A stretch of 36,835 nt of DNA, from positions 1 through 36,835 of the forward strand of contig JAHISN010000057.1 in NCBI GenBank assembly GCA_018818265.1, in the 5' to 3' direction. Source of the stretch: Patescibacteria group bacterium (GTDB lineage: Bacteria; Patescibacteriota; 4484-211). The position numbers and the translations under genes were made by a program. Shown piece by piece: positions 1 through 36,835 of the stretch. The first letter of the stretch is position 1; every line of letters begins with the position of its first letter. The notes under the pieces are model-generated. The model did not search any database, had not been told where the DNA came from, and worked only from the letters and a program-made list of their open reading frames with translations.

Positions 1-3
1 ACA

Positions 4-64
4 GTGAAGAACCCCGCGCTGCGACAGCCATGCGGCATCGCGTGGAGAGCGCGGGGCTTCTTCC
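4..64 (+). repeat. Structured hairpin repeat, copy 1 (core 21-47 GCGACAGCCATGCGGCATCGCGTGGAG)
   Basis: Stem GAAGAA-CCCCGCGCT (7-20) pairs with AGCGCGGGGCTTCTTC (48-63) around a 27-nt core shared with copies at 123-149 and 4599-4625 (inverted). Confidence 0.8.
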
Positions 65-67
65 TAA

Positions 68-197
68 GGAAAAACCAGAACATTCACAGCGTTGTTTGAA
101 GAACACCATTCATCACCACTCTACGACAGCCATTCGGCATCGCGCGGAAAGGGTGGTGGCACCATTCCAAAAGAATGGTGTGCCTGGTTTTTCCACG
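68..197 (+). repeat. Structured hairpin repeat, copy 2, nested in further inverted repeats upstream of nusB
   Basis: Core 123-149 ACGACAGCCATTCGGCATCGCGCGGAA; stem CACCACTCT(114-122)/AGGGTGGTG(150-158); ACACCATTC(103-111)/GAATGGTGT(173-181); GGAAAAACCAG(68-78)/CTGGTTTTTCC(184-194). Confidence 0.75.
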
Positions 198-227
198 TGA
201 AACCGTAAAGCTGGTAACTGATTAACC

Positions 228-701
228 ATGAAAACTTCTAACGATCCCAGACACGTTGCCCGTCGATTAGCGTTACAAGTCCTTTTTGCATGGGAAGGCA
301 ATCGCAGACTGGCGCGGTGGCTACCGGGACAAACAGAAGCGAGGTATAAATGCGCGCGGCAGTTGTACCGTGAATGGACACATCGTAAATATACTGCCGA
401 AGAATATTTTGATTACCAACTGCTGCAATTGCTAGTTAAGAGAATAGTTAGGAAAGCCGAAAGGTTTGATGAATTGATCGCGGATTCGGCACCGGAATGG
501 CCACTTGACCAAATTGCGCCTATCGACCTGATAATCCTTCGCATTGCTGTGGCTGAACTAACACAAAAAGGTGATTTGCCTTACAAAGTAGTTATCGACG
601 AGGCAGTTGAATTAGCTAAAGAATTTGGCGGAGATAACAGCAGCAAATTTATTAACGGCGTGCTAGGGACAATAGTAGAAAAATTAGGGAAAGTGAAATA
701 A
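228..701 (+). CDS. nusB: Transcription antitermination protein NusB
   Basis: ORF with NusB features: RRLALQVLFAWE N-terminus, APIDLIILRIAVAEL, VVIDEAVELAKEFGGDNSSKFINGVLG. Confidence 0.93.
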   Translation: MKTSNDPRHVARRLALQVLFAWEGNRRLARWLPGQTEARYKCARQLYREWTHRKYTAEEYFDYQLLQLLVKRIVRKAERFDELIADSAPEWPLDQIAPIDLIILRIAVAELTQKGDLPYKVVIDEAVELAKEFGGDNSSKFINGVLGTIVEKLGKVK

Positions 702-783
702 GTTTGTAGGAAGTAAGTTGTCGGTTGTAGGTTTATCATGTTCCTTTACCTACTACCTACTATCCACCACCTACCACCAAGTC

Positions 784-1476
784 ATGGATTTTACTAATCT
801 CGAAAAAAAAATAAATCTTGAATTTAAAAACACCGAGCTACTGCTTCATGCTTTTGTTCACCGCTCATACCTTAATGAGCACCGCAACTTCAAGCTGGAT
901 TCTAACGAACGGCTAGAGTTTTTAGGCGATGCCTGTCTAGAGTTAGTCGTTTCGGACTATCTCTACAAAAAATACCCTGGAGAAGACGAAGGCATCCTTA
1001 CCAACTACCGTTCGGCTCTTGTCAATACCGCATCATTAGGTGAAACTGCGCGCGAGTTAGGACTGGGAGAATACTTATTGCTCTCCCGCGGCGAAGAGGA
1101 TGGTGGCGGACGTGATTCGGAACACTTGCTGGCGAATACATTCGAAGCCATGTTGGGTGCCTGTTATCTAGAGGCAGGACTGGAAGCGAGTCAAAGAGTT
1201 GTAGAAAAACTACTCTTGCCCAAATTGGAACATATAATTGAGAAGAAACTCTACCATGATGCGAAATCCCACCTACAAGAGCTAACTCAGGAATTGGTTT
1301 CTATCACGCCGATTTATAAAATTCTTTCCGAGTGGGGACCAGATCATTCTAAGGAATTCAAAGCAGGCGTATATTTAGAAAATAAATTGATTGGAGAGGG
1401 AGAAGGCAACAGTAAGCAAAGGGCAGAGATCGACGCCGCAGAAAATGCCCTTGAAAAGTTGGACGAAAACATGTAG
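784..1476 (+). CDS. rnc: Ribonuclease III
   Basis: NERLEFLGDACLELVVSDYL signature and C-terminal dsRBD; start probably at 784 (MDFTNLEKK) rather than 718. Confidence 0.95.
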   Translation: MDFTNLEKKINLEFKNTELLLHAFVHRSYLNEHRNFKLDSNERLEFLGDACLELVVSDYLYKKYPGEDEGILTNYRSALVNTASLGETARELGLGEYLLLSRGEEDGGGRDSEHLLANTFEAMLGACYLEAGLEASQRVVEKLLLPKLEHIIEKKLYHDAKSHLQELTQELVSITPIYKILSEWGPDHSKEFKAGVYLENKLIGEGEGNSKQRAEIDAAENALEKLDENM

Positions 1477-1595
1477 AATAGCATCTCAGCAATATAGCTA
1501 AGCAGCTACACAGTTACACATTAATATAAAGACGCAGTCTTTCAAGCGTTTGGCTATGAAGCTGAGTAGTTGCGAAGCTGACTAGCTAATATACC

Positions 1596-1820
1596 ATGCT
1601 CAAAATCAGACTTTCCCGAACGGGGCGCAAAAACTATCCATCATATCGTATTGTAGTAACCGAAGCGAGTCGAAAGCGCGATGGCAAGGTTACTGAGACT
1701 ATCGGTCACTACAACCTACAAACTGATCCCCCGCAGATTAAGATAAAGAAAGAGCGGTTAGAATATTGGATAGCGAAGGGTGCCCAAATGACGGACGCGG
1801 TAAGGAAACTTTCAAGCTGA
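1596..1820 (+). CDS. rpsP: 30S ribosomal protein S16
   Basis: MLKIRLSRTGRKNYPSYRIVVTEASRKRDGK...IGHYNL. Confidence 0.97.
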   Translation: MLKIRLSRTGRKNYPSYRIVVTEASRKRDGKVTETIGHYNLQTDPPQIKIKKERLEYWIAKGAQMTDAVRKLSS

Positions 1821-1863
1821 TAACCCCAGCACCATACGGTGCGGGGCAGGCTGGAAACTGATT

Positions 1864-2121
1864 ATGCAAGATTTAATTGAATTTATACTCAAACAAATAA
1901 CTAACCACCCAGACGAAATCGAGGTTTCTGTTGAGAAGGAAACTGATATTAATCAAGTAAGGTTTAATGTCCTTTTAAATCCTGAGGATATGGGTATTGT
2001 TATCGGCAAGGATGGGCGCACGATTAAATCTATCCGCAATCTGGTTAATATCATCGCCTTGCCAAAGGGTATAAATATTTATTTGGATGTCAAAGAGAAG
2101 GGGAAAATTGCCGCGCTGTAG
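1864..2121 (+). CDS. khpA: KH-domain RNA-binding protein (KhpA/YlqC-like)
   Basis: Single KH domain with GIVIGKDGRTIKSIRNLV, downstream of rpsP. Confidence 0.9.
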   Translation: MQDLIEFILKQITNHPDEIEVSVEKETDINQVRFNVLLNPEDMGIVIGKDGRTIKSIRNLVNIIALPKGINIYLDVKEKGKIAAL

Positions 2122-2172
2122 CCCTGCCTCGCCGGCAGGCGGGTTTAGCATAAACGGGCTAGCGAGGCTGAA
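2122..2172. repeat. Palindromic repeat at convergent khpA/pilO junction
   Basis: CCTGCC-TCGCC-GGCAGG-CGGG plus TAGCCC/GGGCTA and GTTTA/TAAAC pairing; 23-nt unit nearly repeated at 13354-13376. Confidence 0.7.
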
Positions 2173-2173
2173 T

Positions 2174-2884
2174 TTAGAACGGATCCTCTTTCCCGCTGCC
2201 AATTTCACTTTCCCCTACTTCACCTATTGTCGATTGTATAAAAGTGCCGTAAGAATTTAACTTGGATACCTGAGCTAATATTTCCTCATCGGCCGTACCC
2301 AATCCGATTAACGCCTCTTCCACCGCTCCAAAGCTTTTTGGTAACGGAAGATATGGAAACAGAACATCAGCTGACACATGTAATTTATCCTCATCACTTT
2401 CAATTTCCAAATTATTTAACGAGAGGACACGTTTGGCCCGCTCGGTGTTTTTAAGAAAAGCAACAATTTGCGAAGCATCACCGTCAACAATAACAGGGAC
2501 TTGTAATACCGCTCCACCACCTTGATTTCCTAAACCTTCGGCGCTACTAACAGCCACACTCAGCGTCCCCAGTTCAACTTGCGAATTTCGCGCCAGACTC
2601 TCCAATGCGGCAAATGCAGTCCATTCATGAGCAAAAGAAGGCAAAGCCTCTTCTAAAATGAGAATACTGGTATCCAATACTGCTTCACTTAATGTGCCTA
2701 AAAGTTCAGCCTTTGGCATTAATTTCCGTTCCAAAAGGATTTCTTTCTCTACAATCTCGGCTTTCATTTGATAACTTTCCCTGACCCATGGGTAAATAGC
2801 AAACATCACCACCCCAAACGAAACAATAGTACAAACAACAGGAAACAAAATAGATGGTTGTTTAAAACTAAAAAATGTTTTCAT
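2174..2884 (-). CDS. pilO: Type IV pilus assembly protein PilO-like
   Basis: N-terminal TM then coiled coil, third gene of a pilMNO-order operon. Confidence 0.72.
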   Translation of the reverse strand: MKTFFSFKQPSILFPVVCTIVSFGVVMFAIYPWVRESYQMKAEIVEKEILLERKLMPKAELLGTLSEAVLDTSILILEEALPSFAHEWTAFAALESLARNSQVELGTLSVAVSSAEGLGNQGGGAVLQVPVIVDGDASQIVAFLKNTERAKRVLSLNNLEIESDEDKLHVSADVLFPYLPLPKSFGAVEEALIGLGTADEEILAQVSKLNSYGTFIQSTIGEVGESEIGSGKEDPF

Positions 2885-3429
2885 ATACTTCTCTCCAATG
2901 TTAATACAAAGACAATCTCATTTTTATCCAGTCTAAAGTCGCACAACTTAACAGTAGTACTCCGTATTTCCTCCCAATCATCAAGTACTGTTACCAAATT
3001 ATCTACCTGTTCAAGGGAATCTGTTTGGGCGACAAGTTCGAAAGTTAATGGAGTATTAACCTGATTTAAAGATAGCATACGCACGCCCGGAGGAAGTTTA
3101 CCATTAATACCGTCAACAAAATCTGCAAAGATTCCGCGCTCAACAAAATGTGTGCTCAGAAATTCAACTTTATCCTTTACAGTTAGTAACTTGCCCTCTA
3201 GTCGACGATTGTCTTCATTGTTTATAAATAAATTCTGTTCGATAATCTGAACCTGAAGACCATTCAAACGCTCACGCACCTGGCTATGATAAGTAAAAAC
3301 AACCAACACAGCACCAGCTAGTAGAAGAAGTTCACCAACGCAAATAAGATATATCCTTAGTAAGTGAGCTTTTTTACGATCACTTGCTTGATACTCTGTA
3401 GGAAGAAGATTAACACCTGAAGGGTTCAT
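2881..3429 (-). CDS. pilN: Type IV pilus assembly protein PilN-like
   Basis: VNLLPTEYQ N-terminal motif followed by TM and coiled coil; overlaps pilM. Confidence 0.82.
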   Translation of the reverse strand: MNPSGVNLLPTEYQASDRKKAHLLRIYLICVGELLLLAGAVLVVFTYHSQVRERLNGLQVQIIEQNLFINNEDNRRLEGKLLTVKDKVEFLSTHFVERGIFADFVDGINGKLPPGVRMLSLNQVNTPLTFELVAQTDSLEQVDNLVTVLDDWEEIRSTTVKLCDFRLDKNEIVFVLTLERSI

Positions 3430-4484
3430 ATTCGTTTCAATCCTAAGCCTACCGCCACAGCAAAATGCGTTTGATTTTCGAGACGGTGAACATCTTCCTC
3501 AAACTGCGGTGGCACTTTGACATCAATCCATGGATCAGCAATCTGAACTTCAACTCCCAGGCTTTCCGCAAGATAGACAACCACACCCGGCAAACGTGCC
3601 GTTCCTCCAGTTAAAACCACTCGCTTAACAGGGTGCATAGGTTTCTGAGCCTGATATGATAAAATCGCTTTTTCTATCTCGTTCACAATAATATCAAATA
3701 CCGGCTTAATAACACTAACAACCTTGCCCCCTAATTTGTCTTCTAAAAGCCCATAAGCCCTCTTGTACTCTTCAGCCTGATCCTGCTCAAACCCAAGCTC
3801 ACGAGAAATTACCTTGGCAAGATCACTACCGCTGGTACCAATACTACGAGTGAACTGAATAATACCTTGGTCAACAATACATAAATCTGTAGCTGAAGCT
3901 CCTAAAGAAATAATAAGGGTCACTGGGCAATCTGATCCCTGAGGAGACAATGAACGCGCCATCCCAATAATCTCCGACTCAAAAGCTAATGGTTCCAATC
4001 CGGCCATCCCCAAAATGGTTATGTATCGATCTACAAGAGTTAAAGGGGCAGCAACAAGCAAAATTTTCATCCGCTTGCCTTTACCCCCATCCTGAGTGCC
4101 TGGGACGGTTCCATCTTCTAAAACCATCCAACTAGTCTTGACTTCATCTTTGGGAAGAGGAATAAAACGTTCGACCTCCCATTCCAGAGCGTTATGTAGA
4201 TCCTGCCCCTTAAGCGGGGGAAACTCAATTACACGAGTAAATATTTTAGCTTCGGGAAAAGCAGTAACTACCTTACGCGAGCGTACTTTTGCTTCTTTTA
4301 AAAGCATTTTAATTATTTTAGCAACCTTTTCCTGATCATCCTCTGCTTCTGATTGTAATACATTGAGAGGAGTATCCACGCTACCAAAAGCAACTAATTC
4401 AGGCTTTCCCTCACGGGGATGTAATATTTCCACGACTTTAAAACTGTAGGAACCAATATCTAAACCTAAAATTTGTTGTGTCAC
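3426..4484 (-). CDS. pilM: Type IV pilus assembly ATPase-like protein PilM
   Basis: Actin-like fold motifs LGLDIGSYSFKVVEI, ALEWEVERFIPLP, VVLTGGTARLPGVVVYLAESLG; GTG start. Confidence 0.93.
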   Translation of the reverse strand: MTQQILGLDIGSYSFKVVEILHPREGKPELVAFGSVDTPLNVLQSEAEDDQEKVAKIIKMLLKEAKVRSRKVVTAFPEAKIFTRVIEFPPLKGQDLHNALEWEVERFIPLPKDEVKTSWMVLEDGTVPGTQDGGKGKRMKILLVAAPLTLVDRYITILGMAGLEPLAFESEIIGMARSLSPQGSDCPVTLIISLGASATDLCIVDQGIIQFTRSIGTSGSDLAKVISRELGFEQDQAEEYKRAYGLLEDKLGGKVVSVIKPVFDIIVNEIEKAILSYQAQKPMHPVKRVVLTGGTARLPGVVVYLAESLGVEVQIADPWIDVKVPPQFEEDVHRLENQTHFAVAVGLGLKRI

Positions 4485-4578
4485 GACCTAATCCTACCTT
4501 CAAATGACAATCACTGTCAATAGCAAGTTGTCCTGTGTGAATAGTAAAAGCAATCCCGCATGAATGCTGTTCTTATTA

Positions 4579-4642
4579 CGTGGAAAAAGCCCCGCGCTCT
4601 CCACGCGATGCCGCATGGCTGTCTCAGCACGGGGTTCTTCAC
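4579..4642 (-). repeat. Structured hairpin repeat, copy 3 (inverted), sense-oriented upstream of pilM
   Basis: Reverse complement GTGAAGAACCCCGTGCT-GAGACAGCCATGCGGCATCGCGTGGAG-AGCGCGGGGCTTTTTCCACG matches copy 1. Confidence 0.8.
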
Positions 4643-4662
4643 AATGTGCTAAAATAGAAACA

Positions 4663-5184
4663 ATGCCGCGCGAAAAATCCGGGACTATCCGTGTAAGTTA
4701 CAATAAGCCATTACTAATCGGCCTGATAACAGGAGCAGTTTTAATCATAATAGCAGGGGCTTGCTTCCTGTTAATTCTCAGTCGACCAATAGGCGAATCT
4801 ACGCAATATGGACCAACTGAACAGGTAACCCATCGCATACTAATGGCTTTTAACAAAATGGGAGAATTTTTAAATATAAGAAAAATAGCAACGCCTTCTC
4901 CGACACCACCAGTTGAGCCAACTCTTTCACCGCCGTTTCCTGGTATAACACCAAAGACACTGCAAACTAACAATCCGCTTTTCGCTTCGCAGGAACTATC
5001 ACACGTCATTCTGGAGTTGAAACAAAAAGGGCTAACAGTACTAACAGTGGAAAGACTCTACTTTCAGGGTAAAAACGAGCTGGAAAATGGCAACCAAGAA
5101 GCTGCGCTGCGCTCCTTTCGCACCGGTTATGATTTAGCTCAGGAAATCCTAGTCGCCGCGGATTACTATCTTGGAACTCTTTAG
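4663..5184 (+). CDS. Membrane-anchored hypothetical protein with Pro-rich linker and TPR-like C-terminus
   Basis: One N-terminal TM, PSPTPPVEPTLSPPFP linker, helical C-terminus; start 4663 preferred over 4564, which lies near the repeat. Confidence 0.6.
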   Translation: MPREKSGTIRVSYNKPLLIGLITGAVLIIIAGACFLLILSRPIGESTQYGPTEQVTHRILMAFNKMGEFLNIRKIATPSPTPPVEPTLSPPFPGITPKTLQTNNPLFASQELSHVILELKQKGLTVLTVERLYFQGKNELENGNQEAALRSFRTGYDLAQEILVAADYYLGTL

Positions 5185-5185
5185 C

Positions 5186-7402
5186 CTATCTTCTGGCCTT
5201 TACTCCCAGCTTTGTCTCCAGCATTTTTACAGTTCTTTCGACTAATTTACTCACCTCCTTATGTGATAAAGAGCTTAGGGACGATTGAAAAGTGAGGTGC
5301 AAGGAAACGGATTTTTTGTCAACACCCAAATTATAGTCATCTGTGAAAATATCAAAAATCTTTACTTCCTGCAAAAACTTTCCGCCTTCTTCCTTAATCG
5401 CACGGAGTAAGTTACCTAAGTTATCATTTTTATTAACAATTACTGAAATGTCCTGCTTAATCTCTGGATGCGGAGAAACTGGCAAATACTCACTTCGAGA
5501 TTCACATAGTTTAATAATTTCCTCAAAATTAAGCACGGCGACAGATACTTGCGTATCAACAATCCCGAAATTTTGCAGTACTTTGTCACTGACAAGCCCG
5601 ATCTGTCCGATTTTGCTGTTTTTTGCAGTAATAGCGGCTTGGATATTTTCTGTTAGATAGGGAATCTTATCCGTCAACTCAAAAAGAATACTTTCTACAC
5701 CCAATTTTCTTAACAAATATTCTACTGCGCCCTTAAGCTCGATATATCGTTCCTGAAATCCAGCGTTTCTGGCAATCAAGAGCCCCAAATGTTCTGGTTC
5801 GTCGGGCAGTTCTCCTCTGGCCTTCGGTATTATATGACGGCCGCACTCGAAAAGTTTAAACTCGTTAATACGCTTAAGATTCTCTTGAGCTTTTTCTAGC
5901 AATCCGGGGATTAACGATTGACGCAAGAGCACATGTTCCGAAGACAAGGGGTTTTTAAGTCTTAAGTAATTTGACGCGTCCAGTTCGGCCTTTTGTGCAA
6001 TCACTTCATTAGTAAAACTGTAACTGTAAACCTCGTCGAACCCCAAAGCTGTGAGAACCGATTTAGCTTGACGCCTTACTATGACCCGCTGATTTAGACG
6101 CGGCGTGGTTAAATCCCGCACCGGCAGTGTGCCTATAATTCTATTATAGCCATATAAACGGGCAATTTCCTCCAGTAAGTCTTCTTCAATATTTAAATCG
6201 GCACGGAAAGTGGGAATCGTCACCTCCCAGTTGAACGCTTTACCTTGCTTGTAGTGGCGAACTTTAGTTCGCGTCTCATCGTGAGTGTGAGTAGTCTCAG
6301 TTGAGGTTTCCACCTTTAACCCTAGTGACTCTAGATATTCTTTGCCCCTCGCATCGGGCAAATTAATCCCCAGAAAAGTCCCAACTCGTTCGGGATTCAA
6401 AACAATAGCTTTTTCTTCTCGCGGCTGAGGGTAAACATCAACAACTTCAGATGTCAGTTTAGCGCCGGCATATTCCTGCAATAGTTTAACGCTTTCATTA
6501 AAACCCACTACCGCTAAATTGGGATCCTGATTCTTTTCAAAACGTGTAGAAGCATCGGTGCGTAAACCAAGTTTGCTTGATGTTTTACGGATCGAATACA
6601 TCTCAAAGTTAGCTGATTCCAAGACAATCAACTCTGTTATGTCATTAACCTCTGTTTCTTTACCCCCCATAATACCAGCAATAGCGACGGGTTTCTCGGC
6701 ATCCGCGATCACCATCGTGGTAGGGTTAAGCTGTCTATTCTTGCCATCGATAGTAATAATTTCTTCGCCTTCTCGCGCCTGCCTAACGATAACATTAACA
6801 TTTGACCATTGACCATTGACCATTGACTCAATATCTTTTTTTGCTAAAGGTTCGGATAGGGTTTTTATTTTTAACTTTTCATTTTTTCCGCCAGAGGCGG
6901 ACCAGCCTTTGGCTGGAACTTTTAACTTGCACGCGTTAAATGCGTGCAGCGGTTGCCCAAATTTCAGCATTACATAATTAGTGATGTCAACAACATTATT
7001 AATCGGACGAAGACCCATAGATTTGAGAAACAGCTGCAGCCAGTCAGGCGAATCTGTTACATTTACCTCAAGAATACCGCCGGTATAGCGGAAGCAACTG
7101 GAAGTTTGAATCTCAATGTCTAAAATAGGGGTCACCCCTAAAATAGGGGCGACCCCTAAAATGGGGGCGGCCCCTATTCCTAGACTGTAATACGCTGCAA
7201 CTTCTCGGGCGATTCCCCAGTGACTAAAACAGTCCGGGCGATGTGTTAGAGCTTTATTCTCAATCTCCAGAATGTAATCATCTCCAAACTTTTTAACCGA
7301 TTCTGTCTCGGCCAGTTTTATACTTAACTCGGCGGCAACTTCTTCGGGTGTCTTGCTCAGTTTTGGTAAAAACTCTTTGATGAGGTTATATGATATTTTC
7401 AT
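5186..7402 (-). CDS. pheT: Phenylalanine--tRNA ligase beta subunit, with in-frame repeat insertions
   Basis: B3/B4, B5 and FDX-ACB motifs (HRPDCFSHWGIAREVAAYY, VVDITNYVMLKFGQPLHAF, VAIAGIMGG, LLEEIARLYGYNRI); adjacent to pheS. Confidence 0.95.
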   Translation of the reverse strand: MKISYNLIKEFLPKLSKTPEEVAAELSIKLAETESVKKFGDDYILEIENKALTHRPDCFSHWGIAREVAAYYSLGIGAAPILGVAPILGVTPILDIEIQTSSCFRYTGGILEVNVTDSPDWLQLFLKSMGLRPINNVVDITNYVMLKFGQPLHAFNACKLKVPAKGWSASGGKNEKLKIKTLSEPLAKKDIESMVNGQWSNVNVIVRQAREGEEIITIDGKNRQLNPTTMVIADAEKPVAIAGIMGGKETEVNDITELIVLESANFEMYSIRKTSSKLGLRTDASTRFEKNQDPNLAVVGFNESVKLLQEYAGAKLTSEVVDVYPQPREEKAIVLNPERVGTFLGINLPDARGKEYLESLGLKVETSTETTHTHDETRTKVRHYKQGKAFNWEVTIPTFRADLNIEEDLLEEIARLYGYNRIIGTLPVRDLTTPRLNQRVIVRRQAKSVLTALGFDEVYSYSFTNEVIAQKAELDASNYLRLKNPLSSEHVLLRQSLIPGLLEKAQENLKRINEFKLFECGRHIIPKARGELPDEPEHLGLLIARNAGFQERYIELKGAVEYLLRKLGVESILFELTDKIPYLTENIQAAITAKNSKIGQIGLVSDKVLQNFGIVDTQVSVAVLNFEEIIKLCESRSEYLPVSPHPEIKQDISVIVNKNDNLGNLLRAIKEEGGKFLQEVKIFDIFTDDYNLGVDKKSVSLHLTFQSSLSSLSHKEVSKLVERTVKMLETKLGVKARR
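6802..6829. repeat. 7-bp tandem repeat TTGACCA x4 (last unit divergent) inside pheT
   Basis: TTGACCA TTGACCA TTGACCA TTGACTC; encodes part of MVNGQWSNVN. Confidence 0.85.
6888..6947. repeat. Cluster of three small palindromes inside pheT
   Basis: CCGCCAGAGGCGG (6888-6900), CCAGCCTTTGGCTGG (6902-6916), GCACGC..GCGTGC (6929-6947). Confidence 0.8.
7119..7180. repeat. 18-bp tandem repeat inside pheT (about 3 units)
   Basis: CCTAAAATAGGGGYGACC units encoding APILGV/TPILDI-like hexapeptides. Confidence 0.85.
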
Positions 7403-7500
7403 GTTTCAGTTTTCAGTAATCAGTTAAATGTAGTCGTAAAGCTCAAAACGCAAAACTCAAAGTTACAATGCAAAGCTAAAAGCTATCAGCTAACAGCTAT

Positions 7501-8553
7501 CTAAAATTGCCTTATAAACCTTAAATCCCCACTATAGAAATGCCTAATGTTTTCAATCCCATATTTAACCATCACCAGCCTGTCCAGACCGAAACCCCAA
7601 GCAAATCCGGAATATTTTTGTGGATCTAGCCCTGCTTCAGCCAATACGCTGGGGTGAACCATACCGGCACCAGCCAGTTCCAGCCAGCCACTGCCACCAC
7701 AAGTAGAGCATCTTTCGCCTTCAACTTCGCCTGTACCGAAGCAAATAGCACAATCGAGCAAAAATTCAATACCTGGCTCTACAAAAGGGAAGTGGCTCGG
7801 CTGAATCTTCATTTTAATATCTCTTTGAGAAAACTCGTCTAAAAATTTCTTGAAAGTACCGATCAAGTCTGGCAACTTAATACCCTTATCAACATAAAGA
7901 CCTTCTATTTGATTTAAAGTATGCTCATGGCTGGCATCGGTAGCCTCATGCCGAAAACAGCGGCCAACAATAATTGCTCTAATCGGCGGCTTTTGCCCCA
8001 ACAAAATACGGTGCTGCATGCTGGAAGTATGAGTAATCAAAACTAATTCGTCTTCAGTCCAAAAAGTATCCCACAAGTCACGTGCAGGGTGTTGCGGCGG
8101 CATATTCAAAGACTCGAAGTTATGGTAATCATCATCCACTTCTCTCGCTTCAAACACTTCAAATCCCATGCGGACAAAAATGTCCTCGGCATACTGGCGC
8201 ATTTGAGTAATGGGATGCAAATGTCCTAACTGAAAGTCAGCGCCCGGGGCAGTAAGATCGAAGAACGTCGAGAGCTGAGAGCGAGAGACGGGACTAGGGG
8301 GTAATTCATGAAACTGCTTTTCTCGTTCCTGTAAGGCTTTGGCCAAAGCCTGTTTCAACTCGTTAACAGCTTTCCCCGCCGATGCCCGCTCCTTAGCAGG
8401 TAACTGTGCAATTTGTCGTGTAAGTTTGGTAAATTTTCCTACCTTGCCTAAATACTCTTTTCGCCAAAAAGCGAGCGTGTTGATATCTCTTGTTTTTGCT
8501 AATTCATTAAGCGCCGATTTTTTTATTTGGGTTGCCGTTTTAGTAAAAGTCAT
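7501..8553 (-). CDS. pheS: Phenylalanine--tRNA ligase alpha subunit
   Basis: Class II motifs: RDLWDTFW, LITHTSSMQHR, CFRHEATDASHEHTLNQIEG, GFAWGFGLDRLVMVKYGI; start probably 8553. Confidence 0.96.
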   Translation of the reverse strand: MTFTKTATQIKKSALNELAKTRDINTLAFWRKEYLGKVGKFTKLTRQIAQLPAKERASAGKAVNELKQALAKALQEREKQFHELPPSPVSRSQLSTFFDLTAPGADFQLGHLHPITQMRQYAEDIFVRMGFEVFEAREVDDDYHNFESLNMPPQHPARDLWDTFWTEDELVLITHTSSMQHRILLGQKPPIRAIIVGRCFRHEATDASHEHTLNQIEGLYVDKGIKLPDLIGTFKKFLDEFSQRDIKMKIQPSHFPFVEPGIEFLLDCAICFGTGEVEGERCSTCGGSGWLELAGAGMVHPSVLAEAGLDPQKYSGFAWGFGLDRLVMVKYGIENIRHFYSGDLRFIRQF

Positions 8554-8646
8554 TGTTGCCCGAAAACATATCCGCAACAAACTAAAGCCTGTCAATACAG
8601 TGAGACTGACAACTAACTACCGAAAACCGTTCACTGATTAACTGAT

Positions 8647-8868
8647 CTACACATCAGAGAACCACCCCCAGAAAATACTCAAGAAGGGTATTACGAAACG
8701 AACAAGAAGATAATAGCAAGCACAAATGCTAACGGTGGATACCAGATATTTAGGTTGAAAGAGTTTAGCGGCAATAACAAGCATATCCGGCTCGTTTTTG
8801 TATTCATAATAACCGAAAAATGTCTGAATAACCGCGAAAAGGATGAGGGTTTGCTGAAATAAAGTCAT
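8647..8868 (-). CDS. Small membrane protein of unknown function
   Basis: 73 aa, two hydrophobic segments, lies between pheS and rplT. Confidence 0.5.
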   Translation of the reverse strand: MTLFQQTLILFAVIQTFFGYYEYKNEPDMLVIAAKLFQPKYLVSTVSICACYYLLVRFVIPFLSIFWGWFSDV

Positions 8869-8948
8869 GTCGATAATTAATTCGGCTTCTTAACTCTGTT
8901 ACTGCAACAAGGATATGAAACGTTGTGCTGCTGTTAAGCTTCAGAAAA

Positions 8949-9296
8949 CTACTCACGCACTTTATCCACTATTTTTCCAAACACACCACTATCGTGCACC
9001 GCAATCTTACTTAGTACTTTTCTGTCAAGTTCTATATTATTCTTCATTAACATATTAATAAACCTGGAGTAAGTCATACCGTGCTGACGGAGCGCCGCGT
9101 TCAGGCGGATAATCCACAATTTTCTGCAATTGCGTTTTCTTGTCCGACGATCCCGATAAGCATGGGACAAAGCATGCATAAGTCCTTCTTTGGCGCCTTT
9201 AATAGTATGACCACGATGCAAACGAAACCCTTTTGCCATCTCCATTATTTTTTTGTGTTTTCGACGGCGCTTAACACCGGTTTTTGTCCGTGGCAC
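8949..9296 (-). CDS. rplT: 50S ribosomal protein L20
   Basis: MPRTKTGVKRRRKHKKIMEMAKGFR...RDRRTRKRNCRKLWIIRLNAALRQHGMTYSRFI. Confidence 0.97.
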   Translation of the reverse strand: MPRTKTGVKRRRKHKKIMEMAKGFRLHRGHTIKGAKEGLMHALSHAYRDRRTRKRNCRKLWIIRLNAALRQHGMTYSRFINMLMKNNIELDRKVLSKIAVHDSGVFGKIVDKVRE

Positions 9297-9419
9297 GTTT
9301 CAAATTAAAAGTTAAAAGTCCAAAATTAAAAGTCAAATACCAAAATTTAGAACCGATAACTTTATTCGTTTTTAATTCTTTAATCTCAACTTTTTTAAGT
9401 TTTAACTTTTGACAGCTCT

Positions 9420-9620
9420 TCACCCATACGGCAATAACACTTTCAATCTCTTGGCATCTGGCTTACTCATATCTGTTAATCCTTTTTTACGCCTCTTTTT
9501 CTTGGCGCTTTGTTTAGTTTTGAGATGGGAAGTGTTAATATGCCCCATGCGAAGCTTTCCTTTCCCTCCCTTGCTGATTTTTATTCTCTTGGATAATCCC
9601 TTATGTGTTTTAAGTTTCAT
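9420..9620 (-). CDS. rpmI: 50S ribosomal protein L35
   Basis: MKLKTHKGLSKRIKISKGGKGKLRMGHINTSHLKTKQSAKKKRR; upstream of rplT. Confidence 0.93.
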   Translation of the reverse strand: MKLKTHKGLSKRIKISKGGKGKLRMGHINTSHLKTKQSAKKKRRKKGLTDMSKPDAKRLKVLLPYG

Positions 9621-9679
9621 AATTTCAGAAGACAGTTAACGCCTAAAAAGCTAACGAAGCTATTAGCTAAAAACTGCCC

Positions 9680-10267
9680 TCATCTCGGTCTAAGAACAAC
9701 AATCAATCGTTTCCCCTCAAACCACGGCGCTTTTTCCGGCTCAGCGACACCCTCTAAGGCTTTTAGCACGCCGGCAAGCTTTTCCTGCCCCAGAGACTTA
9801 TGAACAATTTCTCTCCCAATATAATGCACCACAAATTTAACACTGTTCCCTTCTTCAAGAAAGGCTTGCGCCTGATCAATTCTCATTTTTAGATCATGCT
9901 CAGCAATATTCGGCTTGAGTCTTAATTGCTTTAGCCCACCCTTCTTACTTTGGCGACCTCCGCGTTCCTTTTTTGTTTCTTCGTATAAAAACTTTTTAAA
10001 ATCCAAAACCTTTGCTATCGGCGGATCATTTTTTTGGTTAACCACCACCAAATCTAAGCCTTGGCCTTGTGCAATTTTAATAGCCTCATCCCGCGTCATT
10101 TTACCTAATCCCTTCCCCTCATCAGAAACAACAAACACCTCAGCCGCCTCTATATTAAAATTCGCGGGAAAAAACAATTTCTTCTTTCTTTTCGGTTTCT
10201 GTTTTCTTCTTCTTCCGATTAGTGGATTGTAACAGATGTTCGGCGGAGAGGCAAGGGTAGACACCAA
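9680..10267 (-). CDS. infC: Translation initiation factor IF-3 (true start uncertain)
   Basis: EVFVVSDEGKGLGKMTRDEAIKIAQGQGLDLVVVNQKNDPPIAKVLDFKKFLYE; infC-rpmI-rplT order. Confidence 0.93.
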   Translation of the reverse strand: MVSTLASPPNICYNPLIGRRRKQKPKRKKKLFFPANFNIEAAEVFVVSDEGKGLGKMTRDEAIKIAQGQGLDLVVVNQKNDPPIAKVLDFKKFLYEETKKERGGRQSKKGGLKQLRLKPNIAEHDLKMRIDQAQAFLEEGNSVKFVVHYIGREIVHKSLGQEKLAGVLKALEGVAEPEKAPWFEGKRLIVVLRPR

Positions 10268-10325
10268 ACAGCCTCATTTGGGCCTCGACAGCAATCGCAA
10301 GGGTGGTGCGCTAGCAGACTAGTAC

Positions 10326-10359
10326 GGGTGCTGGCCTAAAGCTGGCACCCATTTTTTTT
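10326..10359 (+). terminator. Hairpin plus T8 tract on the + strand, between thrS and infC
   Basis: GGGTGCTGGC-CTAAA-GCTGGCACCC followed by ATTTTTTTT; no + strand gene is evident upstream. Confidence 0.5.
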
Positions 10360-10401
10360 ACAGTAATTTCGGCTCCAGCGTCGTTTAGCAAATACGTTAC
10401 T

Positions 10402-12369
10402 CTACAAATCAAGGCTTTTGGCTTCAATTGTAGATTTTATTCTTTCCAGAAATTTATTCACGGTGATTTCACCAACCTTTTTCTCAGTTCTCAGACGGAC
10501 ATTAACTGTTCCACTTTCCTGCTCCTTCTTACCAACCACCAGCATATATGGGACCTTTTGGTTTTGTGCGTCGCGGATTTTGGCCTGCATCGTTTCGTTG
10601 CGACTATTAATTTCTACGCGAATATCCTCATCTTGAAGTTTATTCTTAATCTCTCGAGCATAATCATTTTGTTCTTCTGAAATAGGAATTATTTTAACCT
10701 GAAGAGGCGACAGCCAGACGGGAAAATTGCCTGCGTAAAACTCAATAAGGAAAGCAAAAAACCGTTCAAAAGAACCAATCAGGGCGCGATGAATAACAAA
10801 AGGTTGCTGCTTTTCTCCGTGGTCATCAATATAGGTCATACCAAACTTTCCCGGAAGATTAAAATCAATTTGAATTGTAGAGACACTTTCCTCTCGACCT
10901 AGGGGGTCAAGAGCTTGAACGTCCAGTTTTGGCCCATAAAAGGCAGCCTCCCCCATTTCTTCGTAATACTCAACTCCCGCCTGATCTAAAGCTTTCTTTA
11001 TAGTACTCTCGGCATGCTGCCAGTCTTTACTGGTACCGCAGAATTTGAATTTTTCCTTTTTCGGATCCCCTAGACCTAGCCGATATGTATAATTAGCAAA
11101 CCCAAGATCTTGGTAGAATTTTTGTAACATCTCAAAAACTTCTAAGAACTGGTCCATAAGCTGATCCGGTGTGCAAATAATATGGGCATCATTCTGAGTA
11201 AAGCCTCTTACACGAGCCAGGCCGCTCAGTACACCCGATTTTTCATATCGATAGACAGTGCCAAACTCTCCCAGTTTAAGTGGTAACTCACGGTAACTGT
11301 GCGGCTGGCTGTTATAGACGATTATACCCATGGGACAGTTCATTGGTTTTAAGTAATAAACTTCATCATCTATTTCCACTGGCGCGTACATCGAGTCTTT
11401 ATAAAAATCCAGGTGCCCGGAAGTGGCAAACAGAGTATCTTTTCCAATATGTGGGGTTAGTATATGCTCGTATCCATAGCTTCGCTCCAGCTTGAGCATA
11501 TAGTCTTCCAGCGTGCGGCGGATACGGTAACCATTGGGCAACCATACGGGCAAACCCGCTCCAATCTCAGGGTAAATACCATACAGACCTAACTGCTTAC
11601 CCAGAACACGGTGGTCACGCTTTTTGGCCTCCTCCTGCAACTTGAGATATTCAGCCAATTCTTTTTGAGAGGGAAAAGCGGTACCGTAGATGCGGGTGAG
11701 CATTTTGTTCTTTTCATCGCCCCGCCAGTAGGCGCCAGCTACGGAAAGTAGTTTGAAGGCTTTTATTTCACCAGTAGAGTTAACATGCGGGCCAGTACAG
11801 AGGTCTACAAATGGTTCGACGGGTTCACCACAAATGCCTTCAACAGGCTCAGGACAGGTCCCTTCGACCCCTTCGGCAAGCTCAGGGCAGGCGGGTTCGA
11901 TGGGTTGGACAGGCTCACCACGGGCAGGCTCACCGCAGGCAGGCTCGGGCCGGGCCGGGCAAGAAAAGGGACAGGTAGAACAGGTTTGGGTTTGAGAAAT
12001 TTTGCCCGCTTGCGGTGAGCTTGCCGAACCCGTCCAGTATACTGTTGGCTCGTCTCCCTTTTGGCGTATTTCATCTAACCATTCCTGCTTGTAGGGGTTA
12101 TTTTCGAAAAGTTCGCGGGCTTTGTCGAACGAGATTTCTTCGCGGGTAAAAGACAGATCAGCATCAATAATTTTTTGCATCTCCGCTTCTATTTTAGGAA
12201 AGTCCTCCTCGGAGACCTTATGGCTACCGGGGTCAAAATCAAAATAGAATCCATTTTCAATCGCCGGCCCCATAGCCATTTTAATCCCGGGAAAAAGCCT
12301 TAGCATAGCTTGAGTGAGGATATGTTCTGCTGAGTGACGGAGACTTTGGAGCTTATCTTCTTTCGGCAT
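10402..12369 (-). CDS. thrS: Threonine--tRNA ligase with in-frame repeat-derived insertion
   Basis: Motifs FVDLCTGPHVNSTGEIKAFKLLSVAGAYWRGDEKN, MNCPMGIIVYNSQPHSYRELPLKLGEFGTVYRYEKSG, anticodon-binding C-terminus; starts near RHSAEHILTQAM with no recognisable TGS domain. Confidence 0.95.
   Translation of the reverse strand: MPKEDKLQSLRHSAEHILTQAMLRLFPGIKMAMGPAIENGFYFDFDPGSHKVSEEDFPKIEAEMQKIIDADLSFTREEISFDKARELFENNPYKQEWLDEIRQKGDEPTVYWTGSASSPQAGKISQTQTCSTCPFSCPARPEPACGEPARGEPVQPIEPACPELAEGVEGTCPEPVEGICGEPVEPFVDLCTGPHVNSTGEIKAFKLLSVAGAYWRGDEKNKMLTRIYGTAFPSQKELAEYLKLQEEAKKRDHRVLGKQLGLYGIYPEIGAGLPVWLPNGYRIRRTLEDYMLKLERSYGYEHILTPHIGKDTLFATSGHLDFYKDSMYAPVEIDDEVYYLKPMNCPMGIIVYNSQPHSYRELPLKLGEFGTVYRYEKSGVLSGLARVRGFTQNDAHIICTPDQLMDQFLEVFEMLQKFYQDLGFANYTYRLGLGDPKKEKFKFCGTSKDWQHAESTIKKALDQAGVEYYEEMGEAAFYGPKLDVQALDPLGREESVSTIQIDFNLPGKFGMTYIDDHGEKQQPFVIHRALIGSFERFFAFLIEFYAGNFPVWLSPLQVKIIPISEEQNDYAREIKNKLQDEDIRVEINSRNETMQAKIRDAQNQKVPYMLVVGKKEQESGTVNVRLRTEKKVGEITVNKFLERIKSTIEAKSLDL
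11812..12027. repeat. Cluster of GC-rich palindromic/REP-like units inside thrS
   Basis: Variants of CTTCGGCAAGCTCAGGGCAGGC, GACAGGCTCACCACGGGCAGGCTCACCGCAGGC, and inverted GCGGTGAGCTTGCCGAACCCGTCC. Confidence 0.82.
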
Positions 12370-12458
12370 AAGTAGTTAATCCGATTATGCCTTGATTATA
12401 CAAAAAACAGTCAAGCATGTCAGGTTTAGTTGTACTTTCGCGCCCGGAAGACGTCGGT

Positions 12459-13217
12459 TCACCCTTTTATGCGCGTAGTGATTTGCGGCTCACGGCGGCC
12501 AACAATAACGGTCTCCTCAAACATAGCGGAAAGACTGCCATCAGTTGTTATTGCAGTCCAACCATCTTCAAGAATTTTAACATCCGAACTCCCCTTGGTA
12601 TACATTACTTCTACAGCCAAACCCATACCTTCTTTTAGTTCGGGACCGGTATGCGGCGGACCCCAGCATGGAATCTCCGGAGGCTGGTGTAAATTGCGGC
12701 CCACTCCGTGACCAGTAAACATCCGCACAACACTGTAGCCGGCATCTTCCACCGTTGTTTGGATAACATGAGAAATATCACCAACATATTTGCCTTCAAT
12801 GCATTGACTAATGGCTTTGTTAAGCGCCATTTGGCCCGCCTCTAAAAATCTCTTTTCTTTTTGAGGTTCGTTGATAACAAAAGTGAGAGCAGTATCCGAA
12901 TAGAATCCCTCCGCAATACCCCCTAAATCAATAGTCAACAAGTCACCGGTTTTAAGACTCCGCGATCCGGGCATGGCATGAACTACTTCTTCATTAACAC
13001 AGGTTACCAATGTAAACGGATATCCTTGAAACCCCTTAAAAGCCGGCTTAGCACCATTTTCCAAAATAAAATTTTCTGCAAATTGATCCAATTCCCGAGT
13101 AGTTATTCCCAGCTGAGATTTTTGCGTAAGCAAAGTTTTTAACTCCGCAGCAATAGCCCCCGCGCGCATCATTTTAATTATTTCTTCTTGATTTAAGATA
13201 GGAATTTCTTCTTTCAT
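12459..13217 (-). CDS. map: Methionine aminopeptidase, type I
   Basis: GFQGYPFTLVTCVNEEVVHAMPG, LLTIDLGGIAEGFYSDTALTFVI, FTGHGVGRNLHQPPEIPCWG; start 13217 preferred because a TATAAT lies 9 nt upstream. Confidence 0.95.
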   Translation of the reverse strand: MKEEIPILNQEEIIKMMRAGAIAAELKTLLTQKSQLGITTRELDQFAENFILENGAKPAFKGFQGYPFTLVTCVNEEVVHAMPGSRSLKTGDLLTIDLGGIAEGFYSDTALTFVINEPQKEKRFLEAGQMALNKAISQCIEGKYVGDISHVIQTTVEDAGYSVVRMFTGHGVGRNLHQPPEIPCWGPPHTGPELKEGMGLAVEVMYTKGSSDVKILEDGWTAITTDGSLSAMFEETVIVGRREPQITTRIKG

Positions 13218-13334
13218 CGCAGAAACATTATACATCCCCTCAAAGACTACAGATGTTCACTTTAAAAAATGACGACCGCACTGACCCTGTCAGACGGAGT
13301 TACACTCACTGTACTGACAACATTTATGTTGTTA

Positions 13335-14552
13335 CTATCTTGATAACGCGCTGAAGCCCTGCCCGTCCGGCAGGCGGGGCGTCACTTCAGGACGTAGATA
13401 TTTATAGTCCGTGCGTGACCATCTCACCACATATTTCTTCAGCATCCCGCATGGTTGAAGATGATTTTTGAACCGGCGCAAACCGGGAAAACCAAGATCC
13501 TGTTCAAAGTTAATAAATTTGACTTTACCCTCCTTCGCAGAAAGCCCCGTCCGTAAGGGCGGGGATGAATGCGATGAGGGTAACCCTTCGTAGCTCGAAG
13601 AGCGTAGTAGGGTACGCTTCGGAGGGTTCCGCCCGACGAAGCATGTGGAGGAGCCACGGCTGTAAGGCCGTGGGGCTCCACTTGTAAACGAATCCGCGAG
13701 ACACCAAAACAAATATTCGGAAATCCCAGCAAACTTGGTATCCGTAGTAAAGTGATGAATCAAAAGAGTTTGTTGAGGAATTAATTCGACTACGGCAAAT
13801 GCTCGAATCTGTCCCTCCATTTCTACAGTACATAAAATCAATTCTAACTTATCCCAAAACAGAAAGAGTTTCTCCAGACCGGCATTATCCCTCTGCCAAC
13901 TTAGCACCATTTCATTTGAATCGAAGATCTTTTCGGCAGTAATTTGTTGCTGCAAATCCCAGCATTTTTCTATTAACGATTTTTCCTGGGGCGGCCTGCG
14001 GCCGCCCCCATAATTCCTATGAGGGCGACCCCCTTCGGGGGTCGCCCCCAAAAAGCACGTAATACCAGGTTTATACTTTCTACGACACAAATTAACTTTT
14101 CGCCGCACCGCGGCATACTTCCGACCCTTCAAATCAATAATCTCAGCCGCATCATAAAGATAATCGCTATTTGCTTCATCAGTGCTAATCTCGAATTGAC
14201 CTCTGTCTGCCAGCCGTTTCACCGTGATTCTGGGCAGAAACGATAGACAGTCCGTGCTCAGTTCCTCCTTAACATAAAGGAGCAGTTCTCTTGTTGATTT
14301 GTCAACCTGATTGACTCCTAGAAAACTAGCCAAATTCACCCCACTCACCGAATCTTGCATAACAACTACCATATTGCCATTGAGATTTGATACTTTAATC
14401 GTGTTGTTATCGTCCAGCCCAAATAAGCTGCTAAATTGAAAATCCGAATAGCTACTATTTAGCTGCGAATTAAATTCGTTGATAATTGCTCGGTGTTTTA
14501 GACCAAGCGGTTCAAAATTGGGAAATGGGGAAAGGAGTAGAGTAGAGGACAT
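13335..14552 (-). CDS. DUF2156 / phosphatidylglycerol lysyltransferase C-terminal-like (GNAT-fold) protein carrying several in-frame palindromes
   Basis: YLYDAAEIIDLKGRKYAAVRRKVNLCRRKY and VKFINFEQDLGFPGLRRFKNHLQPCGMLKKYVVRW resemble DUF2156. Confidence 0.72.
   Translation of the reverse strand: MSSTLLLSPFPNFEPLGLKHRAIINEFNSQLNSSYSDFQFSSLFGLDDNNTIKVSNLNGNMVVVMQDSVSGVNLASFLGVNQVDKSTRELLLYVKEELSTDCLSFLPRITVKRLADRGQFEISTDEANSDYLYDAAEIIDLKGRKYAAVRRKVNLCRRKYKPGITCFLGATPEGGRPHRNYGGGRRPPQEKSLIEKCWDLQQQITAEKIFDSNEMVLSWQRDNAGLEKLFLFWDKLELILCTVEMEGQIRAFAVVELIPQQTLLIHHFTTDTKFAGISEYLFWCLADSFTSGAPRPYSRGSSTCFVGRNPPKRTLLRSSSYEGLPSSHSSPPLRTGLSAKEGKVKFINFEQDLGFPGLRRFKNHLQPCGMLKKYVVRWSRTDYKYLRPEVTPRLPDGQGFSALSR
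13350..13389. repeat. Palindrome CTGAAG..CCTGCC-CGTCC-GGCAGG..CTTCAG at the 3' end of the DUF2156 gene
   Basis: Shares a 23-nt unit with the repeat at 2121-2143; encodes the C-terminal RPEVTPRLPDGQGFSA. Confidence 0.75.
13541..13680. repeat. Hairpin-bounded insertion resembling IS200/IS605-type ends or a PATE/MITE, inside the DUF2156 gene
   Basis: GCCCCGTCCGTAAGGGCGGGG hairpin at one side and GTGGAG-gag-CCACGGCTGTAAGGCCGTGG-gg-CTCCAC at the other. Confidence 0.5.
13988..14047. repeat. Two perfect GC palindromes inside the DUF2156 gene
   Basis: GGGGCGGCC-TGC-GGCCGCCCC (13988-14008) and GGGCGACCCCC-TTC-GGGGGTCGCCC (14023-14047). Confidence 0.88.
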
Positions 14553-14635
14553 ATGTTTTGAATTTCAGTTCTCAGTTGACAGTTGTCAGCAAACATTATT
14601 TTTCTTCAAAATGGTAAATTGTCCAAACAGATTAA

Positions 14636-14656
14636 GGGGCGGCCTACGGCCGCCCC
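14636..14656. repeat. Intergenic copy of the GGGGCGGCCTRCGGCCGCCCC palindrome
   Basis: One-nucleotide difference from 13988-14008. Confidence 0.88.
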
Positions 14657-14686
14657 ATTTGGTTTCCCGTTTGTGTTTACCTTTCC

Positions 14687-14800
14687 TCATTCCTCGGACT
14701 CCGGATAGTTTCGGGCTACACGCTTAAGCCATTTTCCTATCAGCACGCATAGGACGAAATCCAATAAAAACAGGCCTATTACACACAAAATCACCAGCAT
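14687..14800 (-). CDS. 37-aa single-TM microprotein (not in ORF track)
   Basis: MLVILCVIGLFLLDFVLCVLIGKWLKRVARNYPESEE preceded by AGAGGAGTAAA Shine-Dalgarno. Confidence 0.6.
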   Translation of the reverse strand: MLVILCVIGLFLLDFVLCVLIGKWLKRVARNYPESEE

Positions 14801-14827
14801 TTTACTCCTCTTTGATTTTCGAGGGAT

Positions 14828-15169
14828 TCACGACCCGAGGAGGTCAATAATCCTAAAGTGTTGAAGAAGTGAAAGTGCCATAGGAACCAGCCCCAGAAAA
14901 TAGCCGATCATTATCAAGACTCCGCCCAAAACGGCGAAAAGAACTACTTTGACGCTCACCGCCATCGCAAGTTTGGCAAAGCCCAACATGACTATAACAC
15001 CGCCAGTTAAGAACGCAAACCCAGAAATGAGCGTTAGTGCCAGTACCCAATTGGTCAACCCATTCGGCGAAATCGATGGGTAGATATGTGGGAAAACAAC
15101 ATAGCTCCCGCCGATCGAAAATGCAATCAGGCCTAACCCTGCAAAAAACCCTCTCACTTTGCGTTTCAC
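14828..15169 (-). CDS. Small multi-TM membrane protein of unknown function
   Basis: 113 aa with several hydrophobic segments; upstream neighbour of the 37-aa ORF. Confidence 0.6.
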   Translation of the reverse strand: MKRKVRGFFAGLGLIAFSIGGSYVVFPHIYPSISPNGLTNWVLALTLISGFAFLTGGVIVMLGFAKLAMAVSVKVVLFAVLGGVLIMIGYFLGLVPMALSLLQHFRIIDLLGS

Positions 15170-15362
15170 TTTCCGTACCTCCCTAAACTAGTAATTTGAA
15201 CACATTTTCCCTGATTCTACAGCAGGTAAAGTGAAAAAGCAAATTTTCCAATCCGGAGCATCAATATCACGTCTCACAATATGATAAAATTCTAATCGGA
15301 TTGATATAAGTATCTTCCTTCTATTGCCGAAGTTGAGTTACAGCATTTAGTTTCCATAAAAT

Positions 15363-15626
15363 ATGTCTGTTGGCGGACGCTACCCCAAACCCGGAGAAGA
15401 AGTAAGAATTCTTCAGAAAACTGATTACCAATCTGGCAACCTGACTATTGGTATAGTTAAAGATGTTTTAACCAAAAAACGCACTCACTCACGTGGGCAT
15501 AAAGTGAGACTAACAAGCGGCATCATCGGCCGTGTCCAGAGTTTTTCGGACGATACCGACTCATCGCCTGAACCTCCAAAACCCGACCCTACCCCTGAGC
15601 CGCTTGATGAGTATGACTTGATTTAA
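15363..15626 (+). CDS. YwbE-like (DUF2196) protein
   Basis: PGEEVRILQKTDYQSGNLTIGIVKDVLTKKRTHSRGHKVRLTSGIIGRVQSF. Confidence 0.78.
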   Translation: MSVGGRYPKPGEEVRILQKTDYQSGNLTIGIVKDVLTKKRTHSRGHKVRLTSGIIGRVQSFSDDTDSSPEPPKPDPTPEPLDEYDLI

Positions 15627-15700
15627 TGAAACCTGTGATATAATCGCGGCTACGGTCCAAAATCGACCAAAAAATACTAAACCCTCGGAGGGAAAATCAA

Positions 15701-15850
15701 GTGAGGTGCGATGGTTGTGGAGCGAAGAAAAATGGGGCTCGTGTTCGTCCGATGTGGCTAAACATCAGCCAAGCCAAAGCTCTTAATCTGAAACCCAACA
15801 TGCGGCACCTTTTGTGCACGTTGTGCCGTAAAAGGGCAAAGAGTGTTTAA
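15701..15850 (+). CDS. 49-aa zinc-ribbon-like microprotein (GTG start, not in ORF track)
   Basis: MRCDGCGAKKNGARVRPMWLNISQAKALNLKPNMRHLLCTLCRKRAKSV with two CxxC; CGGAGGGA upstream. Confidence 0.6.
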   Translation: MRCDGCGAKKNGARVRPMWLNISQAKALNLKPNMRHLLCTLCRKRAKSV

Positions 15851-15876
15851 TAGGAACAACTATTCTTAACAAATCC

Positions 15877-15904
15877 GGTGCGCGCCGCGAACGCGGCGCG
15901 CACC
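15877..15904 (+). terminator. Strong GC hairpin downstream of the zinc-ribbon ORF
   Basis: GGTGCGCGCCGC-GAAC-GCGGCGCGCACC followed by CTTCTCTTTCTT. Confidence 0.75.
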
Positions 15905-15935
15905 CTTCTCTTTCTTGCCACAGTAAATCGCAAAT

Positions 15936-15964
15936 TTGACAATAGTCATGCTTTAGGCTATAAA
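15936..15964 (+). promoter_or_regulatory. Near-consensus sigma70-type promoter
   Basis: TTGACA - 17 nt - TATAAA. Confidence 0.75.
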
Positions 15965-15972
15965 CACTAACA

Positions 15973-16086
15973 ATGAATAATAACTTGAAACCAATTACAC
16001 CTTCTATCCTTTCCTGCTTTGTGCAGGGTAGTGCCGTGACAGAGGCAATTCCTTTCATGGAGGCTATCTCCATTTCTTCTACATAG
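15973..16086 (+). CDS. Possible 37-aa leader ORF upstream of the MFS transporter
   Basis: MNNNLKPITPSILSCFVQGSAVTEAIPFMEAISISST; ATG 8 nt after the -10, followed by a terminator. Confidence 0.35.
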   Translation: MNNNLKPITPSILSCFVQGSAVTEAIPFMEAISISST

Positions 16087-16111
16087 CAATTTCTCATTTG
16101 TTTTTCCAGGT

Positions 16112-16137
16112 AAGCCTCCGACCTCGGAGGCTTTTTT
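16112..16137 (+). terminator. Rho-independent terminator/attenuator
   Basis: AAGCCTCCG-ACCT-CGGAGGCTTTTTT. Confidence 0.85.
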
Positions 16138-16258
16138 AGTTTTCCAAATTTCGGTTCTCCTACGGCGGTTTTCCTGGCACAACACAATACTGCGATTGTC
16201 ATTGGTTAGGTTGAGCCACGCACTTTAACATAATCTGAAAGATAAAAGGAGATATGTC

Positions 16259-17437
16259 ATGGAAAAGAAAATAGTCCAAACCTATACCGCAATCGCACTC
16301 CTGCAAAGGTCTGCCGCCGGCTGGTTCTTCGCCACCTACGTCATATTTCTGAGGAATCAAGGAATATCGCAGTGGCAAGTCCATCTTCTAAATGTTGGCT
16401 TCATGACCACAAATTTCCTGCTTGATCCCTTTACTAGTCGACTGGGCGACAAACTCGGACAGAAAAATATCTTTGTTTGGGGTCAAATATTCTGGGGGCT
16501 GGGCATGATCGTCTATGGCTTCGGCAAAACCTTTCCCGCATTCCTACTGGCTGAAATAATTTCGGGAATAGGGTCAGCCCTCATGTCCGATGCGCTGGAG
16601 TGTTGGCTAAGGAACACGACCAATAGAGATATTTCACATCAGGCGATTACCAGGACCACCGGGGTTGTTTCTATTGCGACTATTCCTGCGGCTGTAGGCG
16701 GCAGTATCATCGCCGAAATTTTCGGCCTGCACTTGCCCTGGATCTGCGGAGGAATTTGTTCATTCACCGCCGCGATCCTTGCATTTCTCCTTTTTCGATC
16801 ACTACCTGATGACGGCAAAAGACAAGCACCAACCCACACGCTACCGCCTATTCTGTCTATCTTTAACCAGGCGTGGTCTACGCCGCCACTGCGTTTCATT
16901 ATCGTTACTACAATGGTTTCCTCTGCCGCTTTCGCCCCGATCAATATGCTCTGGGCGCCGATACTCCAGGAGACAAGTGGAAGCGTTTGGTGGTTGGGAC
17001 TAGTCTGGGTAGGTGTGGCTTTGATGATGTCTTTTGGCAGTTTCCTGGCAAACAGAGGGATTCTTAAAGTCAGCCCGACAGGTATCGCCCTAACACTCCT
17101 GGGCATCGGAATCCCTTTCTGCATCGCCAGTATGCAGGATAATACGATTGTCATAACCCTATTGTTTCTAAGCCATGAAATAGGGCGCGGCGCTATTCGG
17201 CCCATTCTATTCACATCAGCCAACGACCACATCACCGACACGACCCGCTCATCGTTCAATGGTGTGACAAGTACTGCCAGATGGTTAGGATATGGTATCG
17301 GCTTGGCCATTTCGGGCCTGCTTACCTTGATGCTAACCCCTTTAACAATCTGGGGCCTAACCGGCATTACATTGGTCCTTCTTGCTACTTACTGCTGGAA
17401 CAAAAGTAAATGTGACTGGAGCAAATACCAAAGATAG
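16259..17437 (+). CDS. MFS transporter
   Basis: Polytopic ~12-TM protein; FTSRLGDKLGQKNIFVWGQIFWGLGMIVYGF in the first half; SD AGGAGATATGTC. Confidence 0.88.
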   Translation: MEKKIVQTYTAIALLQRSAAGWFFATYVIFLRNQGISQWQVHLLNVGFMTTNFLLDPFTSRLGDKLGQKNIFVWGQIFWGLGMIVYGFGKTFPAFLLAEIISGIGSALMSDALECWLRNTTNRDISHQAITRTTGVVSIATIPAAVGGSIIAEIFGLHLPWICGGICSFTAAILAFLLFRSLPDDGKRQAPTHTLPPILSIFNQAWSTPPLRFIIVTTMVSSAAFAPINMLWAPILQETSGSVWWLGLVWVGVALMMSFGSFLANRGILKVSPTGIALTLLGIGIPFCIASMQDNTIVITLLFLSHEIGRGAIRPILFTSANDHITDTTRSSFNGVTSTARWLGYGIGLAISGLLTLMLTPLTIWGLTGITLVLLATYCWNKSKCDWSKYQR

Positions 17438-17446
17438 TAGCAAAAA

Positions 17447-17482
17447 GAGAGAGGGTGGATGACCCAGCATCCACTCTCTCTC
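17447..17482 (+). terminator. 15-bp stem hairpin after the MFS gene
   Basis: GAGAGAGGGTGGATG-ACCCAG-CATCCACTCTCTCTC; no T tract. Confidence 0.5.
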
Positions 17483-17626
17483 ACCTCATAAACATCCTGT
17501 TATAACAAGAATATCAATGTACTAACATCCCCACAATATCAAATATTTACCAAATCTAAATTCATGGTATTATCACGTTGCGACGTTAGGGAAAATGTAA
17601 ATAACCAAAAATGGAGGTACAAAGAA

Positions 17627-17800
17627 ATGGCAAGTTTGCAAGAAACGAGAGATTGGTGGAATTCCTATCACACACTACCGGGAGATAAACGTATACTTTG
17701 CACAATAGCCGGCGTAAGCCACGTTTATGCCTCGCATGTGTGGACTGATCTGCCACATGACGTAAAGGCAAAATTAGCGGCCGCAAAGTCGGCACTATAA
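17627..17800 (+). CDS. 57-aa hypothetical protein
   Basis: MASLQETRDWWNSYHTLPGDKRILCTIAGVSHVYASHVWTDLPHDVKAKLAAAKSAL with GGAGG upstream. Confidence 0.5.
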   Translation: MASLQETRDWWNSYHTLPGDKRILCTIAGVSHVYASHVWTDLPHDVKAKLAAAKSAL

Positions 17801-17807
17801 AGAAATA

Positions 17808-17832
17808 GGCCGGGGCATTAAACGCCCCGGCC
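17808..17832. terminator. GC hairpin at the convergent junction with rarA
   Basis: GGCCGGGGC-ATTAAAC-GCCCCGGCC; T-rich downstream on the - strand. Confidence 0.6.
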
Positions 17833-19236
17833 CTACCCCAACCCCTTCGGGCACTTTCCTGATTCAATTTTTCCGGACGTTTTCGACTTAACATTCTCAT
17901 ACCACTCTTTTGTCTTAGCTTCCTGACCCTGCAGAGTAGGGGAGTAGTAACGGTGAGTTTTGACTTTGTCCGGTAAGTACTGCTCACCCTGTACATAGTG
18001 ATCTTCAAAATTATGCGCATATTTATAATCTTTTCCATAACCGAGATTTTTCATTAACTTAGTAAAGGCGTTGCGCAGATGTAAAGGGATGGGAAGGTTG
18101 CCATGTTGCTCAACATCAGCTCTGGCTTTGGTCAAACCAATAGTCGTCGAATTGGACTTGGCGCTAGTAGCTAGATAAACCACGCCGTGGGCTAAATTGA
18201 GCGCGCATTCGGGATAGCCTATCGTCTCGCAAGCCCTAAAGACCTGATTGGCTAACAATAAAGCATTTGAGTTGGCCATGCCGATATCTTCGGAGGCGAG
18301 AATGACCAGGCGTCGGGCGATAAATATGGGATCTTCACCAGCCTCAATCATCCGCGCCAGATAATATAGGGCGGCATCAGGGTCCGAACCCCTAATTGAC
18401 TTAATAAATGCAGAGATAGTGTTATAGTGCTCCTCTCCACCCTTATCATATTTCAAAGCCTGTTTTTGCAATATATCTTCGACCAATTTCAAACTAATGT
18501 TGCTTGACGGCTCCACATCGGCCGCCGCCTCCAATGTGTTTAATACGATGCGGGCATCGCCATTAGCAAAATTGCAAAGAAAATCAATCGCTTTAGAAGC
18601 AAATTTTAGTTTTGTATTTCCCAAGCCGCGCTTTTTATCCCGCAGAACTTTACGGGCAATCTTTTTAAGCTCTTCGGAAGTAAGACGCTCAAGCGTATAA
18701 ACCTGACTGCGAGAGAGTAGGGGACCGATAACTTCAAACGAAGGATTTTCCGTAGTCGCACCGATTAACACAATCTCCCCCTTCTCTACATGAGGCAAAA
18801 AGGCATCCTGCTGAGCTTTGTTAAAACGATGTATTTCATCAATAAACAGAACAGTTTTCTGGCCATTTATCTGACGACGCTTTTTTGCCGCTATCACCAC
18901 TCGCCGAACATCTGCCAGTTTACCGGAAACAGCCGACAACTCTTCAAAGTGCGCTCCGGTTTCCCTTGCTAGTATTCTCGCCAATGTTGTTTTGCCACAC
19001 CCAGGCGGTCCCCAAAGAATAATTGAATATAACTTATTTTTGGTCGCCGCCAAACGCAAGGGCATCCCCTTGCCCACCAAATGCTCCTGCCCCACAAATT
19101 CAGCAAAACATTGCGGCCGCATCCTATCCGCCAGAGGGCGAGATAAATCCGCCAAGGGACGGCCAGGTTCCGTCTGAGTACGGTCAGCTCCCGCAAACTT
19201 AGACTTTTGTGAAAAGAGGTCTTGATTTAAATCCAC
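17833..19236 (-). CDS. rarA: Replication-associated recombination protein RarA/MgsA (AAA ATPase)
   Basis: LADRMRPQCFAEFVGQEHLVG, LWGPPGCGKTTLARILA, LFIDEIHRFNKAQQDAFLPHVE, IRGSDPDAALYYLARMIEAGEDP; GTG start. Confidence 0.95.
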   Translation of the reverse strand: MDLNQDLFSQKSKFAGADRTQTEPGRPLADLSRPLADRMRPQCFAEFVGQEHLVGKGMPLRLAATKNKLYSIILWGPPGCGKTTLARILARETGAHFEELSAVSGKLADVRRVVIAAKKRRQINGQKTVLFIDEIHRFNKAQQDAFLPHVEKGEIVLIGATTENPSFEVIGPLLSRSQVYTLERLTSEELKKIARKVLRDKKRGLGNTKLKFASKAIDFLCNFANGDARIVLNTLEAAADVEPSSNISLKLVEDILQKQALKYDKGGEEHYNTISAFIKSIRGSDPDAALYYLARMIEAGEDPIFIARRLVILASEDIGMANSNALLLANQVFRACETIGYPECALNLAHGVVYLATSAKSNSTTIGLTKARADVEQHGNLPIPLHLRNAFTKLMKNLGYGKDYKYAHNFEDHYVQGEQYLPDKVKTHRYYSPTLQGQEAKTKEWYENVKSKTSGKIESGKCPKGLG

Positions 19237-19422
19237 AGCTTTAAATTATTTTACAACCACAAAAGCAAAAACACAAACCAAGCAATCAAATCTTGCACGA
19301 ACCTGCATAATGAACACACCACCCTTCTTGGGTTATAAGTGAGGTGAACATTCTTATTTATTCTTCGCACCATGTGCACATAGCGCCTTATATTTCAATG
19401 TGATATATTTAATATTGAGAAA

Positions 19423-22400
19423 ATGAAAGATAAAAACCTGCCCGAAATAAATTATACTTCAGCCACCGTTCTCATTGCTGGAGCGGCTAACTTTGTCGGT
19501 TATCATCTAGCAGAATCTTTACTCATCTCCGATATTGCTGTTATTGGCATTGATAGTCTTATCACCGGATCAGAAGACATCATCACCAAGCTTTACAAAT
19601 ATCCACGCTTCAGCTTTTTTAAAGCCAATATCAACCAGCCCTTACCGGCCGCTCTTTATAAAGAGGATATTTCCCACATCGTTCATTTAGCTAATATCGA
19701 AGCGTGTGCCGAGCGTGGGATTTTACAACTCAACGAACTTCTAACCAATTCATTCGGTGTTAAAAATCTGCTTGACTTAAGCTTGGACAAAAAATCTGCC
19801 TTTATCTTTGCTTCAACAATTAATATTTACCAAGGGTTGGCCTCAACCACCAGTCTAACCCATTATTTTAACGGCGGAGATCTGGAGGACCGCCTCACCT
19901 ACGCCGAAGCCAAACGCTATGCCGAAAATCTCTGCCATGAATATGCCCAACTCTACAACACCGACATTCGCATTGCCCGTTTGTCGGAAATTTATGGCCC
20001 CCACATGAGCCTGAATCGGGGTACACCCTTTGCTCAACTTCTAGCCCAATTTTTAGCAGGGCAAAACTTGACTGTTTATGGCGATGGTTCTGATCATCTC
20101 TATCTAACTTATATTAGCGATACTATTTATGGTTTGGTAAAACTAATCTTCGCCCCTCCAGAAGTTGTCAGCCAAGGCATTTTCTACTTTGTTCAGCCAC
20201 AACAAGTAACTTTACTAGAAACCGCCCATGCTTTAGCTCATATTGACACACCACCACGCCAAATTGATCACGAATCCGCCCCTAAAATCAGCGCCGCCCT
20301 TAAGCCGCCGCAAATCGACCTTTCGCGCAGTAAGAAGGACCTTTACTGGGAAGCCAAAATCACTCTAGAAGATGGTTTCAAGCGCACCTGCGACTATTTC
20401 AACGCTCTCCCATCAATAGTCCCACCCGCCGAGCCTCAGGAAAAACCATCTGGAGAGGAAACGCCTGTCTCCCCTTCCACAGGGAGCCCTACACAAAAAG
20501 AAAGGAATTTTTCACAATACCGAGCAACTTTGCAGAAAACTACCGAAAGACTGGTCCAACCAGAATTGGAAACAACCCCACCCCAGCCCTCACTGCCTCA
20601 ACCATCTCTGGGAACTCGGCTAAAGGAGGTTCTTAAAACTCCTAGGCCACCCCACAAAACCGATCCTACAACAGAAACACACGGATGGCTAGATTTAAAA
20701 AAACAAGAGCAAGGTAAAGCCACTACAGCCCCTCATGATTCTAGGCAGAACTCAGCGACGCTTAGCCCCGCGCAAAAAACAGTTCCTGCTACTTCAACAC
20801 AAAAACACACACCCGAAGAGGCAGCTGAAATGGGCTATCTCGAAAGCCTTAAGCGTCCTTCATTATGGCAACGCTGGCGAAAAAGCATCTTTGTTTTTCT
20901 TACGATCGTGTGTTTCTTTCTGGCGCCCATAGCCCGGCCTCTTTACTTATCGTTCAATAGCTGGCAAACTGCTAAATCTGCCTGGGCGGCTCTCAAAATC
21001 GGTGATACACAAACAGCATCAGTCGAACTTTTAAAATTACAAGAATCCACCGCCGCACTCAAAACAAATTTAGATTCCTTACGGTGGCTAACATACTTTT
21101 TGGGTCAGAAAGAGCGCTATCAAGTCACACAGCAACTACTTTCGGCCAGCTCTTTTGCCATTGAAGGAGTATATCTATCTGTAGAAGCCCTTCAATCGGC
21201 CGAGGAACTACTTAGCACTGTGCAATCCGCATCTCCACCACTAGGAGGCGAAGAAGACAAAGAGATTAAGGAAACCGTCGAAATACTTATCAATAACATT
21301 ATTCTTAATTTTGATTCTGCCACTCAAAGATTTACTCTTGCCGAAACGGAGATAGACGGAACGGATCTGTCGATTTTTCCGGAATCACTAAAGCATATGG
21401 CAGAAGAAGGGAAATCTTTCTTAACCAATCTTAACCAAAATCTACCCAATGCCCAAGTTCTGTTAAAACAAACCCCCATTCTTCTTGGCCTAGATGAGCC
21501 GCATACCTTCTTAATTTTACTTCAGAATAATAGCGAACTCCGCGCCACCGGAGGTTTTATTGGCAGTTACGCCGTCGCAGACATGGTCCGGGGAAAACTA
21601 ACCCGCTTAAAAGTTGACGACATTTACAATCCTGACGGTCTGTTGGAAAACACAGAACCCGCGCCACAGCCTTTACAAGATAACTTGGGTGTTGATGAAT
21701 TAGGTATTCGCGATGCTAACTGGTGGCCGGATTTTGCGACCAGTGCCTCAAAGATCATTTCACTCTACGAGCAAGCTACTAAGGAAAAAGTGAAAAGTGT
21801 CATCGGTATTAATCTTTCAACTTTACAGAACCTATTAGCACAAATGGGACCGGTCTCCATACCTGACTATCAAGAAAGAATCTCTGCCGACAACCTGTTT
21901 GAAAGGGCTGAATTTCATAGCGAAGTTGGGTTTACACCCGGTTCGGACCAGAAAAAACGATTCTTAACCGCTTTAACACAAGAAATTTTAGCCAATTTAC
22001 TTAGCGCATCAACCGATACTAATTTAGGACTTAATAAATCAGCCTGGCAAGCAGTTGTCACAACTTTCGGAGAAGGTCTGAGCGGAAACGACATCTATTT
22101 ATTCTCTTCCTCAAGCGAGCTTGCCGACGCCTATAGTCAATTAGGATGGAATGGGAACCTAAAGCCTTTGCCTGTAGAAAAAGACTTTATCGCGGTCGTT
22201 GACTCAAATATCGGCGGCAACAAAGCTAACTTTTGGGTCAACAGAAAAACAAACTATCGTCTGGATATTGACAGAGAGGGGAATTTAAGTGGGGTTTTAA
22301 CTGTTAAATGGACTCACACCGGCACATCCGGCACTTGGCCCGGTGGCGACTACAAAAACTTTGTGCGTATTTATGTTCCCAAATATGCCAAACTACAAGA

Positions 22401-22749
22401 GGCCGAGGGATTTGTTTCCCAGCTTGAACCTTACACCGAATTTGAATACAAAGTCTTTTCTGGGATTGTTGAGGTTCCCGTCAATTCATCTCATCAAATA
22501 ACTTTAAAATACAACCTGCCGCCGGAAGTCGGCTTTAAAGATAAGAACACCTATGAGTTAACCGTGCGCCGACAAGCGGGTTTAGTAGGAGAAAGCTTTG
22601 TCTTAACCGCAGATCTACCAGCATTTCTACCAGCCCAAACACTTTCATCAGGAGAAATTGACAATAACTTAAATAAAATTTTGTGGGAAACTATACTAAA
22701 CACGAACAAGAGCACCGCTTTACTTGTAGCCGATCAAAAAGTAAAGTAG
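19423..22749 (+). CDS. Fusion: NAD-dependent epimerase/dehydratase-like (extended SDR) + disordered linker + TM + DUF4012
   Basis: YAEAKRYAENL and RIARLSEIYGPHM (SDR); LILLQNNSELRATGGFIGSYAVADM (DUF4012); TM near aa 490-505. Confidence 0.88.
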   Translation: MKDKNLPEINYTSATVLIAGAANFVGYHLAESLLISDIAVIGIDSLITGSEDIITKLYKYPRFSFFKANINQPLPAALYKEDISHIVHLANIEACAERGILQLNELLTNSFGVKNLLDLSLDKKSAFIFASTINIYQGLASTTSLTHYFNGGDLEDRLTYAEAKRYAENLCHEYAQLYNTDIRIARLSEIYGPHMSLNRGTPFAQLLAQFLAGQNLTVYGDGSDHLYLTYISDTIYGLVKLIFAPPEVVSQGIFYFVQPQQVTLLETAHALAHIDTPPRQIDHESAPKISAALKPPQIDLSRSKKDLYWEAKITLEDGFKRTCDYFNALPSIVPPAEPQEKPSGEETPVSPSTGSPTQKERNFSQYRATLQKTTERLVQPELETTPPQPSLPQPSLGTRLKEVLKTPRPPHKTDPTTETHGWLDLKKQEQGKATTAPHDSRQNSATLSPAQKTVPATSTQKHTPEEAAEMGYLESLKRPSLWQRWRKSIFVFLTIVCFFLAPIARPLYLSFNSWQTAKSAWAALKIGDTQTASVELLKLQESTAALKTNLDSLRWLTYFLGQKERYQVTQQLLSASSFAIEGVYLSVEALQSAEELLSTVQSASPPLGGEEDKEIKETVEILINNIILNFDSATQRFTLAETEIDGTDLSIFPESLKHMAEEGKSFLTNLNQNLPNAQVLLKQTPILLGLDEPHTFLILLQNNSELRATGGFIGSYAVADMVRGKLTRLKVDDIYNPDGLLENTEPAPQPLQDNLGVDELGIRDANWWPDFATSASKIISLYEQATKEKVKSVIGINLSTLQNLLAQMGPVSIPDYQERISADNLFERAEFHSEVGFTPGSDQKKRFLTALTQEILANLLSASTDTNLGLNKSAWQAVVTTFGEGLSGNDIYLFSSSSELADAYSQLGWNGNLKPLPVEKDFIAVVDSNIGGNKANFWVNRKTNYRLDIDREGNLSGVLTVKWTHTGTSGTWPGGDYKNFVRIYVPKYAKLQEAEGFVSQLEPYTEFEYKVFSGIVEVPVNSSHQITLKYNLPPEVGFKDKNTYELTVRRQAGLVGESFVLTADLPAFLPAQTLSSGEIDNNLNKILWETILNTNKSTALLVADQKVK

Positions 22750-23150
22750 TAATCCAATCCTGGAATAATTTGAACCAAAATTCTCATAATAAGGTGTATA
22801 GATGCAGAAAGAGCAATACCGGCAAGAGCATAAATTATCGTTGACCGCGCCAATTCCGCCTGTTTCACATCATCACCCGCAGTAGTGTATTTGAATCCGC
22901 CGATAATAAGAAAAATTATTCCCGCCAGAACGGCAAAATATGGCATCCAACTAATAATTCTTACGACTAATTTAACCGCCTCGTCGAGCGCCGTAGCAGG
23001 ATCACACAGAGGGTTTCCTTCACACAACTGGGCGCTCACCGCGCTAGGAGAAAAGAGAAAAATAAACACCGTAAGCGAAAAAACAAATATTCTGAAGATA
23101 GACTTGGAAAGTAAACTAGGCTTTAAAAACATAAACTTCACTCCTCCCAC
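22734..23150 (-). CDS. T4SS-type pilin/TrbC-VirB2-like membrane protein
   Basis: Signal-like N-terminus, two TM segments, IIFLIIGGFKYTTAGDDVKQAELARSTIIYALAGIAL. Confidence 0.8.
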   Translation of the reverse strand: MGGVKFMFLKPSLLSKSIFRIFVFSLTVFIFLFSPSAVSAQLCEGNPLCDPATALDEAVKLVVRIISWMPYFAVLAGIIFLIIGGFKYTTAGDDVKQAELARSTIIYALAGIALSASIHLIMRILVQIIPGLDYYFTF

Positions 23151-23809
23151 ACTTTCTGCGGGGCGGTAGGGGCAAATAGCTTAACTAATCCAGAAAGAGC
23201 TAGGGCAACAAGAGCAGAAAAACCCATGGCTATAAGGGTAGTAAAATCTAAAATATGAGCCCCCCGACCGGCGTTTTGGACGATACCGGCAAAAGGCTTT
23301 ACAAATACATCCGAAACTTCAAAAATCCAAAGGACTATTTCGCTGGAAGTAGCGGCCGTGAGCAATTTAAAGAGAAGTCTTAAAGCAAGAAACCCTTCCA
23401 GCAAACCCAAACAGTAAAGGATTATCTGATGGGACTTTTTAATAAACTTTTGTCTCTTGAACTCAGAAATTTTAACAGTACCAGGCACCGATTCGAAACC
23501 AGACTGGGGGAATGGCTGTGGAACAACTTGTGATGAAAGGATAGGAACTTGCGGTTGTGTCGAGGCTACCGGTTGGTTAAGCGGATACTGCAGGGGGGGC
23601 GCCTCAAAGGATGATTGTGACTGAAACGGAACTTCTGGCGACACTGCCGATTGCGCTGGCTCTTGAATTCGAGACAACTCCGAGTCGGGCGCATTTCCAG
23701 CGACGCTGCCAACTTGCGGCGGAGTCACCATGCCACTACCTGTTATGCTAGGCGTTGCGGAAAAACCGGGCATGTTTGAATTATCAGTCCCTTCATTTTT
23801 ATCGTCCAT
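23138..23809 (-). CDS. YggT-family-like membrane protein with long disordered N-terminus
   Basis: LGLLEGFLALRLLFKLL...VFVKPFAGIV pattern; Pro/Ser/Gln-rich N-terminal half. Confidence 0.68.
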   Translation of the reverse strand: MDDKNEGTDNSNMPGFSATPSITGSGMVTPPQVGSVAGNAPDSELSRIQEPAQSAVSPEVPFQSQSSFEAPPLQYPLNQPVASTQPQVPILSSQVVPQPFPQSGFESVPGTVKISEFKRQKFIKKSHQIILYCLGLLEGFLALRLLFKLLTAATSSEIVLWIFEVSDVFVKPFAGIVQNAGRGAHILDFTTLIAMGFSALVALALSGLVKLFAPTAPQKVWEE

Positions 23810-23866
23810 TTATACTTTTGATAGTACAATATGCCCAACAGTACTGTCAACAGCCTGAACTGATAG

Positions 23867-23920
23867 AGGGTTTAACCCTGTCACTATAATAAAATAAAAA
23901 AGTTGACAGGGTTAAACCCT
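23867..23920. repeat. Perfect 17-bp inverted repeat in a divergent intergenic region
   Basis: AGGGTTTAACCCTGTCA (23867-23883) / TGACAGGGTTAAACCCT (23904-23920); TATAAT in the loop. Confidence 0.9.
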
Positions 23921-23980
23921 ATTTCAAGCACAAGAAACTCCCTCTTGTTTAGACTCGTCTCAATATGTTAGCATTTTTCC

Positions 23981-24247
23981 ATGCTAAAACTCCTGGACTT
24001 CTCCGCCACTTGGTGTCCGCCCTGCCAGCTAATGATTCCTGTTGTTGAAACAATAAAAGAGGAATTTAAAGGCAAGCTGGAGGTGGAAGAAATAAATATC
24101 GAGGAAAATCAGGCCAAGGCGCAAGAATTTTCCGTTATGAGTATCCCCACTTTTGTGATTCTGAAAGAAGGGAAAGAAGTTGATAGAAAAATGGGAGCAA
24201 TTGGGGAAAGTGCATTTAGAGAGTGGATCGCTAAATTTTTGAACTAG
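23981..24247 (+). CDS. Thioredoxin-family protein
   Basis: LDFSATWCPPCQLMIPVVE and SIPTFVILKEGKEVDRKMGA; CPPC active site. Confidence 0.92.
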   Translation: MLKLLDFSATWCPPCQLMIPVVETIKEEFKGKLEVEEINIEENQAKAQEFSVMSIPTFVILKEGKEVDRKMGAIGESAFREWIAKFLN

Positions 24248-24253
24248 ACACTC

Positions 24254-25330
24254 ATGAAAATCGCAATCAACGGTTTTGGTCGTATTGGCCGGACCACCCT
24301 CAAAACCATAATCTCACCCCACGACTGGGGGCGTATTCGTTTAAACAAGAAGTTCAAACGTGACGCAATTGAAGTTGTCGCCATTAACAACTTAGGCGGT
24401 CTTGACGAAACCTCTGCTTATTTGTTCAAACACGACTCAGTTTACGGGACTTATCCGGATCAAGTCCAACTAGTCAAAAACGGCACTCACCTTCGTGTAG
24501 GGAGCAGAGAAATTCCTTTCTATGCTGAGGCTGACCCGTCCAATTTACCATGGGGCGAGCTTGACATAGACATTGTTCTGGAATGTACCGGCGCTTTTAC
24601 CGAGTTTAGTAAAGCAGAAGCCCACATTAAAGCTGGGGCAAAAAGAGTAATCATATCCGCCAATGGCAAGGGTGCTGGAACCAGCATTGTTATCGGTACC
24701 GATTCCTATAAAGATTGGAAAGAACAAAAAGAAAAGCCCCAGGTAATAGCTAACTGTTCCTGCACCACTAACTGCGCTGGCCCGCTAATGCAGTTACTGC
24801 ACAGCCATTATCAAATATTAAAGGCCCAACTAATCACTGTACACGCAATCACCTCTACCCAAAGTTTGCTAGATAACAAAATGAAAGACCTAAGAGGCTC
24901 TCGTTCTGCATTTGCTTCTATTATCCCCCAATCCACAGGAGCGGCCAAAGCAGTGGAACGCATCATTCCGGACCTAAAAGGTAAAGTGAGTGGGTCTGCT
25001 TTTAGAGTGCCCGTAATTAACGGCTCAGTTTTAGAAGTAGTCGCACAAGTGTCCAAAGAAACGACTGCCGAGGAAATTAATAATATGCTTATTAACGAAT
25101 CCGAAAATGAATATTTAGGAATAATAGAGTGCTATCCGGACGGCCTTGTATCAAGTGACATCATTGGACTACCAATCTCAACCATTATTGATCTTCCTTT
25201 AACCGAAGTTCTGGACCTCCCGAATGTTAAAGATGAAAACTTAGTTAAAGTCGTTGCGTGGTACGACAATGAATACGCCTACACCTGCAGATTAGTCGAA
25301 CTCGCGCAAAAAGTAGGAGAAACTTTTTAA
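24254..25330 (+). CDS. gap: Type I glyceraldehyde-3-phosphate dehydrogenase
   Basis: MKIAINGFGRIGRTTLK, NCSCTTNCAGPL, SGSAFRVPVINGSVLEVVAQV, WYDNEYAYTCRLVEL. Confidence 0.97.
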   Translation: MKIAINGFGRIGRTTLKTIISPHDWGRIRLNKKFKRDAIEVVAINNLGGLDETSAYLFKHDSVYGTYPDQVQLVKNGTHLRVGSREIPFYAEADPSNLPWGELDIDIVLECTGAFTEFSKAEAHIKAGAKRVIISANGKGAGTSIVIGTDSYKDWKEQKEKPQVIANCSCTTNCAGPLMQLLHSHYQILKAQLITVHAITSTQSLLDNKMKDLRGSRSAFASIIPQSTGAAKAVERIIPDLKGKVSGSAFRVPVINGSVLEVVAQVSKETTAEEINNMLINESENEYLGIIECYPDGLVSSDIIGLPISTIIDLPLTEVLDLPNVKDENLVKVVAWYDNEYAYTCRLVELAQKVGETF

Positions 25331-25363
25331 AAAGATAGCCGCCGAATCAACCCCAATTCACTC

Positions 25364-25393
25364 TTAGTATGATACACTAGTGTATCATACTAA
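25364..25393. repeat. Perfect 30-bp palindrome
   Basis: TTAGTATGATACACTAGTGTATCATACTAA. Confidence 0.95.
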
Positions 25394-25443
25394 AACTATC
25401 CCTAGTAAAAACACATCCCCCCCCACAAAAAGTCAGCTAGTTG

Positions 25444-25467
25444 GTATGATAAACTAGTCTATCATAC
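25444..25467. repeat. Near-perfect 24-bp palindrome of the same family
   Basis: GTATGATAAACTAGTCTATCATAC, one mismatched pair. Confidence 0.92.
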
Positions 25468-25548
25468 TAGATAAGCACATGGTACGTTCTCAAGTTCCAA
25501 CTCCGATTGCAACACCTCCCAGAGAAGCTAATGTGCTAAAATCGGATT

Positions 25549-27138
25549 ATGGTCATCAACTACAGCCACATCCGGTCTCTGGCGCTAATTTGTCTTGTTA
25601 TTCTCACTCTCCATCTTTCTTTCATGGCGCAAAATTTAAAAGAAAACCAAATTCTGTATGACTTCCAACCGCCCATAGCTTCCACCCCAAACCCGACATC
25701 AACACTGACGCTGACGCTGACGCTGACCCCGACTCCCAATCCCACGCCTAACGCCAACTACACCAAGCGCTTGACTGATCCTTGCTACAAAAATTGGCGT
25801 GCCAAGATTCCACAGGAATTGGCTCTAACCGAATATCTTTCCGTTATTAGTATTCCCGAACAAAAACACTACTTATTTAAAGACAAAGAACTGATTAAAA
25901 CCTACACCATTTCCACCGGCGCTGGAGAAAATGAAATGCCCGAAGGAATTTGGAGAGTAGGGGAGATTAGAGACTCTGGGTTAGGCGGCATTTACGGCCC
26001 ACGACTATTGTTTCTGGAGGTTTGGGACAAGAACCAATTTATTGAAACTACGCGGGCATTTCACGGGACGAACGAGCCAGAGAAAATCGGCACCAACTTC
26101 GGTCTCGGATGCGTCTATCACTATAATGAAGATATTTTAGAGATCTACGATCTTCTCCCTCCGGAAACATTAGTAGTAACTACTTACGATGACGAACCCG
26201 CCAACTGGGAAATTTTAATTGGGGGTACAGTAGTATTGTCTCGCGGGGTGGATGAGCGCATCCGCAAATATCAAAATGTGAATTACCCATGGGAGAAAAT
26301 TGATCGTTTAACCCAATCGGCCGATTTAACTATCATTAATCTTAAGTCGGCTTTTGTTGAAGACTGCCCTTATGTTTCCGACAAACCCGTTTTTTGTTCT
26401 CAAACAGCCTATGTCAATGGCTTGACTATTAATAACATAGATTTAGTCAGCTTGGCAGGCAATCACCTCGGCGACTATGGCATTGATGGTATTGAGTACA
26501 CACTGGACGTACTTAACAAGAATAATATTCTTTTCACTGGCGCAGGGAAAGATTCTGCTGAAGCTTACCAGCCACAGATTATCGAACTTGTTAACAGAGT
26601 ACCATGCGCCGCTCCTACAGAGCTATGCAGAGCAACAGAGGAGACTCTAAAGGTTGGTTTCTTCTCCTTTAATACCGTAGCCGGCACATCTCCCGCCGCA
26701 AAAGAAGACTCCACCGGTGTCGCCTGGTGGAATGAACAGAAGGTTAGTGAAATTATCAAGTCACTAACCCCCCACACCGACATCATCATCGCCATGCCTA
26801 ACTGGGGGCCAGAATACACTCACCAGCCCACTGACGACCAAGTTAGCATGGGACACCTGCTTGTCGACTGGGGTGTAGACATTGTTGCCGGAGATCAAGC
26901 CCATTGGATACAAAAATATGAAGATTATCAGGACGGCGTTATCTTTTATGGACTAGGAAATTTAATTTTTGACCAGATGTGGTCGGAAAAGACAAGACAA
27001 GGCATTTTAGTCAAAATAGTAGTTGATAAGGATAAGAACTTCAGCTACGAAAGTATACCGACAATAATAGAAGATTATGCCCAGCCGAGATTGGCAAATT
27101 CGGAAGAGTCGAAAACTATCCTACGACAAATTGAGTAA
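25549..27138 (+). CDS. Fusion: L,D-transpeptidase (YkuD-like) + CapA-like metallophosphatase domain
   Basis: YLSVISIPEQKHYLFKDKELIKTYTISTGAGENEMPEGIW, FHGTNEPEKIGTNFGLGC; SLAGNHLGDYGIDGIEYTLDVL, GDQAHWIQKYEDYQDGVIFYGLGNLIFDQMWSEKTRQG. Confidence 0.87.
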   Translation: MVINYSHIRSLALICLVILTLHLSFMAQNLKENQILYDFQPPIASTPNPTSTLTLTLTLTPTPNPTPNANYTKRLTDPCYKNWRAKIPQELALTEYLSVISIPEQKHYLFKDKELIKTYTISTGAGENEMPEGIWRVGEIRDSGLGGIYGPRLLFLEVWDKNQFIETTRAFHGTNEPEKIGTNFGLGCVYHYNEDILEIYDLLPPETLVVTTYDDEPANWEILIGGTVVLSRGVDERIRKYQNVNYPWEKIDRLTQSADLTIINLKSAFVEDCPYVSDKPVFCSQTAYVNGLTINNIDLVSLAGNHLGDYGIDGIEYTLDVLNKNNILFTGAGKDSAEAYQPQIIELVNRVPCAAPTELCRATEETLKVGFFSFNTVAGTSPAAKEDSTGVAWWNEQKVSEIIKSLTPHTDIIIAMPNWGPEYTHQPTDDQVSMGHLLVDWGVDIVAGDQAHWIQKYEDYQDGVIFYGLGNLIFDQMWSEKTRQGILVKIVVDKDKNFSYESIPTIIEDYAQPRLANSEESKTILRQIE

Positions 27139-27235
27139 GCTACTTAAGCGCTAACAAACTTGCACCCAGCAGGGAGATAATGTTATACTATGGACTGCAC
27201 ACTGACAAATCTAAATTCAATCACCCCAGCCTACA

Positions 27236-27353
27236 TAAACGTTCATCGTTTAACAACGTCGCTACCAGGGCCAATAGGGCAATGCTCAATCAGAATTTAT
27301 AATCCTCCAAGACTTTACGCCTTAACAAAAGCCATCTAAACGTCCATCGTTTA
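27236..27353. repeat. Two matching 17-nt hairpins about 100 bp apart
   Basis: TAAACGTTCATCGTTTA (27236-27252) and TAAACGTCCATCGTTTA (27337-27353). Confidence 0.8.
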
Positions 27354-27423
27354 AGAAAGGCTCAATCATAGGGAGTGGAAACAAATATATAGGCCAATAT
27401 CAAACTATGATAAAATTCTATGC

Positions 27424-29328
27424 GTGTCCGATGCAATTCTTTCTTCTCTTAATTCCCAGCAGCAGGCGGCAGTAAAACATATGGATGGACCGAGCTTGGT
27501 TCTGGCCGGGGCCGGAAGCGGTAAGACCCGCGTATTAACCCACCGCACCGCCTATCTTATTGATCAAGGTATAGACCCACAAAATATTCTGCTAGTAACT
27601 TTTACTAATAAAGCCGCCGGGGAAATGAAGGAGCGAGTCCATAAACTTCTGGGCGCCTTTCCCGCTACTCCTGCGACCTATCCGGCTACTCACCCTCACA
27701 TCGGCACTTTTCATGCTACTTGCGCCCAAATTCTACGTCTTAACGGCGAACACATCGGCTTGTCATCACGCTATCTTATTTACGACACTGCAGACCAACT
27801 TTCACTCATCAGACAGGTTATTGAAAAACTAAAGCTGTCTAAAAGTCTCAAGCCTGCTGCCATTAAGAGCTTTATCTCTTCAGCCAAATGCGAACTCATC
27901 GGCCCTAAGAAATACGCTCAATACGCACGCGGCTATTATCAGGAGCTAGCAGCTGAAATCTATCCTGTTTACCAGAAAATGCTTAGGGAAAATGAGGCTC
28001 TGGATTTTGGCGATTTAATTATGGAAACTGTAAAGTTATTTAGAGAATTTCCCGAGGTTTTGAGCCAGCACCAAAACAAATTCCGCTACTTGATGGTGGA
28101 TGAATATCAGGACACTAACTTAGCCCAGTACACTTTGACTAAACTATTGACCGGAATAGGGGACACCCAAAATCTCTGCGTCGTTGGCGACTGTAGTCAA
28201 AGCATTTATGCCTTCCGTGGCGCCAACTTAGGCAATGTCCTTAAATTCAAGGGCGATTTTCCTCAAACCAAAATCTTTCATCTGGAAAGGAATTATCGTT
28301 CTACCAAGACGATATTGTCTGCGGCCACGCAAGTTATCAAAACTAACCGTCACGCCCATCCTGTCCTGGATCTTTGGACAGATAATGAACAAGGCCAGCC
28401 TATCGTAATTTATTATGCAATTGACCATGTAGATGAAGCCCAATTCGTAATCCATCAAATCCAGAAACTGCGCAACTATGATTTGAACGACTTTGCCGTT
28501 TTATACCGCACCAACGCTCAGTCACGGGCGCTGGAAGAAGTTTTTCTGCACTCACACCTGCCCTATCGTTTAGTCGGCGGCGTTCACTTCTACGAGCGCA
28601 AGGAAATTAAAGACATTCTGGCTTATCTCAGACTAATTGCTAACCCTAAAGATGGTGTTAGTTTTAAGCGGGCCGTTAACACCCCTCCGCGAGGTATAGG
28701 CCCAGTTACTCTAAAGCAAGGCGGCCCTAAACTGGAACATTTTCAAGCGCTCATTGAATCCTATCGGCATAAAAGCAAGCGTGTAAACATTGTAGATTTG
28801 ATTGATAACTTGCTAGAACGTATTAATTTTAAAGAGTATCTTGATGACGGTACTGAGAGCGGGATAACACGATGGGAAAATGTGTTGGAGCTTAAGTCTG
28901 TAGCTCAATCTTTTGCAAAACTTTCACCGGAAGAATCCATATTCGCCTTTTTAGAAAATGTCTCATTAATGGAAAGAACGGAAATATCAACCCGAAAGAA
29001 TGAGTCCCTGTTGACCAATCGTGAAGAAAGCGCGGTTAACTTAATGACCCTGCACGCAGTTAAAGGACTGGAATTCCCAGTAATTTTTATTATTGGTATG
29101 GAAGAAGGTCTCTTGCCGCACTCCCGCTCCTTAATGGAACGCACGGCGCTAGAAGAGGAAAGAAGACTCGCCTATGTAGGTATCACCCGTGCACGCGAAA
29201 GACTATTTTTAACCCACACCCAAAGTAGATTATATTTCGGCCAACAGAGAATATTCCCACCCTCAAGATTCTTGAAAGATCTTCCGGAAGAATTAGTGGT
29301 CCGCAAGAGGGGATTGTTAATGAGTTAA
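27424..29328 (+). CDS. UvrD/PcrA/Rep-family DNA helicase
   Basis: LNSQQQAAVKHMDGPSLVLAGAGSGKTRVLTHR, VDEYQDTN, GDCSQSIYAFRGAN, LMTLHAVKGLEFPVIFIIGMEEGLLPH, RLAYVGITRARERLFLTH; GTG start. Confidence 0.95.
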   Translation: MSDAILSSLNSQQQAAVKHMDGPSLVLAGAGSGKTRVLTHRTAYLIDQGIDPQNILLVTFTNKAAGEMKERVHKLLGAFPATPATYPATHPHIGTFHATCAQILRLNGEHIGLSSRYLIYDTADQLSLIRQVIEKLKLSKSLKPAAIKSFISSAKCELIGPKKYAQYARGYYQELAAEIYPVYQKMLRENEALDFGDLIMETVKLFREFPEVLSQHQNKFRYLMVDEYQDTNLAQYTLTKLLTGIGDTQNLCVVGDCSQSIYAFRGANLGNVLKFKGDFPQTKIFHLERNYRSTKTILSAATQVIKTNRHAHPVLDLWTDNEQGQPIVIYYAIDHVDEAQFVIHQIQKLRNYDLNDFAVLYRTNAQSRALEEVFLHSHLPYRLVGGVHFYERKEIKDILAYLRLIANPKDGVSFKRAVNTPPRGIGPVTLKQGGPKLEHFQALIESYRHKSKRVNIVDLIDNLLERINFKEYLDDGTESGITRWENVLELKSVAQSFAKLSPEESIFAFLENVSLMERTEISTRKNESLLTNREESAVNLMTLHAVKGLEFPVIFIIGMEEGLLPHSRSLMERTALEEERRLAYVGITRARERLFLTHTQSRLYFGQQRIFPPSRFLKDLPEELVVRKRGLLMS

Positions 29329-29364
29329 TGGGTTAATGGGTTAATGGGTTAATGGGTTAATGAT
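29317..29364. repeat. 8-bp tandem repeat TTAATGGG, six units (first and last variant)
   Basis: Direct reading; begins within the final codons of the helicase ORF. Confidence 0.92.
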
Positions 29365-29505
29365 GTTAATGATGGCCATTTGACGATTAGTCAACAACTC
29401 ATTAACTACTTCATTAACTACTTCATTAACTATTCATTAACTGACCACTAACAACTAGAAACTGAAACCTAAAAAGCTAGTGAAGCTAAAAAGCTAACCA
29501 CCTGA

Positions 29506-31581
29506 TCACTTCGCCTGCTTTATCGACAAATTAATACGATCGCGGTCATCAATATTAATCACTTTAACTCTCACCTTGTCACCTTCTTTGATATGATCGT
29601 GAATCTTATCAATAAACTGATCGGTAATTTCGGAAATGTGCACCATTCCCTCTTTACGCGGGAGGATCTCTACAAAAGCACCAAAATCAAGAACCCGCGT
29701 TACCTTGCCATCATAAATTTCCCCAATTTTGGCCTCCTGATCAAAACTAGCTACCCATTTCTGCGCTTGCTCCACTTTATCAAGATCTCTCCCCGAAATC
29801 ATTACCCGCCCATCATCTCTAACATCAATTTCTGTTTCTGTTTCTTCCTGGATAGCGCGAATTGTTCCGCCGCCCGGGCCGATAATTTTACCAATCTTAC
29901 TTGGATTGACTTTAACAGTTATAATGTGCGGCGCATACTCGGAAAGTTTTTCCCTAGAAGAAGAAATCACCTTACTCATCTCCTGCAATATATGCAAACG
30001 TCCGGTACGTGCTTGTTTTAGTGCCTTGGTAAGCAAATCCATATTCATACAGCCTGTTTTTACATCCATCTGCATCGCTGTAATGCCACTTTCCGTTCCC
30101 GCAACTTTCAGATCCATGTCGCCATAAAAATCCTCTAAGCCCGCAATATCGGTAAGAATAAGATTTTTATCCCCTTCGCTTATTAAGCCCATGGCTACGC
30201 CTGCAACAGCGGCTTTAATCGGCACACCGGCATCCATGAGAGATAACGATGAGCCACAAACAGAAGCTTGCGATGTTGAACCAGCCGAGGATAAAACTTC
30301 GGAAACTACACGAACAGTATAAGGAAACTCCTTTTCGGAAGGTATCACTGGGAGTAAAGCAGTCTCCGCCAGCGCCCCATGACCAATCTCCCTGCGACGG
30401 GGATAGCCTAAACGCCCACACTCCCCGGTACTAAAGGGCAAAAACTCATAATGGTGAATGTATCTCTGGGTAGTTTCACCGGTCATTGTCTCAATTAACT
30501 GCTCTAAGGATGTTGACGCTAATGTAACCACCGAGAGGACTTGAGTCTGTCCACGCTTGAATAAAGCAGAACCGTGAACACGCGGAAGTAGACCGATTTC
30601 AATTTCTAAAGGTCGAACCTCATCCAAAGCACGTCCATCAAAACGCTTATTTGATTCCAAAACGCGCCGGCGCATCGTTAGCTTTAGCTGATCATCAAAC
30701 AACTCATTCATCTGACTCTTTCCAATCTTGCCCTCAAACTTCTCAAAAAGAAGTCCTCGAAATTCTTCCTGCGCATCATCACGCACAGAGTGGTCTTGGT
30801 GCAGTCCGTCTTCAGGAAAATTATCCTGCACAAAACTAATGACTTGCGCTTTGACTTTTAGGTCAATCTCCGGCGGCTTATAATCAACAACCGGTGTGTC
30901 CACTTTAGAGGTAAAATCCTCAATAAAGTCTAGCATTGTCTCTAAATGCGGCTGGGCAAACTGCACTGCTCCGATAACCTTCTCTTCCGAAGACTGTTCG
31001 GCTTTAACTTCGAGCATCAGCATACTTTCCCTGGAAACTACCAATAGTAAATCTAAGTCAGAAAACTCGCATTCCGCTCCTCGTGGATTAAGAAGATAGT
31101 TGCCGTCGTTGAGACCAATCTTTACTGCCGCTACTGGCCCCTTCCAAGGGAGACCAGAAATTTTTAGCGCAGCAGAAACTGCGGTTAGAGCCAAAAAGGT
31201 TAAGTCGTGTCCTGGCTCAAACGACAAGATGGTAACGATTATCTGAATTTCACTACGAAGATCTTTAGGGAAAAGAGGACGAATGGAGCGATCAATTGCG
31301 CGCGCTTTCAAAATTGCCAGCTCTGAAGGGCGACCCTCACGTTTAACAAAACGAGAACCTTTAATTCTACCGCCAGCATAGAACTTCTCCTCATAATCAA
31401 CTATTAAAGGCAAATAACCCCGATCTTCTCCACTATCGGAAAAAACCACAGTAGCTAGAAGAGTAGAATCGCCGTGACTGGCTAAAACTGCCCCATTCGC
31501 TTGCTCGGCCAGTTTGCCAGTTTGCAGAGTAAGTTCCTGGTTTGAAATATTGATACTATTTTCGATAACTTTTGAATTCAT
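29506..31581 (-). CDS. pnp: Polyribonucleotide nucleotidyltransferase
   Basis: Duplicated RNase PH domains, KH (VNPSKIGKIIGPGGGTIRAIQEET) and S1 (GEIYDGKVTRVLDFGAFVEILPRKEGMVHISEI). Confidence 0.97.
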   Translation of the reverse strand: MNSKVIENSINISNQELTLQTGKLAEQANGAVLASHGDSTLLATVVFSDSGEDRGYLPLIVDYEEKFYAGGRIKGSRFVKREGRPSELAILKARAIDRSIRPLFPKDLRSEIQIIVTILSFEPGHDLTFLALTAVSAALKISGLPWKGPVAAVKIGLNDGNYLLNPRGAECEFSDLDLLLVVSRESMLMLEVKAEQSSEEKVIGAVQFAQPHLETMLDFIEDFTSKVDTPVVDYKPPEIDLKVKAQVISFVQDNFPEDGLHQDHSVRDDAQEEFRGLLFEKFEGKIGKSQMNELFDDQLKLTMRRRVLESNKRFDGRALDEVRPLEIEIGLLPRVHGSALFKRGQTQVLSVVTLASTSLEQLIETMTGETTQRYIHHYEFLPFSTGECGRLGYPRRREIGHGALAETALLPVIPSEKEFPYTVRVVSEVLSSAGSTSQASVCGSSLSLMDAGVPIKAAVAGVAMGLISEGDKNLILTDIAGLEDFYGDMDLKVAGTESGITAMQMDVKTGCMNMDLLTKALKQARTGRLHILQEMSKVISSSREKLSEYAPHIITVKVNPSKIGKIIGPGGGTIRAIQEETETEIDVRDDGRVMISGRDLDKVEQAQKWVASFDQEAKIGEIYDGKVTRVLDFGAFVEILPRKEGMVHISEITDQFIDKIHDHIKEGDKVRVKVINIDDRDRINLSIKQAK

Positions 31582-31625
31582 AAGATTGGAGAATTATATC
31601 ACAAGCCCCCAAACAACTTAACAAA

Positions 31626-31680
31626 ACAGTTAATTGGTTAATTGGTTAATTAACCAGTTAACTAGTTAACAAATTAACTT
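31626..31680. repeat. AT-rich TTAATTGG/GTTAAC repeat with dyad symmetry upstream of pnp
   Basis: GTTAATTGGTTAATTGGTTAATTAACCAGTTAACTAGTTAAC. Confidence 0.75.
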
Positions 31681-31753
31681 CGTGGGGATACAGCAGATAT
31701 TTTCCAGCAAACACCGACCGAAAAACCCGAAAGATGATTCCCAACCCAACCGG

Positions 31754-32026
31754 TCAACTCTTCTTTAACTTTAGCTTTTCCATCACCATTTTGTACCTTT
31801 CTAGACTTTTCCTCCTGAGATATTTAAGAAGCCGCTGGCGCCTGCCAACCATTCGCAGTAATCCGCGGCGCGAGTGATTATCGTGCCGGTGCTCCTTAAG
31901 GTGCTCGGTAAGTGAACCAATTCTACTTGTCAATAGGGCAATCTGTACCTCCGGCGACCCGGTATCGTCCGAATGTACTTTAAAATCTGTTATTATTTTG
32001 GTCTTATTGTCTTTGTTTAGAGACAT
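31754..32026 (-). CDS. rpsO: 30S ribosomal protein S15
   Basis: [53 protein letters not shown]; start 32026 preferred because the upstream in-frame extension is repeat-like. Confidence 0.95.
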
Positions 32027-32244
32027 GGCGGAAAACAGCTTTGTAGCTTCATTAGCTTCATTAGCTTTTTGGGTTTCAGTTTTTGCGAACCCATTCATTA
32101 TACACTCGTTTAACAATGATACCACACTTACAACCCAGCATACTACCCATAACTAACCAAAATGTCAAACCTGTAAGATAACTCTAAACCCGCACCCTAA
32201 GCCTACAAGGAGTAGGGTAGAGTGTCAAGCAGAAAAATCAAAGC

Positions 32245-32265
32245 GCAGGTAACCAATTAACCTGC
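32245..32265 (-). terminator. Hairpin downstream of the exosortase-like gene
   Basis: On - strand GCAGGT-TAATTGGTT-ACCTGC then GCTTTGATTTTT. Confidence 0.55.
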
Positions 32266-32304
32266 TTCGGAAAAGTAGAAAACAACTCGACCGTAATCAA
32301 TTCG

Positions 32305-32847
32305 TTATGCTTCCTCAGTAATCAGTACATATCCATACACAAACCACCAGTAAAAAAGCAACCAGACAATAAAAACAAAAGCGGCAAAATAGTCGTGGAA
32401 AATAATAGCAAAAAGCTGACTGCTATAAATAGCAAGTAGAACTGTAATCGCCATACGAACCAAGTTAACCACGAAAGTTCCTAAAATGCCAATAATAATC
32501 GCCTCTACCTTGGACCAGCGCGTAAAATTGCCCTGCAAACCACCAATGAAAGTAACAAGCAACAGCAACATCCCCTGCCAGCCGATACAGTTCCAGGAAA
32601 GATGCACATAAATATCGTTTATAATCATCCCATCGGGCACGGCAACAAAATCCAGATTAAAGGGAAGAAGCAAAACTCCAATAAGTTTAACCTCTCCGGG
32701 CACGATTATTTTCTCAATAATCTGATACAGCCTAGTACTTTCCACGATGCGGGTCATCAGTTCGTTAAGAGTGGTCACAAAAGGCAGTATTGCCAAAATT
32801 ACCGCGGCGAGGATGAAAATTGTGAGAAAAGTTTGTTTTTTATGCAT
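32305..32847 (-). CDS. Exosortase/archaeosortase-like polytopic membrane protein
   Basis: Cys87 in SWNCIGWQG, Arg131 in NLVRMAI, His151 in IIFHDYF, each in or next to TM helices; 180 aa. Confidence 0.77.
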   Translation of the reverse strand: MHKKQTFLTIFILAAVILAILPFVTTLNELMTRIVESTRLYQIIEKIIVPGEVKLIGVLLLPFNLDFVAVPDGMIINDIYVHLSWNCIGWQGMLLLLVTFIGGLQGNFTRWSKVEAIIIGILGTFVVNLVRMAITVLLAIYSSQLFAIIFHDYFAAFVFIVWLLFYWWFVYGYVLITEEA

Positions 32848-32851
32848 AAGG

Positions 32852-32884
32852 CGTAAGTTACTTAAGATACTTAGGTTTCTTACG
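32852..32884. repeat. 33-bp near-palindrome, copy 1
   Basis: CGTAAGTTACTTAAGATACTTAGGTTTCTTACG. Confidence 0.88.
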
Positions 32885-33443
32885 AAACACGCCTCGCGCG
32901 CAAGCGGCGATGGTAGAGGTTCTCGGCATAACCACCTTCAGTTTCGTGTTTTTTCTCCAACGATTTTACTTGCCTATACAATAAGTAAGTGGCCTGGTGG
33001 CATAGAGTTAACAGTAGGTTAGTCGCTTCTTCAGGGTCCTTGGGCAGCTTTAGCCGGGCCAAAAGCGCTTGCGCTTTTGGCTCGCGTAAGTCTCTTAAGA
33101 TACTTAAGTTTCTTACGATTCGCGCGCTCCGCGCGCGAAACACTCGCACACGCGGATCGTCTTTAGACCACTGCGAAAGTTTCCGCTGTCTCAGAAAATC
33201 CTCCAAGTTTCCCAGAAGCTCCTCAATACTAGCCTTGGCCACATTAGTCAGCTTAATGCCTGTCTTTAGACTGGTAGCCATCCCCTCTGAGCCCTCAACA
33301 ATGTTTTGTTTGCCGCTACGGGCGGCGCCATTCATCTGCTCCTTTAATTTCCAACTCCTGACCCAACGCTCACAAAACTCGACCGTTAGGTCGTAAATAA
33401 TCAGCGCGAACCAATATGTAAAGAGTTTTTTGTAGGGTTGCAT
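32880..33443 (-). CDS. Four-helix-bundle protein (23S rRNA IVS/TIGR02436-like) with in-frame palindrome
   Basis: LTVEFCERWV...QMNGAARSGKQNIVEGSEGMATSLKTGIKLTNVAKASIEELLGNLEDFLRQR. Confidence 0.72.
   Translation of the reverse strand: MQPYKKLFTYWFALIIYDLTVEFCERWVRSWKLKEQMNGAARSGKQNIVEGSEGMATSLKTGIKLTNVAKASIEELLGNLEDFLRQRKLSQWSKDDPRVRVFRARSARIVRNLSILRDLREPKAQALLARLKLPKDPEEATNLLLTLCHQATYLLYRQVKSLEKKHETEGGYAENLYHRRLRARRVS
33058..33144. repeat. Three consecutive palindromes inside the four-helix-bundle gene, including 33-bp near-palindrome copy 2
   Basis: GCCAAAAGCGC-TT-GCGCTTTTGGC; CGTAAGTCTCTTAAGATACTTAAGTTTCTTACG (33085-33117); TTCGCGCGC-TCC-GCGCGCGAA. Confidence 0.9.
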
Positions 33444-33508
33444 CGTAAGTCCTGCCCTGAACCGAGCTTGCTCTGGTTCGGGGCTCCTAAGATACTTAAG
33501 TTACTTAA
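33444..33508. repeat. Copy 3 of the CTTAAGATACTTAAG palindrome, interrupted by another hairpin
   Basis: CGTAAGT-[CCTGCCCTGAACCGAGCTTGCTCTGGTTCGGGGCTC]-CTAAGATACTTAAGTTACTTAA. Confidence 0.75.
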
Positions 33509-36500
33509 CCATCTTATGCTTTTTTCTTTTCTTGCGCAAAGCTCCGGGTACAAAAAATACCACGCTCATCAACAACCATAACCTTTCTGGAATAACCACC
33601 AAGGTCTGATCAGTACTAGCCACATTGGCAAGATACTGCAGAATCAGCATATCGGTTCTAATTAAATTCTCTACCGGACTGGTGGTGTAGGTTCCTGATG
33701 AAGCATTAAGCGAGGCTCTGATGTAATAAAGGTCGGTCGAACCATTGACTGAGTATTTGCGCCAGTTAGTCGGATTGGCGGTCCAATAAACCGCGCCGTC
33801 TTGAGTGAGGTTGCTGGTACCATCAGTAAAGCCGGTGATTGATTCAAGACTGGCCCAGGCAGTACCGTTCCAATATTCCCAATCTAGATTTAAAGTTCCA
33901 CCGGTAGCACCAGCAGTTTCAAGGTCAACATTCACTCCCGAAAACATAGAGTCGGCGCTAAAGAAAACATATTCCCCCCTATTTGAGGCATCAACCGGCA
34001 CAAAGTCCAAAGTATAATCTTGGGCTTCGGAGAAAAGGTATTCGGAAGAATCGGCTGTATTGCCGCCTTGGGCTAAGGTAGTTGGCTCATCATCGCTGCC
34101 GCCAAAGATCATGATTTCGTCATAAATTCCATCTGCATGGTCACTAATATTAGTGTTGTCAAAATATATTGTTCCATTATCAATATCAAAAGTATTTTTA
34201 AAATCGTCATTATGGGAATGGGTTGGCTCTTGGCCGTTAATAAATATTCTTAGTGTCTCGCCTGATGAAGCTCCTGAATCCCAAGTAACCCTAAGATGTA
34301 CCCACTCTCCAGCAGTAAAGGAATAATCGGTGGGAGCAATCAAAGTATGGAAATAGTCGGCGGCGCCTTGCTCTCCATAGACAAATAAATCATTGCCATC
34401 AACCGCATTTTCTTTAGATAAAACCAAGTAATCGCCTGTTACCGCATCTCTAGCTCTAAATAAGTGATGGAGTAATCCATCAGTATGGCTCCAATTGGGT
34501 TTAAACCAAAATTCTATTGAGCCATTGATTTGGTCAAAATTAGAACTAATATCAGTAATTTCGATTTCGTCATCTGAAGCATTCACCCGGAATCCGTTCC
34601 CGTATTTACCGGGCACAATATCATCTGATTCTATGGTAGCTGTGCTGTAAGTAGTGCCCACGTCCGGAGTAGATATGGCTGAAATGCTTTCACAGCTTGA
34701 GTACCATAATAGCTCGTCGGCAAAATAAGCGTCGGAAATAGGCACATAGTCCACATTATAATCCGTCCCTTCGGTCAGACCTGAACCCTCCATAGTGACT
34801 GAAGAAGGCTTGTCATTCAATTGATACTTTCTAATCTTGTACATCGGTTTATGGCGGTTCATTGAAGAAACCACCGTTCCAATGGCATGGCCGATAACAG
34901 AAAGTTCTCCGCTGGCAGGGATACCAGTAAAGGTAGTCGCCGTTGTGCCCGTATAGGAAAACTTGTCGCCGTCAATATAGGCCACGCTGGGAGCGGTAGG
35001 AAAACCGGTAGTTGAACCAACCGTAATCGAGGTAACACCGGCAACTACCGCCGTGGTGGCAACAGCCGTCGAAGCATTTGCTCCCCCATCAATATCCAAA
35101 TTCACTTGCGAGCCCGAAGCCTCAACCGTATAAACTCCTTCGGCTTCGTTGTAGTGGTCAGGGATGAAGCCGGTGGTCCAGGTGGGTGTACCATACAAGG
35201 TACAATCATTATTGTTGCTTGTTTCATCATAATGAGTAGTACCCGTATTTTCGTCTACTTTCCAATATCCCACCAAATTAGACTCGTTGCCGGTTAACTC
35301 CTTATACATATTTTGTTGAAGATCACTAGCTGACCTCACCGTACTCCACATTCTCCCCTCATCCAGAACCCCGTAAAAGTTAGCCCCAAACCGAAGATTA
35401 CTAAGCGCATCACTCCCAGGTGAACCAACTCCTGCCCCGGAAGTCGCCACATTTACTCCATTCTGAAAAAGTCTAACAATATTATCTGCAGTACTCCAAG
35501 TCATGGTCACATGAACCCATTGCTTGGTCGGAATAGCAGTCGTAGTAACAGCCTCGGCATCCGTATCAGTATAATCAATGAATCCGCTTAAATACCCAGT
35601 AGTAGCATTAACTCTAAGCCGTTTGGTGGCTAAATTCTTATAAAAGATTGAACGATTAGTAGCGTCAATAGCTTCAACATATATCCAAGCTTCCCAAGTC
35701 AAGGCGGTTAAATCATTAATTGAAGAATCCAGCCCACATTCAGTGTAATAACCCAAAGTAGAAGGAAACTTCAACCCCGGGGAGGCAGGCGCATCATTCC
35801 ACTCACTCCCAGTAGTAAAATCCAAAATATCCGGGTTTCTGAAGTCATTGATATAGCCTTCCCGCTCGGCTTCAGTATCCAGATCGTCTTCGGCAAGCAT
35901 CAGGAAAAACCACTTGGCATAGTGTTTACCAATGGTTAGATGATCTTGTTCCCGGGTAGTAATCAAATCTTGGGTTGTTCCTCCGGAAATAACATTGTTT
36001 TCATCCCAAGCCCAAGTATCAGAACCACCGGTATCATCGTACCAACCAGCTCGCATTACACCAACAAAGGCATCCTGGTAGGTATCTGAGCCGGTACCGG
36101 GAAGGACCACATATTTATTGGAATCTTCAAACACTGCCCCGTCAGTGCTTGTATTGCTTTCTGTGCTTCCATCTCCGTAAAGAATAGTAGGGGTAGCAGT
36201 ATCGTCAAAAGCAGCATCAGTTACGTCAGCATATACTCCCAGCCAGTCGTATCCATTTAAACCAACAGCGGTATCTAGGGTTATTCCCGTACTTCGGAAG
36301 TCAGTCATTGTTTCCACAAACATGCCTTCCGTAGTAAACGTGTAATCCTCAACAACTGTAATTTTATCCGTTCCATCGGTTAAGCAAGCTCCTCCGGCAG
36401 CAGTATCAAAACAACCCTCAACTCTTATTTTTACACGGACACTGCTCGATTCTAAAATAGTAGTTGTCCTAGAGGCATCCCACCGCAACAAATACCTTAC

Positions 36501-36835
36501 AGTCGCCTCTACTATATGGGGGCCAACTATTTCATGAGTAGGATTGGGACTGCTATCACTCTGAGCTCGGTCATAGAACAATATATAATCTTGAGTGTCC
36601 CCCGTCTCCATAATCGCCCGGTAGCGATTGGGAACATCGATTTGGATAGAACCTTCGGAAAGACGGATTGCCTCTGAAGTAATCACAAAAGTCTGGTCAT
36701 TGGTAGAAATGTCACCCAGGTATTGGAAAAGGAGAATGTCGGTCCATGCTCTTTTGATCACCGGCGCAGTAGTATAGGCCCCTGAAGAAGTACCTCTCAC
36801 CCAATAAAGAGTTCTCTCGCCGGTGGAATCACCCA
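33501..36835 (-). CDS. Giant surface protein with at least two LamG/ConA-like domains and a C-terminal CTERM-like sorting signal; 5' end beyond the window
   Basis: LamG-like segments (LTWEAWIYVEAIDATNRSIFYK...; GSIEFWFKPNWSHTDGLLHHLFRA...); C-terminus VVIPERLWLLMSVVFFVPGALRKKRKKHKMVK; frame stays open to the window edge. Confidence 0.85.
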   Translation of the reverse strand, partial: GDSTGERTLYWVRGTSSGAYTTAPVIKRAWTDILLFQYLGDISTNDQTFVITSEAIRLSEGSIQIDVPNRYRAIMETGDTQDYILFYDRAQSDSSPNPTHEIVGPHIVEATVRYLLRWDASRTTTILESSSVRVKIRVEGCFDTAAGGACLTDGTDKITVVEDYTFTTEGMFVETMTDFRSTGITLDTAVGLNGYDWLGVYADVTDAAFDDTATPTILYGDGSTESNTSTDGAVFEDSNKYVVLPGTGSDTYQDAFVGVMRAGWYDDTGGSDTWAWDENNVISGGTTQDLITTREQDHLTIGKHYAKWFFLMLAEDDLDTEAEREGYINDFRNPDILDFTTGSEWNDAPASPGLKFPSTLGYYTECGLDSSINDLTALTWEAWIYVEAIDATNRSIFYKNLATKRLRVNATTGYLSGFIDYTDTDAEAVTTTAIPTKQWVHVTMTWSTADNIVRLFQNGVNVATSGAGVGSPGSDALSNLRFGANFYGVLDEGRMWSTVRSASDLQQNMYKELTGNESNLVGYWKVDENTGTTHYDETSNNNDCTLYGTPTWTTGFIPDHYNEAEGVYTVEASGSQVNLDIDGGANASTAVATTAVVAGVTSITVGSTTGFPTAPSVAYIDGDKFSYTGTTATTFTGIPASGELSVIGHAIGTVVSSMNRHKPMYKIRKYQLNDKPSSVTMEGSGLTEGTDYNVDYVPISDAYFADELLWYSSCESISAISTPDVGTTYSTATIESDDIVPGKYGNGFRVNASDDEIEITDISSNFDQINGSIEFWFKPNWSHTDGLLHHLFRARDAVTGDYLVLSKENAVDGNDLFVYGEQGAADYFHTLIAPTDYSFTAGEWVHLRVTWDSGASSGETLRIFINGQEPTHSHNDDFKNTFDIDNGTIYFDNTNISDHADGIYDEIMIFGGSDDEPTTLAQGGNTADSSEYLFSEAQDYTLDFVPVDASNRGEYVFFSADSMFSGVNVDLETAGATGGTLNLDWEYWNGTAWASLESITGFTDGTSNLTQDGAVYWTANPTNWRKYSVNGSTDLYYIRASLNASSGTYTTSPVENLIRTDMLILQYLANVASTDQTLVVIPERLWLLMSVVFFVPGALRKKRKKHKMVK

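Follow-up and report, generated by a model that had tools for sequence, protein, structure and literature searches.

Does the structured repeat that precedes two genes of a patescibacterial contig act as a regulatory RNA, or is it a small piece of mobile DNA? A preliminary description of the window (the whole stretch of 36,835 nt analysed here, contig JAHISN010000057.1) proposed three copies of the repeat, at 4-64, 97-197 and, inverted, 4579-4642, and offered both a cis-regulatory RNA and a hairpin mobile element as explanations. There is little doubt that the core of the repeat, 23-24 nt long, is mobile and non-autonomous. The hairpin mobile element option is backed by precise insertion, exact ends, nesting and an insertion polymorphism.

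The repeated unit in the window

All three copies are present at these positions, and a search with the core returned exactly three sites in the window. The proposed 27-nt consensus, the 5' TGAAGAAC and the 3' TTTTTCCACG of copies 2 and 3 hold by eye, as do the three flanking stems, which differ in sequence yet pair. The core of every copy is one 24-nt unit, 5'-CGACAGCCATGCGGCATCGCGTGG-3', and the 20-nt core used in the search lies at 23-42 and 125-144 on the plus strand and at 4604-4623 on the minus strand; no site was found in 100 shuffles of the window. Copy 1 (22..45, plus strand) has the family A consensus CGACAGCCATGCGGCATCGCGTGG (R1, 42.8 bits), copy 2 (124..147, plus strand) is a diverged family A member, CGACAGCCATTCGGCATCGCGCGG, and copy 3 (4601..4624, minus strand) begins AGACAG and is one base off the consensus. 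Folding z-scores for the three copies were -5.2, -3.0 and -3.6, respectively, and the predicted minimum-energy fold of copy 2 does not use the stem drawn for it in the preliminary description.

The outer stems differ and still pair because the unit has been inserted into different host palindromes. Compensatory pairing is found within the 24-nt unit itself and not in the outer stems, for which it had been proposed. The host of copy 1 spans 6..63, with arms GAAGAACCCCGCGCT (6-20) and AGCGCGGGGCTTCTTC (48-63), and the host of copy 3 (4590..4634), with arms CCCCGCGCT (4590-4598) and AGCACGGGG (4626-4634), is of the same type. Copy 2 occupies a palindrome at 114..158, with arms CACCACTCT (114-122) and AGGGTGGTG (150-158), and adjoins a second hairpin at 160..180 (CACCATTC/GAATGGTG). 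This second hairpin belongs to a larger host repeat that terminates in TTTTTCCACG (188-197), and its part of the repeat has three degenerate relatives elsewhere in the window genome.

The neighbouring genes lie outside the element. Downstream of copies 1 and 2 is a gene at 228..701 on the plus strand (ATG at 228), which we take to be nusB-like from the earlier name and the gene order; downstream of copy 3 is a gene at 3426..4484 on the minus strand (GTG at 4484), presumably pilM-like as named earlier. The distances given for the two genes, 31 nt from copy 2 and 95 nt from copy 3, are correct. The claim that all copies are in the sense orientation relative to the next gene is true of copy 3 only for pilM, since this copy lies between two divergent genes, and it fails genome-wide, where orientation to genes is mixed and so are the gene contexts.

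Sister families with a common design

Five sister families (A, A2, B, D and G) share one design, the quasi-palindrome CNACGCNATGCNGCATNGCGTNG. Each single strand is predicted to begin with an unpaired tag of 5 nt (CNACG) and to continue as a 7-bp hairpin whose loop has 4-5 nt; the tag is complementary to the element's own 3' end. Both strands fold alike, and the element can be described as two tagged hairpins in inverted orientation that overlap within 23 nt. A MAFFT alignment of all families misplaced the loop gap into the stem; the covariance model was built from families A and G only, and the others were aligned by hand for the pair counts. In the stem, 92.9% of pair cells were paired, compared to 82.6% in shuffles (maximum 86.7% in 2000 shuffles), a statistic that is not fully independent of the search, which found variants partly via sequence similarity. 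Two-sided compensatory changes occur at stem pairs 1, 2, 5 and 7, and stem pair 4 is a conserved wobble. Among distinct variants, the non-Watson-Crick pairs on one strand comprised 31 G.U and 6 C.A pairs, or 12 and 6 when pair 4 was left out.

Precise insertion, mostly at or near hairpin tips

The ends of the unit are defined by comparing filled with empty sites. Empty paralogous sites matched exactly, with 0 of 28 joined flank bases mismatched, and the comparison yielded unique boundaries and an insert of exactly 23-24 nt, with neither duplication nor loss of target at the joints. Such pairs were obtained for A within B (L022 vs L107, L033 vs L083 and L017 vs L108), for A2 (L225 vs L232), for B (L111 vs L231 and L106 vs L121) and for G within A (L103 vs L005), each with 0/28 differing. 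In a further pair (L226 filled, L235 empty), the left 60 nt are identical and the right flank is identical at 52 of 60 positions. The empty sites are paralogous except at the nusB locus, where the overlapping contig C12, with near-identical flanks, carries exactly 46 extra nt in copy 2, a pair in which gain and loss are indistinguishable. The extra 46 nt consist of two 23-mers, one nested in the other. Since filled and empty sites show no target duplication, the junctions agree with the expectation for IS200/IS605-type (Y1) elements.

Nesting is reciprocal, with B in A and A in B; G, for its part, occurs in A and, inverted, in other G units. In the window genome, many copies lie within the TT/TC loops of REPs that bear the GTAG tag. 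Copies within one genome may go back to a small number of insertions that were passed on with the host repeat. GTAG REPINs serve as hosts for many copies. Family A lies one way in GTAG REPs in 12 of 12 cases, copies that are not independent; D lies opposite to A relative to the REP tag, and G is inverted. A fixed orientation relative to the tag had been expected and is not claimed, as A, D and G differ.

Distribution across phyla

Identical units lie inside unrelated palindromic repeats of Patescibacteria, Cloacimonadota and Planctomycetota, and within open reading frames of Planctomycetota and Elusimicrobia, including in-frame copies in long genes. The same unit is hosted by GTAG-tagged, CGTC-tagged (genomes G003, G008 and G163) and untagged palindromes and by its own sister families. 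The copies come from independent studies and habitats, and carriage is sporadic (3/380 genomes of the phylum of the window genome). Searches of phage, plasmid and viral-contig sequences gave family A only a weak phage match (E 0.6) and one chance viral-contig match, and gave no match to family B or the 23-nt consensus. Six matches in genome contigs or viral contigs, in which the variable position is T or A, are probably fortuitous and were not counted; most of them lack a host palindrome and differ from the 24-mer by another 2-5 mismatches. A literature search for nested micro-palindromes in candidate phyla found none.

How the unit might move

The element is best read as a micro-element akin to REPINs and SDRs that is moved in trans. 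As a combined explanation, we consider it probable that a mobile 23-24-nt hairpin inserts precisely near the apex of hairpins, perhaps by a single-stranded DNA Y1 route. Insertions lie for the most part on or close to the tips of pre-existing hairpins (REP palindromes, other repeats and sister families) and, with no target duplication, create nested palindromes whose outer stems differ and are nonetheless paired. A Y1 (HUH) transposase of the RAYT/IS200 type, acting in trans, would cut and join the unit in its single-stranded form, much as is thought for REPINs, whose putative excised intermediate is a hairpin carrying a 5' tail that is complementary to the REPIN 3' end (PMC3116915). We would give this single-strand Y1 route slightly less than an even chance. 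Y1 genes are present in the window genome and in all 10 other genomes tested, and in two genomes (G010 and G011) Y1 genes occur where elements are absent. None of 22 Y1 loci has a Y1 gene flanked by elements; the sole model match near a Y1 gene (L043) is inside a RAYT reading frame, within a REPIN.

The element might instead move through RNA, with the hairpin of a transcript being written back by a reverse transcriptase, a route that Elhai and colleagues are said to have suggested in 2008 for the cyanobacterial SDR elements. The G.U bias on one strand and the wobble at pair 4 suit RNA folding, and the absence of target duplication is also compatible. However, G.T pairs form in single-stranded DNA as well, a quasi-palindrome lets either strand fold so that the strand bias is weak, and no link to a reverse transcriptase emerged from an analysis that did not look for such enzymes. 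We regard the RNA route as unlikely.

Less likely again is a model in which the core is the conserved apical loop of a REP or MITE, recognised by RAYT and swapped by template switching or gene conversion. The many copies within TT/TC loops of REPs tagged with GTAG fit this model, and other REP families do have long exchangeable loops (GTAG-3, PMC3733652). Yet the unit, with the same exact ends, is also found in CGTC-tagged and untagged palindromes, sister families and open reading frames, and empty hosts outnumber filled ones in the window genome, where 80 of 129 parsed REP arms have the short loop.

A role as a cis-regulatory leader RNA for nusB and pilM would account for the stable predicted folds and for the copies upstream of these genes, but it is very improbable because gene orientation is mixed and Rfam gave no match, either at the gathering threshold or at a relaxed E of up to 1. 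The mixed gene contexts, the intragenic copies, the sporadic carriage and the polymorphic insertion in the copy upstream of nusB also argue against a leader. The preliminary description held that random orientation, insertion polymorphism and a lack of covariation would speak against selection for structure; orientation is indeed mixed and copy 2 is polymorphic through the 46-nt nested insertion, and covariation is nevertheless present.

There is a similarly slim chance that the units are remnants of a larger REP-targeting transposon, either scars or its fused ends. Insertion sequences of the IS110/IS1111 and IS3 types are known REP targeters. REPs as targets of insertion sequences are also described in PMC1525189. 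Nevertheless, a non-exhaustive search of the loci read revealed no split halves flanking a gene, and scars would not be expected to form covarying sister families or to nest reciprocally. Finally, an adapter-like oligonucleotide trapped at palindromes during library construction or assembly might explain why metagenome assemblies that are otherwise unrelated share so short a sequence without change, but this is scarcely credible given natural variation with compensating pairs in several related families, the independent studies and habitats, and the in-frame copies in long genes.

Implications

The element is among the smallest mobile DNA elements seen. It is possible, although we lean against it, that the families form a superfamily of DNA transposons of 23-24 nt that extends across phyla. 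In it, overlapping inverted tagged hairpins (a compressed REPIN) would transpose as single strands into hairpin loops, pass from one phylum to another and give rise to palindromes nested at several levels. If true, no smaller mobile element that spreads horizontally would be known. The minimum size of a mobile element, and what moves very small ones, have been open questions since the cyanobacterial SDRs. The exact ends, the symmetric two-hairpin design, the insertion rule (hairpin apex, no duplication) and the polymorphic locus make it possible to challenge defined candidate transposases with a defined oligonucleotide. Outer stems that look compensating, though they merely belong to different hosts, are also a trap for RNA-motif discovery.

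Comparison with known systems

The resemblance to REPINs and GTAG REPs lies in a 5' unpaired tag with a hairpin, inverted symmetry, a mostly intergenic location and the presence of RAYT genes in carrier genomes, and the tail complementary to the 3' end recalls the putative REPIN intermediate (PMC3116915). However, the unit is 23-24 nt long whereas a REPIN is about 70-110 nt, its inverted tagged hairpins overlap rather than lie side by side, its tag is CNACG and not of the GTAG or GNRG type (GTAG is the tag of hosts), and no RAYT gene at the 22 Y1 loci is flanked by units. CGTC-tagged REPs, described by Di Nocera in 2013, are short tagged palindromes with no known dedicated transposase (PMC3733652). 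They have a CGTC tag, a stem of 8-9 bp and a loop of 4-5 nt; the unit agrees in loop length but has a 7-bp stem and a CNACG tag, and here those repeats receive the unit as its hosts.

Rickettsial palindromic elements (RPE) are likewise small palindromic repeats found in-frame within genes, but they lack the dual-hairpin 23-mer. They are also longer than the 23-24-nt unit and lineage-restricted. RPE-4 and RPE-6 have been recounted as intragenic REPs (PMC3733652).

The SDR elements resemble the unit in their properties: the unit falls within their size range and shares exact ends, precise insertion, a hairpin with compensatory changes, embedding in other repeats and mutual nesting. Elhai and colleagues (Genome Res., 2008) reportedly described SDRs in Nostoc and its relatives as hairpin-forming sequences of 21-27 nt with compensating changes, embedded in mini-transposons and nested in one another, and are said to have proposed them as the smallest mobile elements. 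They are said to be confined to a cyanobacterial subgroup. One of them, SDR5, inserts precisely between nucleotides 3 and 4 of HIP1 (PMC4390886). In contrast, the carriers here are Patescibacteria, Cloacimonadota, Planctomycetota and Elusimicrobia, with units identical across phyla, the target is the apex of a palindrome, and the unit itself is a quasi-palindromic dual hairpin with a CNACG tag.

The repeated unit and its hosts

The three repeat copies of the preliminary description were recovered at 4-64 and 97-197, upstream of nusB, and inverted at 4579-4642, upstream of pilM; their core has 3 sites in the window and 0 in 100 shuffles, far above chance. The constant part is a 24-nt unit (22-45 and 124-147, forward strand; 4601-4624, reverse strand) that reads CCACGCGATGCCGCATGGCTGTCG on one strand and CGACAGCCATGCGGCATCGCGTGG on the opposite strand, as established from the window-genome copies and an exact-pattern scan that took in 85,462 genomes. 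The window corresponds to contig 7 in a draft genome of 1.19 Mb and 89 contigs, which carries additional copies of this family (family A). A covariance model finds about 28 places in that genome (E up to 0.1), many of them scored on both strands owing to the near-palindromy of the unit.

The sequence that flanks the 24-mer is wholly different between genomes and forms a palindrome once the 24-mer is taken out. With ^ marking the 24-mer, the host is GTAGCGGCTAGACTT^TAGTCTAGC in the window genome (a GTAG-tagged REP), GCAGAATT^TATTCTGC in G009, a Patescibacteria relative of the same family, GTCATTCCGGGCT^TGACCCGGAATC in another Patescibacteria MAG (a CGTC-tagged repeat with two 24-mers in tandem), GGGGCT^TGGGAACGAG in Cloacimonadota and CACACCATGTC^GGTATGACGTGG in Planctomycetota. 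The outer stems, earlier read as compensating, are therefore separate host palindromes.

The fetched stretches of the window genome yielded 129 GTAG-type REP arms. A short loop, in most cases TT or TC, is seen in 80 of these, and the remainder include apex units A, A+B, A+G and D along with several other short inserts of different sequences. Nesting reaches three levels: REP > D > B (L164), REP > A > B (L163) and, in the Planctomycetota genome G001, B' > A > B (L113).

Other inserts recur at the REP apex. One of about 30 nt with two hairpins, TTCCGCCAAAGGCGGATCAGCCTCTGGCTGA, is found in many window-genome REPs (L170, L194, L199, L200, L208, L209, L212); family C, TTGCCGYGTACC...GGTACTGCGGT, holds nested inserts in its own loop (L007, L124, L129, L133, L145, L212, L221); a third family has CCTGCCTG..CAGGCAGG or ACCCGCCTA..GGCGAGGC (L151, L157, L163, L164, L180, L196, L203, L207) and is resembled by a lone palindrome, CCTGCCTCGCCGGCAGGCGGG, at window positions 2123-2143. 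A short insert of about 19 nt, CACGTNNNACGTGGCAYGC, occurs at L043:55 and 3589 and in L190. At a contig end (G000:C49:29557-29788; L198), REPINs are repeated in tandem about every 93 nt.

Precise insertion

When the 14 + 14 bases flanking a unit were joined by script and sought in the fetched loci, exact empty counterparts were recovered. For example, the filled site catgccatgccgca[A2]tggcgtggcacttt (L225) is matched by the empty catgccatgccgcatggcgtggcacttt (L232), and the pairs L111/L231 and L106/L121 (B), L022/L107 (A inside B) and L103/L005 (G inside A) are likewise filled and empty. In one Planctomycetota host repeat, filled L226 and empty L235 are equal at 60/60 bases on the left and 52/60 on the right. 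Each insert measures precisely 23 or 24 nt, and zero bases are duplicated or lost.

Insertion polymorphism, listed in the preliminary description as a mark of a passive DNA repeat, is present at nusB itself. The window start is also represented on contig C12 of this draft assembly, whose overlap takes in both copy 1 and copy 2 as well as the opening codons of nusB. Its flanks are identical to those of the window; within copy 2 it has 46 extra nt, along with three substitutions that all fall in the 24-mer and a fourth in the host stem. The extra sequence consists of two 23-mers, a family G unit (CTACGCAATGC and TGCATAGCGTTG) with an inverted G (CAACGCTATGCAGCATTGCGTAG) nested inside, located after the 5' arm of the A-type copy and before its loop, a position that G and B occupy in A elsewhere in the window genome. 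The two alleles would fit a gain as well as a loss. The window's left end (window 1-257, G000:C12:1-280) is an assembly break because two alleles of the nested repeat exist upstream of nusB.

Sister families and covariation

Family B (CCACGTCATACCGACATGGTGTGA), first encountered within an A copy of the window genome, has 33 copies in the Planctomycetota genome and 3 each in the window genome and the Cloacimonadota genome G002; the Elusimicrobia genome has 2 and G007 has 1. Families A2, D and G are related. All fit approximately the pattern CNACGCNATGCNGCATNGCGTNG; B and D depart from it by an additional base in the loop, and A by a bulged base. On either strand the fold is a 5-nt tag at the 5' end and then 7 bp, with the bulge in one strand of A. 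Positions that vary do so in concert, for example G,C,G,C,G in A2 versus A,T,A,T,A in G, which is what a pair of overlapping hairpins demands.

Covariation, a test proposed in the preliminary description, holds within the unit and does not extend to the outer stems, which are different host palindromes. Among 28 distinct variants, standard pairs fill 92.9% of pair cells versus 82.6% after shuffling (highest of 2000 shuffles, 86.7%); changes on both sides of the pair are seen at 4/7 pairs, and pair 4 is a conserved G.U. In 803 kb of fetched loci, a structure-only scan that ignored sequence found 16 words at 61 sites, of which 14 words (59 sites) belong to this superfamily, and zero words in shuffled windows; as the loci had been fetched for holding such elements, these numbers show specificity, not abundance.

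Distribution and gene contexts

Family A (≤3 mismatches) occurs in 3/380 genomes drawn from the phylum: the window genome, G009 and G163. The last holds 8 copies, lying within a D-like unit that itself belongs to a CGTC-type repeat; there (L278-L285) the A variant is CCCTGCGATGCCGCATGGCTGTCG and the D-like unit CACGCCATGGCGG^CATGCCAGGG, the inner right part being absent from L283. Named MAGs with family A belong to Planctomycetota, Elusimicrobia (of the same groundwater sample series), Cloacimonadota and Patescibacteria (two, one being that of G009). Phage records, plasmid records and viral contigs gave nothing beyond chance-level matches. Identical 24-mers across several phyla, together with their patchy presence, would fit horizontal spread.

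The 24-mer also lies in frame within genes. In the Elusimicrobia MAG it adds the peptide DSHAASRG (L026:2348-2371) to a 2034-codon, alpha-2-macroglobulin-like reading frame with an MG2 domain, and in Planctomycetota it is in frame in two trypsin-like proteins and one PMT_2 protein; solved-structure homologues are too distant to prove in-frame insertion. The sense orientation described for the window copies gives way genome-wide to a mixture, with 2 sense and 6 antisense among co-directional neighbors and convergent and divergent contexts also present.

Mechanism and relation to known systems

Single-strand transposition of the IS200/IS605 type matches both the insertion without duplication and the hairpin with its 5' tag. 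We propose that the unit may be moved in trans, single-stranded, by a Y1 enzyme, as REPINs would be. Y1 genes are present in the window genome and in 10/10 other genomes tested. Since none of the Y1 genes examined is flanked by CNACG elements, and two Y1-bearing genomes have none of these elements by model search, trans-mobilization of the 24-nt unit is what we infer. Movement by an RNA route is less probable; the G.U bias in the stem pairs would suit it.

The RAYT (REP-associated tyrosine transposase) gene of the window genome (L043:2568-3479, G000:C21) lies between GTAG REPINs of the form GTAGTAGC, and its own reading frame holds REPIN copies in which A and B units are nested. Its nearest relative among the Y1 genes examined is the only one in the Planctomycetota genome; the Planctomycetota homolog is without residues 89-228.

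Putative REPIN intermediates have a hairpin, a 5' tag and a tail that can pair with the 3' end, and the 24-nt unit is like them in all three (PMC3116915). The unit works like REPINs and cyanobacterial SDRs; membership of either is not established. Tests for a GTAG tag on the inserted unit and for a RAYT gene flanked by the unit found neither, and the unit falls outside the phyletic range described for the SDRs.

Follow-up and report, generated by a model that had tools for sequence, protein, structure and literature searches.

Three genes lie in tight order on the minus strand at one end of a contig from a Patescibacteria group bacterium, and they raise the question of whether they encode an exosortase with a dedicated substrate, and what such an enzyme would sort. 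The window, meaning the whole stretch of DNA that was analysed, is 36,835 nucleotides long and constitutes all of contig C7 of the source assembly (GCA_018818265.1, JAHISN010000057.1). A first-pass annotation, made from the sequence alone, had proposed an exosortase operon of unnamed type comprising a giant LamG protein that ends in an IPERLW-like signal, a four-helix-bundle protein, and a 180-aa polytopic protein carrying Cys, Arg and His residues. All three open reading frames (ORFs) are found where it had placed them, and the three residues and the tail sequence had been read exactly (Table 1). The genes rpsO and pnp come after the gene for the 180-aa protein.

The explanation that we favour, with good confidence in it as a whole, is that an unnamed Cys/Arg/His exosortase acts on a dedicated giant substrate in which a glycan synthase, an ectodomain and a sorting tag are joined, that this substrate is cut near a PE dipeptide, and that it is probably then transferred.

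Table 1. Features of the locus, in window coordinates
Feature	Position	Strand	Basis
Exosortase/archaeosortase-family membrane protein, 180 aa	32305..32847	-	TIGR04178 match, homologues, AF2 model
Cys87 codon, candidate nucleophile (NCIGWQG)	32587..32589	-	C in 79/80 aligned sequences (somewhat biased by search pattern)
Arg131 codon (NLVRM)	32455..32457	-	R in 80/80 aligned sequences
His151 codon (FHDYF)	32395..32397	-	H in 80/80 aligned sequences
Four-helix-bundle protein, 187 aa, between substrate and exosortase genes	32880..33443	-	TIGR04258/TIGR02436
C-terminal part of giant substrate, 1,110 aa, runs off contig end	33501..36835	-	58% identity to intact orthologue L037
LamG-like (Laminin_G_3) domain of ectodomain	35319..35711	-	Pfam PF13385, E 5.1e-21, residues 375-505
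IPERLW, which includes the [VI]PE motif of the tag	33576..33593	-	No change of P or E among 38 tails
Tag part with hydrophobic segment and basic RKKRKKHKMVK tail	33504..33581	-	Sequence, hydropathy

The 180-aa membrane protein

Judged by its sequence, the 180-aa protein is a member of the exosortase/archaeosortase superfamily with the Cys/Arg/His set in its membrane helices. The NCBIfam signature for this superfamily, TIGR04178, scores it at 34.8 bits against a cut-off of 23 and is matched by all 52 of the aligned relatives. The Pfam model EpsH (PF09721) leaves the protein below its cut-off (16.5 of 25.7), so a search with EpsH alone would miss it. The three candidate catalytic residues are conserved almost without exception (Table 1). 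The conservation of Cys87 is somewhat biased by the fact that this residue falls partly within the pattern used to search for homologues; Arg131 and His151 lie outside every search pattern. The sources are almost all metagenome-assembled, and related loci are non-independent samples. An AlphaFold2 model of the protein is mostly helical and confident (pLDDT 89.4, pTM 0.81), and searches of solved structures by sequence and by fold found no meaningful relative of the exosortase.

The claim of an unnamed type also holds for the proteins that were scored individually. Among named models, ArtC comes closest to the window protein, at 20.7 bits of the 100 required, and XrtM (19.4 of 125) and XrtX (13.7 of 170) are likewise unmet. 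The exosortases of loci L067, L079 and L115 also reach no named Xrt, Art or Crt cut-off. This comparison is limited to individually scored proteins, with only E-values available for other relatives. The best reading is that the protein is an exosortase of a new, unnamed subfamily that is dedicated to a glycan-synthase/ectodomain substrate.

Distribution of relatives

An alignment-based scan located exosortase homologues at 79 loci in named genomes. A scan of genome contigs with a single sequence returned no homologue, and the alignment scan of the same contigs succeeded. Among the 97 genomes searched, homologues are present in five, including the source genome (G000, G001, G002, G020 and G082); another genome, G054, carries a different exosortase-family protein. 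Representatives from the candidate phyla radiation (CPR) belong to CPR3, Woesebacteria, Curtissbacteria, Gottesmanbacteria, Daviesbacteria, Levybacteria, Chisholmbacteria and Nealsonbacteria. Others are found in Chloroflexota (one record is labelled Dehalococcoidaceae), Dormibacterota, Bathyarchaeota, and Aigarchaeota/Terraquivivens. A polytopic protein of about 700 aa with no Pfam match (L022:3049-5148 and relatives) is encoded near the exosortase at 21 of the 79 loci and is a possible further component.

The sorting tag and its gene association

The 1,110-aa open frame (33501-36833) ends VVIPERLWLLMSVVFFVPGALRKKRKKHKMVK, and this ending has the three parts of a tripartite sorting tag. The tag predicted by the first-pass annotation is real, but IPERLW itself is not conserved. 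Proline and glutamate are the only positions that never vary among the collected tails, and the motif is thus [VI]PE. The comparison covered 2,527 ORFs from the related loci. A C-terminus built of [VILMAT]PE, a hydrophobic segment and a basic tail is present in 59 of them, and replacing PE in this rule by another dipeptide gives at most 7, no more than an eighth of the PE count. None of the NCBIfam tag models describes these tails. The PEP-CTERM model TIGR02595 does not match the window tail, and only 1 of the 38 tails touches it (E 0.015).

A tagged protein is encoded on the same strand as the exosortase at 66 of the 79 loci, usually directly upstream. A 35-position tail profile accounts for 61 of these loci and the rule above for 5 more. 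All 65 matches to the profile lie on the strand of the exosortase, 64 of the 65 are C-terminal, and most end 0-80 nucleotides ahead of the exosortase gene. Because the profile was made largely from the tails of these same loci, it is adjacency and strand that serve as independent evidence. The window tail, which is itself in the profile, matches it with an E-value of 1.4e-11. No linked tag was found at the remaining 13 of the 79 loci, some of which are cut by contig ends or masked. These results establish the pairing of the two genes, and with the TIGR04178 score and the conserved residues they uphold the proposed exosortase identity.

When the 97 genomes were searched with the profile at E < 1e-7, only G000 (two matches), G002, G020, G082 (three matches) and G096 were recovered. 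Strong tags are therefore found in four of the five exosortase-bearing genomes and in one other, with between one and three substrates detected in each. The missing genome, G001, probably lacks a match because contig ends interrupt its giant genes; in both G001 and G002 the exosortase and its substrate lie on separate contigs. Contig C27 of G096 (L170:1961-7522) carries a strong VPERLL tag and no detectable exosortase, which could reflect a contig edge, an assembly gap or loss. The source genome has a second tagged giant protein on contig C31 (L169:2444-6595), with a tail beginning IVVPEYLLMF. Neither this tag nor that of G096 belongs to the set from which the profile was built. The narrower pattern [VI]PExxW matches only the window tag in the source genome, and VPEYLL on contig C31 was found by the profile.

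The first-pass annotation had held that its reading would fail if no exosortase HMM matched, if Cys/Arg/His were not conserved in homologues, or if homologues occurred without any tagged protein. None of these outcomes was encountered.

The substrate is a fragment of a larger synthase-ectodomain protein

An intact orthologue of the substrate, from G002 (L037:2392-13167), is 3,592 aa long and ends VVVPEYLWPFLGVVPALPGLLRRRRKKRKI. The window frame corresponds to its residues from about 2518 to 3583, and only the C-terminal third of the substrate is present in the window because the contig ends there. The description of a giant LamG protein is thus correct as to the LamG domain and the tail, but the frame is a fragment, and LamG is one domain within a much larger ectodomain. 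In the intact orthologue, N-terminal domains of the HTH_Tnp type and a family 2 glycosyltransferase (GT2) domain are present, LamG is near the C-terminus, and a VPE tag ends the chain.

Contig C51 of the source genome ends inside the N-terminal part of such a gene, covering orthologue residues 5-1034 at 56% identity. From these alignments we infer that the window gene is probably split between contigs C51 and C7. No overlap between the ends of C51 and the window was found, which leaves orthology as the basis of the join. In the same genome, C49, with HTH and GT2 domains, and C31, with a tagged C-terminus, represent another split giant protein; these two might be opposite ends of one protein, for which joining has not been demonstrated.

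In a scan of 31 partner proteins, 24 match GT2. C-terminal fragments are among those without a match, but so are a few partners, such as those of L047 and L065, that seem complete and yet lack the GT2 signature. The D, DxD, TED and QxxRW motifs are invariant or nearly so in complete partners, and GT2 features are also present on contig C51. A model of a Chloroflexota partner (pLDDT 65.5) matches the folds of BcsA and hyaluronan synthases with E-values of 1e-16 to 1e-13. These results demonstrate that the majority of complete partners are processive glycan synthases of the GT2 family, similar to cellulose and hyaluronan synthases, that are fused to a tagged ectodomain. By hydropathy, a pair of helices precedes GT2, which is followed by two to three more, then a single helix, the ectodomain and the tag helix. 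This arrangement is consistent with secretion of the ectodomain if the N-terminus is cytosolic, although the topology is an inference.

An HTH domain is located at the N-terminus of 9 of the 31 partners. Transposase-type HTH domains (HTH_Tnp_1, HTH_28) precede the membrane glycan synthase in four CPR examples (L037:2392-13167, L026:10881-17378, L131:2329-5487 and L132:1-7767), an odd fusion by which the membrane might be linked to DNA. The tagged synthase in the record labelled Dehalococcoidaceae (L067:5973-9335) carries REC and MshEN domains at its N-terminus and a VPERLW tag that is nearly that of the window. These domains suggest control by phosphorylation and perhaps by c-di-GMP. A prepilin-like protein from contig C55 of the source genome (L039:3634-5388) has a region that is 53% identical to the window ectodomain and carries no tag.

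The four-helix-bundle gene

The 187-aa protein passes two NCBIfam cut-offs, TIGR04258 (58.1 bits; cut-off 40) and TIGR02436 (27.5 bits; cut-off 24). The same gene directly follows the substrate gene in G002, and L026 has another type. We considered the gene as a core component and rejected it in this role, given that relatives occur at only 4 of the 79 loci, one of them on the opposite strand. The gene is probably a hitchhiker. The notion of a dedicated pair is borne out, but the partner of the exosortase is the glycan-synthase/ectodomain fusion and the intervening gene is incidental.

Do the enzyme and tag belong together?

A hydrophobic stretch followed by a basic tail is common among C-terminal anchors, and exosortases are often encoded in polysaccharide loci (PMC12188702). 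The tail might accordingly be an ordinary membrane anchor whose exosortase neighbour reflects nothing more than the clustering of polysaccharide genes. Several observations make this very improbable. The PE dipeptide is invariant despite dissimilar flanks, and the tag is nearly absent from genomes without the present exosortase. Moreover, in two near-identical Bathyarchaeota genes (L079:3892-5313 and L082:8557-9978), an exosortase, an ectodomain and a VPE tag form one chain, and the exosortase part of L079 exceeds the TIGR04178 cut-off.

The flavour of the tag also follows the exosortase clade. An 'EF[AS]TVPE' flavour, found at eight CPR loci from several candidate phyla, requires one change on the exosortase tree, compared with a mean of 7.2 for shuffled labels (0 of 500 shuffles as low), and genomes with this flavour often bear other flavours beside other exosortase paralogues. 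A second flavour also clusters (2 changes versus 3.9; 0 of 500), and that of the window clusters weakly (4 versus 5.7; 19 of 500). The sorting of flavours, done by eye from the tails, came before the tree; the rules for counting were written afterwards.

As a separate observation, the Bathyarchaeota fusion gene (L079, L082) adjoins a second exosortase and a GT2-tag protein.

Proposed mechanism and alternatives

We propose that the substrate is a polyprotein composed of a cytosolic HTH (in CPR), two membrane helices, a GT2 synthase, further helices, the ectodomain and the tag. The tag, consisting of [VI]PE, a membrane helix and a basic tail, would place PE at the outer face of the membrane. The exosortase would cut near PE and leave the C-terminal helix behind, and the new C-terminus would probably be transferred to an acceptor, which would attach the ectodomain either to the cell surface or to the nascent polysaccharide. 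Cleavage through a cysteine acyl-enzyme and subsequent transfer are inferred from the family, and neither has been observed here. For ArtA, the corresponding model was called speculative by its authors (PMC7157517).

The ectodomain is already tethered by the helices of the synthase, and ordinary anchoring would therefore not suffice to explain sorting. The same fact favours the possibility that the exosortase is a protease only, which takes off the C-terminal helix, whether to activate the synthase or to free the end of the ectodomain, without any transfer. The upstream helices would retain the ectodomain and no new anchor would be needed, and none of the genes that could make an acceptor recurs at all loci examined, although this is a limited test. 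However, the characterised relative ArtA yields lipid-anchored products (PMC7157517), and there are no direct data for the present system; we regard the protease-only possibility as somewhat unlikely. Alternatively, signal peptidase might also cut past the last synthase helix, so that the synthase would be freed and the ectodomain secreted, to be anchored afterwards by the exosortase in the usual manner. AxA-like sites do follow this helix in most members, but they are no better than those in shuffled segments (combined p 0.43), and the proposal is doubtful.

Returning to cleavage with transfer, one specific form is that the exosortase joins the ectodomain to the polysaccharide made by the GT2 domain of the same protein, or to its lipid-linked precursor, with the HTH adding feedback from membrane to DNA in CPR. 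We offer this as speculation that is quite unlikely to be correct. If true, the substrate would be a self-contained synthase-scaffold-tag polyprotein that produces a protein-capped surface glycan.

Comparison with known systems

Until now, exosortases have been connected with exopolysaccharides mainly through neighbouring genes, and for most of them neither the acceptor nor the purpose of sorting is known. Here the connection is a covalent fusion in which the glycan synthase itself bears the tag and each enzyme has few substrates, and this type of connection spans CPR bacteria, Chloroflexota, Dormibacterota and archaea. With only two genes, the system is small enough to serve for tests of cleavage, of the acceptor and of cognate specificity. 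It also suggests a module for building the cell surface in CPR bacteria, a group with poorly understood envelopes, and it contributes a sorting tag outside all NCBIfam models.

We found no paper on an exosortase in Patescibacteria or on the present system, although subscription papers were mostly beyond the search and an earlier description is possible. The pairing of an exosortase with a glycan-synthase fusion was matched by no library or paper searched.

Exosortases are generally located in polysaccharide loci (PMC12188702; PMC1569441). The nearest known system in content is XrtG of Lactobacillaceae (TIGR03110, TIGR03111), which also has a small exosortase, a dedicated tagged protein and GT2. 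In lactobacilli the exosortase, the Firmicu-CTERM protein and two glycosyltransferases are the products of separate genes (PMC12854382), whereas the tag and glycosyltransferase are in one protein here. The XrtG profiles have weak similarity to the present proteins, and none of those individually scored meets the cut-offs (XrtG, at most 21.2 of 102.75; TIGR03111, at most 30.9 of 363.95).

The PEP-CTERM/EpsH-XrtA system likewise has a tripartite tag with P-E, a helix and a basic tail, and a link to exopolysaccharide (PMC1569441), but the present tag lacks PEP and one to three substrates were seen in each genome. The archaeosortases ArtA, ArtC and ArtF share the superfamily signature and the Cys/Arg/His set, although the tag described here is not PGF and the partner is a glycan synthase. 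Finally, the catalytic part of the partner resembles BcsA, hyaluronan synthase and PgaC in its D, DxD, TED and QxxRW motifs and its membrane-channel fold, and it differs from them in the addition of a large tagged ectodomain and, often in CPR, an HTH domain.
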